Assembly (NCBI GenBank): GCA_009787345.1
Contig: WRGF01000219.1
Location: 1 to 64,000 of the forward strand
Direction of reading: 5' to 3'
Source: Turicibacter sp.
Lineage (GTDB): Bacteria > Bacillota_I > Bacilli_A > MOL361 > Turicibacteraceae
DNA: 64,000 bases
The notes below the pieces were generated by a model, which saw only the letters and a program-made list of their open reading frames with translations, was not told the DNA's origin and ran no database searches. Position numbers and translations under genes: made by a program. The first letter of the stretch is position 1; each line of letters begins with the position of its first letter. Positions 1 to 64,000 of this stretch are shown here, in pieces.

Positions 1-104
1 AATTAGCATTAAACCACGAAAATGTCCTAAACTTCACCACCGGCAAAAACATCGCCAAAGTGATTGTGGTGCCAGGGAAGTTGGTCAACATAGTCGTGAA
101 ATGA
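1..104 (+). CDS. leuS: leucine--tRNA ligase, C-terminal end (partial)
   Basis: Only the last 33 codons are in the window, reading in frame from base 3 to a TGA at 102-104. The peptide ends with KVIVVPGKLVNIVVK, which is the characteristic extreme C-terminus of bacterial leucyl-tRNA synthetase (the small C-terminal domain that contacts the tRNA elbow). The enzyme charges tRNA-Leu in the cytoplasm. It lies upstream of two more synthetase genes, hisS and aspS. The 5' part is outside the window, so nothing can be said of its regulation. Confidence 0.85.
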   Translation, partial: LALNHENVLNFTTGKNIAKVIVVPGKLVNIVVK

Positions 105-265
105 AGTGAGTAAGAAGCTGACTCAAAAAGCGTCCCGGGCGCTCTAGGTACCTCCTATCGTTTACACTTCATTCAGTTGTAGATCAAAAAATACGGATAT
201 TTTACTGCACGGAAGGATTTGAAGCTTCACTTTACCGAAAAAAATACGATGGTTCAAACTGCGAA

Positions 266-544
266 TTGACACTGGACGGCGAGCTAGGAGCACGGATCAT
301 TTTCATTGCCTGCGGGGAAACGTCCGAAGGCTATTCGCATTGGACACAGTGTCTTCTAGCAGACAAAACTGTTAAACAGAGATATACGGACTCTATTTCG
401 CACATCCTGGTGGGGCAAGCCTTAAAAAAACAAACTTCAGCCTCATTTGAAAAGCTGTGGTGCATCCCCCCAGAACAAAATGCCGTTTTCGTAGTCAATA
501 TGGAATTTGATAAAATACTTGTAAAATCCGTCGAATTGGTTTAA
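266..544 (+). CDS. hypothetical protein, doubtful start
   Basis: A 92-residue ORF with a TTG start and no Shine-Dalgarno sequence. The same frame stays open upstream to base 122 but contains no ATG, GTG or TTG there, although the upstream codons read like protein (FYCTEGFEASLYRKKY). So either the real start is a rare codon, or this is the 3' remnant of a gene that lost its beginning. No family, signal peptide or membrane segment is recognised. Codon use is more AT-rich (ATA, AGA, AAA) than in hisS next door. It sits alone between leuS and the hisS leader. Confidence 0.3.
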   Translation: MTLDGELGARIIFIACGETSEGYSHWTQCLLADKTVKQRYTDSISHILVGQALKKQTSASFEKLWCIPPEQNAVFVVNMEFDKILVKSVELV

Positions 545-566
545 AATTAAAAACAGCAACTATAAT

Positions 567-800
567 AATGGTAGTCGGCGAACGGGAATTTTTGAAATGA
601 AGCGGCGTAGAGAATAGGGCCATGGCTGAAAGCCCTTGCGTGAAAATTCAAATGGACACCCGGGAGATGATGCTTTGCAAAGGGCATCCGTAGGAAGGCG
701 TTAACTCTTCAAAGTGGCGAAAACCCGGTTTTCGCAATTAAGGTGGCACCGCGTAGCTTATTACGTCCTTAGAGTTTTTCTAAGGGCGTTTTTTATGTCC
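567..800 (+). promoter_or_regulatory. T-box riboswitch leader of hisS-aspS
   Basis: The conserved T-box AAGGTGGCACCGCG lies at 740-753, followed by a terminator hairpin (ACGTCCTTAGA against TCTAAGGGCGT, 763-789) and a T-run. A TATAAT at 561-566 fits the promoter -10. Upstream is a stem I in which GAATTTT (582-588) pairs with AAAATTC. The loop just 3' of that arm contains GGACACC, holding both GAC (Asp, 655-657) and CAC (His, 657-659). T-boxes bind uncharged tRNA and let transcription continue; here one leader could sense both tRNAs whose synthetases follow. The box and terminator are clear; the stem I pairing is my hand reading. Confidence 0.93.
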
Positions 801-837
801 GAAGTTGGATGGACTAAAATCGAAAGGGGTATAAAAT

Positions 838-2214
838 ATGTTTACAAAACCAAAAGGAACTTACGACGTCTTACCGGCGGAAACTGAAAAATGGCAAAAT
901 GTTGAACGGCTGATCCGTGAGGTCTGCGCTGTGTTCAATTATAAGGAAATCCGCACGCCAATGTTTGAAAGCTCCCAGATTTACCACCGGGCAGCTGGGG
1001 AAACTTCAGATATCGTTTCCAAAGAAACTTACGATTTTACGGACCGTGGCGACCGTCCCATGACCCTTCGCCCGGAAGGGACAGCGGGTGCCGTGCGCTC
1101 ATTCGTTGAAAATAAGCTGCACACATCTGGGCTTGTGCAAAAATTATTCTACATCGGCCCTATGTTTAGGTATGAGCGCCAGCAAAAAGGCCGTTACCGC
1201 CAGCACGTCCAGTTTGGGACTGAAGTATTAGGAAGCGCCGACCCGGCCATTGATGCCGAGGTCATTTCCCTAGCGGTCACCCTGTACGAATTTTTAGGCT
1301 TGAAATCCGTCAAAGTTAAATTAAATTCCTTAGGGGACCAAGAAAGCCGCCAAAATTACCGCACGGCTCTCTTAAATCATTTCCAAGGGCACGAAGGGGA
1401 ATTATGTTCCGACTGCCAAAAACGATTGGCCAAGAACCCACTGCGGGTACTGGATTGTAAAGTAGATGCCGACAAAGACGTAATGAAGACAGCCCCGGCG
1501 ATTATGGATTACCTGATCCCAGGGGACTTGGCTTACTTTGAATCCGTCCAAAAATACCTTCAGGCCATGGGCATCCAATACGAATACGATGCAGGGCTTG
1601 TCCGCGGCTTTGATTATTACACCCATACCATCTTTGAAATCCAAGCGGACATCCAAGGTTTCGGTTCCCAAAATACCCTTTGCGGGGGCGGGCGCTATAA
1701 CAACCTGGTCAGCGAATTTGGCGGGCCAAAAACACCGGCCATCGGATTTGGGATGGGCCTTGAACGCCTTCTTTTGGCACTGGAAGCAGAGGGCATCCAA
1801 CTAGCGGGGGAAGATTCCGTGGATGTGTATTTAATGCTTTTAGGCGATTCTGCTAAAACCTTTGGTTCCCGTATGCTTCTTGACCTACGGAGCCGTGGGT
1901 TGGTATGCGAAACCGATTACCTGGATAAAAACATGAAAGGCAAATTCAAGCAAGCCGAGCGCTACAATGCCAAATACCTGGTTATTCTAGGAGAAGAAGA
2001 ACTGGAGCAAGGACTGGTCAACATTAAAAGCACCAAAACCGGCATCCAAGAAACCATCGCCATGAACCAAATCGTGGATTACATCATCCTAGACCAGCAA
2101 CAGCAAAAAGCCAGCGGCGGCTGCGGTTGCGGCGGCCATGGGCATGACCACGGTCACGGACACGGTGGCGGTGGCTGCTGTGGGGGTGGCGGAAGCTGCG
2201 GTTGCCAAGGATAA
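838..2214 (+). CDS. hisS: histidine--tRNA ligase with Cys/His/Gly-rich tail
   Basis: Class II synthetase that attaches histidine to tRNA-His. The first ~423 residues are a full-length HisRS: an N-terminal KPKGTYDVLP start, motif 2 around MFRYERQQKGRYRQ, the histidine-A signature GLVRGFDYYTHTIFE near residue 257, motif 3 GFGMGLERLL, and a C-terminal anticodon-binding domain. Family members usually stop near residue 420-430. This one continues with about 35 residues made almost only of Gly, Cys and His (residues 425-458, including GHGHDHGHGH and two CGC-type clusters), which looks like a metal-binding appendage. The start has AAAGGGGT upstream. Transcribed with aspS from the T-box leader. Confidence 0.96.
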   Translation: MFTKPKGTYDVLPAETEKWQNVERLIREVCAVFNYKEIRTPMFESSQIYHRAAGETSDIVSKETYDFTDRGDRPMTLRPEGTAGAVRSFVENKLHTSGLVQKLFYIGPMFRYERQQKGRYRQHVQFGTEVLGSADPAIDAEVISLAVTLYEFLGLKSVKVKLNSLGDQESRQNYRTALLNHFQGHEGELCSDCQKRLAKNPLRVLDCKVDADKDVMKTAPAIMDYLIPGDLAYFESVQKYLQAMGIQYEYDAGLVRGFDYYTHTIFEIQADIQGFGSQNTLCGGGRYNNLVSEFGGPKTPAIGFGMGLERLLLALEAEGIQLAGEDSVDVYLMLLGDSAKTFGSRMLLDLRSRGLVCETDYLDKNMKGKFKQAERYNAKYLVILGEEELEQGLVNIKSTKTGIQETIAMNQIVDYIILDQQQQKASGGCGCGGHGHDHGHGHGGGGCCGGGGSCGCQG

Positions 2215-2298
2215 GATGAGGGGAAGAAAAACATTCCCCCCATCTGTAAAAAAATAAATAGCTGGGGCAAGGTTGGGTGGATTTCTCCAACCCTTGCC
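2215..2298 (+). other. two hairpins between hisS and aspS
   Basis: GATGaGGGGAA pairs with TTCCCCcCATC (2215-2244, starting directly after the hisS stop), and GGCAAGGTTGG pairs with CCAACCCTTGCC with one bulged base (2266-2298). Neither is followed by a T-run, so they are not ordinary terminators. They could be a processing or mRNA-stability site that sets the ratio of the two synthetases. No promoter is evident in this 106-base gap. Confidence 0.5.
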
Positions 2299-2320
2299 GA
2301 AAGCGTTGCGAAAGGTATGA

Positions 2321-4072
2321 TTGATTTTGAATAATGGACAATTGAGAATAAATCATGTAGGTGAAAGCGTACAATTAAGAGGTTGGGTAGCAAAGTCCCG
2401 TAACCTTGGCGGTTTGGTCTTTATTGACCTTCGTGACCGCTATGGCATCACCCAACTAGTCGTCAATCCGGAAACGGCAAATGAAGCGTTGATGGAAGCG
2501 GCTAACAAGGCCCGCAACGAGTTTGTCATTTCCATCACAGGGACTGTCGTTGAACGGGAAAGCAAGAACCCCAACATGCCAACAGGCGACATCGAGGTGG
2601 CAGTATCTGAGCTAGTCATCCTAAGCGAAGCGGCTATGACACCGTTGATTATTGCGGACGAAACCGATGCGTTGGAAGATACCCGCCTGAAATACCGGTA
2701 CTTAGATCTTCGCCGTCCGGTGATGCAAAGAAACATCATGCTCCGCCACAAAATGGTATCGGCATTTCGCCACTTTTTGGACAATAACGAGTTTATTGAC
2801 ATCGAAACCCCTTACTTGACGAAGGCGACACCGGAAGGGGCACGGGATTATTTAGTGCCAAGCCGTGTCCATCCCGGCGAGTTTTATGCCCTGCCACAAA
2901 GCCCCCAGATTTTCAAGCAGCTTTTAATGGTTGCCGGCTTTGAACGGTATTACCAAGTGGCCCGCTGCTTCAGGGATGAGGACCTTCGCGCCGACCGCCA
3001 GCCGGAATTTACCCAGTTGGATGTTGAAACATCCTTTATGGGCAAGGAAGACATCATGGCCATGACGGAATCCATGCTGAAAAAAATGATGAAAGACGTC
3101 ATGGGCGTGGAAATTGGTTATGACTTCCCCATCATGCCATATGAAGAAGCCATGTCCCGTTATGGCTCCGACAAGCCGGACACCCGCTTCGCCATGGAAC
3201 TGATTTCCCTATGCGGGCAAGTAGCGGATTGTGGTTTCTCGGTATTTTCTGACACGGTCAAAAACGGCGGCATGGTCAAAGCCCTCAACGTCAAAGGGGC
3301 GGCCGAGAAATTTTCCCGCAAGGACATTGATAAGTTAACCGATTTCGTGAAAAAATACAAAGCGAAGGGGCTGGCTTGGGTCAAAGTGACGGTGGATGGC
3401 TGGAACGGGCCGATTGCCAAGTTCTTCTCTACGGAAGATGCTGCTAAAATCAACCTGGCCGCCACGGCGGAAGCAGGGGACCTCCTGTTATTTGTTGCCG
3501 ATAAAAAAGAAATCGTTGAAAACAGCCTTGGCATGCTTCGCGGGTACTTAGGGAAACAATTGGGGCTTATTGATGAGTCCAAGTATAATTTCCTTTGGGT
3601 TGTGGACTGGCCATTATATGAATACGATGAAGAAGCAGGGCGATACTTTGCAGCCCACCATCCATTCACCATGCCGGACCCTGCCCATGTGGACACCTTC
3701 GATAGCAACCCAAAAGACGCATTGGCACAGGCTTACGACATCGTCTTAAATGGCTACGAAGTCGGTGGCGGTTCCATCCGGATTTACAACCCTGAAATCC
3801 AGTCCCGGATGTTTAAGACACTAGGATTCTCAGAAAGCGACCAACAAGAACAATTCGGGTTCCTGATTGAAGCCCTAAAATACGGGACTCCTCCCCATGG
3901 TGGGATTGCCCTTGGGGTTGACCGCCTGATTATGACCCTGATTGGGACGGACAGCATCCGCGACGTCGTGGCCTTCCCGAAAACCAACTCGGCATCATGC
4001 CTGATGACAGAAGCCCCAGGGAAACCGAGCGACGCACAGCTTGAGGAACTTCATATCTGCACCCGCTCTTAA
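2321..4072 (+). CDS. aspS: aspartate--tRNA ligase
   Basis: Class II synthetase that charges tRNA-Asp. Length 583 aa is normal for the bacterial type. Seen in order: N-terminal OB-fold anticodon domain ([20 protein letters not shown]), catalytic core with YRYLDLRR, motif 2 around [19 protein letters not shown], the bacterial GAD insertion domain in the middle, and motif 3 [11 protein letters not shown] near the end. The start is a TTG preceded by AAAGG; an ATG four bases upstream (2317) is in another frame and closes at once. Second gene of the T-box operon, 106 bases after hisS. Confidence 0.96.
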
Positions 4073-4085
4073 TGGAGGGAATTTT

Positions 4086-4778
4086 ATGGATGTAAAAAAA
4101 AGACAAGACCCTTTCCTCGTGATTAGCCTTCTCTTTTTGGCGGGGACATTGGTGATTGGCTTTATGCTTTATCAAAACCTCTCCCAAGCCTTTCAAAACG
4201 AGGAAAGGCAGAGCAATCTCCACCTGGCAGAAGAAGATGAGAAGTTTCATTACATCATCCCCCAGCAGGCCACCGAATTTCAGGAGGGGATTTTCGGGCA
4301 GTTGCTGCAAGCCAAAGAAAACGGGGCTGATACCCGTGAACTTGCGGGATTAGTGGTGCAAAACTTCGTGGCGGACTTTTTCACCTGGTCCAACAAGGAG
4401 GGGCGGCACGATGTAGGCGGGCTTCAGTTCATCGCCTCCGACATCCGCCAAAATTTTAGGCAGGCGGCCATCGATGGCTTTTACCTGTATTTGAACCAGT
4501 ACCTGGAAACCTTAGGCCCTGAGGGGCTTATGGAAGTAAACAGCGTTTCTATCACTAACGTCGACGTGGATTACCAATGGGCTGAAGTGGAAATGGATCC
4601 CGAGACTTTGGAGGAATTGACAACCTATCTGCCGGTTATCCGGGTCGAAGCCCAGTGGGCCTACCGTGGCGGTTTTTGGGATTTTCAGCGGGAAGCGGTG
4701 TTTTACCTGACCCACGAGGATGGCTATTTATCGATCCGCTCCATGATGGCTCCTGATGAGGAGGAAGCTTATGGCTAA
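4086..4778 (+). CDS. single-pass membrane protein, unknown
   Basis: A 230-residue protein starting at an ATG preceded by GGAGGGAA, 13 bases after aspS. One transmembrane helix lies at residues ~11-28 (FLVISLLFLAGTLVIGFML) with a short KK-containing cytoplasmic start, so most of the protein should be outside the membrane. The rest is soluble alpha/beta with acidic patches; I recognise no family. The stop overlaps the start of the LCP gene by 8 bases, implying translational coupling and a shared role in the cell envelope. Function is not known. Confidence 0.85.
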   Translation: MDVKKRQDPFLVISLLFLAGTLVIGFMLYQNLSQAFQNEERQSNLHLAEEDEKFHYIIPQQATEFQEGIFGQLLQAKENGADTRELAGLVVQNFVADFFTWSNKEGRHDVGGLQFIASDIRQNFRQAAIDGFYLYLNQYLETLGPEGLMEVNSVSITNVDVDYQWAEVEMDPETLEELTTYLPVIRVEAQWAYRGGFWDFQREAVFYLTHEDGYLSIRSMMAPDEEEAYG

Positions 4779-6411
4779 AAAAATATTGGCAATTTGGATG
4801 TTCTTGCCCCTTATCCCCATCGGCCTGACCATCTATTATTTAAACCGCTACTCGGGGATTACCGGGCAACTGCGGCTGCTCCTTAGCCTCTTGCTGGGAT
4901 TTTCGACCCTGTTCCTGATGTTTTTGGGATGGTGGTCTATCCGGGCAGGCAAACGTCGGCTTTCCCGAGTGCTTGGCGTACTTTCCGGTGTTTTTTTAGT
5001 CGGTTCTGCCTACTTCACCTATGTCAACATGCGGGTGTACTGGACCCTCAACCAAATGATTGTCAACCAGCAGACCCAAAACTACAGCCTGGTGGTAATG
5101 GCTGGGGAAGGGCTGCTCCAAACCGGAGATTTAAACGGGGGACGCATTGGGGTCATCCCTTTGACTGAGGAAATCAGCACTCTTGTGTACGGCTTTTTGG
5201 CAGATGCGGGGCTGCTTGGCACCCATGAAATCATCCCTTACGAGTCCCCGATTTCCATGGTACAGGATTTGTACGACGGGAAACTGGACGCTGTTATTAT
5301 CGGCAGTGGTTTCCAGGCCCTCCTTGAAAGCAGGGAAGGCTTTGAAAACATCGCCAGCGACACCCTTGTCTTGGAGGACATCACCGTGACGGTGGAAGAA
5401 ACGTTGGCCAGCGGCAATTCCCTGATGGGCTCGCCCTTCTCCCTGTTGCTGATAGGCAAAGATTCCTTGGACGATTTCGACGGGTTGGCGGATACCCTGA
5501 TATTAACCACCATCAACCCCGAAAACCTGTCCGTCACCTTGACCACCATCCCACGGGACACCTTCGCCCATATCCCAGCCATCGGTTACAGCCGGGATAA
5601 AATCAACCATGCCAGCAATTTCGGGGTGCAGGCAGTTGTGGACGCAGTGGAAGGGCTGTTTGGCATGGATATTTCCTATCATGTCACGGTCAACTTTGCA
5701 GCCGTCGTGGAACTGGTGGATACCCTGGGCGGCATTGAAGTCGATGTCCCCATTTCGTTTACGGAGCAAAATAGCCGGCGCCAGTTCGGGAGCCACCTCA
5801 TCGAAGTGGAAGCTGGCAGGCAAATTTTAAATGGTGAACAGGCATTAGCATTAGCCCGCCACCGCCACTCATTGGCCAATCAGGATTTAGGGCGGGCGGC
5901 CCACCAGCAGCTTGTCATTGAAGCCATCCTGCGCCAAGTCCTGGGCAACACCCGAAACATCAACGAATTTTTGGCACTTTTTGCGGTGCTTGGCAATAAC
6001 ATCGAAACGAACCTATCCGTGGGGCAGATGTCCTCGGTCATGCAGTTCCTCATGGACCGGGCAGCCGATTTCCAGTCGCCCAACCCCATGGATTACATCC
6101 ACATGATGAACACGGTACTCACCGGGGTCTCGGCTCCGGGGATGACCCCGTGGTACTGGTTCCCGCTGGACGTTTTTTACCCCTATAATGGGGCCTTGGC
6201 TGATAGCTACCGCTTCATGTCCATCAATTTAGGGAACGAAGAACCCCCGCGCCTTCGCAGTTTTCATTTTAACGGGCTGGTGCCTTTGGAGCCAACCCGC
6301 TGGCTGCAAAAAAACTACGAGGAAGACCCCCGTTGGAGCGGCATTGCCGTCCCGGGGGTGCGGGAGCCGGAGTACACTGAAGATGAAGAAAATTTGTACT
6401 GGCAACCGTAA
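4771..6411 (+). CDS. LytR-CpsA-Psr (LCP) family cell-wall enzyme
   Basis: 546 residues, start chosen at an ATG with GAGGAGGAA just upstream. Three N-terminal transmembrane helices (residues ~5-95) are followed by an extracellular accessory region and then a clear LCP domain: LLLIGKDS, DTLILTTINPENLSVTLTTIP with the RDT motif, DKINHASNFG, LVDTLGGIEVDVP, and the ALALARHRHS segment with conserved arginines. LCP proteins transfer anionic glycopolymers such as teichoic acids from lipid carrier to peptidoglycan. It forms a pair with the overlapping upstream membrane protein and ends at a strong terminator. Confidence 0.9.
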   Translation: MAKKILAIWMFLPLIPIGLTIYYLNRYSGITGQLRLLLSLLLGFSTLFLMFLGWWSIRAGKRRLSRVLGVLSGVFLVGSAYFTYVNMRVYWTLNQMIVNQQTQNYSLVVMAGEGLLQTGDLNGGRIGVIPLTEEISTLVYGFLADAGLLGTHEIIPYESPISMVQDLYDGKLDAVIIGSGFQALLESREGFENIASDTLVLEDITVTVEETLASGNSLMGSPFSLLLIGKDSLDDFDGLADTLILTTINPENLSVTLTTIPRDTFAHIPAIGYSRDKINHASNFGVQAVVDAVEGLFGMDISYHVTVNFAAVVELVDTLGGIEVDVPISFTEQNSRRQFGSHLIEVEAGRQILNGEQALALARHRHSLANQDLGRAAHQQLVIEAILRQVLGNTRNINEFLALFAVLGNNIETNLSVGQMSSVMQFLMDRAADFQSPNPMDYIHMMNTVLTGVSAPGMTPWYWFPLDVFYPYNGALADSYRFMSINLGNEEPPRLRSFHFNGLVPLEPTRWLQKNYEEDPRWSGIAVPGVREPEYTEDEENLYWQP

Positions 6412-6447
6412 AAAAGTTCCAATCCCCCGGGGGATTGGAACTTTTTT
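6412..6447 (+). terminator. intrinsic terminator after the LCP gene
   Basis: Near-perfect hairpin AAAAGTTCCAATCCCCC / GGGGGATTGGAACTTTTTT starting at the LCP stop codon, with T-runs on both strands, so it can also stop minus-strand transcripts from the RNA gene beyond it. Confidence 0.92.
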
Positions 6448-6451
6448 ACAT

Positions 6452-6669
6452 ATAAAAACAGGCCCGAAGGCCTGCCATCCGGTATACCGTAGGTGTTAGG
6501 ATGTAAACCCGCTGTTAAGCAGGTGGGTGCCCTCTCTGGTGCATTAGGAGTCCCGAGTGGTAACCACAAGTGGCTAAAGTCGGGCATTCAACACCGCGCC
6601 AGAATACAGGCTCCCTCATCAAAAATGTTCGGATTTAAAGAACTAATCACCTTACGCATATACTAGAAT
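6452..6669 (-). ncRNA. structured RNA A, probable 6S RNA
   Basis: A minus-strand RNA gene of about 218 nt with its own sigma-A promoter and a perfect terminator (CAGGCC-TTCG-GGCCTG then five T, 6454-6474). Its two ends pair (GTATA, CGTA and GGTG near the 5' end with CACC, TACG and TATAC near the 3' end), making a long rod with internal bubbles, the usual 6S RNA shape. 6S RNA binds sigma-A RNA polymerase in stationary phase. In B. subtilis 6S-1 (bsrA) also lies just downstream of aspS, which supports the call. A related copy is at 10170-10370. I cannot run the Rfam model. Confidence 0.6.
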
Positions 6670-6675
6670 AAATCT

Positions 6676-6704
6676 ATTGTATCACACCCAAATGCAAATG
6701 ACAA
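6676..6704 (-). promoter_or_regulatory. sigma-A promoter of structured RNA A
   Basis: On the minus strand, -35 TTGTCA (6699-6704), 17-base spacer, -10 TACAAT (6676-6681). The start would be near 6669, at the base of the RNA's closing stem. Confidence 0.8.
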
Positions 6705-6761
6705 CTTTGTTTCCGGCTTCTTGAAAATTGAAAATAAGGACAGGGATTTTCACAGCTTTTT

Positions 6762-8648
6762 TTAAAAGAATGCTAGGAAATTCCATTGCTGTAAAAGGTT
6801 GATGAGGAGTATCACCAGCGTTGCGGTAATGCCATAAAAGATTCTTCCCTTCCTAAAAATCCCTGCTGCGATAATGAAAATGACCGCCATTCCAGCCAAA
6901 AACCAGTTGAGCCAAACATGGATGGCCATCTCTGATGGCGCCCTGAACATGTTGATGGCAGCAATGCGGATGATGCTGGACACGTTGTTGGCGATAAGGA
7001 GCGTCCCCGTCAAAAGCAGGGCAGCATTCAGGCGGTTTACCCGCTTCTTCTTCAAAATTTTAATAAGGCCAACCATCGGGGCGATTAAAAAGAAGGGGAT
7101 GGCCAGCATAAGCACCACCACGCTTGAAATCAAGGAAAAGTTACTCCTGAAAGCAGTGCGGGGCAATAAGTCCAGGCCGTTTCCGATGTGGATTTGGGTA
7201 GGAGCACCCTCATCCATGGAGAAACGGATGACGTCCCCAAACATCAAACCAAGGATAGGGTTTTCAGCCGATACCCGCTGGTACAGGTAAGGCTCGGTTT
7301 GCAGGAACGTGGCAGACCCGAAAGGGCCCATGGTCAAGGTGATGGTGTCCTCGGCAATGGCTTCCACCACCACGCTTGGGACGGAGATAAAGTCAAGAAA
7401 TTCGAGGAATGTGCCCGCCATGCTCCGCCCCCGCATGAAATTGCCCTCAACCTCGGTGGCGCTTGGCAAATTCGGGGCGCTTGTTGGGGCAGGCGGTTCA
7501 GTCGTTCCCAAAAGCAGGTTTTCCAGGTCGAAACGGATGTCCATCCGCCCAGTGGTCGGGTCGGTCACCCCGCCTGTGTTGGCAACGACGGCGAACCCGA
7601 AGCGGGTTTCGGGAACGACCACCATGCTGGTTATGAAGCCAATCAAATCGCCCCCATGCCCGAATGATGGAAGTTCCCCGCCCTGTGCCATGAACCCATG
7701 GAAAGTGCCTTCTGCCAGGGTATGGCTCGGTGAAAATAAAGTGGTTAAAGTGTCCGGGTTTTCAAAGAACGGGCCGGCTTCCCCACTTGGTGGTGTCAAG
7801 GCGAGGGCGAAGTGGGCTAAATCCTCGGCGGTCCCGTTTAACTGGCCGGCGGGATACATGGGGATGTGAGCCCAGATGGTCCTTGAAAACCCATCTGTAT
7901 CCGGCACATACCCGATGGCTTTATGTTGCAGGAATGGTTCGTTGCCAAACCAATCGGGGGCATTTAATGTGTTATCCATTCCCGCCGGCAACAAAATGTT
8001 TTCCCTTTCAAAAGCTGAAAATTCCTGTTCGGCAATAACCCCGACGATGTAGCCTGCCAAAGCCGTACCGAAATTGGAATAGGCACTCACCGTCCCCGGC
8101 TCAAAAATCTGTTGGGGCATTCCTTGAAGCAAGGCATCCCGAAGGGAAAGGGGGCTTTCCACTTCAGCATAGTCAAAGACAAATCCGAGCATATTTTCCC
8201 CAAACCCTGCTTGATGGTTCATCAAGTCCCGCATGGTAAACGGCTTTTCAAACTCGAATGCACCATCCAGGTAATCGTCTACAGGGCGGTCAAGGTCCAG
8301 CAAGCCCCGTTCCACCAACTGCATGGCAGCCACCCATGGAAACATTTTGCTGGTGGAACCCCATTCAAAAATGGTGGTAGCAGGGTCAACGCTCATCTGG
8401 TTTTCAATATCGGCATAGCCAAACCCTTCCGAGAAGATGATTTCCCCTTCCGAAACGATGACGATGGCCGCGCCCGGCATGGTGCTTCCCAAATGCGCTG
8501 CTACAAGGGATTTCACCGCCTCCGGCAACTGGGAAAAGGGGATGCCCGAAGGGGTGGTATTTTCAATGGTCGCCAGTACGTTTAACTGTGATGACAAGAC
8601 GGAGGCCGCCAGCGCAAGGCCCGCCCCGATTTTATGTAATTTTCTCAT
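6762..8648 (-). CDS. membrane-anchored serine hydrolase, beta-lactamase/PBP-like
   Basis: 628 residues from an ATG preceded by GGGAGAGATC. A signal peptide (residues 1-27) leads to a beta-lactamase class C/AmpH-type domain with the catalytic STSK, the YSN triad member (AYSNFGTALAGY) and HGG (FGHGGDLIGF). After residue ~420 a linker region leads to four hydrophobic helices at the C-terminus that anchor it. Such proteins act on D-Ala peptides, esters or beta-lactams; substrate is unknown. It follows the TetR gene by 22 bases, so it is almost certainly the target of that regulator. Confidence 0.88.
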   Translation of the reverse strand: MRKLHKIGAGLALAASVLSSQLNVLATIENTTPSGIPFSQLPEAVKSLVAAHLGSTMPGAAIVIVSEGEIIFSEGFGYADIENQMSVDPATTIFEWGSTSKMFPWVAAMQLVERGLLDLDRPVDDYLDGAFEFEKPFTMRDLMNHQAGFGENMLGFVFDYAEVESPLSLRDALLQGMPQQIFEPGTVSAYSNFGTALAGYIVGVIAEQEFSAFERENILLPAGMDNTLNAPDWFGNEPFLQHKAIGYVPDTDGFSRTIWAHIPMYPAGQLNGTAEDLAHFALALTPPSGEAGPFFENPDTLTTLFSPSHTLAEGTFHGFMAQGGELPSFGHGGDLIGFITSMVVVPETRFGFAVVANTGGVTDPTTGRMDIRFDLENLLLGTTEPPAPTSAPNLPSATEVEGNFMRGRSMAGTFLEFLDFISVPSVVVEAIAEDTITLTMGPFGSATFLQTEPYLYQRVSAENPILGLMFGDVIRFSMDEGAPTQIHIGNGLDLLPRTAFRSNFSLISSVVVLMLAIPFFLIAPMVGLIKILKKKRVNRLNAALLLTGTLLIANNVSSIIRIAAINMFRAPSEMAIHVWLNWFLAGMAVIFIIAAGIFRKGRIFYGITATLVILLINLLQQWNFLAFF

Positions 8649-8670
8649 GATGATCTCTCCCAAAAATAGA

Positions 8671-9264
8671 TTATTTAAATAACGCCGGTATGAGCCGGTC
8701 CGCCATAAAGTCGAAGGCTTTGTAAAATTCAACGCTTTCAAGCCCCAGCCGCATCCGCCCCACCAAGGACATGAGGAGCACTTCGATAACCAAGAAAGCG
8801 TCCCCCTCAGGAACTTTCAAATGAAGCCGGTAGTTTAGCATCAACTCCTGAAAAATCACTTTGTGGTCGGTTTGGATACGTGCTAACTGCTCATCATCCA
8901 GATTGGAAACCAATGCATGAGTGTCCTCCGGGTCCAGGGTGTGAAAGAGGGGGAATCTGTCCTGTTCCCGCAAAAATTCCTTGATGACAGCTGTGAATCC
9001 CGCGATTCCTTCGATGCCTTCCCCAGCCTTGAAAGCATTGTCCCACATCCGTTCGTGAATATGGGTGTTGGTGTCCAAAAACAAATCCTCCTTCGTGGGG
9101 TAGAGGGTATAAAAAGTGCCGATGGATGTATCCGCATCCTGGCAAAGCCCCCGGATGGTCGTCTTGCGGTATCCATGGCTCGCCCACCTTTTTTCACAGG
9201 CAGCCAGGAGCCGGGCCCTAATCTGTAATTTATCCGCCTCTTTAAGCACAGGTTTTTGTGGCAT
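8671..9264 (-). CDS. TetR/AcrR family transcriptional regulator
   Basis: 197 residues with AAGGAGG before the ATG. The N-terminal ~50 residues give a typical TetR helix-turn-helix (IRARLLAACEKRWASHGYRK, then TTIRGLCQDADTSIGTFYTL), and the rest is an alpha-helical ligand-binding and dimerisation domain. First gene of a two-gene minus-strand operon with the serine hydrolase. A perfect inverted repeat sits at its transcription start, which suggests autorepression relieved by an unknown ligand. Confidence 0.92.
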   Translation of the reverse strand: MPQKPVLKEADKLQIRARLLAACEKRWASHGYRKTTIRGLCQDADTSIGTFYTLYPTKEDLFLDTNTHIHERMWDNAFKAGEGIEGIAGFTAVIKEFLREQDRFPLFHTLDPEDTHALVSNLDDEQLARIQTDHKVIFQELMLNYRLHLKVPEGDAFLVIEVLLMSLVGRMRLGLESVEFYKAFDFMADRLIPALFK

Positions 9265-9279
9265 GTGGTCAAACCTCCT

Positions 9280-9342
9280 TTAAGAACATTTATTGAATTT
9301 TGTTCTTAAAATAATAGTATCACGACATGAATCGACGGTCAA
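9280..9342 (-). promoter_or_regulatory. TetR-gene promoter with palindromic operator
   Basis: Minus strand: -35 TTGACC (9337-9342), 17-base spacer, -10 TACTAT (9314-9319). Directly downstream, over the expected start, is the perfect inverted repeat TTAAGAACA - 12 bases - TGTTCTTAA (9280-9309), a likely operator for the TetR protein encoded next to it. Confidence 0.75.
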
Positions 9343-9439
9343 TGTAGGAATTGGTTAATTTTTGTGGTAAAAGTGTGTAATCAGGGAGTGGTGAAGCCCT
9401 GGTATGGTATAATCAAGCCAGGATAAAGGAGGCGTTTTT

Positions 9440-10162
9440 ATGAAAATGGGGGGGCTTGTGCCTTTGGCATTAGGGATTTTGGCAGGGTGTAACCAGCAAA
9501 CTCCGACAACGGAAGATACCCGGCCCCCTTCTTTTATGGGGCAACACCAAGTCGCCACGCCGCCATCCTGCGGAAACGTTGAGTTTTATTCCCGCAGGGT
9601 GACGGTAGACGGGGAAGAGTTGTATTACGAATGGTGCCAGTTAAGCCAACATTCATTTAATGAGCAGTTTCATTTGTTCGAACCCGTCGAAGGCCAGCCA
9701 GGGCTATACGAATGGCGGTTAGGGAATTGGACACCGATTTTTATCAAGGAAGAAAATGGAGGCTACTTGCGGGGGGATTTCATCTACCATGCCCATTTGC
9801 AACCCGCACCGCCGCTTGTAACTAACTTAAATTCCGAAGAAGTATTTATCACTTTGGGGGAAGCTCGCTTTTCTGTCGATTCGGATAGGATTTCGTATAT
9901 CATTCATAATCAGGGTAAAAACGAAGTAATGTATGGCAGGGAATATGCTATTGAATTTTTTGATGGGGGTCAATGGTTGTCCGTTCCCTTTATAGCCAGA
10001 ATCGGTTTTACCCAAGAAGGATTGATTCTCGAACCGGGAAGTTTCGCAGTGCACACATTTGACTTAGCTATCAATAGGACCGAAGTATTCGACTTCCAAC
10101 CCGGACGTTACCGTATCCGCAAGGTTGGACTCGACATTGTCGGGGAATTTGAACTCTATTAA
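9440..10162 (+). CDS. lipoprotein with Ig-like domain
   Basis: 240 residues, AAAGGAGG before the ATG. A short signal sequence ends in a lipobox LAGC (Cys17), so the protein is lipid-anchored on the outer face of the membrane. Residues ~135-240 look like a bacterial Ig-like beta-sandwich (ITLGEARFSVDSDRISYIIH, then a PGSFAVHTFDL and PGRYRIRKVG pattern), a domain common in Bacillus lipoproteins of unknown role. Monocistronic: an extended -10 promoter (TGGTATAAT, 9405-9413) precedes it and a terminator follows. Function unknown. Confidence 0.8.
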   Translation: MKMGGLVPLALGILAGCNQQTPTTEDTRPPSFMGQHQVATPPSCGNVEFYSRRVTVDGEELYYEWCQLSQHSFNEQFHLFEPVEGQPGLYEWRLGNWTPIFIKEENGGYLRGDFIYHAHLQPAPPLVTNLNSEEVFITLGEARFSVDSDRISYIIHNQGKNEVMYGREYAIEFFDGGQWLSVPFIARIGFTQEGLILEPGSFAVHTFDLAINRTEVFDFQPGRYRIRKVGLDIVGEFELY

Positions 10163-10169
10163 TAAACAC

Positions 10170-10370
10170 AAAGAAAAGCCAGGTTGCTTCACAGCAGCCT
10201 GGCTTTTTTCGTTAAGGGGGGAATCGGCGGGAACCCCGCTGGATAGCAAGGTGGGCAACCGGTTCCGGGTTTTAGGAGTCCTTTCAGGGAAAGGCATTCA
10301 ACACCGCCCGAAAACGCGGAATCCCTAATCAGAAGTGTTCGGATTTAAAATGCCGACTTCCCACTTGACG
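10170..10370 (-). ncRNA. structured RNA B, second probable 6S RNA
   Basis: Minus-strand element related to structured RNA A. The two share blocks TTTAAATCCGAACA, GCGGTGTTGAATGCC, GGACTCCTAA, CCCACC and CAGCGGG in the same order, while the sequence between differs. Its ends also pair: AAGTGGGAAGTCGGC (10352-10366) with GCCGATTCCCCCCTT (10214-10228). It runs into the bidirectional terminator. Many Bacillota have two 6S RNAs, so a paralogous pair is reasonable. No convincing -35/-10 was found; a hairpin (CACCTATAT/ATATAGGTG) lies just upstream of its 5' end. Confidence 0.5.
10174..10209. terminator. bidirectional terminator
   Basis: AAAAGCCAGGTTGC / GCAGCCTGGCTTTTTT hairpin with A and T runs on its two sides. 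It ends the lipoprotein gene on the plus strand and can end structured RNA B on the minus strand. Confidence 0.88.
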
Positions 10371-10373
10371 AGG

Positions 10374-10413
10374 CACCTATATGCAAAATTCCTTCTGAAC
10401 AATGATATAGGTG
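10374..10413. repeat. inverted repeat upstream of structured RNA B
   Basis: CACCTATAT (10374-10382) and ATATAGGTG (10405-10413) form a perfect 9-base inverted repeat. It may be a protein-binding site or part of a longer 5' end of RNA B. The remaining ~270 bases up to the next gene hold nothing I can name except an AT-rich promoter-like patch near 10595-10610. Confidence 0.45.
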
Positions 10414-10690
10414 GCAAACGGAACGGTCTAAGCTGGAATGCCGGATATACGGATGTCATAACAAAGTTGTGATAACTGATACCGGCAAATCGTAGATGAT
10501 GCTCCGCTTGTCCCTCCTATTATGACCCGATAGTTGGCGATTATTCGGAAATATTTAATTTTGTGTGAAAAAGGCGGGAAAAATTCCCAAGATGTGTTAA
10601 AATGATAAAGGGATGCTGTGGCTCCCATCAAAAAAAATAATTTTTGCGTTTATATCGTATTTATTTAGATAAAAAAGGGGGCTTGGCAGG

Positions 10691-11635
10691 ATGCGGCTAA
10701 CAATTAGGGACAGGGACGGGCAGCTGGACCTCAGCATGGTGCTATTTATTTTGGCATCGGCAGGGATGGCTGTCAATTATATATATTTTTCTACCATCGG
10801 AAGCTGGGAAGCACCGGTCGAAAGTTTAAGGGACCTGTTGTTTTCAGGGCTGGGGTTTTTAGGCGCCATGGCAGTAGGGGGCGCCATGGACCTGGTTTTT
10901 TCAGCCATCCGAAAACACAGGAAAGCCGGTTGCAATCACACGGCTGCCGCACTTTTGCTCTTGTTGATGATGACCTCGTTTTTCGTCCCCACCGGGTTAT
11001 TCCTAGGCGCCGCTGTCTTGCTGTCCCTTTTAAACCAGTTAAAGCTCCCGTTGTCATTTTCGACGGTCGCCGTTTATTTTTTATTGGTTTTTGCCAGCCA
11101 TTCCCTCTCACATGAGGCACCCTTCTTGAGCGCGCCCTACCTTCAGGCGCTGGGAGGGGACTTTGCGGACTTCCGGCGGGAGTTTTACTCGGTGACGGTG
11201 GTTGCGGCCGGGATTGCCAGCGGTCCCCTTAGCTTTAACCTGCTCTTGCCCATCCTTGCCGGGGCCGTGATGCTTGCCAACCGAAAATATGGGCCTATGC
11301 TTTGGTCCCTTTTGTTTTTTTTCGTGTTCAGTGCTGCAGCCCTTGCGTTTTTCGGAACGTCCGATTGGCGGCTCCCTTTGTTTTTGCTCAATGGGAGTGT
11401 GTTCATGGTAGGGGTGTTCTTTATGCCTTGGGAACTGAAGGCCCATCTTCCTTTCGGGAGCAAATTGGCATATGCCATCCTCTTAGGGGTTGCCACCTTC
11501 TTGTTTTCCTATCACGTCCATTTCATCTGGGGGCCTTACCTTGCCTTCTTATTGGTGTGCCTCCTGATGAAGCTTGGGAACCTGGTTGACCGATTGGAGG
11601 ATGGCCCATCCCCCACGTTCAAAAGAATGGATTGA
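10691..11635 (+). CDS. polytopic membrane protein, unknown
   Basis: 314 residues, start ATG after AAAAAGGGGGCTTGGCAGG. Roughly eight to nine hydrophobic helices fill residues 17-300 (for example FILASAGMAVNYIYF, AALLLLLMMTSFFVP, AYAILLGVATFLFSYHVHF). There is a short charged N-terminus and a charged C-terminal tail. No transporter or enzyme motif was recognised. It stands between structured RNA B and deoC on the same strand but 63 bases before deoC, so it may or may not share its transcript. Confidence 0.8.
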   Translation: MRLTIRDRDGQLDLSMVLFILASAGMAVNYIYFSTIGSWEAPVESLRDLLFSGLGFLGAMAVGGAMDLVFSAIRKHRKAGCNHTAAALLLLLMMTSFFVPTGLFLGAAVLLSLLNQLKLPLSFSTVAVYFLLVFASHSLSHEAPFLSAPYLQALGGDFADFRREFYSVTVVAAGIASGPLSFNLLLPILAGAVMLANRKYGPMLWSLLFFFVFSAAALAFFGTSDWRLPLFLLNGSVFMVGVFFMPWELKAHLPFGSKLAYAILLGVATFLFSYHVHFIWGPYLAFLLVCLLMKLGNLVDRLEDGPSPTFKRMD

Positions 11636-11698
11636 GGCAGCATTTTACGCAAAAAAAAAAATCAGTTGGGCATACTATGGAAAAAAGGAGCGGACCTC

Positions 11699-12364
11699 AT
11701 GGACAAATTGAACAAATACATTGACCACACATTGCTGAAACCGGATGCAACGAAAGCACAGATCCTGACATTATGCGCAGAAGCCAAGGCATATGATTTC
11801 GCCTCGGTCTGCGTCAACCCTTACTGGGTCGGGCTATGCGCCAAGGAACTTAAGGGAAGCGATGTCAAAACCTGCACGGTCGTTGGATTTCCCTTAGGGG
11901 CGACTATCAAAGAAGCCAAGGCCTTCGAAACGAAATGCGCGGTCGAAGCAGGGGCTACTGAAATCGACATGGTCATGAATGTCGGCGCGGCCAGGGACGG
12001 GGACTGGTTGGAGGTTTTCGACGACATCGCCGGTGTCGTTGAAGCGGCAGGCGGGGTACCTGTCAAAGTCATCATCGAAACCTGCCTGCTGACTGACGAA
12101 GAAAAAACAAAAGCCTGCGAGATGGCAGTCAAGGCAAAAGCTTCTTTTGTCAAGACTTCCACTGGCTTTTCAACTGGGGGCGCCACCATCCACGACGTGC
12201 GGCTGATGCGAAAAACAGTGGGTTCCGAAATGGGCGTCAAAGCTTCCGGCGGCGTTCGGACACGGGCTGAAATGGATGCCATGATCGAAGCCGGTGCCAA
12301 CCGCATCGGGACCTCAGGGGGAGTCTCCCTCATGGACGGGAAAACCAACGAAACAGCTTACTAA
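11699..12364 (+). CDS. deoC: deoxyribose-phosphate aldolase
   Basis: 221 residues; the start is the ATG with AAAAGGAG upstream. DeoC cleaves 2-deoxyribose 5-phosphate to glyceraldehyde 3-phosphate and acetaldehyde in nucleoside catabolism. Signatures: [11 protein letters not shown] at the start, [11 protein letters not shown] near residue 90, and the Schiff-base lysine in [14 protein letters not shown] (Lys152). Full length for the family. It precedes deoD by 97 bases on the same strand, a usual pairing for salvage of deoxynucleosides. Confidence 0.96.
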
Positions 12365-12461
12365 TCAGGATGCCAATCCCACCCGCTTGCGCAAGGCTGG
12401 AAGGTCAGTTTTTGGCCTGGAGTGGTGTGATTGGCTCGAATAAAAAGGAGAATGACACACG

Positions 12462-13169
12462 ATGATACCAACACCACATATTGCAGCAACCAACAAAAAC
12501 GAAATTGCAGAAACCGTCTTATTGCCGGGGGATCCCCTTCGTGCCAAATTTATCGCCGATAATTTCTTGGAGGATGTGGCCCAGTTCAATGGGACCCGCG
12601 GCATGCTAGGCTATACCGGCACTTATAAGGGGAAACGGATCTCGGTCATGGGTTCGGGGATGGGGATGCCATCCATCGGGATTTATTCTTACGAGCTGAT
12701 CCACTTTTATGGTGTCAAGAACCTGATCCGCATCGGTTCATGCGGTTCCCTTCAAGAACATGTTAAAATCCGGGACGTGATTATTGGGATGGGGGCCTGT
12801 ACCAATTCCAATTTTGCCTCCCAGTACGAGCTTCCGGGGACTTATGCCCCCATCGCATCTTGGGAACTTTTAGAAAAAGCAGTCCATGTCGCGAAAGAAA
12901 AAGGCACCGAGGTTAAAGTGGGGAACATCCTGTCGTCCGATATTTTCTATGATGCGGTTCCTGATGCCTGGAAAAAATGGGCAGCCATGGGCGTCATGGG
13001 CGTTGAAATGGAAGCGGCTGCCCTTTACATGAATGCCGCCAAAGCTGGGGTCAATGCCCTTTGCATCCTGACGGTTTCAGATTCCCTCGTTACCCACGAA
13101 GCAACCACGGCTGAAGAACGCCAAAACACATTTACTAAAATGATGGAAATTGCTTTGGAACTGGCTTAA
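12462..13169 (+). CDS. deoD: purine nucleoside phosphorylase, DeoD type
   Basis: 235 residues with AAAAGGAGAATG before the start. It phosphorolyses purine (deoxy)nucleosides to base and (deoxy)ribose 1-phosphate. The hexameric PNP pattern is clear: [53 protein letters not shown], and [18 protein letters not shown] near the nucleoside site, followed by [15 protein letters not shown]. Works with DeoC upstream and the pyrimidine enzyme Pdp at 20.6 kb. Confidence 0.96.
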
Positions 13170-13225
13170 AAGCACTAAAAATTTAGAAAATAATGCCTGG
13201 CACCTGACAGGTTTATGACGCCATG

Positions 13226-13258
13226 GGCGGCCTTTGACATGAAAATTCAAAGGCCGCC
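13226..13258 (+). terminator. hairpin after deoD
   Basis: GGCGGCCTTTG / CAAAGGCCGCC, a perfect 11-base stem between deoD and yfmF. No T-run follows, so it may act in mRNA stability rather than termination. Confidence 0.5.
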
Positions 13259-13282
13259 TCTGACAGAAATAGAGGTGATTTA

Positions 13283-14554
13283 ATGCAAATCCGTCATTTT
13301 GATGACCTGGGGTATAAGCTGACAACGGTAAAAACTGAGAAGTTTAAAACGAACCTGCTGTCTTTTACCTTCCATTCAGATATCAATCGGGAAAATGTGA
13401 CGAAGCGCTCGCTCATTCCCTATGTCCTACGTTCTTCAACAAAGAGATTCCCTACGAAAAAGAAATTCAACACGGCCCTCGAAGATTTATATGGAGCTTC
13501 GTTATCCGCAACCACTGAGAAAAAAGGCAAGGCTCATAACATAAAATTTTATCTCTCATTGGCCAACGAAGCATTCTTGCCAGGAAACGAACCCCTGATG
13601 GAAGAAGCCATCCTATTATTTAAAGAAATGCTTTTAAACCCCTTGGCAAGGGATGGGGCTTTTGACCGTACCGTGGTCGAAACTGAAAAGCGCCTCTTAG
13701 AAGAATACATTGAATCACTGTATGATGATAAAACATCCTACGCCTTGCAAAAATTAATAGAAAATATGTGCCAAGAAGAAATGTATGCCATCAATTCCTC
13801 AGGCTATATTGAGGACCTCCCGGGTGTGGATGCCCATAACCTTTACGAAGAGTACCAAAAAATGCTTGAATCAGATGCTTTGGAAATTGCTGTCGTAGGG
13901 GACATTGATGCCGACAAGGTCCATGGCCTGTTCAAAAAGCATTTAAACTTGAAAACCCCGGTCAAGTCCAAAGACACCCTGGACTTGGAAGAAAAGTCAA
14001 TCGGGCAAGTGGAAATTGTCAAAGAAACCCAAGACATCGCCCAAGGGAAGCTAAACATCGGTTACCGGACCCACACCCGCATCAACGACCCGGATTACTT
14101 GCCGCTCCTTGTGTTTAATGGCATGTTTGGGGGCTATGCCCATTCCAAGCTCTTTATGAATGTCCGTGAAAAATCTTCCCTGTGCTATTACTGCGCATCA
14201 AGGCTTGATAATTTTAAAGGGCTGATGTATGTGTACTCAGGCATCGAACCTAAAAATTACGAGAAAGCCCTGGCCATCATCGAGGAACAATTAACCGACA
14301 TGAAAACCGGAGCATTTACTGAAAAAGAACTGGAACTGTCGAAGAAATCATTAATCAATTCCAAGCTTGAATCCTTGGACCAGGCAGCTGGGATGCTTGC
14401 CCATGAAACACTCAATGAAATGCTGCCAATCCCTTTTACCGTCGAATCATGGATAAAAGCCATCAATTCCATTACCATAGAGCAGATTACAGCAGTAGCA
14501 AAAAAAATAGAAACGGATACCATTTATTTTTTAACGGGGAAAGAGGTGGAATAA
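13283..14554 (+). CDS. yfmF: YfmF-like M16 protein, inactive subunit
   Basis: 423 residues; start after AGAGGTGATTT. It belongs to the M16 (insulinase/processing-peptidase) fold but lacks the HxxEH zinc motif at the expected place (the region reads TALEDLYGASLSA). The second M16 half is visible around YLPLLVFNGMFGGYAHSKLFM and VREKSSLCYYCASRLD. In Bacillus YfmF and YfmH are encoded side by side and are annotated as linked to elongation factor P 5-aminopentanol modification. The next gene starts immediately after the stop, so the two are co-translated. Confidence 0.88.
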   Translation: MQIRHFDDLGYKLTTVKTEKFKTNLLSFTFHSDINRENVTKRSLIPYVLRSSTKRFPTKKKFNTALEDLYGASLSATTEKKGKAHNIKFYLSLANEAFLPGNEPLMEEAILLFKEMLLNPLARDGAFDRTVVETEKRLLEEYIESLYDDKTSYALQKLIENMCQEEMYAINSSGYIEDLPGVDAHNLYEEYQKMLESDALEIAVVGDIDADKVHGLFKKHLNLKTPVKSKDTLDLEEKSIGQVEIVKETQDIAQGKLNIGYRTHTRINDPDYLPLLVFNGMFGGYAHSKLFMNVREKSSLCYYCASRLDNFKGLMYVYSGIEPKNYEKALAIIEEQLTDMKTGAFTEKELELSKKSLINSKLESLDQAAGMLAHETLNEMLPIPFTVESWIKAINSITIEQITAVAKKIETDTIYFLTGKEVE

Positions 14555-15844
14555 ATGCAGGAAAAAAAACATCCCAATATTAAAGAAACCATCTACTTTG
14601 AAGAACTGGATAATGGGCTTCATGTGTACTTCATCAACAAACCGGGCTTCAATAAAACCTATGCCACATTCACGACGAAGTACGGTTCCATCGACAATGA
14701 ATTTTCACCCATCGGCCAAGCTGCCATGAAACATGTCCCCGATGGGATCGCCCATTTCTTAGAGCACAAAATGTTTGAAAAGAAAGACTATGACGTCTTT
14801 GAAAAATTCTCTATGCACAGCGGGTCTGCCAACGCCTTTACCTCATTTACCAGGACCTCTTATTTATTTTCATGCACCAGCGACCTGGATGAAAACCTGA
14901 CAACCCTTCTGGATTACGTGCAAGACCCTTATTTCACTCCGGAAACGGTTGAAAAGGAAAAGGGGATCATCGCCCAGGAAATCCGTATGTATGATGACAA
15001 TCCGGACTTTAAGGCCTACTTTGGTATCATTAACAACCTTTATGCCGAGCATCCCGTTAAAATCGACATCGCAGGGACGGTGGAGTCCATCCAAGACATT
15101 ACAGCCGACCTCCTTTATGAATGCTACCATACCTTCTATCATCCCTCCAACATGATTATGTTTGTCATCGGGGAGATGGATGTTGCCCATACCCTGAATT
15201 TAATTAAGGAAAATCAGGCAGCCAAAGATTATGTCAAACAAGAGCCAATTCCAAGGTCATACCCGAAAGAAGGGGCTGCGGTTGCGGTAAAAGAACGGAC
15301 AGAAGAGATGGAAATCGGGACTGCAAAGGTTTTTGTGGGGATTAAAGACCCCGTCGTCGGCCGCAGTGGCAAAGAGCTTTTACGGGCTGATATTACGGCT
15401 GAGATCATCTTCGATTTAATGTTTGGTGGTTCTTCTGACTACTACGAATCTATGCTAAATAAAGGCCTCATTAATGACAGCTTCTCTTATGAGACCACTT
15501 TCGAGCCCTCATTCGGGTTTTCCATTGTGGGGGGCGACACCAAGTATCCCGACAAGCTAGCGGCAAGCCTCGTTGAAACCCTTCAGGGAGCCGGCAGCAT
15601 CGACTTCAATGAATCAGAGTTTGAACGGATCAAAAAGAAAAAAATGGGCCGTTTCCTGAGTGCCCTTAACTCGGTAGAGTTTATTGCCAACCAGTTCACC
15701 CAGTACATGTTCAATGACGTAGACCTGTTCTCCATCCTTGATGTCATCAACGAGATTACCATTGATGAACTTCAGGACATGGCCAAGTCTTACTTCATTC
15801 CTGAGCGCATGAGCACTTACAAGCTGGTCCCTAAAAAAGCCTAA
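14555..15844 (+). CDS. yfmH: YfmH-like M16 zinc metallopeptidase
   Basis: 429 residues, start directly after the yfmF stop, with its Shine-Dalgarno (AAAGAGGTGG) inside yfmF. The catalytic HFLEH (His67, Glu70, His71) of inverzincin M16 peptidases is present, with a glutamate-rich helix downstream for the third ligand, and the second M16 half follows (LMFGGSSDYYESMLNKGLI). It is the active partner of YfmF. The proposed role in EF-P modification comes from Bacillus annotation and is not shown here. A terminator follows. Confidence 0.92.
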   Translation: MQEKKHPNIKETIYFEELDNGLHVYFINKPGFNKTYATFTTKYGSIDNEFSPIGQAAMKHVPDGIAHFLEHKMFEKKDYDVFEKFSMHSGSANAFTSFTRTSYLFSCTSDLDENLTTLLDYVQDPYFTPETVEKEKGIIAQEIRMYDDNPDFKAYFGIINNLYAEHPVKIDIAGTVESIQDITADLLYECYHTFYHPSNMIMFVIGEMDVAHTLNLIKENQAAKDYVKQEPIPRSYPKEGAAVAVKERTEEMEIGTAKVFVGIKDPVVGRSGKELLRADITAEIIFDLMFGGSSDYYESMLNKGLINDSFSYETTFEPSFGFSIVGGDTKYPDKLAASLVETLQGAGSIDFNESEFERIKKKKMGRFLSALNSVEFIANQFTQYMFNDVDLFSILDVINEITIDELQDMAKSYFIPERMSTYKLVPKKA

Positions 15845-15887
15845 AAAAAGGTACGGCCCCCAAAAGGGAGGCCGTACCTTTTTTTAG
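15843..15887. terminator. bidirectional terminator between yfmH and ssb
   Basis: AAAAAAAGGTACGGCC / GGCCGTACCTTTTTTT with runs on both sides; it serves the convergent yfmH and ssb genes. Confidence 0.92.
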
Positions 15888-15891
15888 GTTG

Positions 15892-16293
15892 TCAGACCGC
15901 CAAAACGTCCTCGTCAGCAGGCAGGTTTACAGTCAAATCGGTGTCGGCATCTACCGTCCCGTCCGCCGGGCGGCGGGTATTTATAAACGAAACCCGGTCG
16001 CCCACCACTTCTGTTGTCCGGATGGCCTTAAAGTTGGGCACTTCATAAGTTCGGGTAATCAGTCTGCCGCGAATGCCGATGACCGAGCCCTTCCCACAGT
16101 ATTCCACTACCTTGTCAGCGTTGGCGCCCCACAAGACCACATTGATAAAATCGGTTTCGAATTCGCCTGTGGCCAGATTTTTATGGGAGCGCTGTACAGC
16201 CAGGGTGACATTGGTAAAAGAGCGGTCTTCCTGAGTTTTTTGGAGCTCGGCATTTCGGGTCATACGGCCTACAATAATTGTATTTTGAAACAT
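15892..16293 (-). CDS. ssb: single-stranded DNA-binding protein
   Basis: 133 residues from the ATG that aligns with family starts (MFQNTIIVGRMTRNAEL). One OB-fold: VTLAVQRS, DFINVVLWGANADKVVEYCGKGS, and GIRGRLITRTYE. The C-terminus is acidic (PADEDVLAV) but lacks the DDDIPF-type tip that recruits partner proteins, so it resembles the SsbB/YwpH class linked to competence more than the essential SSB. The ATG has no Shine-Dalgarno; a GTG 30 bases upstream (16323) has AAAGGTGGTGA at a good distance and would add MPASGWYCEK. The alternative start is real enough to keep in mind. Confidence 0.88.
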   Translation of the reverse strand: MFQNTIIVGRMTRNAELQKTQEDRSFTNVTLAVQRSHKNLATGEFETDFINVVLWGANADKVVEYCGKGSVIGIRGRLITRTYEVPNFKAIRTTEVVGDRVSFINTRRPADGTVDADTDLTVNLPADEDVLAV

Positions 16294-16511
16294 TTTTTCA
16301 CAGTACCAGCCAGAAGCGGGCACTGCTTCACCACCTTTCAATTGGTTATTTTCGTTGCAGTGCGTGTCACACTGTTATTAATAAGCGCCATTAGTAGAAA
16401 TATCCTGCAAAAAAAAATTAATTTTCTTTTTACAAATGAAAAGAAATAACGCTTTCTCGGCATTTTCTGACAAAGAACACAAAAAGAACACATCTTATCG
16501 ACAAACTTTGA

Positions 16512-16717
16512 TATAATTTTATATGTAATCAAGATTCCCCCCCGAATCTTGCATTACATTCCTTTCATTATTGTTTTTCATTTAATTTTTTTACATCCCC
16601 TCATTTAAGAGACTGCATGGATAATATTTGGCACCTTTTTTGCCAAAATCAATGCAATTATACTATTCCCCTCTCTAGGGGCCGAACTCCTCCCCCCCCC
16701 TTGTTCGGCCCCTTTTT
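16512..16717 (+). ncRNA. candidate small RNA with C-only hairpin loops
   Basis: An extended -10 promoter (TGATATAAT, ending 16517) would start a ~195-nt transcript near 16523. It opens with the hairpin ATGTAAT-AAGATTC / GAATCTT-ATTACAT (16523-16559), whose loop is six C and nothing else. A small hairpin TTTGGCA/TGCCAAA follows (16627-16647). It ends with a strong terminator GGGGCCGAAC / GTTCGGCCCC and a T-run (16678-16716), whose 15-base loop is TCCT, nine C, then TT. Single-stranded CCCC stretches also occur at ~16597 and ~16668. No protein frame fits. C-rich loops in Gram-positive small RNAs bind Shine-Dalgarno sites. Confidence 0.6.
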
Positions 16718-16772
16718 CATGCCCAAAAATAAGGAATGGCTGATTTTGCGGACTATCTAATGACGGCTGGTT

Positions 16773-16801
16773 TTGAACTTTTTCTCTATTTTTGGTATAA
16801 T
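16773..16801 (+). promoter_or_regulatory. sigma-A promoter of the methyltransferase-thyA operon
   Basis: -35 TTGAAC (16773-16778), 17-base spacer, -10 TATAAT (16796-16801). It shows that the long upstream open frame is not translated and fixes the TTG at 16835 as the start of the next gene. Confidence 0.85.
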
Positions 16802-16834
16802 AAAAACAGTAACAAAACGAAAGGGGATGAAAGC

Positions 16835-17608
16835 TTGCTGATAACGACTTCCCTGGATGAAGCCCCGCTTTTAGTGGACCAAGCCAAAAGCCTGGCAACC
16901 GCCATGAATATAGATTACACACCAAGAAACCGCAGGACGATCGGAGCCCTTCTTAAAACAGCATCCCCCCATTTATTTGTGGTAAACGCCCACCGGGGCT
17001 TAAATTATTACAATGGGGACGAACATGGGGTCTTCTTTCATCCCAACATGGCTTTTTTAAGGATTAAGCAACTTGAAAGGGGTCAAAAAGACAGTTTTGT
17101 GACGGCCTGTGGCCTTGAAGCCGGCATGCGGGTGTTTGATGCTACCATCGGCCTGGCATCGGACGCCTTAGTAGCCGCTTACGCCATTGGGCCAACAGGG
17201 CGTGTCTTTGGTGCAGAACGCAGCCGACCGGTTTATTGGCTCACCACACAAGGGCTGAAAACTTATTCCCAGTCCCATCCTGATTGGTCCGGACTGATTG
17301 GGCGCATCCAGGTTGAAAATAAAAACAACCTGGAATTATTAAAAACCTTGCCTGATAATAGCATGGATGTGGTTTATTTTGATTTCATGTTTGAAAAGAA
17401 TGTATCCACTTCCCATGGCATTCAGGTCATCCATTCCATTGCCGCAAAGGACCTTATCACCCCGGAACATGTTGCACAAGCAAAAAGGGTTGCACGCATC
17501 CGGGTCGTGGCCAAATCCGGTTACAGTGGGAATTCTTTGGAGGAATTGGGATTTAGCGTACTTAAAAAGCATAAACGCCGGAACTTTTACTTTGGCATTA
17601 TTGAATAA
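16835..17608 (+). CDS. class I SAM-dependent methyltransferase (RsmJ-like)
   Basis: 257 residues from a TTG preceded by GAAAGGGGATG; in-frame ATGs further upstream lie before the promoter and are rejected. The core has a SAM-binding glycine-rich strand ([20 protein letters not shown]), an acidic turn (VFGAERS) and DVVYFDFMF in place of the NPPY motif. It resembles the RsmJ family and the Bacillus YpiP group; RsmJ methylates 16S rRNA in enteric bacteria, but the target here is unknown. It is 14 bases before thyA and should be co-transcribed with it. Confidence 0.8.
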
Positions 17609-17622
17609 AAAGGAGAGAAACC

Positions 17623-18432
17623 ATGAAAAAACATCAGGAGTATCAGTATTTGGATTTATTGACGCATATCTTGCAGCAGGGGACGCAAAAGACCGACCGG
17701 ACAGGGACGGGGACGCTTAGCTTATTTGGTTATCAGATGCGCTTTGATTTATCGGAAGGGTTCCCCCTTTTGACGACAAAAAAGGTCCATCTCAAATCCA
17801 TCATCCATGAATTGTTATGGTTCATCGCTGGGGACACGAATGTGAAATACCTTCAGGACAATGGCGTGCGGATTTGGAACGAATGGGCTGGCGAGGACGG
17901 GGAGCTTGGACCGGTTTATGGCCATCAATGGCGCAGCTGGGAAGCCAAAGACGGGCGGGTCATTGACCAGCTATCTGAGGTCATCCAGCAAATCAAGGAC
18001 AACCCAGACTCCCGCCGCCTCATCGTCAACGCCTGGAACGTGGGGGATTTGGATAAGATGGCCTTGCCCCCTTGCCACATGTTCTTCCAATTTTATGTCA
18101 ATGACGGGAAACTTTCCTGCCAGCTATACCAGCGTTCCGCGGATATGTTCTTAGGGGTCCCATTCAACATCGCCTCTTATGCGCTGCTTACTTTGATGGT
18201 TGCCCACGTGACGGGCCTTGAGCCTGGGGATTTTGTCCATACAATAGGGGATGCCCACATTTATAACGATCACATGGCGCAAGTCAAAGAGCAATTGTCC
18301 AGGGAGCCAAAAGGTTTTCCTAAGATGATGCTAAACCCGGAGATTACGTCCATCTTTGATTTTGCTTACGATGATTTCCAATTGGAGGGCTATGACCCGC
18401 ACCCACTCATTAAAGGAAAGGTAAGTGTATAA
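17623..18432 (+). CDS. thyA: thymidylate synthase, ThyA type
   Basis: 269 residues, start after AAAGGAGAGAAACC. It makes dTMP from dUMP with methylene-tetrahydrofolate, producing dihydrofolate. Landmarks: [16 protein letters not shown] near the start, [12 protein letters not shown], the catalytic cysteine in [32 protein letters not shown], and [14 protein letters not shown] at the nucleotide site. Standard length. Followed after one base by dfrA, which recycles the dihydrofolate it makes. Confidence 0.97.
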
Positions 18433-18433
18433 T

Positions 18434-18919
18434 ATGATCTCACTCATCGTCGCCTTTGATAAAAACCGCCTGATTGGGGCTGGCAACCGCCTTCCTTGGC
18501 ATTTTCGCGAGGACCTGAAATACTTTAAGGAAACGACCATGGGCCACGATCTGCTCATGGGGAAAAATACCTTTGAATCCATCCTGTCTTACGGCAACAA
18601 GCCCCTTCCGGGGCGCCACCACTTCGTTTTGAGCCGCTCCTTGGAATACGCCCATGAGCAAGTGGATGTCGTGGCCGATTTAGAAGGTTTCCTAAAAAAT
18701 TACCCTGCTGAAAAAGAATTGTTCATTATTGGGGGAAGCAGTGTTTACACCCAGGTGCTTCCTTATGTGCAGCGCCTTTACATCACCCATGTGGAGGGGG
18801 AATATGAAGGGGACGCCTATTTTCCCGAGACCATTCCTTCCCAGTGGCAGGAAATCCGCAGCCGCCAAAGCGAGGGCTTGATGTTTGCGGTTTACGAAAG
18901 GAGCAATCCCAATGGCTAA
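18434..18919 (+). CDS. dfrA: dihydrofolate reductase
   Basis: 161 residues; start at the ATG giving MISLIVAFDKNRLIG, one base after the thyA stop (a GTG three codons upstream is possible). It reduces dihydrofolate to tetrahydrofolate with NADPH. Motifs: AGNRLPWHFREDLKYFKETT with the catalytic acidic residue, LLMGKNTFESI, LPGRHHFVLSR, and ELFIIGGSSVYTQVLPYVQRLYITHVEG with YEGDAYFPE. Its stop overlaps the acyltransferase start by 8 bases. Confidence 0.96.
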   Translation: MISLIVAFDKNRLIGAGNRLPWHFREDLKYFKETTMGHDLLMGKNTFESILSYGNKPLPGRHHFVLSRSLEYAHEQVDVVADLEGFLKNYPAEKELFIIGGSSVYTQVLPYVQRLYITHVEGEYEGDAYFPETIPSQWQEIRSRQSEGLMFAVYERSNPNG

Positions 18920-19628
18920 TATCTGGTTATGGGTCCTTTGGGCCTTCTTGGCATTTTTGGCAGTTATCCTCATCTTCGTATTGTGGCTCAACCTCAGGTT
19001 CATCCAACTGGACCGCAAATCCCAAGACGAGCGCAACCGGTTTATCTCGTGGGTCACTGGTTTTTTGATCCCCCTTATTTTTCGCATCCGTGTAAATGCT
19101 AAGGGACTGGAGTATTTGAATGGGGTTGAGCGGGCCGCATTATTTCCCAATCATCAAAGCCTGATGGATATTCCCGTCTTATTAAGCGGCGTCAAGCGCC
19201 CCCACGGTTATGTGGCAAAAAAAGAATTGGACCATATTTTCTTGATCAGTCGGGGGATGAAACTGATCCGCTGCGAGTTCATGGATCGAAAAGACCCCCG
19301 TCAATCCGTGCGGACCATTTCAAATGCCACCAAGACGGTTAAAGAGGGGCATATGATGGTTATTTTCCCAGAAGGCACCCGGGTTGTAAGGGGGGAGGAG
19401 GGGCTATTTAAAGCAGGGAGCTTCAAGATCGCCCAAAAAGCTGGCGCCGATATTTTCCCGGTGACCATCTTCAATACACCTGAAGTTTCAAAGAGATGGC
19501 CACGGATGACTACTGTTGACGTCCAAATCCACCCGCCGGTAACGCCTGAGGAATATGCTGGCCTGTCCACCGCTGAAATCGCCAAAAAAGTAGAAGCCAT
19601 CGTTAAAAATCCACTGAGGGGAAATTAG
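18912..19628 (+). CDS. plsC: 1-acyl-glycerol-3-phosphate acyltransferase
   Basis: 238 residues, ATG after GAAAGGAGCAATCCC inside the end of dfrA. It adds the second acyl chain to lysophosphatidic acid at the membrane. One N-terminal transmembrane helix (residues ~4-27) is followed by the acyltransferase motifs NHQSLMD (the NHX4D catalytic box), the FMDRKDPR region, and FPEGTR. Usual length for PlsC. Last gene of the methyltransferase-thyA-dfrA-plsC run. Confidence 0.92.
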   Translation: MANIWLWVLWAFLAFLAVILIFVLWLNLRFIQLDRKSQDERNRFISWVTGFLIPLIFRIRVNAKGLEYLNGVERAALFPNHQSLMDIPVLLSGVKRPHGYVAKKELDHIFLISRGMKLIRCEFMDRKDPRQSVRTISNATKTVKEGHMMVIFPEGTRVVRGEEGLFKAGSFKIAQKAGADIFPVTIFNTPEVSKRWPRMTTVDVQIHPPVTPEEYAGLSTAEIAKKVEAIVKNPLRGN

Positions 19629-19690
19629 GGGTATAAAATCTGTCATTCCGCAAAGACTAAGTACTGAAAATCCCGAAGGGAGGATGTCAG

Positions 19691-19915
19691 ATGCTAAAAC
19701 AAGGAAATCTCGAAGCCGTGGGCCTGCAACCGGTTAAGATCGAAGAATGGCTGGTGCTTATCCTGGTGGGCTTGATTCCGGGAATCAACCTCATTGTGAT
19801 GGGGATCTTGTCCTTTCGCAAAAAAAGCGATCCCAACCGCCGCAATTTCGCCAGGGCGGCCTTTGGTTTTTTGGTGGTCCTGACTGTCCTCCTTGTCCTT
19901 GGGTTATTTATGTGA
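19691..19915 (+). CDS. small two-helix membrane protein, unknown
   Basis: 74 residues, start after GAAGGGAGGATG. Two transmembrane helices (residues ~20-40, EEWLVLILVGLIPGINLIV, and ~55-74, FLVVLTVLLVLGLFM) are separated by a basic turn (RKKSDPNRRN). No family recognised. A second small gene begins 19 bases after its stop and the two probably share a transcript ending at the 20.1 kb terminator. Confidence 0.7.
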   Translation: MLKQGNLEAVGLQPVKIEEWLVLILVGLIPGINLIVMGILSFRKKSDPNRRNFARAAFGFLVVLTVLLVLGLFM

Positions 19916-19934
19916 ATGACTGGAGGTTCCCCTA

Positions 19935-20078
19935 ATGAAAGACACAAAAAAAAGGTACCCAGATGTCCATCTTACCCACCAAAACCCGTACTGGATGATG
20001 GGGCAGGTAGCAACCTCCCATGATTTAGGGATGGGTCAATTCGTCGGTTACCTGAATTCCGTCAAGGATTGGGAATGA
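19935..20078 (+). CDS. 47-residue hypothetical protein
   Basis: ATG preceded by TGGAGGTTCCCCTA, giving 47 codons rich in aromatic and polar residues (starts MKDTKKRYPDV, ends GYLNSVKDWE). No signal peptide or helix long enough for a membrane. The Shine-Dalgarno and its place directly after the 74-residue membrane protein and before a terminator make it likely to be translated. No function can be given. Confidence 0.55.
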   Translation: MKDTKKRYPDVHLTHQNPYWMMGQVATSHDLGMGQFVGYLNSVKDWE

Positions 20079-20115
20079 CAACTTGGGGTTGGTTGGAAGG
20101 ATGGGAAATGCCCAA

Positions 20116-20153
20116 TAAAAAAGGTGAAGCAACTAGGGGCTTCACCCTTTTTA
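20116..20153. terminator. bidirectional terminator
   Basis: AAAAAAGGTGAAGC / GCTTCACCCTTTTT hairpin between the small plus-strand genes and a convergent minus-strand gene whose stop codon lies in the T-run. Confidence 0.9.
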
Positions 20154-20438
20154 TTTGAAATTCACCACATTGGTTGCCGCTTGGGGGCAACAGGATAAAT
20201 AAGGTTCTTGTAGCTGGAAATCCCGGATAATGGTCGATTTGTAAACGACGCGGATGTTAGTGCCATAAAAACGGATGTTGTTTTGCTCCAAGTATTGGCA
20301 AGCCTGCTGCTGCATCTTGGCTGCCGTCAGGGAGGAGAAAATAGTTTTCATCGTGTCCAAGTCGACTTCCTGTTCAGTTAAAAATAGGTAAATCACAAGC
20401 CGTTTGTTTTCACAAACTATCTGATGCTGTCGAAACAT
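20151..20438 (-). CDS. hypothetical protein, 95 aa
   Basis: 95 residues with GAGGTGA at a good distance from the ATG on the minus strand. Mixed alpha/beta composition (KRLVIYLFLTEQEVDL at the start, then NIRFYGTNIRVVYKS), a CC pair near the C-terminus, no signal peptide. Not recognised. It is transcribed away from pdp, and the ~180 bases between the two starts must hold both promoters. Confidence 0.65.
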   Translation of the reverse strand: MFRQHQIVCENKRLVIYLFLTEQEVDLDTMKTIFSSLTAAKMQQQACQYLEQNNIRFYGTNIRVVYKSTIIRDFQLQEPYLSCCPQAATNVVNFK

Positions 20439-20618
20439 AAAGTCACCTCATTGCGTAAAGGTTCAAAGACAGAAGCCTCCAATTCATTCTCATCAATTTG
20501 GGGCGAAAATATTCATGTGAAATGGATTATTTTTTCTAGTGTTTAAGAAATGACAAATGGACGATGGGTTTAAGTGTATAATTAAGTAGGTAGATTCTCA
20601 TGAAATTAGGTGATGCAT

Positions 20619-21920
20619 GTGCGAATGGTAGATTTGATCCAAAAGAAGAAACAAAAGCAAGAACTTAGCCAAGAAGAGATTGACTGGCTCATCCGCGGGT
20701 ATGCCCGGCAAGAAATCCCTGAATACCAAATGTCTGCCTTTTTAATGGCAGTCTGTTTTACGGGAATGACCGCCCAGGAGCGCCTCTTTTTGACCCAAGC
20801 CATGGTAAGAAGTGGAGAGACCATCGATTTGAGCCAAATCGAAGGAATCAAGGTGGATAAGCATTCCACGGGAGGGGTCGGGGATAAGACTTCGCTGATC
20901 CTTGGACCATTGGTGGCGGCCGCCGGGGTGCCTGTGGCTAAAATGAGCGGCAGGGGACTGGGCTTTACCGGAGGGACCCTCGATAAGCTTGAGGCCATCG
21001 ATGGCATGAAAGTTGAAATCGCCATGAAGGATTTTATCCAGCAGGTCAACGACATCAAGCTTTCCATTATTGGGCAAAGCCAGGACCTGGCCCCAGCGGA
21101 CAAATACCTCTATGCCCTTCGGGATGTGACGGCGACGGTGGAGTCCATCCCTCTGATTGCTTCTTCCATTATGAGCAAGAAGCTGGCAGCCGGTGCCGAT
21201 GCCATCGTCTTGGATGTGAAGTTTGGCAATGGCGCATTTATGAAGACGCTTGATGATGCCAGGGAATTGGCCCGTACCATGGTGGAGATTGGCAAGGATG
21301 CCGGAAAAAAAACCGCTGCCCTTTTGACGGACATGAACCAGCCTCTTGGCTTTGCCATTGGCAATGCCCTTGAAGTCAAAGAAGCCATCGAAACCTTAAA
21401 AGGCAATGGGCCTAAAGACCTTCAGGAGCTTGTTTTAAGGCTAGGTGCCTGGATGTTGGTGCTGGCAGGAAAAAGCGAAACGCCCGAGGCTGCCTACGAT
21501 ACCTTAAGTGGGATACTGGATTCCGGAGCTGCCCTTTCGACCTTTAAGGAGTTTGTGAAACGGCAGGGTGGCGATGTGTCCCAGATTGACGACCCAGCCA
21601 AGCTGCCAACAGCCCGTCAGACAGTCCCTGTCATTTCAGACCAGGAAGGATTTGTGAAAAGCATTGGTGCCCAGTCCATCGGGGTTGCCGCTATGACCAT
21701 TGGGGCTGGCCGGGCCACGAAAGAGGATAGCATCGATATGGCCGTTGGCATTGTGCTGCTTAAAAAGGTAGGCGACCGGATAGCCAAGGGCGATGCCCTG
21801 GCGCTGCTTCACGTCAATGGCCAGGATTGCCAAGAGGCGCTTCGCATGTCCAGGTCAGCTTATTGTATCCAAGAAGCACCTGTTTCGGCTCCTACTTTAA
21901 TCTATGACATCATTTCCTGA
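20619..21920 (+). CDS. pdp: pyrimidine-nucleoside phosphorylase
   Basis: 433 residues from a GTG with TTAGGTGAT upstream, which gives the family-like start (M)RMVDLIQKK. It splits uridine, thymidine and deoxyuridine with phosphate. Hallmarks: the phosphate loop KHSTGGVGDKTSLILGPLVAAAG, the signature SGRGLGFTGGTLDKLEAI, and SIMSKKLAAGADAIVLDVKFG. The C-terminal alpha/beta lobe (GAGRATKEDSIDMAVGIVLL) is complete. Related to thymidine phosphorylase DeoA, but length and residues fit Pdp. Complements DeoC and DeoD. Confidence 0.95.
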   Translation: MRMVDLIQKKKQKQELSQEEIDWLIRGYARQEIPEYQMSAFLMAVCFTGMTAQERLFLTQAMVRSGETIDLSQIEGIKVDKHSTGGVGDKTSLILGPLVAAAGVPVAKMSGRGLGFTGGTLDKLEAIDGMKVEIAMKDFIQQVNDIKLSIIGQSQDLAPADKYLYALRDVTATVESIPLIASSIMSKKLAAGADAIVLDVKFGNGAFMKTLDDARELARTMVEIGKDAGKKTAALLTDMNQPLGFAIGNALEVKEAIETLKGNGPKDLQELVLRLGAWMLVLAGKSETPEAAYDTLSGILDSGAALSTFKEFVKRQGGDVSQIDDPAKLPTARQTVPVISDQEGFVKSIGAQSIGVAAMTIGAGRATKEDSIDMAVGIVLLKKVGDRIAKGDALALLHVNGQDCQEALRMSRSAYCIQEAPVSAPTLIYDIIS

Positions 21921-21963
21921 TTTAGGCTATAATTGATGTGACAAAAAACTAACGGCCCCAAGC

Positions 21964-21996
21964 AAAAAAGCCATTTCCCCGGAAGTGGCTTTTTTC
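21964..21996 (+). terminator. intrinsic terminator after pdp
   Basis: AAAAAAGCCAtTTCC / GGAAgTGGCTTTTTT hairpin. The following ~200 bases before dacF contain no gene; no forespore promoter matched well enough there to call. Confidence 0.9.
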
Positions 21997-22195
21997 GTCC
22001 CCATTTTATGGGATGGACTAAAAACACCCAAAATCCGAAGGGTACTGCAAATAAATGACAAAAAGCCTGGAATCTTGCTTCCGAAAAACGAAGGAGGGGT
22101 TAGCATAAAGCCGTAAAATTGTCTGGTTTCGTTATAAAGCCCCCGTCGGTTTCATATTTGTTAATAAACACGAACAAGAAACCGAGGTGTAATCA

Positions 22196-23362
22196 ATGAA
22201 AAGTAAAAAAATAGTCGCAGGATTGCTGGTAGCGCTCATCTTGAATCCGGTGGGCTGGGTGCCGGTGCGGGCGGAAGGCCTGACCAATGATGCCAAGTCC
22301 GCCATCTTAATGGAAGTGGAAACGGGGAAAATCTTATACGAAACCAACATGAACGTCCAGCTGGAACCTGCTTCCATGACGAAAATGATGGGAATGTATT
22401 TAGTGATGGAAGCCATTGAGAACGGGGTGGTGGGGTGGCAGGATAAACTCCGTGTCAGCGAACATGCAGCCTCCCTTGGCGGATCCCAGATCTTCTTGGC
22501 GCCGGGGGAAGAGATGAGCGTCGAGGATTTATTCAAGAGTGTAGCCATCGCTTCCGCCAATGATTCCATTACTGCCTTAGGGGAACGGGTCGCCGGCTCT
22601 GAAGAACGCTTTGTTGAAATGATGAACGAGAAGGCCAAAACCCTGGGGATGATCAACACGGTCTTTAAAAACCCAACCGGCTTGCCGGCAGACGGGCATG
22701 TCACCACCGCTTATGACATGGCCATCCTTGCCAGGGCGCTCATCCAGGACTTCCCTGACATCACCCGCTTCACGTCCATGTACGAAGATTTTCTCCGCAC
22801 GGACAGGGAAACGCCATCCTGGTTGGTCAACACCAATAAATTATTGAAAGCAAACCTTGGGGTCGACGGGCTGAAAACCGGTTATACACAGCGTGCAGGC
22901 TACAACCTGACAGCGACTGCCATGAGGGATGGGATGCGGGTCGTCACCGTCGTCATGGGAGCCACCAAGTCAACGGTCCGCAATGAAGAAACTTCCGTCC
23001 TCATTAGCCATGCCTTCGACAGCTACCAGTTGGTCCGGAAGGTGGATCTGGATGTGGTGGTCGAAAAAGGCTATAACATGCTTGCCAAAAACCGCCAGTT
23101 CGACGTGGTGACCATGGACTCCATCAGCGTCCTGAAAAACCGCGCCGCCGCTGAGGAAGAAACCCGCCACGAAATTGAGCTCTTCCCGGATGTGGAGCTT
23201 CCCATCGAGCCAGGGACCGAAGTCGGCCAGCTGCGCTATTTCTACAATGGCGAGGAATACCGTGTCATCGGCCTGACTGTTTCTGAAACGGTTGAAAAAA
23301 ATAGTTTCCTAGGCTTGTTTGCCTATATGGTTTCCCAGCTGCTTTTTGGGCAGCAACAATAA
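22196..23362 (+). CDS. dacF: D-alanyl-D-alanine carboxypeptidase DacF
   Basis: 388 residues, start after GAGGTGTAATCA. Signal peptide (residues 1-27) then the serine DD-peptidase triad: SMTK (Ser60-Lys63), SAN (120-122) and KTG in VDGLKTGYTQ. A PBP5-like C-terminal beta domain and a hydrophobic end (SFLGLFAYMVSQLLFG) anchor it. In B. subtilis dacF lies just upstream of spoIIAA and is expressed in the forespore, where it trims cortex peptide cross-links; the same order holds here. It ends at its own terminator. Confidence 0.93.
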   Translation: MKSKKIVAGLLVALILNPVGWVPVRAEGLTNDAKSAILMEVETGKILYETNMNVQLEPASMTKMMGMYLVMEAIENGVVGWQDKLRVSEHAASLGGSQIFLAPGEEMSVEDLFKSVAIASANDSITALGERVAGSEERFVEMMNEKAKTLGMINTVFKNPTGLPADGHVTTAYDMAILARALIQDFPDITRFTSMYEDFLRTDRETPSWLVNTNKLLKANLGVDGLKTGYTQRAGYNLTATAMRDGMRVVTVVMGATKSTVRNEETSVLISHAFDSYQLVRKVDLDVVVEKGYNMLAKNRQFDVVTMDSISVLKNRAAAEEETRHEIELFPDVELPIEPGTEVGQLRYFYNGEEYRVIGLTVSETVEKNSFLGLFAYMVSQLLFGQQQ

Positions 23363-23367
23363 TCGGA

Positions 23368-23411
23368 GCAAAATCCCCGGCCAAGATGCATGGGGATTCT
23401 GCTTTTTTTTT
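23368..23411 (+). terminator. intrinsic terminator after dacF
   Basis: GCAAAATCCCC / GGGGATTcTGC hairpin followed by nine T, separating dacF from the spoIIA promoter region. Confidence 0.85.
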
Positions 23412-23415
23412 GCCA

Positions 23416-23490
23416 CTTTGACAAATGTCATTTTAATCTGTGGAATTGCCTGTTTGCAATCGGTTGGAGTTTCCCCCTATTATTGTCGAA
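23416..23490 (+). promoter_or_regulatory. Spo0A boxes upstream of spoIIAA
   Basis: TTTGTCAAAG on the minus strand (23416-23425) and TTGTCGAA on the plus strand (23483-23490) match the 0A-box TTTGTCRAA. In B. subtilis Spo0A~P activates the sigma-H promoter of spoIIA from such boxes. I could not place a good sigma-H promoter; a weak sigma-A-like pair (TTGACA at 23419-23424, TGGAAT 17 bases on) overlaps the first box. Confidence 0.6.
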
Positions 23491-23608
23491 GGCCTGTCAG
23501 ATGGCATAAGAAAAAGGTAAAATTGAATCAAGGAACAAAGAGGCTGCCGCCAAGTCCGGTACGATTAAGCCAAAGCCTTCAGCATCAACACAAAGAAAGG
23601 GGAATTTT

Positions 23609-23962
23609 ATGAGTATAACCGTATCGCTGCATTCAGAAAACCAGGTTTTATTCGTCAACCTCAGCGGGGAGTTGGACCACCATACGTCGGGCACCCTTCG
23701 AAACCGCTTAAATGAGGTGATGGAAAATTCAAATATCAGGCATCTTGTCTTTAACCTTAAACAGCTGGACTTTATGGACAGTTCGGGGATTGGCATTATT
23801 TTGGGCCGCTACAATCAAGTAAAAAAAGACAATGGGTCGGTAATGGTATTGGGCCTTCGCCCATTGGTAAAGAAAACATTTGAAATGTCTGGCCTTTCCC
23901 AAATCATCAAAATTGTTGATGACGAAGTGGAAGCGGCAGAAATTATAAGGGGGATTGCTTAA
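23609..23962 (+). CDS. spoIIAA: anti-sigma F factor antagonist SpoIIAA
   Basis: 117 residues, start after GAAAGGGGAATTTT. STAS-domain protein that, when dephosphorylated, binds SpoIIAB and frees sigma F in the forespore. The phosphorylation loop is DFMDSSGIGIILGRY with the serine at position 58, matching Ser58 of B. subtilis. First gene of the tight spoIIAA-spoIIAB-sigF operon; one base separates its stop from spoIIAB. Confidence 0.96.
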   Translation: MSITVSLHSENQVLFVNLSGELDHHTSGTLRNRLNEVMENSNIRHLVFNLKQLDFMDSSGIGIILGRYNQVKKDNGSVMVLGLRPLVKKTFEMSGLSQIIKIVDDEVEAAEIIRGIA

Positions 23963-23963
23963 T

Positions 23964-24416
23964 ATGACCAACGAAATCAATTTGACCTTTCCAGCGAAAA
24001 GCATCAATGAGGGGTTTGCGCGCCTTGTCATCATGGGCTTCATTGCCCCCCTTGACCCAAGTTCCCAAGAACTGACGGAAATCAAGACCGTTGTGTCCGA
24101 AGCGGTGACCAATGCCATCATCCACGGTTATGAAAGCGATGAAAATGGCGTCATCGACCTAAAAGCCAGCCTTGAGGGGAATAAACTCCGGGTGACTGTT
24201 TCTGACCGTGGCCGCGGGATTGAAAATGTGGAAGAGGCGAAGCAGCCGCTATTTACGACAAAAGCGGATGAAGAGCGCAGCGGGCTTGGGTTTATGATTA
24301 TGGAGTCATTCACCGATGCCTTCGAAGTGAGCTCATCCGTGAGCCAGGGGACCTCCATAACATTTGAGAAGGTCCTCTTATGCGACCAATCCAGCGACGA
24401 AGGAATCGCTTCTTAA
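23964..24416 (+). CDS. spoIIAB: anti-sigma F factor SpoIIAB (kinase)
   Basis: 150 residues; ATG one base after spoIIAA with AAGGGGG upstream. It holds sigma F inactive and phosphorylates SpoIIAA. GHKL ATPase boxes: N-box EAVTNAIIHGYE, G1 DRGRGIENV, and GLGFMIMESFTDA. Length fits the family. Operon partner of SpoIIAA and SigF. Confidence 0.96.
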   Translation: MTNEINLTFPAKSINEGFARLVIMGFIAPLDPSSQELTEIKTVVSEAVTNAIIHGYESDENGVIDLKASLEGNKLRVTVSDRGRGIENVEEAKQPLFTTKADEERSGLGFMIMESFTDAFEVSSSVSQGTSITFEKVLLCDQSSDEGIAS

Positions 24417-24441
24417 AACCAGTTAAAGCGAGGGTGCCCTT

Positions 24442-25152
24442 ATGGAAAAAAATGAGATTAGAGAACTGATCCAAAAATCCCAAAGCGGCGACGAAGAAGC
24501 CAAGTTGATCCTTGTCATGAACCACATGGACCTGGTTTGGTCCGTCGTCCACAAATTTACCCATATGGAAGTGGAAAAAGATGACCTCTTCCAAATTGGC
24601 TGCATGGGGCTCTTAAAAGCCATCAACCAGTTTGACCCGAGCTATGAGACGACGCTTTCCACCTATGCTATCCCTTTGATCATCGGAGAGATAAAAGCAT
24701 TTGTCCGGGAACAAAACCCCATTAAAATCAGCCGTAGCATCAAAAGCAACCTGCACCGCATCCAAGAGGCCAGGGACCGGCTTACCAAGCGCTTTGAACG
24801 GGAACCGACTATTAAGGAGCTTTCCAGGGAAACGGAATTGACGGAAGAGCAGATTATCCTTGCGCTCAACGCGCCGATGAATGTAGCTTCCCTTGACAAT
24901 TACGAGCGTGAGGACATGCCGATGATTGAGCGTATCCCTGACCATAACGAGGGCATGAAGCTGGATCAAAAAATTGTACTGAAACAATTGGTTTCCACGT
25001 TGAACCCCATCGAAAAGATGCTTATTTATTTAAGGTTTGACCTGGGGTACACCCAGTCAGAGGTGGCAAAAAGGTTGGAAATCAACCAAGTGGCGGTTTC
25101 GCGGCTTGAAAAAAAGGTGCTGAACGACTTAAAAGATAAAATGACAGTGTGA
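24442..25152 (+). CDS. sigF: RNA polymerase sigma-F factor
   Basis: 236 residues, start after GCGAGGGTGCCC. First forespore-specific sigma factor. Region 2 (HMDLVWSVVHKFTHMEVEKD then DLFQIGCMGLLKAINQFDPS), region 3 (FEREPTIKELSRETELTEEQ) and region 4 helix-turn-helix (GYTQSEVAKRLEINQVAVSR) are all present, without a long N-terminal region 1, as usual for sporulation sigma factors. Last gene of spoIIA; a terminator overlaps its stop codon. Confidence 0.96.
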   Translation: MEKNEIRELIQKSQSGDEEAKLILVMNHMDLVWSVVHKFTHMEVEKDDLFQIGCMGLLKAINQFDPSYETTLSTYAIPLIIGEIKAFVREQNPIKISRSIKSNLHRIQEARDRLTKRFEREPTIKELSRETELTEEQIILALNAPMNVASLDNYEREDMPMIERIPDHNEGMKLDQKIVLKQLVSTLNPIEKMLIYLRFDLGYTQSEVAKRLEINQVAVSRLEKKVLNDLKDKMTV

Positions 25153-25181
25153 AAATCTTCGCACTGTCATTTTATTTTTTT
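25138..25181 (+). terminator. intrinsic terminator of spoIIA
   Basis: AAAATGACAGTG / CACTGTCATTTT hairpin and a T-rich tail; its 5' arm lies in the end of sigF. Confidence 0.9.
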
Positions 25182-25188
25182 ATTTGGC

Positions 25189-25218
25189 TCATAAATTCCA
25201 ATTAAAATCCTCATATTA
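25189..25218 (+). promoter_or_regulatory. sigma-G/F-like promoter of spoVA
   Basis: TCATA (25189-25193), 18-base spacer, CATATTA (25212-25218), against the sigma-G consensus GHATR-N18-CATnnTA: the -10 is perfect and the -35 misses one base. The spoVA operon is sigma-G dependent in Bacillus. Confidence 0.55.
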
Positions 25219-25260
25219 GTAAAGAATATCCCCCAATGACTTTATGATATGAGGATCGTG

Positions 25261-25767
25261 ATGGCCATGAAGACGAAACAGTACGATGATATTATCAAGG
25301 AATGCCAGGTAAAGCCCAAGTACATCCACAATATGTTGATTTCCTTTTTTTTCGGTGGGGCTATTTGCCTGGTGGGGCAGCTGCTTACCGAAATGTATGT
25401 CCATTGGTTCGGCATCGTCCGTGACACATCCACGACTTTGTCAATCGTCTCCCTGATTTTGCTAACCACCTTGTTTACAGGATTTGGCGTTTATGACCGG
25501 TTTGGGCAGATAGCCAAGGCCGGCGCTTTTGTGCCCATTACAGGCTTTGCCAATTCCCTTACGTCGGCGGCCCTCGAAAGCAAGCATGAGGGGATTATTC
25601 TAGGCATTGCCTCCAATCTGATGCGCCTTGCCGGCGCGGTCATCGTCTTTTCAATTGTATCTGCGTATGTGTTCGGCATTATCCGCTATGTGCTGTCTGA
25701 GTTTGGTTTCGTGCCGGAGCTGGAGCATATCTCATATTTGGCACAGCAGATTGAGCTTTATATTTAA
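25261..25767 (+). CDS. spoVAC: stage V sporulation protein AC
   Basis: 168 residues; start at the ATG six bases after TGAGG (upstream and downstream in-frame ATGs exist at 25249 and 25267). Integral membrane protein with about four helices (MLISFFFGGAICLVGQLL, LSIVSLILLTTLFTGFGVYD, and others). SpoVAC forms the inner-membrane channel used to take dipicolinic acid into the spore and release it on germination. Followed after 15 bases by spoVAD. Confidence 0.94.
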   Translation: MAMKTKQYDDIIKECQVKPKYIHNMLISFFFGGAICLVGQLLTEMYVHWFGIVRDTSTTLSIVSLILLTTLFTGFGVYDRFGQIAKAGAFVPITGFANSLTSAALESKHEGIILGIASNLMRLAGAVIVFSIVSAYVFGIIRYVLSEFGFVPELEHISYLAQQIELYI

Positions 25768-25782
25768 GGGGAGGACCGCTAC

Positions 25783-26790
25783 ATGAAAATTGGAAAACAA
25801 TCCTGGAGATTTGAAAATAAAGTCTATATCCAAGAAACTGCCACTTCCGTCGGTCCTTTGGAAGCAAAAGGACCCCTCGGCAAATTTTTTGATGTCCGCT
25901 ACGATGAGCCTTATATGGGGCAAAAAACATGGGAGCAGGCAGAAATCCAGTTGATTCGAGGGACACTTCAGACGCTTTTCAATAAAAGCGGGCTCCATGA
26001 AAAAGACATCTGCCTGGCACTTTGCGGGGATTTGGTCAATCAGTTGGTTCCGTCGCATTACGCCTTCAGGGAATTCAATCTCCCGTTTTTAGGAATGTAC
26101 GGCGCTTGCGCAACGGGCATCCAGTCCCTATTGCTAAGTGCTGTTTTAGTGGACAGCTTTCAGGCCAATCATGTCATCGCCGGTGCCAGCAGCCACACGA
26201 TGACAGTGGAACGCCAATTCAGGAACCCTGTGGAATACGGCGGCCCAAAACCTGAAACAGCCCAAAATACCATCATGGGCGCAGGGCTTGCTTTAGTGTC
26301 AAGAAAGCCTTCTCCAGTCCGCATCGAATCGGCAACAGCTGGCATCATTGTGGACGCAGGGCAAAAAAACCCCAATGATATGGGGAGCGCCATGGCGCCG
26401 GCAGCGGCTCAGTCCCTGATGCAGCATCTGGATGATTTGGGACTTAATGAGGATTATTATGACATGATCGTAACTGGAGACCTGGCCAAATGCGGAACGC
26501 CTGTCTTTATAAATATCCTAAAGCAAAAAGGGATTGAAGTAGAGGACATCCATTCAGACTGCGGGAACCTGATTTATTCCGATAAACAAAAGGTGTTTTC
26601 AGGCGGGAGCGGCGCTGGATGCTGCCCAGTGGTTACCTTTGGGTATTTATGCGACCTATTGAAGCATCAAAAGGTGAAACGGGTCTTGGTTTTGGCAACA
26701 GGCGCCCTTTTGAATCCCCTGATTATGCAGCAAAAAGAAAGCATCCCTTGCATCGCCCATGCCGTCGCCCTTGTTTCTGAGGCGGAGTAA
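25783..26790 (+). CDS. spoVAD: stage V sporulation protein AD
   Basis: 335 residues, start after AAGGGGAGGACCGC. Soluble protein with a ketoacyl-synthase/thiolase fold ([58 protein letters not shown]). SpoVAD binds dipicolinic acid and is essential for its uptake into the developing spore. Usual length (~338). Between spoVAC and spoVAE. Confidence 0.95.
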
Positions 26791-26822
26791 ACCAATCTAT
26801 CGGCTTTTTAAGGAGGAGAACC

Positions 26823-27173
26823 ATGTTATTTTTAAAGGCATTTATGGTGGGTGGCTTTATCTGCGCCCTCGGCCAGTTCATGTTGGATTACTTCAAGCTG
26901 ACGCCAGCCCATATCACCTGCAGTTTCGTAGCTATCGGCGCAGCGCTGGATGTGTTCGGCATTTATGATAAACTAATCAAGTTCGCCGGTGCAGGGGCAC
27001 AGCTTCCCATCATGAGCTTTGGCCATTCCGTCATGCACGGGGCGATGGAAAAGTCCAAACAAATCGGCTTTATGGGACTTGGCATGGGAATGTTCAGCAT
27101 GACAGCTGTGGGCATAACTTCTGCTATTGTTTTTGCTTTTTTTGCAGCGATTATTTTTAAGCCTAAAGGATAG
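26823..27173 (+). CDS. spoVAE: stage V sporulation protein AE (AEb type)
   Basis: 116 residues, start after TTAAGGAGGAGAACC. Small membrane protein with three to four helices, including [12 protein letters not shown] and [20 protein letters not shown], and the family-specific [20 protein letters not shown]. It is the third core component of the dipicolinate channel with SpoVAC and SpoVAD. No spoVAEa follows. Confidence 0.94.
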
Positions 27174-27217
27174 TTGGCCCACGGTATGATAGATGATAAG
27201 AAAGGGTGTGTGGGGTT

Positions 27218-28675
27218 ATGGATGCCAAAATGAAAATTCCCAGGGATATCGAAGTGACCCGGCAGGCGCTTTTGGATATGCTTGGGGCGGATAAGAGCTT
27301 CGATGTCGGGCACCGGGAATTTACGTTCCATGGCAGGCAAGTGATGCTTTGCTACGTTACCGGTCTCATCGACTCTGAGGTGACCATGCAAGTCATCGCC
27401 TCCATGCTTGATTGGTCGGATAGGTGGGTCATCGAAGGCAATCCCTTCGATGCACTTAAATACCACCTGGCCCATTTTCAGGTGGACTTGTCCGATGATT
27501 TGGAACAGGTCAAACTCCAGATTTTAAGCGGGCTGGTAGTTTGGCTCATGGATGGGGAGGACCGCGCCTTCATCGTTGATTTGCGGAGTTACCCGGGACG
27601 CGGACCCGCAGAGCCGGACACTGAAAAAACAGTCCGGGGTTCGAGGGACGGCTACACCGAGAACATCATTATCAACACAGCCCTTACCAGAAGGCGGATC
27701 CGCACCGGGGATTTAAAAAATGAAATTTTCAAAGTGGGGCAGGAATCCCAAACGGATGTGGCGATGATGTACATCGATGGGCTGGCCAACCCTAAAACGG
27801 TGGACCTTCTCCGGCGAAAAATCAAAGAGGTTGAGGTGGACAACCTGACCATGACCGACAAGCAGTTGGAAGAATTTTTAACGGGCCAAGTGTTCAACCC
27901 TTATCCACTGGTCCGTTACACGGAACGTCCCGATGTGGTGGCAACCCATTTATACCGTGGTATGATTGCCATTATCGTGGACACGTCACCCAGTGTCATC
28001 TTGGCTCCCGTTACGTTTTTTGACCACATCACGGGGGTTGAGGAATACCGTCAGACACCAGCTGTCGGGACTTTCCTGCGGATTATCCGATTCGGGGGGA
28101 TGATTATGTCTGTTTTCATGATGCCCACCTGGCTTTTGTTTGTGCTTCACCCAGAATACTTGCCAGCTTCCCTAAGTTATATTGGCCCACAGCAAGAAGG
28201 GCATATCAATATCATCTTGCAAGTCGTTATCGGGGAACTGGGCATCGAGTTTATCCGGTTGGCTTCCATCCATACCCCTAGCGCCATTTCTTCAGCCCTG
28301 GGTATTGTTTCAGCCATCTTAATTGGGCAGGTAGCTGTTGACATTGGTCTTTTCGGGCCAGAGGTGCTCTTTTATGTGGCAATTGGGACGCTAGGGGGAT
28401 TTGTCACCCCGAGTTATGAAATGGGGCTTGCCAATAAAATGTTTAAGATGTTCATCATTTTAGGTGTTGTTTTGCTGGGTCTTTGGGGGTACATTGGTGC
28501 CGTCATCATCGGCTTTGTTTTTATCGCAACGTTAAGGAGCTTCGGTCAGCCTTACCTTTATCCCCTCCTTCCTTTCAATTTAAGGGAACTTATGCAGTTC
28601 ATCATCCGTGTTCCGACGCCTTATCTGTACAAATGCCGTAAAAAACGCAAACACCCATCCCATTCAAAAAACTGA
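27218..28675 (+). CDS. spoVAF: SpoVAF, GerA-family spore membrane protein
   Basis: 485 residues from the ATG at 27218 (a GTG at 27206 is possible). GerA/SpoVAF domain: a soluble N-terminal part with LRSYPGRGPAEPDTEK and GSRDGYTENIIINTALTRRR, then five to six membrane helices from about residue 300. SpoVAF sits in the spore inner membrane and helps dipicolinate release during germination. It closes the spoVA run and ends in a strong terminator. The residues identify SpoVAF rather than a GerAA receptor subunit mainly by position after spoVAE. Confidence 0.9.
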   Translation: MDAKMKIPRDIEVTRQALLDMLGADKSFDVGHREFTFHGRQVMLCYVTGLIDSEVTMQVIASMLDWSDRWVIEGNPFDALKYHLAHFQVDLSDDLEQVKLQILSGLVVWLMDGEDRAFIVDLRSYPGRGPAEPDTEKTVRGSRDGYTENIIINTALTRRRIRTGDLKNEIFKVGQESQTDVAMMYIDGLANPKTVDLLRRKIKEVEVDNLTMTDKQLEEFLTGQVFNPYPLVRYTERPDVVATHLYRGMIAIIVDTSPSVILAPVTFFDHITGVEEYRQTPAVGTFLRIIRFGGMIMSVFMMPTWLLFVLHPEYLPASLSYIGPQQEGHINIILQVVIGELGIEFIRLASIHTPSAISSALGIVSAILIGQVAVDIGLFGPEVLFYVAIGTLGGFVTPSYEMGLANKMFKMFIILGVVLLGLWGYIGAVIIGFVFIATLRSFGQPYLYPLLPFNLRELMQFIIRVPTPYLYKCRKKRKHPSHSKN

Positions 28676-28718
28676 GTGGTGGCCTGTCCCATAGAACAGG
28701 CTGCCACTCAGTTTTTTA
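28666..28718. terminator. bidirectional terminator between spoVAF and collagen genes
   Basis: AAAAAACTGAGTGG-GCCTGT / ACAGGC-CCACTCAGTTTTTT, a long stem with runs on both sides; shared by the convergent spoVAF and the collagen-like operon. Confidence 0.93.
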
Positions 28719-29756
28719 TACTTGGGTACCTACTACCGTATCTTGTTGCGCGCCTTGGGCGGAACGGTTTTGTTGGAGGCTAATTTGTGTAATCCTGCCT
28801 GTCGCAGTATCAACTACAATGTTTACATTCGTCGTCTGGTTGACTGGCCCAGCTAGCCCAGTTCCTCCGGTTGGCCCCGGGCTTCCAGTAGGGCCATTGG
28901 GGCCGGCTGGGCCAACATCGCCTGATGTTCCGGGATTTCCCTTAGGGCCAACCGGGCCATCCGGGCCAATGGGGCCGGGATCCCCTTTTTCACCTGCTGC
29001 ACCGGGTAGCCCATCAGCACCTGCGGGTCCTTGAGGACCGGCATTGCCAAGAGGCCCTACGGCTCCTAGTGGGCCTTTAGGACCTACCGGCCCGGTAGGC
29101 CCTGGTGCACCGGCTGGTCCAACGGGGCCGCTGAATCCCGGGTAGCCCATATTTCCCTCAGGGCCAGTAGGGCCACTGTTGCCAATGGAACCCATTGGCC
29201 CGGTAGGCGAGATGCTTCCCCCACTTGGTCCGGTAGGTCCTGGAGGACCGGGCGGGCCCCCTGGGGGGGCTGGCTGGCCTGGAGGGCCTGGATCGCCAGT
29301 GGGGCCGGTAGGACCAAAATTTACGGCAATGCCGGTGGGACCGGTAGGTCCTGGAGTCCCAGGGATTCCTTTGTCCCCGCCTGGGCCTGCCATGCCATGG
29401 GGTCCAGTAGGCCCTTCGTCCCCAGTAGGTCCCGTAGGGCCTGGATTGCCTTGGCTGCCGGGCAAGCCATCAGGGCCAGTAGGTCCAGTAATCCCTGTCG
29501 GCCCTTTAAAGCGCGGGGGATCGAGGATGGGCAACTGGCTGCCGTCCGCAAAGTTGGCAACGCCAAAAACCAGGTTTCCTTGTTCGTCTGCTAAAAAATC
29601 ATAATTAGTAGGAATGGGTCCAGTAGGCCCATTTGGGCCTGTGGCACCATTAGGGCCGGTGGGGCCTATGGATCCCACGCAGTGGCAGCACTTGCAGGAA
29701 GGCGATTGCCTGCAAGCACAGTTTTTATTGCATGGGCCATTGCAGCAAGTTTTCAT
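28716..29756 (-). CDS. collagen-like spore-surface protein 1
   Basis: 346 residues from the ATG after AAGGAGGGTGCTT (the GTG two codons upstream is part of the ribosome site). Architecture: a cysteine-rich cap (nine Cys in residues 4-26), a short Gly-Pro-Thr stretch (31-48), a non-collagen insert (~49-84, [15 protein letters not shown] to LDPPRFKG), a long Gly-X-Y run (~85-305, mostly GPTGP), and a 40-residue C-terminal end. No signal peptide. Such proteins form the exosporium hair nap in Bacillus (BclA family). Last of three tandem genes. Role is inferred from repeats and from sporulation neighbours. Confidence 0.85.
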
Positions 29757-29767
29757 AAGCACCCTCC

Positions 29768-30868
29768 TTATATTTGATTGCCATCAAGGTCAGTCACATT
29801 CCCTTGGACATGGCCACTTACGCATTGGTCGGTAGTGTTTTTTGAGTCAAAACTCGCGTCTTGCTGTGAAGCGCCTGAACTAGTAATGAAACCGGTCACC
29901 GGGTCGACGTAATATTTAAAAAGGACAGGGCGGTAAGTGGTGCCAAATGGGCCAGTGGGTCCAGTGGGTCCAGTCGGCCCTTGGGCACCTGAAGCGCCTT
30001 GCGGGCCATCGGGCCCAGTGCTCCCTTTGTCGCCAACAGGCCCAGCCTGCCCGGGGTTGCCATCAGGGCCGGTATCGCCTGTTTCACCTTTTTCCCCTGG
30101 CGGGCCAGCATTCCCCTTGTTGCCAGCCATGCCAACCGGACCGCGGCTTCCTTGTATCCCATCATCGCCAGGCGGCCCATTTTGCCCAGCTGGCCCGTGA
30201 GGGCCGATTGCCCCTGGAGCCCCGGCATCGCCCGTATCCCCAGTGGGTCCAGTCATACCTATAGGCCCAAATGCACCTTGCAGGCCCGTGGGGCCGGTAG
30301 GTCCCACCGTCGAACCTAATGGGCCAGTGGGCCCAGGCGGCCCGGTAGGGCCGCTGCCGGGCCCTTTCTCCCCAGCCGGGCCCTGAGGGCCTGTAGGCCC
30401 AGGCGGCCCATAACCGCTGCTTGACCCGGCATTTCCAGTAGGTCCAGTCGGACCGCTGCTGCCGGGCCAACCCGTAGGGCCGGTCACGCCGACCTGTCCC
30501 TGTGGGCCGAGGGGGCCAGTTGGCCCTGGGGGCCCAACCTCACCATTTGCCCCTGGAATGCCTTGGGCGCCAGGCGAGCCTGTCGGCCCTTGTGGGCCTT
30601 TTAAGACTGTAGGGTCCAAGACAGGGCTATGGCTTTCATCGGGATAGACCACGTTTGCACTTAAGATATTCCCGGACGCATCGCTGCTAAATTCCCAATA
30701 AGCTGCCCCTGGGGCCGTCGGCCCGAACGGGCCGGTAGGCCCAGAACCGGTCAGCCCGGCTGGTCCCGTAGGACCGAAGCATTTGCAGCATTTCTTGCAC
30801 TGTCCACAACGGCACTGGGCGGAAAGCCCGCACCCACACTTGAATTCATTGGCCAGATTAGGGTTCAT
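29768..30868 (-). CDS. collagen-like spore-surface protein 2
   Basis: 366 residues, AGGAGGTAGAAACC before the ATG. Same plan as its neighbours: Cys-rich cap (eight Cys in residues 11-30), short collagen stretch, insert at ~54-90 ([19 protein letters not shown] to LDPTVLKG), a long GPTG-type Gly-X-Y region to ~310, then a distinct C-terminal piece with [18 protein letters not shown] and one cysteine. The C-terminal domains differ among the three proteins, so they may trimerise separately. Eleven bases before gene 1. Confidence 0.85.
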
Positions 30869-30894
30869 TGGTTTCTACCTCCTTACTGTATCGG

Positions 30895-32025
30895 CTAAGG
30901 GCGTGGGCAAGGGAGTGGGTCAACAACCGTACCAACGGGCTCATCGGTATCATAATCCAATTGTTGGACCGGTACTGTATCGACCCAGCCATTGCTATAT
31001 GTAATCGTAAAAGACGTCGGGAATTTCCCATCCGGTGTCAGGCTATAAGTAAAAGAGGTAATGGCAAGGTATGGCCCTCTCGCGCCTGCGGGACCAGCGG
31101 AACCACTTGCTCCGGTTGCCCCAGCAGGTCCCTGTATCCCTGTATCCCCTTTCGGGCCATCGGTGCCTATTGGTCCCCCGGCGCCAGGATTTCCCTGAGG
31201 CCCCGGATCGCCCTTGGGTCCGGACGGACCGATATCGCCAGCATCGCCAGCAGGCCCTGCTGGACCATCGGGCCCGGCAGGACCAGGATTGCCAGGATTG
31301 CCGGTTCCGCCCATAGCACCCATGGAACCCCTATCCCCAGCAGGCCCCGTAGGCCCGGCTGGACCTTGGGGGCCTTGAAGGCCAGTTGAGCCTGTTGGGC
31401 CATTTTCACCTGCGGGGCCGGTAGGACCTGTTGGGCCAATCGTATCCGAAGGCGGACCTGTGGGTCCGGTAGGTCCCCCAGGCCCATCAAAATCCCCGGG
31501 ATTTCCCGTAGGTCCCGGAAGCCCTGTGGGTCCGGTAGGGCCATTAAAGCCAGTGGGTCCGGTGGGTCCGGCAGGCCCAGGATTCCCTGCAGGCCCAGTA
31601 GGCCCTTTGGGTCCTTGGGCCCCAATAGGGCCAATGCTTATCGGGCCAGTGGGACCAGATATCCCTGGCTGCCCTTTCGGGCCATTTGGACCAGGCATCC
31701 CAGTCGCTCCCCTTGCCCCTTGAAGTGCCTGCGGGTTTTTGAGGATGCCAGTGGAACCTTGGGGCTGGTCGACCCAGCCGCCACTGACGAGGCCATTTTC
31801 ATCAAAAGTAAAGCCAAATCCCAGGTCTAGCTCCCCTGGCGGCCCAGTCGGGCCTGTTGGGCCAAACCCGGCGGGACCAGTAGGACCAGCTGGGCCATAG
31901 TAGCAGCGGCAACAGCTTTTGCAACTGCCAGTCCTGCCATTGCCGCCTTTTTTGGAACAGTTGCTACAGGTCCGGGATTTATGGCAAATGGGACATTTTT
32001 GCCTAAGGTTTGTCATTTCGTCCAT
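30895..32025 (-). CDS. collagen-like spore-surface protein 3
   Basis: 376 residues from the ATG after AAAGCGGGGATAAAG; the longer open frame upstream has no ribosome site. A Cys-rich cap resembling zinc knuckles ([13 protein letters not shown], then CKSCCRC), a short collagen stretch, an insert at ~65-102 ([14 protein letters not shown] ...), a long Gly-X-Y run, and a C-terminal end with [19 protein letters not shown]. First gene of the operon, so it carries the promoter. Divergent from an HxlR regulator. Confidence 0.85.
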
Positions 32026-32060
32026 CTTTATCCCCGCTTTCTCCAAAATTCCCCATAGTA

Positions 32061-32089
32061 AATCTATGCCCGGCAGGCTTCCCTCATGA
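32061..32089 (-). promoter_or_regulatory. possible sigma-E promoter of the collagen-like operon
   Basis: Minus strand TCATGAG (32083-32089), 14-base spacer, CATAGATT (32061-32068), near the sigma-E consensus KMATATT-N14-CATACAMT; the -10 matches 6 of 8. Mother-cell expression would fit an exosporium role. Confidence 0.4.
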
Positions 32090-32259
32090 CTCAAATTCCC
32101 CACAAAATGCTTTAAGGGGTATCCCCCGTGTCACTAAGTGGCTGAAAAGTAACATGCTTATCTAAAACTTTTCCTGGGGGATTCGTGCTAAAGTTGGGCT
32201 TTTTGTCATACGATGGGATAGGGGATAAATTTGTTCGATATTTTATAGGGGGGGTAAGG

Positions 32260-32649
32260 ATGCCTCGAGCTGATAGGAAGTATTACTGCAATAAAGAACT
32301 GACATTGTCCATGATTGGCGGGAAGTGGAAGATGCTGATCCTTTGGCGGCTGAATAAAGAAGGGACCAAGCGCTTCAGTGAAATCAAGGCGTTGATGCCC
32401 GACATCACCCAGCGCGTACTCATCAACCAGCTCCGGGAAATGGAAGATGACCAGCTGATCGAGCGGACCGTTTATCCTGAGGTCCCGCCAAAAGTGGAGT
32501 ACGCTGTCACCGATTGGGGAAAAAGCCTTTATCCCATCCTGCAAGTCATGTATGACTGGGGGGATGCCTACGTGACGGCATTCGGGGTCGAGTTGCTGGA
32601 TAAAAGGAAAACTCAGGACCTGCAAGGGGTTAAAGGGGAAGGGATTTGA
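32260..32649 (+). CDS. HxlR family winged-helix regulator
   Basis: 129 residues from the ATG with AGGGGGGGTAAGG upstream. Typical HxlR: a cysteine near the N-terminus ([20 protein letters not shown]), the recognition region [20 protein letters not shown], and the wing [20 protein letters not shown]. HxlR proteins respond to aldehydes, quinones or redox state. No obvious target gene adjoins it except the divergent collagen-like operon ~235 bases away. Confidence 0.9.
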
Positions 32650-32650
32650 A

Positions 32651-32688
32651 AACCGGCGTTAAAAGCGGCCATCAAGCCGTTTTTTTGC
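32651..32688 (+). terminator. weak terminator after the HxlR gene
   Basis: A short CGGC/GCCG stem (within AAAACCGGCG and AAGCCGTTTTTTT) followed by seven T. Confidence 0.5.
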
Positions 32689-32780
32689 GTTGAATCCCCT
32701 AGCTTCCTAAATTGGGTAATGAACCTTTTGCCCCTTTATGGTACAATAAGGAGCAGGCCTAATTGAAGGGGAGATGCGCA

Positions 32781-33518
32781 ATGGAATATAAAGTCAGCAT
32801 TGAGGCCTTTGAGGGCCCTTTGGATTTATTGCTTCACTTGCTTAAAGAATCGAAGGTCAATATCCATGACATCAAAATATCTGAAATCACACAGCAGTAC
32901 CTGGATTACATCCACGCTATGGAAAAAATGCAGCTGGAGATAGCCTCGGAGTATCTGATCATGGCGGCTACCCTCATTGAAATAAAGAGCAAAAGCTTGC
33001 TTCCCAAGCAAATCATAGAGATTGAGGACGAGTACGAAGAGGATTCCAAGGAAGCCCTGATCCAGCGGTTGATAGAATACCAGCAATATAAAGAAGTGTC
33101 CAAGGAGCTTCGGGAACTTGAGGAGGAACGGGGGCAGTTTTACACGAAGCCGCCCATTGATTTTACCGATTACTTGGATGAGTCGGTCAAGCTTCCTGCC
33201 AATAACCAGCAAGTGAGCCAGTTGATTTTGGCTTTCGAGAAACTCCTTCGGCGCCAAAAATTGTCAAAGCCACTGCAAACAACCATCGTTTCCCAAAAAA
33301 TAACGGTGGAGGAACGGATGCTTTCCTTGTCCATCCAGTTGAAATACAAGAAGCGGGTAGCGTTTAACGACTTGTTTGACACCTTTGACCGGGATTATGT
33401 GGTGACGACGTTTTTAGCCCTTTTGGAACTGGTCAAAGGCAGCACCGTCACCATCTCCCAAGACGATTACTACGAATCCATTTACATTTCAAGCAGGGAA
33501 GGTGAGCAGCATGTTTAA
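32781..33518 (+). CDS. scpA: segregation and condensation protein A
   Basis: 245 residues, ATG after AAGGGGAGATGC; an extended -10 (TGGTACAAT, ~32738-32747) lies upstream. Kleisin subunit of the SMC condensin, binding Smc heads and ScpB. Signatures: VSIEAFEGPLDLLLHLLKES at the start, DYIHAMEKMQLEIASEYLIM, AATLIEIKSKSLLP, and a C-terminal winged helix around VAFNDLFDTFDRDYVVTTFL. Overlaps scpB by 8 bases. Confidence 0.96.
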   Translation: MEYKVSIEAFEGPLDLLLHLLKESKVNIHDIKISEITQQYLDYIHAMEKMQLEIASEYLIMAATLIEIKSKSLLPKQIIEIEDEYEEDSKEALIQRLIEYQQYKEVSKELRELEEERGQFYTKPPIDFTDYLDESVKLPANNQQVSQLILAFEKLLRRQKLSKPLQTTIVSQKITVEERMLSLSIQLKYKKRVAFNDLFDTFDRDYVVTTFLALLELVKGSTVTISQDDYYESIYISSREGEQHV

Positions 33519-34083
33519 CCAAGAGCAATTAGGGATTTTAGAAGGGCTGCTTTTTGCGGTCGGCGATGAGGGCATCAGCTTGGAACAGGTCATGTATGCG
33601 CTAGAAGTAGACGCGCCGACTGCTAAGGGCCTTTTCCTTGATTTGAACGAGCGTTACGGGTTGGCCAGCGGTGGCCTTCAGGTCATAGAAGTGGCAGGCG
33701 TCTTTAAGATGACCACCAAAAAAGACCACGCCCCTTATTTAAAACGGCTCATTCAAAACCCCAATCAAAAAGGGCTGTCCAACGCGGCACTCGAAGTTTT
33801 GGCAGTCGTCGCCTACCGTCAGCCCATCACCCGCCATGAAATCGAAAAAATCAGGGGTGCCAGCAGCGACAACGTCTTGCGTAAACTGCTGACTTTCTCT
33901 TTATTGGAAGAAGCCGGCCGCCTAGATGGCCCAGGGCGCCCCATTTTATTCAAGACCACCGATGACTTCCTGGATTACTTTGGCATTAAAACCCTAGAGG
34001 AATTGCCAGAACTTCCCGACATCGGGGAAGACTTCGACTTAGGCGGGGAGGTCAGCCTCTTTAATTTGGCAGAAGGTGAATAA
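33511..34083 (+). CDS. scpB: segregation and condensation protein B
   Basis: 190 residues; ATG overlapping the scpA stop, ribosome site GGAAGGTG. ScpB dimers bind ScpA in the SMC complex. Two winged-helix domains: ILEGLLFAVGDEGISLEQVM and LSNAALEVLAVVAYRQPITR followed by EIEKIRGASSDNVLRKL and GRPILFKTTDDFLDYFGI. An acidic C-terminal tail ends the protein. Confidence 0.96.
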   Translation: MFNQEQLGILEGLLFAVGDEGISLEQVMYALEVDAPTAKGLFLDLNERYGLASGGLQVIEVAGVFKMTTKKDHAPYLKRLIQNPNQKGLSNAALEVLAVVAYRQPITRHEIEKIRGASSDNVLRKLLTFSLLEEAGRLDGPGRPILFKTTDDFLDYFGIKTLEELPELPDIGEDFDLGGEVSLFNLAEGE

Positions 34084-34170
34084 GTTGCCCCAAAAATTAC
34101 CATGATATAGGCAAGGTTCAAAGCCTTGCCCCAGAAGTTTTGGGAACTATATTTTGGTGGAGGTAAACTA

Positions 34171-34308
34171 ATGGCCGGATATCCGAAAAGTAAAAAAGTC
34201 GCCATGGCAAAAGCGTCCCGCAGCAACGCCCACGCGGAAATCGCCAATGAAATTTTGGCAGGCGTCATTTTAGCCAACGAGAAGAAACGATTTAAAAAAG
34301 ACAAATAA
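34171..34308 (+). CDS. 45-residue basic protein, unknown
   Basis: ATG with GGTGGAGGTAAACTA upstream. The peptide is short, basic and helical, ending in KKRFKKDK, with an alanine-rich middle (SRSNAHAEIANEILAGVI). It could be nucleic-acid binding, but it lacks the EIA/GxxxTRR features of acid-soluble spore proteins. Between scpB and a strong terminator. No known family recognised. Confidence 0.65.
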   Translation: MAGYPKSKKVAMAKASRSNAHAEIANEILAGVILANEKKRFKKDK

Positions 34309-34314
34309 CATTTT

Positions 34315-34363
34315 AAAACCCTAAGCCCCCAGGTCGAAAAACGACCTGGGGGCTTAGGGTTTA
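34315..34363. terminator. strong bidirectional terminator
   Basis: A 22-base perfect stem (AAACCCTAAGCCCCCAGGTC paired across AAAAA) with A and T runs; shared by the 45-residue gene and the convergent permease gene. Confidence 0.93.
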
Positions 34364-34379
34364 TTTGGGGCCAAAGCCA

Positions 34380-35846
34380 TTAACCAATTTTTCCAGCCAT
34401 CAATATTTTTTTAGGGCTAAGCCCCATGACGTAAAAAGCAGGGATAATGATTCCTAAAAAGATGGCTGCCAGGGCAATGCCCCAGATGATGGCGAAGGCA
34501 GGGAGGTCCATCTGAATGTGATGCAGGCTAAGTACCTGTTCTTCAGTAACGGTATTGGCAATAATCCATAAACTGCGTGGTGGCGTAGCAACGTCAATTT
34601 CCAGGTGGGTTCGCAAAAACCAAGAATTAAGCCATGATGCCAATCCACCCCCCGTAAAAAAAGAAAGGATGGCAATAGGCGTTGCTAGCAAAAGCTTTTC
34701 AAAAAACAATTGGAGAAGGACATGCCCCTTGCTCCGGCCTAATGCTAAATAGATGCCCAACTCTTGTTTCCTATCCAAACAAAAAAGCATCCCGGTAAGG
34801 CCGATAATGATAAAGCTGGCAATGATTGTCCCATATAAAAATTGGCTGACAATCCTTTGAATGGTTTTCATGCTGCCTACTGCTTCTGCAATACCCATCA
34901 ATTCAGGGGAATGGAGGCTATAGCTTTCAGGAAGCAACTCCCATGCCTTATTACTGAAAGCTTCCGCATCCCGCAAATCATGCAGTGAAATAAGTCCGGT
35001 TTGGATGGTTCCGGATTCACGGAATAAAACATGTGGGGGAATCAGCGCCAATTCTTCAGGTGTGAAATAGTGCCGGTTCAAATAAGAAGCGGTTTCGAAA
35101 ATCGAAGCTGCAAAGCGGTTAGGAATGAAGAAGGTCATGTTCATTTCAGCAAGGAAGAAGGGCTCTAACTCTTGGGAAATGGATAATATCGGTTCAAATA
35201 AGCCGATAATCACCAATTCAATGGGTTCGATACGAACCAAATAATCATTTTGATCGACGGTGGTGCTTTCCCAAACCTGCGGATGATAAATCCGTGTTTC
35301 CATGGGCAAGGTATCTCCGATTGCCAATTGGTTCACATAGGCAAAATCCCTGGAGATAATAGCTGAGTTAGACCCTGTTTCGATTTCTTCATCGGTAAAA
35401 GTCCGGCCGTGAAATAAAGCAATGTTTCCTTCTTCCAATTCTAAGAATAAAGGTTCCGAGACCCCTTCAGCTAGAAAATGGCAAGTATCTGCAGGGCACC
35501 ACATTGGCGAAAAATTGGATTGGGGTTCATAGGGTAAAAGCCCCGTGGAATTTTGCAGGAAAGCTGAAATACTGAAACGGGCATTGCGAACATAAGGCAA
35601 ATTCTTTATTTCCTCCATTGCCTCCAAAGTGATGCCTTGTGCATCTGCTTGTACCCCAGGAGCTGGCTGAAATGCAAACTGGTTGGGACTTTGGGTAAAA
35701 AGATGCTCAATGGTGAAATGGGTAGTGCGAAGGATTAGGGTAGAGGCTAGCATGAGGTGGATAATCACAAACATCAGCCCAAACAAAACGGCGGATTTTT
35801 TCCAATTCCTATCGACACAAAGAAATGCGTATCCAATCAACCTCAT
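34380..35846 (-). CDS. FtsX-like ABC permease without adjacent ATPase
   Basis: 488 residues, AAGAGGGGA before the ATG. One N-terminal helix (residues ~17-40), a large extracellular part (~41-330), then three C-terminal helices forming an FtsX domain with the coupling-type loop ELGIYLALGRSKGHVLLQLF. This is the MacB/FtsX topology used in type VII ABC systems that move or sense molecules outside the membrane. No ATP-binding gene lies nearby. It follows a secreted-protein gene by 18 bases in one operon, so that protein is the likely partner or substrate. Confidence 0.82.
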   Translation of the reverse strand: MRLIGYAFLCVDRNWKKSAVLFGLMFVIIHLMLASTLILRTTHFTIEHLFTQSPNQFAFQPAPGVQADAQGITLEAMEEIKNLPYVRNARFSISAFLQNSTGLLPYEPQSNFSPMWCPADTCHFLAEGVSEPLFLELEEGNIALFHGRTFTDEEIETGSNSAIISRDFAYVNQLAIGDTLPMETRIYHPQVWESTTVDQNDYLVRIEPIELVIIGLFEPILSISQELEPFFLAEMNMTFFIPNRFAASIFETASYLNRHYFTPEELALIPPHVLFRESGTIQTGLISLHDLRDAEAFSNKAWELLPESYSLHSPELMGIAEAVGSMKTIQRIVSQFLYGTIIASFIIIGLTGMLFCLDRKQELGIYLALGRSKGHVLLQLFFEKLLLATPIAILSFFTGGGLASWLNSWFLRTHLEIDVATPPRSLWIIANTVTEEQVLSLHHIQMDLPAFAIIWGIALAAIFLGIIIPAFYVMGLSPKKILMAGKIG

Positions 35847-35864
35847 GACAATCCCCTCTTTCCG

Positions 35865-36278
35865 TCATTCCCAATTTCCGCGTGCATCAAAAATATTGAG
35901 AAAGTCATCCGTCCAAATAGTATGAACCTCTGCCCAACCTCTATTTGTAGCAGTTGCTTGGTTAATACGTGTTTGACGTGCCGGAACCATAGTTACATCC
36001 ACTAGCCATGCCCGCACCGTCACATTTAGTGAATGCCCGGTGCCTGACCCATGGACAAAGGAGCGGGAGTTTAAAACTCGGCCTACCCATCGGTTTTGCC
36101 TCTCGACGAATCCCCACGTCGAACGGGAAGTAATTTCTGCATGAACTGGCTGGGCATTGCTTTGGAGTCCAGCTAGCCCGTTTGCAGAAGCATTTAATCC
36201 TCGCATCCCGACGAAAATCACCCCACAAACTACTACATACTTCAATAAACCTTCGAAAAAACTTCTTTCAGATTTCAT
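35865..36278 (-). CDS. small secreted protein of unknown function
   Basis: 137 residues, TTGGAGGTGTTTT before the ATG. Residues ~12-46 form a signal peptide ending near PVHA. The mature part (~90 residues) is rich in Trp, Arg, Thr and Val (STWGFVERQNRWVGRVLNS, then LNVTVRAWLVDV), and looks like a small beta-sandwich. The size, lack of cysteines and adjacency to an FtsX-type permease recall bacteriocin-like gene pairs, but I see no family match. First gene of the pair. Confidence 0.75.
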   Translation of the reverse strand: MKSERSFFEGLLKYVVVCGVIFVGMRGLNASANGLAGLQSNAQPVHAEITSRSTWGFVERQNRWVGRVLNSRSFVHGSGTGHSLNVTVRAWLVDVTMVPARQTRINQATATNRGWAEVHTIWTDDFLNIFDARGNWE

Positions 36279-36332
36279 AAAACACCTCCAATTTTAGTTT
36301 TTCCTGGGTAATATCCATTTGTTGTTAAAAAT

Positions 36333-36361
36333 AGAATAGCACAAGACCGAAGGAAAAGCAA
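36333..36361 (-). promoter_or_regulatory. sigma-A promoter of the secreted protein/permease pair
   Basis: Minus strand TTGCTT (36356-36361), 17-base spacer, TATTCT (36333-36338), about 50 bases before the start codon. Confidence 0.6.
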
Positions 36362-36468
36362 GCGTTTTCTTTTTTTGTGTTTTAATGAGACTTGCAGGGA
36401 GGCGGAGAATTTTTGGGTGTCTGGTACTCCCTTCGGCAAAACCTGCTAAAACTTTTCAAATTATCGAA

Positions 36469-36497
36469 TGGTATTTTAGCGGCTGCCCTCATAGAGT
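36469..36497 (+). promoter_or_regulatory. possible sigma-E promoter of dacB
   Basis: TGGTATT (36469-36475), 14-base spacer, CATAGAGT (36490-36497); half-good match to KMATATT-N14-CATACAMT. The B. subtilis dacB-spmAB operon is sigma-E dependent. Confidence 0.35.
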
Positions 36498-36517
36498 TAG
36501 GGTAGAGGTGAACGTTC

Positions 36518-37645
36518 ATGATAAAAAAGATGATAAAGACAAGTTTAGTGGCGGGCATGCTCCTTGCGTCGGCCATTCCAGCCCAAAAGGCCCAGGCATT
36601 TGCCATCAGTTCGGAATGCGCTGTCTTGATGGAACAGATTTCAGGACGGGTGCTCCAGGAAAAGTGCCCGGATAAAAAGATGTACATTGCCAGCATCACT
36701 AAAATTTTGACGGCTTTGGTCGCTATTGAAAACGGGGATTTGGAAAGCTGGGTAGAAGTGGATTATAACGTGGTCCGCCAAGTGGGTTCTTCCTTGTATT
36801 TGGCACAAGGGGACCAGGTGAAGTTATTGGATTTGTTATATGGGCTAATGCTTCGCTCGGGCAATGATGCAGCCATGGCGATTGCTCAGGCCGTTGGCGG
36901 CGATGAAGAAGGCTTTGTTGCCATGATGAACGACCGGGCAAGGGAGATGGGGCTTGTTAATTCCAGCTTTCAAAACCCGTCAGGGCTGGATGAATCCTCC
37001 TTTAACCAATCCACTGCCAGGGACATGGCCGTCATCATGCAAACGGCCATGAACAACCCTGTTTTCCGGGAAATCGCAGGGACATCCCTGCACCGGGCGA
37101 CAACCCAAAACGGACGGACCTATTCCTGGCGCAACAAGCACCGTTTGGTCACTGGGGATTATGAATTCGCCATTGCAGGAAAAACAGGGTTTACCCAACG
37201 TGCCAGGAGGACCTTGGTCACCAGCGCCCAACAAGGGGACATGGAACTAGTGGCGGTCACCCTAAAGGCGGGCGACGATTGGAACGACCACCGCAACCTG
37301 TTTGAATATGGCTTCAATCATTTTCAAATGAAGCGGGTCCTTGAAGTTGGGCTGTTAAGCCTAAGCGTTGAACAGCAGCAACGGTATGGTATCTCCGAAA
37401 GGCTATTTATCAGGAGGGACGTTTACCTGCCCCTGAATGTGGATGGCAGCGATGTGGTACAGACCAACCTTCAGTTAAATGACCGCCCTGCAGTAGACGA
37501 ACAGGTGGGCAATCTTCAAGTCCTCTTGAATGGAGAAATTATAGAAACTGCCAATGTGTACCAGATGCCTCAGGCAGGGACATCCGGGGAATCTTGGTTT
37601 GGCCGCCTCTTTAGCCGAATCTTTGGAAGGGGGGATGGCCAATGA
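36518..37645 (+). CDS. dacB: sporulation D-Ala-D-Ala carboxypeptidase DacB
   Basis: 375 residues, start after TAGAGGTGAACGTTC. Signal peptide to about residue 28, then SITK (59-62), the SGN motif in LRSGNDAAMAIAQA, and KTG in AGKTGFTQRARRTLV. A C-terminal beta domain and an amphipathic end (GRLFSRIFGRGD) suit membrane contact. PBP5* trims cortex peptidoglycan from the mother-cell side. Identified as dacB by its place directly before spmA-spmB. Its last codons overlap spmA. Confidence 0.93.
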   Translation: MIKKMIKTSLVAGMLLASAIPAQKAQAFAISSECAVLMEQISGRVLQEKCPDKKMYIASITKILTALVAIENGDLESWVEVDYNVVRQVGSSLYLAQGDQVKLLDLLYGLMLRSGNDAAMAIAQAVGGDEEGFVAMMNDRAREMGLVNSSFQNPSGLDESSFNQSTARDMAVIMQTAMNNPVFREIAGTSLHRATTQNGRTYSWRNKHRLVTGDYEFAIAGKTGFTQRARRTLVTSAQQGDMELVAVTLKAGDDWNDHRNLFEYGFNHFQMKRVLEVGLLSLSVEQQQRYGISERLFIRRDVYLPLNVDGSDVVQTNLQLNDRPAVDEQVGNLQVLLNGEIIETANVYQMPQAGTSGESWFGRLFSRIFGRGDGQ

Positions 37646-38277
37646 TCCATAAAATCTGGATAACCCTGTTTTTGGTTGGCATTGCCTATAGCATCGTCAC
37701 GGGAACCGTGATCAACGTAAACCAGGCCGTTGTTGCGGGAGCCAGGGATGCCATCAGCCTGATTATTACCCTTGCCGGGGTCCTGACCTTTTGGACCGGT
37801 GTCCTTCAAGTTGCCAATAAAGCGGGGGTCCTTAGAGGGATGGAAAAAGCATTGCGCCCCCTCATCAGGCTCATTTACCCAAAACTAGGGCCAGGCCATC
37901 CAGCCATTAAATATTTGACCACCAATATGGTCAGCAACTTGTTCGGCCTTGGGAATGTGGCAACACCGACTGGTATCAAAGCCATGAAAGAGCTTCAGGC
38001 AACCAGCCCTGACCCTTCCAAGCCGACGTTTGAAATGTACACCCTGCTGGTCATGAACACCGCCGGGTTTACGTTGATCCCAACCACCATCATCGGCATC
38101 CGGGCCGGCTATCAGGCCGCCAATCCCGCAGATGTCTTGATGCCCATCCTATTTGCCTCAGGTGCCAGTGTCATCCTCGGGCTTGCGTTCCATCAAATTT
38201 ACAGCAGCTTAAAAGGGGTCACCTCCTCAGGGAAGGGGCCAAAACTTGGAAGGAGGCAGGCCATATGGCGCAAATAG
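37642..38277 (+). CDS. spmA: spore maturation protein A
   Basis: 211 residues; ATG overlapping the dacB stop. Polytopic membrane protein of the nucleoside-recognition (Gate) family with the motif LTTNMVSNLFGLGNVATPTG and GFTLIPTTIIGIRAG. SpmA and SpmB are needed for full dehydration of the spore core. Overlaps spmB by 13 bases. Confidence 0.94.
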   Translation: MIHKIWITLFLVGIAYSIVTGTVINVNQAVVAGARDAISLIITLAGVLTFWTGVLQVANKAGVLRGMEKALRPLIRLIYPKLGPGHPAIKYLTTNMVSNLFGLGNVATPTGIKAMKELQATSPDPSKPTFEMYTLLVMNTAGFTLIPTTIIGIRAGYQAANPADVLMPILFASGASVILGLAFHQIYSSLKGVTSSGKGPKLGRRQAIWRK

Positions 38278-38783
38278 GCTTGTACGCCGTCCCCGTATTT
38301 TTGCTTTCGATTTTTGTCATGGCATTCATTAAAAACACAAACGCTTTTGATGATTTTGTGGAAGGTGCCAAGGAAGGCCTCGGGACCGCTGCCTCCCTCC
38401 TTCCCAACCTAGTGGGCATGATTGTCGGGGTCAAGGTATTTTTGGCTTCCGGGATTTTGGACTCGATTTCTGCTATGCTCGATCCGCTCCTTAGCCGCAT
38501 CAACCTGCATCCACAACTGCTCCCACTCATGATTTTGCGGCCCCTTTCCGGGTCGGCGACGGTGGGGTATGCCAGCGAGCTCATCAACATCCACGGGCCG
38601 GATTCCCTAGTGGGGCGGCTAGCTTCTGTCATGCAGGCTTCTTCCGATACGACCATTTACATCATCACCGTTTATTTTGCAGCGGTTGGCCTGAAGGAGA
38701 TGAAGCATGCCCTGAAACTGGGGCTTATTACCGACTTATTTGCTTTTGGCCTGGCGATTGTTGCTGTTTCCCTGTTTTTTTGA
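38265..38783 (+). CDS. spmB: spore maturation protein B
   Basis: 172 residues, ATG after GGAAGGAGGCAGGCC within spmA. Gate-family membrane protein: FVEGAKEGLGTAASLLPNLV, LMILRPLSGSATVGYASELI and VMQASSDTTIYIITVYFAAV. Works with SpmA in core dehydration. Last gene of the dacB operon. Confidence 0.94.
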   Translation: MAQIGLYAVPVFLLSIFVMAFIKNTNAFDDFVEGAKEGLGTAASLLPNLVGMIVGVKVFLASGILDSISAMLDPLLSRINLHPQLLPLMILRPLSGSATVGYASELINIHGPDSLVGRLASVMQASSDTTIYIITVYFAAVGLKEMKHALKLGLITDLFAFGLAIVAVSLFF

Positions 38784-38843
38784 AATGCGGCTTGCAAGCT
38801 CCCTTCCCATCAAGCCAAAATATAGCATAAACGCCTAAAAAAT

Positions 38844-38872
38844 TTGTAATTCCTCCTATTTTGCTATATAAT
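38844..38872 (+). promoter_or_regulatory. sigma-A promoter of rluB
   Basis: TTGTAA (38844-38849), 17-base spacer, TATAAT (38867-38872). rluB thus has a vegetative promoter separate from the sporulation operon before it. Confidence 0.85.
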
Positions 38873-38895
38873 ACAATGGACTGGAGTGAATGCAG

Positions 38896-39669
38896 ATGGA
38901 AAGACTACAAAAAGTAATAGCCCATGCAGGGGTTGCATCAAGACGCAAAGCGGAACAGCTCATCTTGGATGGGAAAGTAACCGTTAATAATAAAATCGTC
39001 AAGGAACTCGGCGTCAAAGTCGGCGTCCGCGACAAAGTGGAAGTGGAAGGCATCCCGTTGCAGCAGGAGAAAAAAGTGTATTTTGCCCTCCATAAGCCAA
39101 GGGGCTTCATCAGCGCCGTCGCTGACGACAAGAACCGGAATACGGTAGCGGACTTCTTCGACCGCATTGTCCCTGAGCGGGTTTATCCCGTGGGCCGCCT
39201 GGATTATGATACGGCAGGTGTGCTGCTCATGACCAACGATGGGGAATTTGCCAATTTGATGATGCACCCCCGCGGTGAAATCGATAAAGTCTACTTGGCA
39301 CGTGTGAAAGGGATTGCAAACCAAGAAAACCTCAGGCCCCTGACCAAGGGGGTTTCCATTGATGGCTATAAGACGAAGCCGGCGACGGTGGAGTTGGTGT
39401 CTGTCGATAAAAAGAACAATTCATCCCTTGTCCGGCTGACCATTCATGAAGGGCGCTACCACCAGGTCAAAAAAATGTTGGATGCCGTCAACTTGCCCGT
39501 CAAGAAGCTGCGCCGCGAACGGTTTGGCACGATTGATGTGAACGGCTTGGCACAAGGGGAATTCAGGCCGCTGACACCTCATGAGGTCAAAACCCTCATG
39601 GCAACCGCCAATGACCCCCACCACGTTGCCCAACGCCCCCAAGACCTTGGGAAAATGCGCCGTTATTGA
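38896..39669 (+). CDS. rluB: 23S rRNA pseudouridine synthase, RsuA/RluB family
   Basis: 257 residues; the ATG at 38896 is nine bases after GGAG (another ATG at 38890 is too close). N-terminal S4 domain (RLQKVIAHAGVASRRKAEQL), then the pseudouridine synthase core with the catalytic aspartate in VGRLDYDTAGVLLMTNDGEF, and TIHEGRYHQVKKMLDAVN near the end. In B. subtilis RluB modifies 23S rRNA and follows spmB, as here. Ends at a perfect palindromic terminator. Confidence 0.92.
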   Translation: MERLQKVIAHAGVASRRKAEQLILDGKVTVNNKIVKELGVKVGVRDKVEVEGIPLQQEKKVYFALHKPRGFISAVADDKNRNTVADFFDRIVPERVYPVGRLDYDTAGVLLMTNDGEFANLMMHPRGEIDKVYLARVKGIANQENLRPLTKGVSIDGYKTKPATVELVSVDKKNNSSLVRLTIHEGRYHQVKKMLDAVNLPVKKLRRERFGTIDVNGLAQGEFRPLTPHEVKTLMATANDPHHVAQRPQDLGKMRRY

Positions 39670-39679
39670 CAAATTTTCT

Positions 39680-39723
39680 GGAAAATCAAAAAGGAAGCCG
39701 GCCGGCTTCCTTTTTGATTTTCC
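39680..39723. terminator. 44-base perfect palindrome, bidirectional terminator
   Basis: GGAAAATCAAAAAGGAAGCC followed by GG and its exact reverse complement, with no loop bases. The A5 and T5 runs lie inside the palindrome. It terminates rluB and could also stop minus-strand transcription. Confidence 0.9.
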
Positions 39724-39795
39724 GTCATTTGCAAGCAAGAAGATGACAAAAACCAACTATAAATTCCATAAAAACCCTTTTTTCTCGGAAAAAGG

Positions 39796-39823
39796 AAAAA
39801 ACCTGTATAAAAATACAGGTTTC
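39796..39823 (-). terminator. terminator of the ferredoxin gene
   Basis: Minus strand AAACCTGTAT / ATACAGGTTT then a T-run, 20-odd bases after the ferredoxin stop. Confidence 0.88.
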
Positions 39824-39845
39824 GTGGATAATAATTAGCGTATCC

Positions 39846-40079
39846 TTATGCGAAAGGTGAATCAGAAACTTTGATTGCTTCTGTCGGGCAACCTTCTGCA
39901 GCATCCATAAGATCTGCTTCCAAGCTGTCGTCGATTGCAACAGTACCTGTGTTTTCATCGCCAGCCACGATGTTTTGCGCTAATCCTTCATCATCATAAT
40001 CAAAGATTTCAGGTGCTACTGCGCCACAGGCACCACATGCGATACATTCATCTTTTGCAACTTTTGCGTATTTAGCCAT
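39846..40079 (-). CDS. fer: 4Fe-4S ferredoxin
   Basis: 77 residues, AAGGGAGACG before the ATG. One cluster: CIACGAC near the N-terminus (Cys12, 15 and 18) and a fourth cysteine in [12 protein letters not shown]. Acidic overall (many Asp/Glu), like Bacillus Fer, an electron carrier for desaturases, P450s and other reductive enzymes. Monocistronic, with its own terminator. Confidence 0.94.
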
Positions 40080-40210
40080 AATAAACGTCTCCCTTCAAGA
40101 CCATTCATATTGTAATTGCGCACAACTACATCCTCTATTATAAACCTAATGCAGGAAAAAATTCAACAAAAAAACCAAATTTAAATGCCAAAATCTGATA
40201 AAAATATGAT

Positions 40211-40330
40211 ATAATGGGCTAGGCTTGTTTATCCCAGGGCGAAAATCCCTGTTTTTTCGACACCGGGTGGTCGGCAAAACAGTGATGGCTGCCGAATTTT
40301 ATCACATGGAAGAAAGGGCCTGGTGACCGC
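40211..40330 (+). promoter_or_regulatory. leader of the tail-anchored protein gene
   Basis: An extended -10 (TGATATAAT, 40208-40216) is followed by a terminator-like hairpin CAGGG/CCCTG with six T (40235-40257) and a second small hairpin (CGACACC/GGTGGTCG, 40258-40273). A transcript starting here would meet the T-run after only ~35 bases, suggesting attenuation. No known riboswitch class matches. Confidence 0.4.
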
Positions 40331-41149
40331 ATGATGTATAACCGACAGTTGGTATCTTCCCTTGGCGGGGCTTATAAACTCAATAAAAAAATCCCGCTGG
40401 GGATCAATGCGGCCTATGCCCCCTCTAATTACTTGGAGGCCTCATTGGCTTCTTCCCCGCATTCCAAGGGATTGCCCCTTTTAGGCAGCCCTCTTAAAAG
40501 CCAAAGGATCATATCAAGGCTTCAGGAATTTTATGGCGACATCCCTTATAATAAAACGGTTCAGTTGGCTAAAAAGCCAAAACCCAATAGCTTGGGGGAC
40601 AACCTTCCCCAAAGCCCGCAGGCATTGGCTGCGGATGGGGCTGATGACAGTATGGGCCGGCTACAAACTATAAATTTGTCAGAGGAGCTTGGTGATACTG
40701 TGAAAGGTGTAAATGATGATTTAGACTATCTGGACGCATTGGCATCCCATGATGCGCTGCGCCTCAATAAATTTTCACCGGGCCGTGAAAGCCTCGGCGC
40801 TATTTTTTGTGAAATCGTTGAAAATGAACATCAAACAACCACGAATTTCCAAGAAGCTGTCTTTGAAAAGAATATCCAATTCATCTTTAATTCAGAGGTG
40901 GACCTGGATGAATGGAAAAACAATCCCCATGGCTTCGCGGCAGGTGCCCAGCTTCCTAAAAGTGGCACGCTTGCCGAAGAACCATTTAACCAGCCATTCC
41001 AAAAAAGGCTGAGCAGTTTCTCATTTTATGAAAAAACAGCCAAAAGGCATGCTTTCGGGCGGCTGGGAAAAACAGGGGCTTATTACGCAACCGTATGGAT
41101 TTCGCTGGCAGCAATCGCCGTGACTTTTGCCTGGCTGCTAGTGGGCTGA
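40331..41149 (+). CDS. tail-anchored protein, unknown
   Basis: 272 residues, ATG ATG start with GAAAGGGCCTGGTGACC upstream. The N-terminal ~245 residues are polar and low in recognisable structure (many Ser, Leu, Asn, Lys). The only hydrophobic helix is at the very C-terminus (AYYATVWISLAAIAVTFAWL), so the protein is anchored by its tail with the bulk in the cytoplasm. No family recognised. It precedes cmk by 113 bases on the same strand. Confidence 0.75.
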   Translation: MMYNRQLVSSLGGAYKLNKKIPLGINAAYAPSNYLEASLASSPHSKGLPLLGSPLKSQRIISRLQEFYGDIPYNKTVQLAKKPKPNSLGDNLPQSPQALAADGADDSMGRLQTINLSEELGDTVKGVNDDLDYLDALASHDALRLNKFSPGRESLGAIFCEIVENEHQTTTNFQEAVFEKNIQFIFNSEVDLDEWKNNPHGFAAGAQLPKSGTLAEEPFNQPFQKRLSSFSFYEKTAKRHAFGRLGKTGAYYATVWISLAAIAVTFAWLLVG

Positions 41150-41262
41150 GGGGCAAATCCCAATAATTAGGGTCCCTTGGCGTTTTCAATGGGCGGTGAA
41201 GCGTTTTCCAGTTGTTAAAGGCTAGGAAGTTTGATAAAATGAAACTTGTTGAGGTGATTGGC

Positions 41263-41925
41263 ATGAGCTGTAAAAAAATTATAGCGATCGATGGGCCGGC
41301 AGCGGCTGGAAAAAGCACGATTGCGCAAAAGATAGCCGGATGCTTGGGTTATGTCTACATCGACACGGGTGCCATGTTTCGTGCCCTCACCCTTAAAGCG
41401 CTGAACTCAGGCCTGGCCCTCGAGGATGAAGCAGGCATAAAGCGCCTCCTCGGGGACACGCAAATCAAGCTGACGGAAGAAAAAAAAGTCTACCTTGACG
41501 GCGAAGAGGTGACGGATGCCATCCGCAGCCCGGAGGTGTCAAGGAATGTTTCTTTGGTTGCCTCTTATAAAGCAGTCAGGGATGAAATGAAAGCCAGGCA
41601 AATCCAGTATGCTTCCAATAATCCCGTGGTCATGGATGGGCGGGACATCGGCACAGCCGTCCTCCCACATGCAGATGTGAAAATATTTATGACAGCTACA
41701 GTGGACGTGCGGGCCCAAAGGCGCTATCAGGAAAACCTGAAACGAAACATCCCCAGCGACCTGGAAGTACTCAAAAAAGAAATCAAGGACCGGGACGAGC
41801 TGGATTCGACCCGGGAACATGCGCCCCTTGTAAAAGCGGCCGATGCGATCGAGATTGACACTTCCCAATTAACCATTGAGGAAGCAGTAGATAAAATATT
41901 AAAAATTGTAAAAGGTGGGGACTAA
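41263..41925 (+). CDS. cmk: cytidylate kinase
   Basis: 220 residues; the ATG after GAGGTGATTGGC gives MSCKKIIAIDGPAAAGKSTI. It phosphorylates CMP and dCMP. Walker A GPAAAGKS, YIDTGAMFRALTL in the CMP-binding region, VMDGRDIGTAVLPHADVKIF and RYQENLKRN in the lid. Full length. The next gene starts one base after its stop. Confidence 0.95.
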   Translation: MSCKKIIAIDGPAAAGKSTIAQKIAGCLGYVYIDTGAMFRALTLKALNSGLALEDEAGIKRLLGDTQIKLTEEKKVYLDGEEVTDAIRSPEVSRNVSLVASYKAVRDEMKARQIQYASNNPVVMDGRDIGTAVLPHADVKIFMTATVDVRAQRRYQENLKRNIPSDLEVLKKEIKDRDELDSTREHAPLVKAADAIEIDTSQLTIEEAVDKILKIVKGGD

Positions 41926-41926
41926 C

Positions 41927-43600
41927 GTGGACCAGTTCAAAGCAGAAAACGAAGAAATGTCAATGAGTGATGTATTAAATTTTGAGGATTTCAACCTTCC
42001 TAGTGTTGGGGATACCATCGAAGGGGAAGTTGTGCGCGTCACGCCTTCTGAAGTAACCGTTGACATCAATGGAGCAACCGAAGGGACGATTTACCTAAGC
42101 GAATTAAGCCTTGCAAAAGTGGACAATGCCCATGAAGTCGTCAAGGTCGGGGATAAAATCCAGGCCGTCATCAAAAAAATCAATGACGAGCAAATCCTGC
42201 TTTCACCAAAAGCCCTCATGGAACGTGGACGTTTCAATGAATTAAAAGCAGCGTTTGAAAATGGGGAAGTCTTACAGGCAAAAGTTACCCGTGCCATGAA
42301 AAACGCCTTGATCGTCAATGTTGGGATGGAGGCTTTCCTTCCTGCAAGCATGATTGATGTCGAGTACGTATCTGAGCTTGACTCCTACGTGGGGCAAACG
42401 ATTCCCGTGCGTATTGTGGAATTCAACAACCGCAACCGCCGCATGACCGTTTCCCGCAAAGCGGTCGTTGCAGAACAGCAAAAACTTGACCGCACCAGCC
42501 AGCTTGAAACATTGGCTATTGGTGATGTTTTTGAAGGCAAAGTCGTGCGCATCCAGCCTTATGGGGCATTCGTGCGTTTCGGTGCCCTCGAAGGGATGGT
42601 CCATATTTCCGAGATTTCCCACACTGGGGTTTCTAAAATCGAAGATGCCCTTAGCATCGGCCAGGAAGTGTCAGTCAAAGTCATCAAAGTGGACGGACTT
42701 AAAATTTCACTATCCATCAAAGCCGCGATGCCGACCCCGTTTGAAGAAGTTTCCAAGGTTCACCAAGTTGGGGATGTCGTCAGCGGAGAAGTGACCCAGT
42801 TGACGGAATATGGGGCGTTTGTCAAGCTTGCTGAAGGTGTCGAAGGCCTTGTTCACATGTCCGAATTAAGCTGGGGGCACCGCCCGAAAGTCGAGGACGT
42901 TGTTTCCCAGGGGCAGGCTGTCAACGTTAAAATCATTTCCCTAAACCCTGAAACAGGGCGCATCGGGCTTTCCATCAAGCAAATCGATGCGGATCCTTGG
43001 ACCGTTTTCCCGAACCAGGTCGGTGACGTGGTCAAAGGGAAAGTAACGAATGTCACTGAATTAGGTGCATTCATCAGCGTAGCGCCATTTATCGAAGGGC
43101 TTGCGCATTTCTCTGAAGCGTCTTGGAACCCGTCTGTGCGCATGGCTGATTTAGTTTCCGTCGGTGACGAAGTAGATGTCAAGATCATTTCATTTGACAG
43201 CGAAAAGCACCGCATCGGATTATCCCTTCGCCAAGTGAAAAACAACCCATGGTCTGAAGCCGGGATCAAAGAAGGCGATGTCGTTGAGGGAACGGTTACG
43301 GGAATGAACAGCCGCGGGGCACATGTTGCCATTGCGGAAGACGTTGTTGGCTTCCTTCCAATCAACCAAATTGCTGACAAGCGCATTTCCAAGGTTGAGG
43401 ATGAATTGAACCAAGGGCAAGCCATCAAAGCCAAGGTCATGAAATTTGATGCCAACCGTGCAAATCTTGAGTTATCCATCCGCCGCATTGAAGAAGATGC
43501 AGAACGCGCGGAATTCAATAAATACATCAAAGAGCAGGACTCAGTGGAAAATGAAACATTGGGCGACTTGTTCGGGGATTCATTAAAAGATTTATTATAA
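41927..43600 (+). CDS. rpsA: ribosomal protein S1-like protein, six S1 domains
   Basis: 557 residues from a GTG after AAAGGTGGGG (no good ATG at this place). Six S1 RNA-binding OB folds by hand alignment: ~26-96, 112-178, 197-266, 280-352, 364-436 and 448-521. Domains 3 to 5 carry the classic GAF-V...EG-VH-SE pattern (YGAFVRFGALEGMVHISEIS). B. subtilis YpfD at this locus has four domains; six and this length resemble E. coli S1. Known S1 binds mRNA on the 30S subunit. Directly follows cmk. Confidence 0.9.
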   Translation: MDQFKAENEEMSMSDVLNFEDFNLPSVGDTIEGEVVRVTPSEVTVDINGATEGTIYLSELSLAKVDNAHEVVKVGDKIQAVIKKINDEQILLSPKALMERGRFNELKAAFENGEVLQAKVTRAMKNALIVNVGMEAFLPASMIDVEYVSELDSYVGQTIPVRIVEFNNRNRRMTVSRKAVVAEQQKLDRTSQLETLAIGDVFEGKVVRIQPYGAFVRFGALEGMVHISEISHTGVSKIEDALSIGQEVSVKVIKVDGLKISLSIKAAMPTPFEEVSKVHQVGDVVSGEVTQLTEYGAFVKLAEGVEGLVHMSELSWGHRPKVEDVVSQGQAVNVKIISLNPETGRIGLSIKQIDADPWTVFPNQVGDVVKGKVTNVTELGAFISVAPFIEGLAHFSEASWNPSVRMADLVSVGDEVDVKIISFDSEKHRIGLSLRQVKNNPWSEAGIKEGDVVEGTVTGMNSRGAHVAIAEDVVGFLPINQIADKRISKVEDELNQGQAIKAKVMKFDANRANLELSIRRIEEDAERAEFNKYIKEQDSVENETLGDLFGDSLKDLL

Positions 43601-43607
43601 TCTAGAA

Positions 43608-43650
43608 GGGGCTGTATTGACTTGAGCGGGACTCATTTTAATACAGCCTC
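43608..43650 (+). terminator. hairpin after the S1 gene
   Basis: GGCTGTATT / AATACAGCC with an 18-base loop and only a short T-rich tail; a weak terminator or processing site. Confidence 0.55.
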
Positions 43651-43765
43651 TTACCAAGTTTTAGCCCCGATTCGGACACATGCTAAAAAGGTTCCATTGG
43701 AAGAAATTTAAAATCATAGAAATTGAGCATATTATAAGTATGAGTCAAGGAAAGTAGGTGGCAAC

Positions 43766-45076
43766 ATGGCAGTGCCTGTTGTAGCAATCGTAGGCCGGCC
43801 CAATGTCGGCAAATCAACTATATTTAACCGGGTGGTCGGTTCAAGGGTTTCCATTGTGGAAGATGAGCCAGGGATTACCCGTGACCGGATTTATTCCAGC
43901 GGGGAATGGCTGACAAGGAAATTCAATGTCATTGATACCGGCGGGATTGAAATCGGGGACGAACCATTCGTGCGCCTCATCAAAGCCCAGGCGGAAATCG
44001 CCATGGAAGAGGCAGACGTCATCGTTTTCGTCACCAATGCCCGCGATGGCGTAACCCAGTCGGACCAAGAAGTCGCCAACATGCTTTATAAAACAACCAA
44101 ACCGGTTATCTTAGTGGTCAACAAAGTGGATGATATCAACTTCAAGGAACAAATCTATGAATTTTATGGATTGGGCTTAGGAGACCCTATTGCGGTCTCA
44201 GCCGTCCATGGGATTGGCTTTGGCGACATGCTTGATCAAGTCGTTGGGAATATGCCTAATAAGCCAGAGCAAGACTACGATGAAGACGTCATCAAGTTCA
44301 GTTTGATCGGGCGTCCGAACGTCGGAAAATCCTCCCTTACCAATGCCCTTTTAGGGGAAGACCGTGTCATTGTGTCAGACATCGAAGGGACGACCCGTGA
44401 TGCCATCGACACGGAATTTTCCAAGGACGGCCAGCGCTATGTGGTCATCGACACGGCCGGGATGAGAAAACGCGGGAAAGTTTATGAAACCACGGAAAAA
44501 TACAGTGTCCTTCGTGCGCTGGCTGCTATTGACCGAAGCGATGTCTGCCTCGTCTTGATTGATGCCGAAAAAGGCCTGATCGAACAGGATAAAAAAGTTG
44601 CCGGCTATGCCCACGAAGCAGGCCGTGCCGTCATTATTGTCGTCAACAAATGGGATGCCATTGAGAAAACGGACAAGACCATGAAGGAATGGGAAACCCT
44701 TATCCGCGAAGAACTTCAGTTTTTGGATTATGCGCCAATCGTTTTCCTTTCAGCATTGACCAAAAGACGGGTCCATACCTTATTTGATCCTATCCTTCAA
44801 GCAGCAGAAAACCATAAAAAACGGGTGGTTACCCATGTCCTTAATGATGTCATCATGGATGCGGTAGCCATGAACCCGACGCCAACCCACAAAGGCCAGC
44901 GCCTGCGGATTTATTATTCAACCCAAGTGGCTTCAGCGCCACCGACCTTTGTCATCTTTGTCAACGACACGGACCTGCTCCATTTTTCATATAAGCGCTA
45001 CTTGGAAAACTCGCTGCGATTGGCTTTTGGGTTTGAAGGGACGCCCATCCACATCATCGCCAGGGTGCGGGACTAA
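43766..45076 (+). CDS. der: ribosome-associated GTPase Der (EngA)
   Basis: 436 residues, start after AAGTAGGTGGCAAC. Two GTPase domains in tandem: [14 protein letters not shown] / DTGGIE / NKVD in the first and [16 protein letters not shown] / [11 protein letters not shown] / NKWD in the second, then a KH-like C-terminal domain ([20 protein letters not shown]). Needed for 50S subunit assembly. Typical length. Confidence 0.97.
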
Positions 45077-45106
45077 CTTATCTTAAACCGGATGGAGGAG
45101 AATTAC

Positions 45107-46120
45107 ATGAATAACTTAACGGTCATTGGGGGCGGGTCTTGGGGGACTGCCCTTGCCCAAGTGCTTTGCGACAACCAAGTCGGGGTAACGGTCTTTGACC
45201 GCAACCTTGATGTTGTAGAAGATATCAATCACAATCACCAAAATACCAAATTCTTTTCGGATGTGGCTTTGCCGGCTTCCATGAAGGCAAGCTTAAACTT
45301 AGGGGATGCCGTGAAAGATGCCCACTATATCTTGCTGGCGGTGCCAACGAAGGTCATCCGCGATGTCTTAAAAGACCTGAATAGTGTCCTTAGGCACCCT
45401 GTGACCATTATCAATGCCAGCAAAGGGATTGAACCAGGCACCCATAAGCGGGTATCTGAAATTGTGGAGGAAGAAATCAGCCCGGGGTTATTGGAAGCTT
45501 TCGTTGCCCTTTCGGGGCCCTCCCATGCCGAGGAAGTCATCTTGCGGGGGGTTACCACTGTCACCTGCGCTGCCACACATCCTGAGGTTGCCAGCGAAAT
45601 CCAGGCGCTTTTCAACACCGATTATTTTCGGGTGTACCGCATCGACGACCTGCTTGGCGTCGAAGTGGGGGGCTCCATCAAAAATGTCATCGCCCTGGCA
45701 GCAGGTCTCATTGCAGGCCTTGGCTACGGGGACAATGCTAAGGCGGCACTTATCACAAGGGGCTTAGTGGAAATCCAGCGCCTGGGGACGGCCATGGGTG
45801 CCAAAGAAGAAACCTTCGTCGGGCTAAGTGGCCTAGGCGACCTCATCGTGACCTGTACGTCGGTCCATAGCCGCAACTGGCAGGCAGGGTTTAAAATCGG
45901 GTCAGGATCCAACCTGCAAGAAGCACTTGACAGCATGACCATGGTGGTGGAAGGCGTCAGGACTTGCCAGGCGACTTATGAGCTTGCCCAGGAACTGGAC
46001 ATCGAAATGCCCATCGTAGAAACTATCTACAAAATTATTTTCAACAAAATGGATCCCAACATGGCCATTACCAAATTGATGACACGAAAAACACGCTCCG
46101 AATTCGACCAAGTCAAATAA
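45107..46120 (+). CDS. gpsA: glycerol-3-phosphate dehydrogenase [NAD(P)+]
   Basis: 337 residues; the ATG after GGATGGAGGAGAATTAC. It makes sn-glycerol 3-phosphate for phospholipid synthesis. Dinucleotide fold VIGGGSWGTALAQVL, then ALSGPSHAEEV, the catalytic lysine region GVEVGGSIKNVIALAAGLIA, and the GLSGLGDLIVTC motif. 30 bases after der, likely one transcript. Confidence 0.96.
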   Translation: MNNLTVIGGGSWGTALAQVLCDNQVGVTVFDRNLDVVEDINHNHQNTKFFSDVALPASMKASLNLGDAVKDAHYILLAVPTKVIRDVLKDLNSVLRHPVTIINASKGIEPGTHKRVSEIVEEEISPGLLEAFVALSGPSHAEEVILRGVTTVTCAATHPEVASEIQALFNTDYFRVYRIDDLLGVEVGGSIKNVIALAAGLIAGLGYGDNAKAALITRGLVEIQRLGTAMGAKEETFVGLSGLGDLIVTCTSVHSRNWQAGFKIGSGSNLQEALDSMTMVVEGVRTCQATYELAQELDIEMPIVETIYKIIFNKMDPNMAITKLMTRKTRSEFDQVK

Positions 46121-46190
46121 GGGGTTGCGAAAGCCCAAAAGCCTGCATATGATGTTAGTGTGACAGATGGCTTTTTAAGGAGGGCAACGT

Positions 46191-46439
46191 ATGTTCAACA
46201 ATCTTTTTGACAAGTTTGGGCAAAATATCAACATTAATCCCGAGGATGTAAACACCATGGCTGCGGCAGCCTCTCAAATGGACCTTGCCGATGCCGAGCA
46301 AGTCCGTCTTTTGGTCCGGGGGGTTGCCGGCATGGTCGGCAGGCCATTGGCCCCGGAAGTGGAAGAACAGCTCATTGGGCTCATTTTAAGTGGAAATGTG
46401 CCGAAGGACATGGGTGCGTTAATGAAAATGATGAAATAA
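46191..46439 (+). CDS. spoVIF: stage VI sporulation protein F-like
   Basis: 82 residues, start after TTAAGGAGGGCAACGT. The layout (a short FDKFGQNININPEDVNTMAA head, then VRLLVRGVAGMVGRPL and EEQLIGLILSG) matches small SpoVIF/YjcC proteins, which in B. subtilis act in late coat assembly. Position between gpsA and spoIVA supports a spore role. The family match is from memory of a short sequence. Confidence 0.7.
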   Translation: MFNNLFDKFGQNININPEDVNTMAAAASQMDLADAEQVRLLVRGVAGMVGRPLAPEVEEQLIGLILSGNVPKDMGALMKMMK

Positions 46440-46441
46440 TG

Positions 46442-46486
46442 AAAAAAACAGGTGCGAAATTCCAAATTTTCGTACCTGTTTTTTTG
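46442..46486 (+). terminator. intrinsic terminator after spoVIF
   Basis: AAAAAAACAGGTgCGAAA / TTTCGtACCTGTTTTTTT hairpin. Bases 46487-46659 beyond it hold nothing I can identify. Confidence 0.9.
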
Positions 46487-46659
46487 TTCGTTGTCATAAT
46501 TCTAAAATTTACATCTATACTCTAGTAAAGGGACAGTGGCTACGGAAGAAGTCGGCCGCAGGAATTTTCTCTTTTTGTCAGTCATTGCAGGGAACTTTAT
46601 GACTAGGGCTCCCGCTGTAGGTATCCCCCTTCTTCGGTTAAAAAAATCTTTAATAAAAG

Positions 46660-46689
46660 GAATATTTAACTTGGAAGGCTACATATAAT
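46660..46689 (+). promoter_or_regulatory. sigma-E promoter P1 upstream of spoIVA
   Basis: GAATATT (46660-46666), 15-base spacer, CATATAAT (46682-46689). The -35 is a perfect match to KMATATT and the -10 matches 7 of 8 of CATACAMT. Confidence 0.65.
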
Positions 46690-46721
46690 TTGAAGGAACC
46701 GCTGGTGGTCCGTAAAAACCA

Positions 46722-46790
46722 ATGCCAAAGGAGAAGCGGTCGGCTGCTAAAACCTTAAGGCAAAAAGTTTTTACTCAAATTATCTCATAG
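46722..46790 (+). CDS. possible 22-residue leader peptide
   Basis: ATG to TAG within the transcript from P1 and ending over the -35 of P2. The peptide is basic at the front (MPKEKRSAAKTLRQK) and hydrophobic at the end (VFTQIIS). The nearest ribosome-site-like GGTGG is 14 bases away, so translation is uncertain. Confidence 0.25.
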   Translation: MPKEKRSAAKTLRQKVFTQIIS

Positions 46791-46814
46791 AACCAGGGAT
46801 AACTTACATACACT
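46785..46814 (+). promoter_or_regulatory. sigma-E promoter P2 of spoIVA
   Basis: TCATAGA (46785-46791), 15-base spacer, CATACACT (46807-46814). The -10 is a perfect CATACAMT; the -35 matches 5 of 7. Start would be ~35 bases before the spoIVA codon. Confidence 0.7.
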
Positions 46815-46855
46815 ATTATTGGCAAAATAAAACTTAGAAATTGGGGGTTTGTAAC

Positions 46856-48331
46856 ATGGAAACAAATGAACTGATGAGAGACGTCTTTGCACGTACCAAT
46901 GGGGAGTTCTACCTCGGGGTAGTCGGGGCTGTCCGAACTGGGAAATCCACCTTCATCAAAAAATTCATGGAGTCCTTGGTGATTCCAATGGTTGAAGATG
47001 AAGCCATCAAAAACCGTATGATCGACGAGCTTCCTCAAAGTGCAAACGGAAAAACCATCATGACCACAGAACCAAAATTTGTCCCTAACCAGGCGGTAAA
47101 TGTAACTGTGGAAGGGGAAGTATCCGCAAGCATCCGCTTGATTGACTGTGTCGGGTATGTTATCCCCAACGCAGTAGGTTATGAAACAGAAGATGGCCCT
47201 CGCATGGTCAACACGCCTTGGTACGATGAGCCAATCCCATTCGTGGAAGCGGCAGCCATCGGAACCCAAAAAGTCATCGAAGACCACTCCACCATCGGGG
47301 TAGTGATGACAACAGATGGCTCAATCGGAAACTTCGCCCGTGAAGATTACCTAGAAGCCGAGCACCTTGTTATCGAGCAGTTGAAAGCCATCAACAAGCC
47401 ATTCATCGTGGTGCTGAACTCTACGCATCCAAAAACAGAAGATGTGTTAAGGCTGCAAGAGGAGCTTCAAGCAGAGTACGAAGTACCGGTCATCCCATTA
47501 AGCGTGGACAACATGACCCGCCGTGACATCTACACAGTGCTTCGCGAGGCGCTTTATGAATTCCCGGTATCCGAGCTTAACATCAAGCTTCCTAGCTGGG
47601 TTGAGGCATTATCTGACGACAACAGCCTAAAAGCCCGCTTCTTGCAATTCATCAACCAAAGCGCCAACGAGTTCTACAAGCTTCGCGACATCAACTTCTT
47701 GGCTGAAGAGTTCAAAGAAGAGGACATCATCGAAGACTGCTTCATCAGCCAGCTGGACGCTTCAACCGGGCTTGCAGAAATCGAAATCAAGGTGCCGGAT
47801 GAGCTTTACGACCAAATTTTGACAGAACTTGTTGGGCCAATCAATGATAAAGCAGACTTAATGTCCTTGCTTCAAGATTATGCCCGCATCAAAAAAGAGT
47901 ACGACCCAATCGCAAGCGCCCTTCAAATGGTGAAACAAGTCGGTTATGGCATTGCCAACCCAGCCATTGAAGACATGACGTTAAGCGAGCCAAGCGTCAT
48001 CAAATCCGGTGCCCGTTACGGTGTGCGCCTAAAAGCCATCGCACCATCCATCCATATGATCCGCGTCGATGTTGAATCAGTCTTCGAACCAATCATCGGT
48101 TCCGAGCAGCAATCCAAAGACCTGATCGACTTTATCCTAAAAGACGCACAGGAAGATCCACTGGCTATCTGGTCAACTGAAATCTTCGGTCGCTGCCTAA
48201 GCGATATTGTCCGCGACGGCATCTCCGCAAAACTTTACTCCATGCCAGAATCTGCACGCATGAAGCTACAAGAAACATTGATCAAAATCGTCAACCAAGG
48301 CAACGGCGGCCTAATCGCCATCATGCTCTAA
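46856..48331 (+). CDS. spoIVA: stage IV sporulation protein A
   Basis: 491 residues (B. subtilis 492), ATG after TTGGGGGTTTGTAAC. Cytoskeletal ATPase that polymerises on the forespore outer surface as the coat basement layer. Walker A GAVRTGKS at residues 24-31, the DCVGYVIPNA and TDGSIGNFAREDY regions, and a conserved C-terminal end (KIVNQGNGGLIAIML) needed for polymerisation. Codon use is more biased to frequent codons than in neighbours, as in highly expressed genes. Two sigma-E promoters precede it. Confidence 0.97.
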   Translation: METNELMRDVFARTNGEFYLGVVGAVRTGKSTFIKKFMESLVIPMVEDEAIKNRMIDELPQSANGKTIMTTEPKFVPNQAVNVTVEGEVSASIRLIDCVGYVIPNAVGYETEDGPRMVNTPWYDEPIPFVEAAAIGTQKVIEDHSTIGVVMTTDGSIGNFAREDYLEAEHLVIEQLKAINKPFIVVLNSTHPKTEDVLRLQEELQAEYEVPVIPLSVDNMTRRDIYTVLREALYEFPVSELNIKLPSWVEALSDDNSLKARFLQFINQSANEFYKLRDINFLAEEFKEEDIIEDCFISQLDASTGLAEIEIKVPDELYDQILTELVGPINDKADLMSLLQDYARIKKEYDPIASALQMVKQVGYGIANPAIEDMTLSEPSVIKSGARYGVRLKAIAPSIHMIRVDVESVFEPIIGSEQQSKDLIDFILKDAQEDPLAIWSTEIFGRCLSDIVRDGISAKLYSMPESARMKLQETLIKIVNQGNGGLIAIML

Positions 48332-48342
48332 CATACTTTGGG

Positions 48343-48374
48343 ATTCCCCCTTCCGCCTCGGCGGAAGGGGGAAT
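48343..48374 (+). terminator. hairpin after spoIVA
   Basis: ATTCCCCCTTCCGCC / GGCGGAAGGGGGAAT-type stem of ~14 pairs 12 bases after the stop, without a T-run. Confidence 0.6.
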
Positions 48375-48492
48375 TGCTGTACTATCCGGCATTTTTCGAC
48401 ATAAACCTAGTGGATTGATGGGATTGCCAGGGATGAAAGTAAGGTTTTCAGCATTTTTTGCACAAAGTTGAAAAAATATTCCCAAAAACTGT

Positions 48493-48582
48493 TTGAAATC
48501 TCCATTTAATGTTATAATAGACATCGTAAGTACTAAAATTTACAAATAAAGGTTTGCAACTGATGGGCGGGTATGATAAACT
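48493..48582 (+). promoter_or_regulatory. two promoters of hup
   Basis: Proximal: TTGCAA (48554-48559), 17 bases, TAAACT (48577-48582). Distal: TATAAT (48513-48518) with TG upstream; its TTGAAA (48493-48498) is only 14 bases away, so it probably works as an extended -10. Two promoters are usual for HU genes in Bacillus. Confidence 0.65.
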
Positions 48583-48614
48583 TTAACTTGCCACAATGCA
48601 CAGGAGGTAATAAT

Positions 48615-48887
48615 ATGAACCGTACTCAATTAGTAGATAACATTGCGGAGAAATCCGAATTGTCCAAAAAGGACGCTGATAAGTTCTTGACGGCTTACAC
48701 AGAAGCAATCCAAGAAGCACTTAAGCAAGACGACAAAATTACACTAGTAGGATTCGGGACATTCGAAGTCCGCGAACGCGCTGCCCGCCAGGGACGCAAC
48801 CTGCACACAGGTGAAACCATCGAAATCGCAGCCAGCAAGTATCCTGCATTCAAACCAGGAAAAGCTTTAAAGGATGCCTTGAAATAA
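48615..48887 (+). CDS. hup: DNA-binding protein HU
   Basis: 90 residues, ATG after CAGGAGGTAATAAT, an ideal ribosome site. Histone-like dimer that bends DNA. Family signatures: MNRTQLVDNIAEKSELSKKD at the start, GFGTFEVRERAARQGRNL for the flexible arm, and PAFKPGKALKDALK at the end. In Bacillus hbs also follows spoIVA. Confidence 0.97.
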   Translation: MNRTQLVDNIAEKSELSKKDADKFLTAYTEAIQEALKQDDKITLVGFGTFEVRERAARQGRNLHTGETIEIAASKYPAFKPGKALKDALK

Positions 48888-48898
48888 TTTAAGCAAAA

Positions 48899-48936
48899 GC
48901 ACCAGGTACCCATGTTGGGCTGCCTGGTGTTTTTTA
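48899..48936 (+). terminator. intrinsic terminator after hup
   Basis: CACCAGG / CCTGGTG hairpin and six T, ending only a few bases before the addB ribosome site (AAGGAGGG). Confidence 0.88.
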
Positions 48937-48950
48937 AGGAGGGAAAATTC

Positions 48951-51900
48951 ATGTCTATAAGGTTTATTTTGGGCCGGTCGGGGACTGGCAAGACGAAGCG
49001 CATCTTTGATGAAATCAAAGCGGCCAATGACGCCCAGCCGGCAGGTGACCCGATTTACTTCCTCATACCGGATCAGATGGCTTTTCATACCGAATACCAG
49101 CTATTGTCCCAAAGCAAGCTGCCAAGCCTTATGCGGGTACAGGCTTTAAGCTTTAATCGGCTGGCATTCCGAATCCTTCAAGAAACCGGTGGGCTCTCCC
49201 GCCATCATCTGGACGAAGTGGGGCTTTCCCTGCTGCTCCAAAAGGTCATGAACGACCAAAAAGATAACCTTCAGGTTTTTTATGGCTATAGCGGCCGCCC
49301 GGGATTCATCGAAAAGGTACAGGAGGCCCTGTCGGAATTCAAATCCTACGGCGTAAATCCCCAAAGCCTGGCGGAGGCCCTGAAGTCGCCAACCCCGGGG
49401 TTATCTATGAAATCTGCCCAAAAAATCCACGACCTGTCCGTCATTTATGAAAAATTCAATGACCTTGCACTAGGGAAGTATTTAATCAAAGAGGATTATT
49501 ATGACCTGCTGGCAACGGCCATCGAAGAAAGCACCGCCATTGCGCATAGCGATTTTTACATTGACGGCTATCATATTTTCAATAGCCAGGAAGAACTGAT
49601 TTTGCTGCAACTGATGAAACATGCGAAATCCGTGACGCTGGTGTTTACCCATGACCCAAATAGCGATGCCCGGGTATTTTCCCTGCCAAGGCGCACCGTC
49701 TCAAGGCTTCAGACTTTGGCTTCTGAAGCAGGGCTTTCTTACACGGTGGAAGAAGAAGGCGATGCGACTTTTAGGGGTGAAGGGGCCATCTCTCATTTGG
49801 AGAAAAATTTCCTTCAGGGGGGGGGCACCGAAAAAGCGGAGGGCATCCATTTTTTTGCTGCCGCCAATAAGCGGGTAGAAGTGGAAGAAGCCGCCCGGCG
49901 CATCCATCGCCTCGTCCATGAGGAAGGCTGCGCATATTCGGACATTGCCATCTACACGGCGGACACGGGTGATTACGATGATTTGATTACGTCACTGTTC
50001 CCGAAATATGGTATCCCTTTTTTCTTGGATGCCAAAGAGCCAATGCTGCACCACCCTCTGATGGCTTTCCTTTACCATGTCTTTGATCTCATCCTTCATG
50101 GGTGGCGCCATGAGGCGATGTTCACTTTGATTAAAACGGGGATATTTATGGATGTAAGTGGCATCAAAGGTGAAAGCGCCTATTATCCCGCATTCCAAAA
50201 ATACATGGAAAAAGCAGATGTCCTGGAAAATTACTGCCTCTTTAGAAACATCCATAAGAAAAACTGGGTGGGCGGGCAACCGTGGGAAGTGTCGCGTTAC
50301 CGGGGGCTTGGCAGGGATTATGTTAAGACCGACGCGGACCTTTTGCAAGAGGAGATGCTAGAAAAACTTCGCCAGCAAATTGCGGGGCCCCTTGCGGCCC
50401 TTGAGGAAGAGATGAAAAAAGCCGCCACTTTCAAGGAAAAAGCCATTTGCCTGTTTGAGCTTCTGGAAACCCTTGATGTCCCGAAGAAGCTTTCCCTGAT
50501 GGAGGAAGCCGCCCAAGAAGGGCTGGACCTGCAAAGGAAAAAGCAGCATGAACAAGTTTGGAACCGGTTGCTGTCCTTGTTTGAGCAGTTGGTTGAAATT
50601 GGCGGCGATGAATTGGCCACCACGGAAGGGTTTGCTGCCATCTTTAAGGCCGGGCTTGAAAAAATGACCTTCGTCACGGTCCCCCCAAGCCTTGACCAGG
50701 TCGCCATCGGGCAGCTTCGACGGGCGCGCTATCAGCTGGTCCACGATTTAAGGTCGCCAGGGCTTTATGGGATCCGCCATGGGATGGTGCTTGGCTTTAA
50801 CGAAGGGTCTATCCCCGCAACGCTTCCGGAAAGCAGCCTCATTGGGGAAGGGGAGCGGGAAGCCCTTAGCGCCATGGGCATCCAACTTGCCCCGAGCCTT
50901 GAAATGACCCAGGTGGACGATCTGTTTGTCCTTTACACGGTGCTTACTTCTCCCCGGGAAACCCTGACGTTGTCTTATGCCATCAGCGACGACAGTGGCC
51001 AGGAATATTTGCCGTCTTATTTGTTCAACCATGTGCTGGGGATGTTTTTTGATGCGCAGGTTTCAGTCATCGGACGGGAATACGACACGGATATTTACGC
51101 CCATTTGACCACGGTGGGACGCTCCGTAGCCCATTTGGTCGCTGTGCTAAAAAAATCCCCTCATTTGAAAAGTTATTATGGACCGCTCCTGGATTACTAT
51201 GAAAAAGAGCATCCGCTGATTAGGCGCATGGTCGACCGGATTTTAGGTTATAGCAATGAAGCGGTCCCCCTCAGCACCGACTTGGCTAAGGGTATTTACG
51301 GTTCACAGATCAACGCCTCCGTTTCCAGAATCGAGTTGTTCAACCAGTGCCACTTTTCCCACTTCGTCCGTTATGGGCTGGGGCTTCGGGAACGGGAACT
51401 TTATAAGCTGGACCTGCCCCATATTGGGGAAATGTACCACGAGGCCTTAAAGCGCATCGCCAGCCTCATCGAAAACGAGGGGCGCACCTTCGCAGATTTG
51501 TCGGAGCAAGAATGCAAGGCCCTGTCTGAAATGGCAGCTAACGAATTAAGCGAACAACTGCTGTTTCAAATCCTAAAGCGCAACAAACGGATGCGGCTGT
51601 TGACGGCAAGGCTCACCCAGGTCCTTTACAAGACCCTCATCGGCTTAAAATATCAAGGGGGGCAAAGCGCATTCAAACCAGCCTTTTTCGAGCTGCCTTT
51701 CGGTAGTGAAAAGGATTCGGGCATCAGGCTCAAGCCTGAGCCCCTAGGCGGCGGTTTCCAGCTTTCCCTAAAAGGGATTGTGGACCGCATCGATGTGGCA
51801 AAAAAGGACGGTGAAACATTTGTCAGGGTCATCGACTACAAATCCAGCAAAAAAGAATTGCCGCTGGATGCGGTTTATTATGGCCTGAGCCTTCAGCTTT

Positions 51901-52475
51901 TGACTTACCTTGACGTCGTATTGAGCAATTCCCTGCAGCTATTGGATGTGCCGGCCAAGGCGGGGGGGCTTTTATACTTCCATGTCCACCGCCCATTCAT
52001 CAGCGACAACACCGAGCTGTTAAGCGAGGAAAACCTAAAGGACCTCTTATCTGGGGTGCAGCTGAAAGAATATAAAATGAGCGGTTACTTGCCCCAGGAC
52101 TATGAGGTTGCTGCTCTTAGCGACTTGAGGCTTGGGGCGGATAGCCCCCGTTCGGACATCGTTCCCATCACCCTGAAAAAAGATGGCAGTTTTGCGGCTA
52201 CTGGCAATAAGCTGTTGCCCGAGGAAAGCCTGAAACTCTTAAGGGACTACACGAAGTCACGGATCACGTCATCCGCCGCTTCCATCACTCAAGGGAAAAA
52301 TAGCATCAATCCGAGCCGTTATGGTGAGAAAATGGCCTGCGAGTATTGCCCTTACCGCGGAATTTGCCAGTTTGACCCTGATTTTTCCGGTAATGCCCCG
52401 CGGACGCTAGTGAAAATGAAACCGGAAGAAGCCCTTGGGGCGATGCAAGATTCGTTGGAAGGAGAGAGCCTATGA
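48951..52475 (+). CDS. addB: ATP-dependent helicase/nuclease subunit B
   Basis: 1174 residues; ATG after AAGGAGGGAAAATTC. AddB forms with AddA the RecBCD-like enzyme that resects double-strand breaks. Walker A GRSGTGKT at residues 8-15, a nuclease core with VIDYKSSKK, and an iron-sulphur cluster site from FNQCHFSHFVRYGLGL plus CEYCPYRGICQFD at the C-terminus. The stop overlaps addA by four bases. Confidence 0.96.
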   Translation: MSIRFILGRSGTGKTKRIFDEIKAANDAQPAGDPIYFLIPDQMAFHTEYQLLSQSKLPSLMRVQALSFNRLAFRILQETGGLSRHHLDEVGLSLLLQKVMNDQKDNLQVFYGYSGRPGFIEKVQEALSEFKSYGVNPQSLAEALKSPTPGLSMKSAQKIHDLSVIYEKFNDLALGKYLIKEDYYDLLATAIEESTAIAHSDFYIDGYHIFNSQEELILLQLMKHAKSVTLVFTHDPNSDARVFSLPRRTVSRLQTLASEAGLSYTVEEEGDATFRGEGAISHLEKNFLQGGGTEKAEGIHFFAAANKRVEVEEAARRIHRLVHEEGCAYSDIAIYTADTGDYDDLITSLFPKYGIPFFLDAKEPMLHHPLMAFLYHVFDLILHGWRHEAMFTLIKTGIFMDVSGIKGESAYYPAFQKYMEKADVLENYCLFRNIHKKNWVGGQPWEVSRYRGLGRDYVKTDADLLQEEMLEKLRQQIAGPLAALEEEMKKAATFKEKAICLFELLETLDVPKKLSLMEEAAQEGLDLQRKKQHEQVWNRLLSLFEQLVEIGGDELATTEGFAAIFKAGLEKMTFVTVPPSLDQVAIGQLRRARYQLVHDLRSPGLYGIRHGMVLGFNEGSIPATLPESSLIGEGEREALSAMGIQLAPSLEMTQVDDLFVLYTVLTSPRETLTLSYAISDDSGQEYLPSYLFNHVLGMFFDAQVSVIGREYDTDIYAHLTTVGRSVAHLVAVLKKSPHLKSYYGPLLDYYEKEHPLIRRMVDRILGYSNEAVPLSTDLAKGIYGSQINASVSRIELFNQCHFSHFVRYGLGLRERELYKLDLPHIGEMYHEALKRIASLIENEGRTFADLSEQECKALSEMAANELSEQLLFQILKRNKRMRLLTARLTQVLYKTLIGLKYQGGQSAFKPAFFELPFGSEKDSGIRLKPEPLGGGFQLSLKGIVDRIDVAKKDGETFVRVIDYKSSKKELPLDAVYYGLSLQLLTYLDVVLSNSLQLLDVPAKAGGLLYFHVHRPFISDNTELLSEENLKDLLSGVQLKEYKMSGYLPQDYEVAALSDLRLGADSPRSDIVPITLKKDGSFAATGNKLLPEESLKLLRDYTKSRITSSAASITQGKNSINPSRYGEKMACEYCPYRGICQFDPDFSGNAPRTLVKMKPEEALGAMQDSLEGESL

Positions 52476-55400
52476 TCCCAATAAAACCACAGGATGCCAT
52501 TTGGAACGACCCCCAGTGGCAAGCCATACATGCAAAAAAAGATGAAATCCTCGTTTCTGCGGGAGCCGGCTCCGGAAAGACGGCGGTGTTGGTCGAACGG
52601 ATTGTCCAAAAAATATTAGGCGAAGGCGTCCATGTGGACGAGCTTCTGGTACTGACCTTCACCAAAGCGGCGGCAGCGGAAATGAAAGAAAGGATCCGAC
52701 ACCGCATCGAGGGACTGCTCTTGGAACAGCCGCAAAATGGGCATCTAAGGAGCCAGCTTGCCAAACTGCCCCGTGCCCAGATTTCCACGTTCCATGCCTT
52801 TTGCGACCACTTGATCCGCCGCTATTATTATTTGCTCGACATCGACCCGGCCTATGTGATTGCCGACGACATCGATGTGGGGCTCATTGCCGATAGCGTC
52901 CTTGAATCCCTTTTTGACGATTTGAGCGAGTCAGAAGACCCCGCCTTTATCCAATTGGTGGACAGTTTTAACAGCGACAGGGACGACGAGGCATTAAAGA
53001 CCATGATTTTAAAGATTTACCACTTGGCGGCTGCCAACCCGAAGATGGACCAGTGGCTATCTGGGCTTTCAGGACTTTATGAATGGGATGGGGAATCGCT
53101 GGATTCTTGGCCTTATTACAAAGAATTAGTGGCACTCACCCTCCCCATGCTTGAGGCAGCTAGTGCCGATTTGCGAAAAGCCAAATCCTTCGCCCAGCAG
53201 GCCGCATTTGGGGAAGTGCCCCATAAATACCCCACCGAGGTCCAACCGCTGGACGTTGCCTACTTAAATAGCCTTAGGGACGCGGTCGGGAGCTATGAGG
53301 TCCTTCGGGGCCACTACCATAACACGCAGTTGCCTAAGTTTCCCACCTTCAGCAAAAAAAATTACGACAAGGAGCTCCATGACCAGGCCAATGGCGCCCG
53401 CAAGGATTTCAGGGCCAAGGTCGATAAACTAAAGGGCGACTTTTTCGGGTATTCCAATCAAACCCACCAAAAGCATTTTAGCAAAAACAAAGAAATAGCC
53501 ACCCATTTATCTGCCCTCGCCAAAAAATTCCACGAGCGCTTCCAGGCTGCCAAAAAAGAGCGGGGCCTGTTGGACTTTTCCGATTTGGAGTGGCATGCCC
53601 TTCAATTGCTGATGGGAGAGGGCGGGGTGCCGACGGATGTGGCCATCCAGGCCCATGGCGGCTTCAAAGAAATCATGATCGACGAGTACCAAGACACCAA
53701 CTCCATGCAAGAAACCATCGTCATGGCAGTCGCTAAAGCCGCTGCGCCCCCCGTGCCCGTATTCATGGTCGGGGACGTCAAACAGTCCATCTATAAATTC
53801 CGGTTGGCGGAACCCAGGATTTTCAGGGAGAAATACGATACTTACCCTTCTGATATGGAGGCCGGGTCGCCTTATTTAAAAATCGACCTGATGGAAAACT
53901 ACCGGTCCCACGCCCAGGTCATCGACGCCACCAATTACATTTTCAGCCAGGTGATGGACGTGCCTGTCGGTGAAATCCAATATGACGAAGCTGCCAAATT
54001 GAAGCTTGGGGTCAAAGAGGAAAGCCAGCCCTTTCATACGACGGAAGTCCATTTATTGGATAAAAAAGCCATCGACGAAGGGGATGCCGACGACTTAAGC
54101 GCGGTTGAACTTGAAGCGCGCCACATTGCTGCTACCATTTCCAATTGGGTGGCGGATGGCCAGGCCGTGTATGACCGAAAAGCAGGGACTGACAGGCCCC
54201 TGGCATTTCGCGACATCGTGGTCCTCATGCGTTCACTGACCCATGTCGGGGTCTATCAGGATGTTTTCCGCCAATATGGCATCCCCTTGTTTACGGAGCA
54301 GTCCACGGACCTTTTTTCGTCCATTGAAATCATCAACCTCCTGTCATGCCTCAAAACCATCGACAACCCTTATCAGGACATCCCCTTAGTGGGGCTCATG
54401 CGTTCCCCTTTGTTTTTATTTGACGAGATTGAGCTCGCCACCATTAAAAAATCGTCCACCCATGATTATTTTTACGGCCGTGTCCTTGCTTTTTCAGAAA
54501 ATAATGCTGAAACTATCCTTGGTCGGAAAGTGTCGGATTTTATCTCTGCCCTTCAGGGGTGGCGCTTTGCCTCAGGGCAGGAAACCCTGTCCAGACTTAT
54601 CAGCCAAATTTATGAACAGACCCTGTATTATGAGTTCGTTTTGGGTCTGCCCCATGGGACGCTTCGCAAGGCAAACCTGGACGTATTCCTGGAACGGGCG
54701 CAACAGTACGACCTAAGTACAAAAAAAGGATTATATGGGTTCATTTGCCATATTGAACGGATGCAGGAACTCGGGAAGCACTTCGGGATTGCCAAAACAG
54801 TCACCGCTACGGAGGACGTGGTCAGGATTATGTCCATACATAAGTCCAAAGGACTCGAATTTCCGGTTGTTTTTGTTTCAAGCATCCAAAAACAGTTCAA
54901 TAAAAGGGATGAACTGGGGGACTCCATCCTCCATAAAAATTATGGGGTCGCCTTGAAGTACATCGACCCAGACCTAAGGCTAAAGCAAAAAACCATTGCC
55001 CAGCAGCTGGTGTCAAATGTTGTCGGCAGGGAAACGCTGGCTGAGGAAATGCGCCTCCTGTATGTCGCCATGACCCGAGCCAAATCCAAGTTGGTTTTCA
55101 CCGGTGTTTTTGACGTAGAAAAAAAATTGTTGGCGATGTCCAAAGCCTCTGTGGAAGCTGAAGGGGAAACCCTTCTGCCTGCCACATACCGGATGCAGGC
55201 CAAAAGTTATGGTGATTTATTGCTGCCTGCCATCATCAGGCATCCCCAGGGACTTAAAAGCCTCCAGGATTTTGAGTTGCCGAACCCAGTCCTTTTAATG
55301 GATGGCACCTCTTGGGAAGTGCGGGTCGTCACCGAAGCACTGGAGCCTGCCCCCCTGTCGCAAGAAGCAGGGGAAAACGTTCCAGGCCCGCCGCTCATCG

Positions 55401-56080
55401 ACTTGAGCAAAGCGTTCGATAAGCCCTATGCATTTAAAGAATTGACCGGCATCAGCGCCAAACAGTCCGTTTCACAACGAAAGCTCGAAGAAACCGTGCC
55501 AACTTTCACGGGCATCCCAAAAGCGCAGGAAACGGCGGTTTATGACCGGCCATCATTCATGCAGGCCATCAGCCAAAGCGCAGCGGAGCAGGGGACAGCT
55601 TTTCACCAGTTCATGCAGCATCTGCCTGTCCAGGCTGCTTGGGATTTACCTAGCCTGAAAGAGCAGTTGGGCCGCCTTGTGCAAAAGGAAATCCTTCAAG
55701 AAGCCCTTGCCAAACAGATTGATTTGCAAGGCATCTTTGCCTTTACCCAGTCCCCCCTTTATCATAAATTGGGACAAGCCATCGCTATAAAAAAAGAAGT
55801 CCCTTTTATGACCCTTGTAAACGTTGGGGAGTCAAAGCAGTCAACCGTCCTTTTGCAGGGGGTCATCGATTTGTTGGCGGAATTTGAAGACGAGGTCTTT
55901 ATCGTGGATTACAAAACCGACTACGTCAAAGACTTTGGCAAGCAAAAAGAATCCCTCAAGAAGCGCTATGAAATCCAAATCAAATATTACCAAAAGGCTG
56001 TCCAGGAAATCTTCCCCCAAAAACGAGTCAGCAGCCATGTCTATTTCATCAAGGCCAAAGAGGCCATCATCTACCAATAA
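52472..56080 (+). CDS. addA: ATP-dependent helicase/nuclease subunit A
   Basis: 1202 residues, ATGA overlap with addB, GGAAGGAGAG upstream. UvrD-like superfamily 1 helicase: Walker A SAGAGSGKT at 29-37, LTFTKAAAAEMKERI, Walker B IDEYQDTNSMQE, GDVKQSIYKFRLAEP, and motif V/VI SIHKSKGLEFPVVF and LLYVAMTRAKSKL. C-terminal nuclease motif FIVDYKTDYV. Standard length (~1230). Confidence 0.97.
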   Translation: MIPIKPQDAIWNDPQWQAIHAKKDEILVSAGAGSGKTAVLVERIVQKILGEGVHVDELLVLTFTKAAAAEMKERIRHRIEGLLLEQPQNGHLRSQLAKLPRAQISTFHAFCDHLIRRYYYLLDIDPAYVIADDIDVGLIADSVLESLFDDLSESEDPAFIQLVDSFNSDRDDEALKTMILKIYHLAAANPKMDQWLSGLSGLYEWDGESLDSWPYYKELVALTLPMLEAASADLRKAKSFAQQAAFGEVPHKYPTEVQPLDVAYLNSLRDAVGSYEVLRGHYHNTQLPKFPTFSKKNYDKELHDQANGARKDFRAKVDKLKGDFFGYSNQTHQKHFSKNKEIATHLSALAKKFHERFQAAKKERGLLDFSDLEWHALQLLMGEGGVPTDVAIQAHGGFKEIMIDEYQDTNSMQETIVMAVAKAAAPPVPVFMVGDVKQSIYKFRLAEPRIFREKYDTYPSDMEAGSPYLKIDLMENYRSHAQVIDATNYIFSQVMDVPVGEIQYDEAAKLKLGVKEESQPFHTTEVHLLDKKAIDEGDADDLSAVELEARHIAATISNWVADGQAVYDRKAGTDRPLAFRDIVVLMRSLTHVGVYQDVFRQYGIPLFTEQSTDLFSSIEIINLLSCLKTIDNPYQDIPLVGLMRSPLFLFDEIELATIKKSSTHDYFYGRVLAFSENNAETILGRKVSDFISALQGWRFASGQETLSRLISQIYEQTLYYEFVLGLPHGTLRKANLDVFLERAQQYDLSTKKGLYGFICHIERMQELGKHFGIAKTVTATEDVVRIMSIHKSKGLEFPVVFVSSIQKQFNKRDELGDSILHKNYGVALKYIDPDLRLKQKTIAQQLVSNVVGRETLAEEMRLLYVAMTRAKSKLVFTGVFDVEKKLLAMSKASVEAEGETLLPATYRMQAKSYGDLLLPAIIRHPQGLKSLQDFELPNPVLLMDGTSWEVRVVTEALEPAPLSQEAGENVPGPPLIDLSKAFDKPYAFKELTGISAKQSVSQRKLEETVPTFTGIPKAQETAVYDRPSFMQAISQSAAEQGTAFHQFMQHLPVQAAWDLPSLKEQLGRLVQKEILQEALAKQIDLQGIFAFTQSPLYHKLGQAIAIKKEVPFMTLVNVGESKQSTVLLQGVIDLLAEFEDEVFIVDYKTDYVKDFGKQKESLKKRYEIQIKYYQKAVQEIFPQKRVSSHVYFIKAKEAIIYQ

Positions 56081-56143
56081 GCCGATTCCCCAAACCTAGC
56101 CCTCTAGCATATACTGTAAATATACAGGAAGGTGGAATGGGAT

Positions 56144-56383
56144 ATGGTAATCACTTTTCATCCAGAAGGCGTCTGCGCCAGTGAAATCCAAATCGAAGTG
56201 GAGGACGGCATTGTCCAAAAGGTCAAGTTTATTGGCGGTTGCCCCGGGAGTGCCCAGGGCATTGCCCAGCTGGTAGAGGGAATGGAAGTCGGCGAAGTCA
56301 TCAACCGGCTTCAGGGCATTCCCTGCCGCCACCGGGAAACCTCCTGCCCAGACCAGCTGGCGAAAGCTTTGAAGCAGCAATAG
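56144..56383 (+). CDS. TSCPD domain protein
   Basis: 79 residues from the ATG eight bases after GGTGG (a GTG at 56132 is possible). A compact domain with CASEIQIEVEDG, FIGGCPGSAQGIAQLVEG and the name-giving SCPDQLAKAL near the end; three conserved cysteines suggest metal or redox chemistry. TSCPD domains occur in ribonucleotide reductase tails and as stand-alone proteins of unknown function. Ends at a terminator. Confidence 0.85.
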   Translation: MVITFHPEGVCASEIQIEVEDGIVQKVKFIGGCPGSAQGIAQLVEGMEVGEVINRLQGIPCRHRETSCPDQLAKALKQQ

Positions 56384-56395
56384 GCCAAGAATACG

Positions 56396-56430
56396 CAAAA
56401 AAAGGGTCCTTCAGGAGAGGCCCTTTTTTG
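56396..56430 (+). terminator. intrinsic terminator
   Basis: AAAAAAGGGtCCT / AGaGGCCCTTTTTT hairpin after the TSCPD gene. Confidence 0.85.
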
Positions 56431-56500
56431 GTATATCAGGGGAAAATAGGAAATGGCCGATAGCTTATTTCTCTATAAATCCTTTCTTTGCCGTTGCCGT

Positions 56501-57760
56501 CTATTTCTCGTCTTTTAGGTAAGCCTTTGTCTTTAAGTATAAGATCCGCTCCCGGTAATTGGAGTCGGTATGCTTGATTTTTGCCCCTTCCACATAAGAT
56601 GACAAGACCAAGCCGAGCATAATCATGGTTGCCAGCATGGAGCTCCCGCCATAGCTGACAAAAGGGAGGGTGACCCCGGAAATCGGCAATAAGCCAACAT
56701 TCATGCCCATGTTCCAAAAAAGTTGGGCAATAAGGGAGGCAAAGATACCGGAGCAGACAAAGCTGTTGAAATGCCCCCGGTTTAGGACTGCTGTGTTGAT
56801 GATCTCAAACATGAACAGGCCGTAAACAATGAGGATGGCCATAGCGCCCATAAAACCGAAATCAGAAGCAAGGGTGGAGAAGATGTAATCCGTATGGGCT
56901 TCTTGGACGAACCAGACCGCCGCCTGCATCCCATTGCCAAACATCCCGCCCGACCCAATAAGGACAAGCCCCCGGGCTAATTGGTTCCCGTCGCCTGAGA
57001 ATGTCCCGAATGGGTCGAACCAGCCATTGAAGCGGCCGACCCGGTAAGCCTCGATTCCCACCACGTCGATCAAAAACTGGGGATAGTAGTAAGCGATGTA
57101 CAAAAAAGTCCCTAAGACGAGCCCAAGCCCCAGGGCCACGGTTAGGATATAACGCCACTGGACGCCGCCAACCAGGAGCATGACCGCTGTGGTAAGCAAA
57201 ATAAAGATGGCTGTCCCGGAATCGGGCTGCAGGTAAATTAGCACGGTTGGCGCAATGATGACTGCTACCGATTTTAAGATGAGCATGGCGTCGGTCTTTG
57301 AGGTGCGCCGGGCGTGGGGATGGCTGTAGTTATGCTTTTGGATGATATCCCCTACCATCATGATCAGGATGAAGCGCATGAATTCCGCGGGCTGCATGGT
57401 GAAGCCGGGGAACTGGTACCATCTGGCAGCGCCGCCGGCGGCATGGGAAAAAGGGACGATGGGAAAGCCGCGCTGATGAAAGACCAGCCCGACCAACAGC
57501 ACCATCAAAATCCCGTAAAGGTACCAGTTGAGCACCCGGATGCGGTCGATCCCCACGATGAGGACCCCACCCATTGCCACTAGCCCAACAGAGAAATTCA
57601 GCAGCTGGCGAAAAACAAAGGTAGAAGCATTGGGATATTGCAAGACCGCATTGGGATAGGCGGAATGGATGCCGATGAGCCCTATGCCCACCAAAATAAA
57701 TAAATAAACCAGCATCGGGTTATAAAGCAAAATCCGGTGCCGGGATAAAAAATTCTTCAA
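56501..57760 (-). CDS. rodA: RodA/FtsW/SpoVE family SEDS protein
   Basis: 419 residues; starts at TTG with GGGGTGGTC upstream, no ATG or GTG nearby. About ten membrane helices. SEDS hallmarks: FTMQPAEFMRFILIMMVGD, LQPDSGTAIFILLTTAVMLL, GNGMQAAVWFVQEAHTDYIF and LPISGVTLPFVSYGGSSML. These are peptidoglycan glycosyltransferases. I favour RodA (elongation), but SpoVE or FtsW cannot be excluded without trees. Monocistronic, facing addA. Confidence 0.85.
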   Translation of the reverse strand: MKNFLSRHRILLYNPMLVYLFILVGIGLIGIHSAYPNAVLQYPNASTFVFRQLLNFSVGLVAMGGVLIVGIDRIRVLNWYLYGILMVLLVGLVFHQRGFPIVPFSHAAGGAARWYQFPGFTMQPAEFMRFILIMMVGDIIQKHNYSHPHARRTSKTDAMLILKSVAVIIAPTVLIYLQPDSGTAIFILLTTAVMLLVGGVQWRYILTVALGLGLVLGTFLYIAYYYPQFLIDVVGIEAYRVGRFNGWFDPFGTFSGDGNQLARGLVLIGSGGMFGNGMQAAVWFVQEAHTDYIFSTLASDFGFMGAMAILIVYGLFMFEIINTAVLNRGHFNSFVCSGIFASLIAQLFWNMGMNVGLLPISGVTLPFVSYGGSSMLATMIMLGLVLSSYVEGAKIKHTDSNYRERILYLKTKAYLKDEK

Positions 57761-57941
57761 TAGACCACCCCGTCCTAGCTTGGGGCCCTAAAATCCCCAT
57801 TCATATAAACGAAGGGACCTAGCGCCTTTATCGCAAAAATTGTCGCATTTAACAAAACATACCTTTCTATTCTACCAAATATCCCATCCAAACATAAGTG
57901 GCTTTCCCAAATATTTTAAAAAGAATTCGACAGCGATTTAG

Positions 57942-57970
57942 GAATTTTTCGGCGGGGGCGTGCATAAAGT
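57942..57970 (+). promoter_or_regulatory. possible sigma-E promoter of the 61-residue gene
   Basis: GAATTTT (57942-57948), 14-base spacer, CATAAAGT (57963-57970): 6 of 7 and 6 of 8 to the sigma-E consensus. Confidence 0.45.
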
Positions 57971-58002
57971 GTAGAAAATAGGAATTTACTGGGGGTATTG
58001 CA

Positions 58003-58188
58003 ATGAGTAAGCCGAAAGCACCGATGCTGTTCATCGATTCCATCCCAAAAGGCTGCGTGGTGAAGGAACAGCAAATCGACTGGGTCCAGCACCGGCAACC
58101 AGAAGAAATCCGGGACAACAACTGCGTGAGGGTCATCGACCGCCGCACCGCCTCCGACTTGAACAAATGGCCTGAGGAAAACACATGA
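58003..58188 (+). CDS. 61-residue hypothetical protein
   Basis: ATG after CTGGGGGTATTGCA. Soluble, charged peptide (MSKPKAPMLFIDSIPKGCVV at the start, RVIDRRTASDLNKWPE near the end), two cysteines, no membrane helix. It has its own possible sigma-E promoter and a terminator, which argues for a true small gene expressed in the mother cell. Not recognised. Confidence 0.55.
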   Translation: MSKPKAPMLFIDSIPKGCVVKEQQIDWVQHRQPEEIRDNNCVRVIDRRTASDLNKWPEENT

Positions 58189-58195
58189 AACAAGA

Positions 58196-58219
58196 AAGCG
58201 CCGGCCAATCGGCGTTTTT
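58196..58219 (+). terminator. terminator of the 61-residue gene
   Basis: GCGCCG / CGGCG(T) stem with five T, eight bases after the stop. Confidence 0.75.
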
Positions 58220-58294
58220 ATTTGCTTAAAAAGGGTATGATTTCTGCCCAATCCGGGAAAATAAGAAAAAACAGGTATAAAAGGATGTCGCGCG

Positions 58295-59560
58295 ATGGGA
58301 AAAACCGGTATGATCACGTTTTTGGTCTCGTTTCTGATGGTGATAGGGGGAGTGGGGCCGGCGTCATGGCAGGGGGCTGTGGTATTGGCTGGCGAAACCG
58401 AAGCCCCGCTTAAGGCTACCATCACACTGGGAGGCAAGGACATTACCAACGCAAATCGGGAGGAAATCAAGGCGGCGGTGACGAAAGCCTTAAAAACCCA
58501 GCGGGGGCGGTTAGTGAAAATATGCTGCGGCACACGTGTATTTGAAACGTCCCGGTATGAGTTGGGGCTTGAACTCGCAGAGGACATGGATGCCATCATA
58601 GACGGCGTGGAAATGTTTCGGGCATCTATTTTGTTATTGGAAAAAAGCACAGGGGAAGTCCCCGCCATTTACGAATGCCCACTGCCCTTGAAATACCGTG
58701 ACGGCGTCGTGGACAAATGGATCCGTGAAATCAAGCAAAAGATGGATGACCCCATGGCAGAGAACAGCATCGCCCTAAAAGATGGCCAATTTGTGGAACA
58801 GCCCGGACATCCCGGCAAGGAAATCTCCAGGGAATACATCAAAAAGCAACTGAGAAAAACCATCCTCGATCATGGAACTGGCCCCATTGCCATCGAAGTC
58901 CAACAAAAAGAAGTGTTCCCGCGAAGGGACCTTGAATCCCTAAAGTCCATCAACAGCCGCATCGCCGGTTTCTCCTCGTATTACCCTCTGTACCAAGCCG
59001 GACGGACCCAAAACGTGCGGATTGCAGCCAAACGCATCGACAAGACCATCCTCATGCCCGGCGACGAATTTTCTTATGCCGAGCAGGTATCCCCTGTCAA
59101 TGTGGCATCCGGTTACCAATATGCCACGATTTTTATGAATGGGCAACCGGTCTCTGGCATTGGCGGCGGAATCTGCCAGGTGTCCTCAACCATTTATAAT
59201 GCCCAGCTAAAAGCGGGGATCAAGGCGACCAAGCGGATGAACCATAGCCTCATCGTGGATTATGTGCCGAGGGGGCAGGATGCCACCATGGCGGAAGGGT
59301 TCATCGACTACCGCTTCGTCAACACCTTGGATTACCCCATTTACATCCATGCCTCTACCAACGGGGGGACGCTGCTCATCGAATTTTGGTCCAACGAGGA
59401 GGCGCTTAACGGCATCACCTATTTGCCCCGCACCGTGTTTAAAGGGTTGACGGAACAAGGCTTCCGCAAATACGACACGACCCTTTACGGTTACAACAAA
59501 GACGGCGAACTGGTCTACGAAGAATTTTTGCACCGAAGCCTTTACAAACAAAAAAACTAG
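58295..59560 (+). CDS. VanW family protein
   Basis: 421 residues with AAAAGGATG before the start. Signal/anchor helix at residues ~6-30, a region resembling the peptidoglycan-binding 'PG_binding_4' fold (~40-215), then a VanW domain: SRIAGFSSYYPLYQAGRTQN, ILMPGDEFSYAEQVSPVN, GIGGGICQVSSTIYNAQLKA and HSLIVDYVPRGQDATMAEGF. Similar to YoaR/VanW proteins of Bacillota; VanW accompanies some vancomycin gene sets but is not itself shown to give resistance. Function unknown, extracellular. Confidence 0.88.
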   Translation: MGKTGMITFLVSFLMVIGGVGPASWQGAVVLAGETEAPLKATITLGGKDITNANREEIKAAVTKALKTQRGRLVKICCGTRVFETSRYELGLELAEDMDAIIDGVEMFRASILLLEKSTGEVPAIYECPLPLKYRDGVVDKWIREIKQKMDDPMAENSIALKDGQFVEQPGHPGKEISREYIKKQLRKTILDHGTGPIAIEVQQKEVFPRRDLESLKSINSRIAGFSSYYPLYQAGRTQNVRIAAKRIDKTILMPGDEFSYAEQVSPVNVASGYQYATIFMNGQPVSGIGGGICQVSSTIYNAQLKAGIKATKRMNHSLIVDYVPRGQDATMAEGFIDYRFVNTLDYPIYIHASTNGGTLLIEFWSNEEALNGITYLPRTVFKGLTEQGFRKYDTTLYGYNKDGELVYEEFLHRSLYKQKN

Positions 59561-59562
59561 CC

Positions 59563-59606
59563 AAAAGGGAGGCCCACAGCGACGACACGCTAAAGGCCTC
59601 CCTTTC
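59563..59606. terminator. bidirectional terminator
   Basis: AAAAGGGAGGCC / GGCCTCCCTTT stem between the convergent vanW-like and rqcH genes. Confidence 0.75.
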
Positions 59607-59619
59607 ACCTGGGATAAGA

Positions 59620-61317
59620 TTACCCTTTTTTCAAACCCATGATGAAAGTTTCATCAGGGTCGATGTAAATGGTTTTTTGGTTTTCATAAGTCACAAAGCC
59701 CAGATGGGCCGCCGGGATTTTTTTCACGTTCCTGACCCGGGTATAATCCACAGGGACCGATGAGGAGTCCCGTCCTTTGGAGAAATAAGAAGCCAGCTGG
59801 GCCGCGCTCCTGATGGTGTCCTCAGTCAAGTCGGCAGCTTCCGAACGCACCAAAACGTGGGAGCCTGGCATGTCTTTCGCATGGAACCACCATTCATTGC
59901 GCCGCCCGAATTTATGGGTCAGGTAATCATTTTGCAAATTGTTCTTGCCCAGGAAAATCTCCACCCCATCCGTGGACAGGTACTTTTCGATATTGGGCTT
60001 TTGGTTGGCCTTGCGCTTTTTGGACTGGCGGCGGCGAAGATACCCCCCAAGCTCCAGTTCTTCCTTGATTTCATAAACGTCCTTAATATTAGCGGTGCCA
60101 ACCTGGGTCAGCAGCGTTTCGAAATAAGCGATTTCCTGCTCAGTAATCTCAAGCTGCTCCATAATGTGGCTCACGCTGGCCTTGGCTTTTTGGTACTTCT
60201 GAAAATATTTTTGGGCATTGTCAGAGGCACCCCACGAAGGATTGAGTTCGATTTGGATTTCTGCTAAATCTGGCTCGTAGTAGTTTTGCAAGCGGACGGC
60301 AGAGGCTCCCCTTTGGATTTGATGGAGGTTTGCCAGCAGCAGTTCCCCTTTGATTTTAAAGTCGTCGGCTTTTTCTGATTTTTCCAAATCATCATATAAT
60401 TTTTGCCGTTTCTTGACGTTTTTATCGTATTCCGAGCGGATAAACCTGTCGATGTCCGCAAAGTGCTGCTTAATCCGGTCCCGCTCGTCCTTGCCAAAAT
60501 AAAAGCGGTCGAACATGCCCCATAAATCAGTGGATTCCTGGCGGGCGTCTAAATGCCTGAGAGGAATCAAATAAAAGTTTTCCTTGGCGCCAATCATCAC
60601 CGTCGGATTTGCCTGGTCCTTGATTTCAGATAAGACGGTTAAGAAGGAATGGTACAAATCCTCCACTTGGTCGCTAACGCTTTGGTGGATGATTTCCTTG
60701 GCGATTAGGGGGGACAGCCCATGAAAGTTGGCAACCAGCTGTTTTTGATAGTTTTCACCGAACTGGACCAATTCCATAAAGCGTTCCTGGGTGACCTCAT
60801 AAGGGTTGTCCTTTTGCGGCTTCGGCGGGAGGACATACTCCGCTCCGGGCTGAAGGCTGCGGACACGGTTTAGGAGCGGGGAAATGTGTTTGATGGTTTC
60901 CAAAATCCGGTGGCTCGTGTCAGTCAAAATCAAGTTGCTGTGCTTGCCCATGATTTCCAGGTACAAAAATTTAATCATGCTGTCACCCAGTTCGTTAAGG
61001 TGGCGGATGGTAAATTTAATTATCCGGTCGTCGTTGACCTGCTCCACATTATAAATAATACCCCCTTCCAAATGCTTGCGGAGGAACATGCAAAACATAG
61101 GCGGTTCATCGGGATATTGGTAGCTAAGGTCGGTCAGCTGGATCCTGGCATAGCTTGGGTGGGTGGAAAACAGGACTTTACGATTCTTGCCCCCCGCCCG
61201 GATTGCCATCAGGATTTCATGGTTGGATAATTGATATATTTTATTGATGCGGCCCGCCGTCAGGGAAGACTTCAGTTCCTGCGCCACGGTTTGGGTCATC
61301 AAGCCGTCAAATGCCAT
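59620..61317 (-). CDS. rqcH: ribosome quality control protein RqcH (NFACT)
   Basis: 565 residues, AAAGAGGTGACACCC before the ATG. RqcH binds stalled 50S-peptidyl-tRNA and adds alanine tails that mark peptides for degradation. NFACT-N domain (MAFDGLMTQTVAQELKSSL) with the conserved Asp97-Arg98 pair in NDDRIIKF, a helix-hairpin-helix, a coiled coil (~275-430), and the NFACT-R domain (NEWWFHAKDMPGSHVLVRS). Length matches B. subtilis YloA. Divergent from gmk. Confidence 0.94.
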   Translation of the reverse strand: MAFDGLMTQTVAQELKSSLTAGRINKIYQLSNHEILMAIRAGGKNRKVLFSTHPSYARIQLTDLSYQYPDEPPMFCMFLRKHLEGGIIYNVEQVNDDRIIKFTIRHLNELGDSMIKFLYLEIMGKHSNLILTDTSHRILETIKHISPLLNRVRSLQPGAEYVLPPKPQKDNPYEVTQERFMELVQFGENYQKQLVANFHGLSPLIAKEIIHQSVSDQVEDLYHSFLTVLSEIKDQANPTVMIGAKENFYLIPLRHLDARQESTDLWGMFDRFYFGKDERDRIKQHFADIDRFIRSEYDKNVKKRQKLYDDLEKSEKADDFKIKGELLLANLHQIQRGASAVRLQNYYEPDLAEIQIELNPSWGASDNAQKYFQKYQKAKASVSHIMEQLEITEQEIAYFETLLTQVGTANIKDVYEIKEELELGGYLRRRQSKKRKANQKPNIEKYLSTDGVEIFLGKNNLQNDYLTHKFGRRNEWWFHAKDMPGSHVLVRSEAADLTEDTIRSAAQLASYFSKGRDSSSVPVDYTRVRNVKKIPAAHLGFVTYENQKTIYIDPDETFIMGLKKG

Positions 61318-61501
61318 AGGGTGTCACCTCTTTACTCAAAGTTAATAGTCCCTTCATTATACCAGTTTTCAAGGCACAAGAAAAGGTGGGTTCCCTGAAT
61401 AGGGACGGGCGGCATTGCCTAAAATAGAGGTAGAATCCGTCGATTAAATTCTTCCGGTGGCCGGTGGTTGAAAAGGATAGCTGATTTTTTCATCTTATGG
61501 T

Positions 61502-61529
61502 TTGAATTTTTCGGTTTTTGTGCTATTAT
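61502..61529 (+). promoter_or_regulatory. sigma-A promoter of gmk
   Basis: TTGAAT (61502-61507), 16-base spacer, TATTAT (61524-61529). Confidence 0.65.
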
Positions 61530-61562
61530 ATTTAAAGAGCATAGTTAAGGAGAAGTGATGAC

Positions 61563-62183
61563 GTGAGGTTAATAGAAAAAGGCGTGTTGATCGTTATTTC
61601 CGGCCCGAGTGGCGTAGGCAAAGGAACGGTTAGGGCCGCTATTTTTGAGCAAGAAAACCACAATCTGGAATACTCCATTTCCATGACGACCCGAAACCCC
61701 CGCCAGGGCGAAGTGGACGGCGAGGATTATTTCTTCACTTCCAAGGAAGACTTTTTAGAACGCATCGACCAAGGGCAGCTCCTTGAATGGGCTGAATTTG
61801 TCGGCAATTATTATGGGACACCGCTGGATTATGTCCAGAAAAAATTGGATGAAGGCAAGGATGTCGTCCTTGAAATCGAAGTCCAGGGTGCGTTGCAGGT
61901 TAAAAACGTGATGCCGGATGCCTGCTTTATTTTCATCGCCCCACCCAGCATGCCGGAGCTTCGCAAACGCATCCTTGGCCGCGGGACAGAGGAAATCGAA
62001 GTGGTCAACAAGCGGATGGCGAAAGCCGAAGCCGAAATCGGGCTGGCCCACGAATACAATTACATCGTCATCAACGACACGGTGGATAACGCCAAGGAAC
62101 GGATTATGCACATCATTGAAGCCGAGCATTCCAGAAGCGCCCGCGTGTTAGAAAACTATAATAAAAACATTGCCGAACTTTAG
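61563..62183 (+). CDS. gmk: guanylate kinase
   Basis: 206 residues from a GTG after AAGGAGAAGTGATGAC. It phosphorylates GMP. P-loop SGPSGVGKGT, SISMTTRNPRQGEVDGEDYF at the GMP site, ATP-site RILGRGTEEIE. Normal length. rpoZ follows after 21 bases. Confidence 0.96.
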   Translation: MRLIEKGVLIVISGPSGVGKGTVRAAIFEQENHNLEYSISMTTRNPRQGEVDGEDYFFTSKEDFLERIDQGQLLEWAEFVGNYYGTPLDYVQKKLDEGKDVVLEIEVQGALQVKNVMPDACFIFIAPPSMPELRKRILGRGTEEIEVVNKRMAKAEAEIGLAHEYNYIVINDTVDNAKERIMHIIEAEHSRSARVLENYNKNIAEL

Positions 62184-62204
62184 GCAAACCGGAGGTCAGA
62201 GCAT

Positions 62205-62429
62205 ATGTCAATGCGCTATCCATCAATCGATAATTTATTGGAAAAAGTAGATTCAAAATATAAAATTGCTTACATTTCTGCCAAGCGTGCCCGCCAAATC
62301 GTGGACGAAGGCCAAAGCCAGCTTGACTTTGTAGATGACCTGCCAACGGCAAAAAGCGTCAAGCCAGTAGGGATTGCCTTAGAAGAAATCCTTTATGATG
62401 TGGTAGATTTCAAGTTAGACGAATTATAA
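62205..62429 (+). CDS. rpoZ: RNA polymerase omega subunit
   Basis: 74 residues, ATG after AACCGGAGGTCAGAGC. Omega pattern: RYPSIDNLLEKVDSKYKIAY, the SAKRARQIVDEG helix, and KPVGIALEEILYDVV at the end. Helps assemble and stabilise RNA polymerase. The gmk-rpoZ-priA order is standard in Bacillus. Confidence 0.95.
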   Translation: MSMRYPSIDNLLEKVDSKYKIAYISAKRARQIVDEGQSQLDFVDDLPTAKSVKPVGIALEEILYDVVDFKLDEL

Positions 62430-62436
62430 TACCTAA

Positions 62437-62476
62437 ACAAGGGATGAAGCGCCTTTTGCTTCATCCCTTGTTTTAC
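62437..62476 (+). terminator. intrinsic terminator after rpoZ
   Basis: CAAGGGATGAAGC / GCTTCATCCCTTG with TTTT; priA follows closely, so some readthrough is likely. Confidence 0.88.
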
Positions 62477-62495
62477 AAAGAGAGGAGGTGGCCAG

Positions 62496-64000
62496 ATGGT
62501 AGCGGAAGTCGTCGTCGATATTAAAAGCAAAGCGGTGGACCGGATTTTTGACTATGAGGTCCCCACAGGTTTGGAGGACATCGTCCAGCCGGGGGTGCGG
62601 GTTTTGGTCCCTTTTGGCCCCCGCACCCTCATGGGCATCGTCTTAAACCTAAAAAGCAGCAGCGAACTTAAAAAACTGCGCCCCATCAAGGAACAGCTGG
62701 ATGTGATGCCCATCTTGAACGAAGAACTATTGGGACTAGGGAAGGATTTGGCACTTGAAACCGGGGCCACCCTCATCAAATGTTTTGAAGCCATGATTCC
62801 CAGCGCCATCCGGGCCTCCTACCGCAAAAAAGTCCATGCCCTCACCCCAAATCCCCCGGCTTATTTTCGTGGGCAACCGGTCATCGACTTTGAACAAGTC
62901 CCGGTATCCGAACTCAAGCCACTACGCCAGGCCATTTTAACCGGACAGCTGGAAATCGTTTACGAAGTCAAGGACAAGCTGGGGAAAAAGACCACGAAAT
63001 ACATTGCCCTTGCAGTCCCGGACATCGACTTGGAACTGTTCAACCGGGCGAAAAAGCAGCAAGAAGTCCTGAAGTTTTTGAAAAATGCTGCTAGCCCCAT
63101 CCCTAAATCGGAAATGGCAGTAGGGGCTCCCATCCTCAAACAGTTGCGGGATAAAGGCATCATCGAAGAACTCGAAGTGGAAGTGTACCGTGACCCTTAT
63201 GCCGATGCAAAAATCCCTAAAAGCCAACCACTGACCTTAAATGCCCAGCAACAAGCGGCGGTTGATTCCGTTCGGGGTGCGGCTGACGGGGTTTACCTCC
63301 TGCATGGGATTACCGGCAGCGGGAAGACGGAGGTCTACCTTCAGATGATTCAGGAAGTGGTGGAAAAGGGGCGGGAGGCCATCATGCTGGTGCCGGAAAT
63401 TTCCCTCACCCCGCAGATTGCCACACGCTTCAAAGCCCGTTTCGGGGAAAAAGTGGCAGTCATCCACAGTGCCCTATCGATTGGGGAACGCTATGATGAG
63501 TGGCGAAAAATCCTGAAAAAAGAAGTCCAGATTGTGGTAGGGGCAAGGTCTGCTATTTTTTCCCCCTTTCAAAACATCGGTATTATCATCATCGACGAAG
63601 AGCATGAAGCTACCTATAAACAGGATGTCATGCCCCGTTACCATGCCCTTGAAGTTGCCAAAACCCGTGGGACTTCCCATCAGGCACCCATTGTCTTGGG
63701 CAGTGCAACCCCAAGCCTTGAAAGTTTCGCCCGTGCTAAAAAAGGGGTCTATCATTATCTGCCATTATCCAAAAGAGCCGTCTCCCACGCCACGCTTCCC
63801 AAAATCCGGATGGTAGATAGCAGGGAATCCGCCGGGGTGTCAGAAGCCATGCTCATCAGCCCGCCACTGGAAGATGCCATCCGCAAGCGCTTAGAAAAAG
63901 GCGAACAAGTGGTGTTGCTCCTGAACCGCCGGGGCTATTCCAATTTCATGCAGTGCCGGGAATGCGGCGAAGTGGTCAGCTGCCCGAACTGCGATGTGTC
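62496..64000 (+). CDS. priA: primosomal protein N' (PriA helicase), 5' part
   Basis: ATG after AGAGGAGGTGGCCAG; 501 codons are present and the frame is open at the window end. PriA restarts collapsed replication forks. N-terminal DNA-binding domain (VVVDIKSKAVDRIFDYEVP), winged-helix part, then the helicase core: LLHGITGSGKTEVYLQMIQE, DEEH box in IIIIDEEHEATYK, and VLGSATPSLESFA. The first zinc-binding cysteines (CRECGEVVSCPNC) appear at the very end. About 300 further residues are expected beyond the window. Confidence 0.96.
   Translation, partial: MVAEVVVDIKSKAVDRIFDYEVPTGLEDIVQPGVRVLVPFGPRTLMGIVLNLKSSSELKKLRPIKEQLDVMPILNEELLGLGKDLALETGATLIKCFEAMIPSAIRASYRKKVHALTPNPPAYFRGQPVIDFEQVPVSELKPLRQAILTGQLEIVYEVKDKLGKKTTKYIALAVPDIDLELFNRAKKQQEVLKFLKNAASPIPKSEMAVGAPILKQLRDKGIIEELEVEVYRDPYADAKIPKSQPLTLNAQQQAAVDSVRGAADGVYLLHGITGSGKTEVYLQMIQEVVEKGREAIMLVPEISLTPQIATRFKARFGEKVAVIHSALSIGERYDEWRKILKKEVQIVVGARSAIFSPFQNIGIIIIDEEHEATYKQDVMPRYHALEVAKTRGTSHQAPIVLGSATPSLESFARAKKGVYHYLPLSKRAVSHATLPKIRMVDSRESAGVSEAMLISPPLEDAIRKRLEKGEQVVLLLNRRGYSNFMQCRECGEVVSCPNCDV

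Follow-up and report, generated by a model that had tools for sequence, protein, structure and literature searches.

In the window, the whole 64,000-nt stretch of Turicibacter DNA analysed, a predicted small RNA gene lies between ssb and a methyltransferase gene, with its terminator just 5′ of the latter. The promoter, the hairpin with a six-C loop and the terminator with a nine-C loop that formed the basis of the original prediction can be read directly in the sequence. They bound a 195-nt unit at positions 16523–16717, which we infer to be transcribed. The features discussed below are as follows.

15892–16293, minus strand: ssb (single-stranded DNA-binding protein), oriented divergently and kept next to the RNA.
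16497–16505, minus strand: Spo0A-box-like site, TTTGTCGAT; relatives carry the core TGTCGAA on the plus strand at the same place.
16510–16517, plus strand: extended −10 promoter element, TGATATAAT, with TG in the region of 16509–16510 and TATAAT at 16512–16517.
16523–16717, plus strand: small RNA of about 195 nt; fold z of −8.9, kept in six genomes, 11 pairs changed on both sides.
16523–16559, plus strand: 5′ hairpin with the loop CCCCCC at 16538–16543, which opens the 195-nt stretch directly.
16560–16613, plus strand: linker A, rich in pyrimidines and largely free of pairing; contains UCCCCUC at 16596–16602 and is nearly invariant in six genomes.
16627–16647, plus strand: central hairpin of seven pairs, four with two-sided changes, and a U-rich loop.
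16657–16676, plus strand: linker B (UUAUACUAUUCCCCUCU), unpaired; contains UCCCCUC at 16667–16673, and its core is invariant in six genomes.
16677–16717, plus strand: intrinsic terminator, with a hairpin at 16677–16713, a C-rich loop at 16688–16702 and a T run at 16713–16717.
23593–23627, plus strand: candidate target, the start of spoIIAA (gene 23609–23962) with its ribosome site and first codons, predicted to pair with linker B.

The letters of the extended −10 element are the same in all six aligned genomes, and transcription is probably initiated there by a house-keeping sigma factor. A simple promoter scan omits this promoter because it lacks a TTGACA-like −35 hexamer. For the 195-nt RNA, the predicted fold has an energy of −52.2 kcal/mol (z = −8.9), which none of 200 dinucleotide shuffles equals. 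The terminator loop, TCCTCCCCCCCCCTT, holds nine C at 16692–16700 in the layout TCC-T-C9-TT. Unpaired C-rich motifs are present as the two copies of UCCCCUC. The CCTCC cited in the original prediction as anti-Shine–Dalgarno-like sits inside the terminator loop. A small protein-coding gene was considered and rejected, as the ATG-started open reading frame at 16617–16760 crosses the terminator, and relatives do not share its start codon. Elsewhere in the window, ordinary RNA elements include 6S RNA (6472–6672, minus strand) and a T-box leader before hisS-aspS-like genes (569–773, plus strand).

A DNA search located the same RNA, again adjoining ssb, in five sister-genus genomes of the same family, at 71–75% DNA identity; the remaining matches were AT-rich stretches of 23–49 nt only. 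The conservation in relatives that the original prediction presupposed is borne out in these five genomes, and is accompanied by covariation. In the six-genome alignment, conservation is confined to the promoter, the linkers and the structure, with almost no change in the −10 box, in the linker sequences ACATTCCTTTCATTATTGTTTTTCATT, TTTTTACATCCCCTCAT and TTATACTATTCCCCTCT or in the C-loops. Both unpaired copies of UCCCCUC are invariant in the six genomes. The 5′ loop of the relatives contains 7–8 C after A or AT, and their terminator loop about five C.

Two-sided changes occur in 11 of 36 base pairs of the six-sequence alignment and 96% of cells pair; controls with shuffles and with slid partners both fell far below these values. 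The counts represent few events, given six sequences of which five are close, spread over three separate helices. Five of the covarying pairs belong to the terminator, the stem of which has been rewritten between genera (GGGGCCGAAC versus GGAGAACTGGTG) around a loop that is still C. One helix of the consensus fold, columns 84–86 with 105–107, showed no covariation and was dropped. Base pairs, C-loops and linkers are all maintained across genera of differing composition (47% G+C in the window genus versus 34–37% in the sister genus). The comparison is strong evidence that selection acts on a structured small RNA, and on its C-loops as well.

A covariance model derived from this alignment matched no sequences other than the same six among 395 class genomes, and five of the six among 392 phylum genomes, with one weak match rejected (the two samples overlap, and stricter filters were used). 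The RNA was absent from two genomes of a third genus of the family, laxer filters included, and the region upstream of ssb in one third-genus genome, G001, contains no such RNA. A distant match in G034 (30.6 bits, E 3.6e-4, in 1 of 18 genomes) was rejected as a homologue, being without a C-loop, without the UCCCC of linker B and without ssb as a neighbour. Viral contigs, phages and plasmids yielded no match. Searches of Rfam, at the gathering score and up to an E value of 10, returned nothing credible, in agreement with the original statement that the RNA was unrecognised, and no description of a small RNA in Turicibacter was found in the literature searched.

The core Spo0A box is TGTCGAA (PMC3485338). 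In each of the five relatives this core precedes TATAAT by 6 nt, four of them carry the full TTTGTCGAA, and Spo0A is encoded in all eight family genomes. An exact TTTGTCGAA is expected in about 0.05–0.1% of 40-nt stretches in the sister genus. Boxes with one mismatch are common in the window (18 observed versus 19.8 expected), so its own site is weak as proof. An exact Spo0A-type box, TTCGACAAA, also lies ~160 nt upstream of ssb in the RNA-less genome G001 (L035 1330–1338); the box may therefore serve ssb, and ssb may be under Spo0A control in the family. Regulation of the RNA by Spo0A is possible, and the placement of the box between the −35 and −10 positions would favour repression over activation. 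By eye, Fur- and PerR-like sites at the RNA promoter are poor matches. A conserved palindrome-like sequence, GAAAACGNNTTC, resembling a catabolite (cre) site, occupies the ssb–RNA spacer of L002–L006, ~70–75 nt upstream of the −10 element.

The window genome is that of a spore former, as its proteins, when read, include those of spoIIAA-spoIIAB-sigF, the spoVA genes and spoIVA. Separately, three adjacent genes at 28716–32103 (minus strand) encode long collagen-like proteins with GPTGP repeats, as found on spore surfaces.

Pairing with ribosome sites was analysed in genome samples covering about 15% of each genome. Among 379 genes of the window genome, linker B paired with ribosome sites at a mean of −9.8 kcal/mol (−8.7 for shuffled linker B), with 41 genes below −14 kcal/mol versus 20 for shuffles. 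Linker A paired slightly better than its shuffles with these sites, and the poly-C loops paired worse than theirs. Across 182 orthologue sets, drawn from three sister-genus genomes plus the window genome where present, no segment had a mean pairing that clearly beat shuffles of the same composition, and the best set was no better than the best shuffle sets. Composition thus accounts for most of the anti-Shine–Dalgarno appearance. Repression of mRNAs through G-rich ribosome sites, as originally proposed, is plausible on grounds of conservation and analogy; the pairing of linker B in its own genome speaks for it, the result from the orthologue sets against it.

Near-perfect linker complements were no commoner than those of reversed patterns, and three of the four places read are ribosome sites or leaders. 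Those of linker B include the ribosome sites of a short-chain dehydrogenase gene within a sugar-acid operon (G006) and of a cation-antiporter-like gene (G002) (L069 and L070, 1501–1517). Another (L068, 1501–1517) falls within the leader preceding a MerR-type regulator operon of G003, a genome with no detected copy of the RNA.

None of the sets tested contained a significant target. The candidate spoIIAA opens the operon that controls the earliest forespore sigma factor. In all four genomes, the start of the gene offers linker B possible pairing around AGGGGAUU or AGGGGAAU and with AGUAUAA; with each genome's own linker, the energies range from −14.9 to −16.9 kcal/mol and rank 6 to 23 among 337–424 genes. 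No other set has a run of four or more G upstream of the start in every one of the four genomes. The spoIIAA set is third of 182 by energy, with a p value of 0.016 as a single test that is not significant after multiple testing. Because many sets were tested and the choice was made afterwards, spoIIAA is a lead, not a finding. That a Spo0A-linked RNA represses spoIIAA, by linker B covering the ribosome site and first codons, is accordingly a long shot; if true, an RNA would serve as a checkpoint for entering sporulation in a lineage where Hfq is not detected.

On balance, the RNA is probably an independently transcribed, trans-acting regulator whose C-rich surfaces pair with G-rich ribosome-binding sites and block translation. 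The comparison shows a self-contained gene that carries a conserved −10 box and a terminator of its own, a hairpin closing the very start of the predicted transcript, and a central hairpin. The two C-loops and the two unpaired UCCCCUC stretches would pair with the G-rich ribosome-binding sites of selected mRNAs, and this pairing would block their translation. Retention of the C-loops despite the changed terminator stem, the covariation and the invariant linkers are counted in favour of a regulatory RNA. Hfq was detected in none of the eight family genomes (five control genomes were positive), so the RNA would act alone or with another chaperone. The mycobacterial 6C RNA reportedly acts alone, going by the entry for Mai et al. 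in the reference list of the B11 paper.

An unlikely alternative is that the C-loops and linkers, instead of being antisense sequence, bind or sponge up a protein of the KH-domain, cold-shock or a similar RNA-binding type. Such a role would suit long, invariant, pyrimidine-rich linkers whose pairing with ribosome sites does not exceed that of shuffles, as well as two C-loops borne on hairpins of differing stem sequence. However, no protein partner is known, the two exact UCCCCUC heptamers resemble antisense seeds, and the cited C-rich small RNAs work by pairing. It is also conceivable, if decidedly unlikely, that the RNA or its promoter mainly serves ssb in cis, for example through transcription interference, with the RNA itself secondary. 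RNA and ssb are adjacent and divergent both here and in those relatives whose neighbourhood was read, and the pair has been inverted as a block relative to its M16 peptidase and methyltransferase flanks between genera (window 15892–16717 versus L005 970–1745); the Spo0A-like box 5′ of ssb in the RNA-less G001 points the same way. Yet interference requires no selection on internal pairs, loops and linkers, and the RNA and ssb do not overlap.

The position of the terminator just 5′ of the methyltransferase gene in the window would suit a leader or attenuator, but this reading is extremely improbable. The gene downstream of the RNA in the sister genus is a convergent peptidase gene, a change of neighbour that excludes a conserved leader function, and the methyltransferase gene has its own promoter-like site at 16773–16801. 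Equally hard to credit is a chance spacer with a terminator and C runs. Its promoter was indeed missed by the simple scan, but conservation and covariation across genera of 47% and 34% G+C make chance very unlikely.

With trans-acting regulation as the preferred reading, the RNA can be set beside known small RNAs. The Bacillus RNA ncr1241 (RF02451) shares a 3′ UAxUAUUCCCC shortly before its terminator, but is shorter, and its model reaches only chance level here, with 19.5 bits (gathering score 60; E 0.74). CsfG, a sporulation small RNA of Bacillus, has conserved CU-rich loops and linkers (PMC3574147). CsfG (Rfam ylbH, RF00516) resembles the present RNA as a spore former's small RNA with CU-rich loops and linkers, but is flanked by ylbG-ylbH rather than ssb. 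Membership was rejected, as none of the eight family genomes matched and the B. subtilis control was positive; a single 26-bit match (gathering score 50), in L003, lies on the opposite strand and outside the RNA. The conserved −10 element, apparently of house-keeping type, also argues against CsfG-like forespore expression (sigma F and G).

The original comparison with actinobacterial 6C RNA holds for architecture: two hairpins carry loops of about six or more C (six and nine in the window), one near each end, as in 6C/B11. It does not extend to membership, for which no covariance match was obtained up to E 10 in the region or up to E 1 in relatives. Furthermore, the present RNA, from another phylum, has an extra ~115 nt between the loops, containing the central hairpin and the UCCCCUC linkers. 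In mycobacterial B11, either C-loop represses an mRNA with six G (PMC10470900). IsrR, a staphylococcal iron-sparing RNA, uses unpaired C-rich regions to pair with ribosome (Shine–Dalgarno) sites (PMC9410917). The RNA, likened here by its published description, has its own terminator, and one of the C-rich regions is a hairpin loop with four to seven C. IsrR is controlled by Fur; for the present RNA no Fur-like site was recognised by eye. Like IsrR, the present RNA is structured and independent and has conserved C-rich stretches that stay unpaired. Most likely, the RNA represents a new, lineage-specific family of the C-rich-loop kind, outside Rfam. It would add an RNA family to this family of spore formers and offer a concrete, testable candidate for RNA control there, with the C-rich-loop design of 6C and IsrR seen in a lineage without detectable Hfq.
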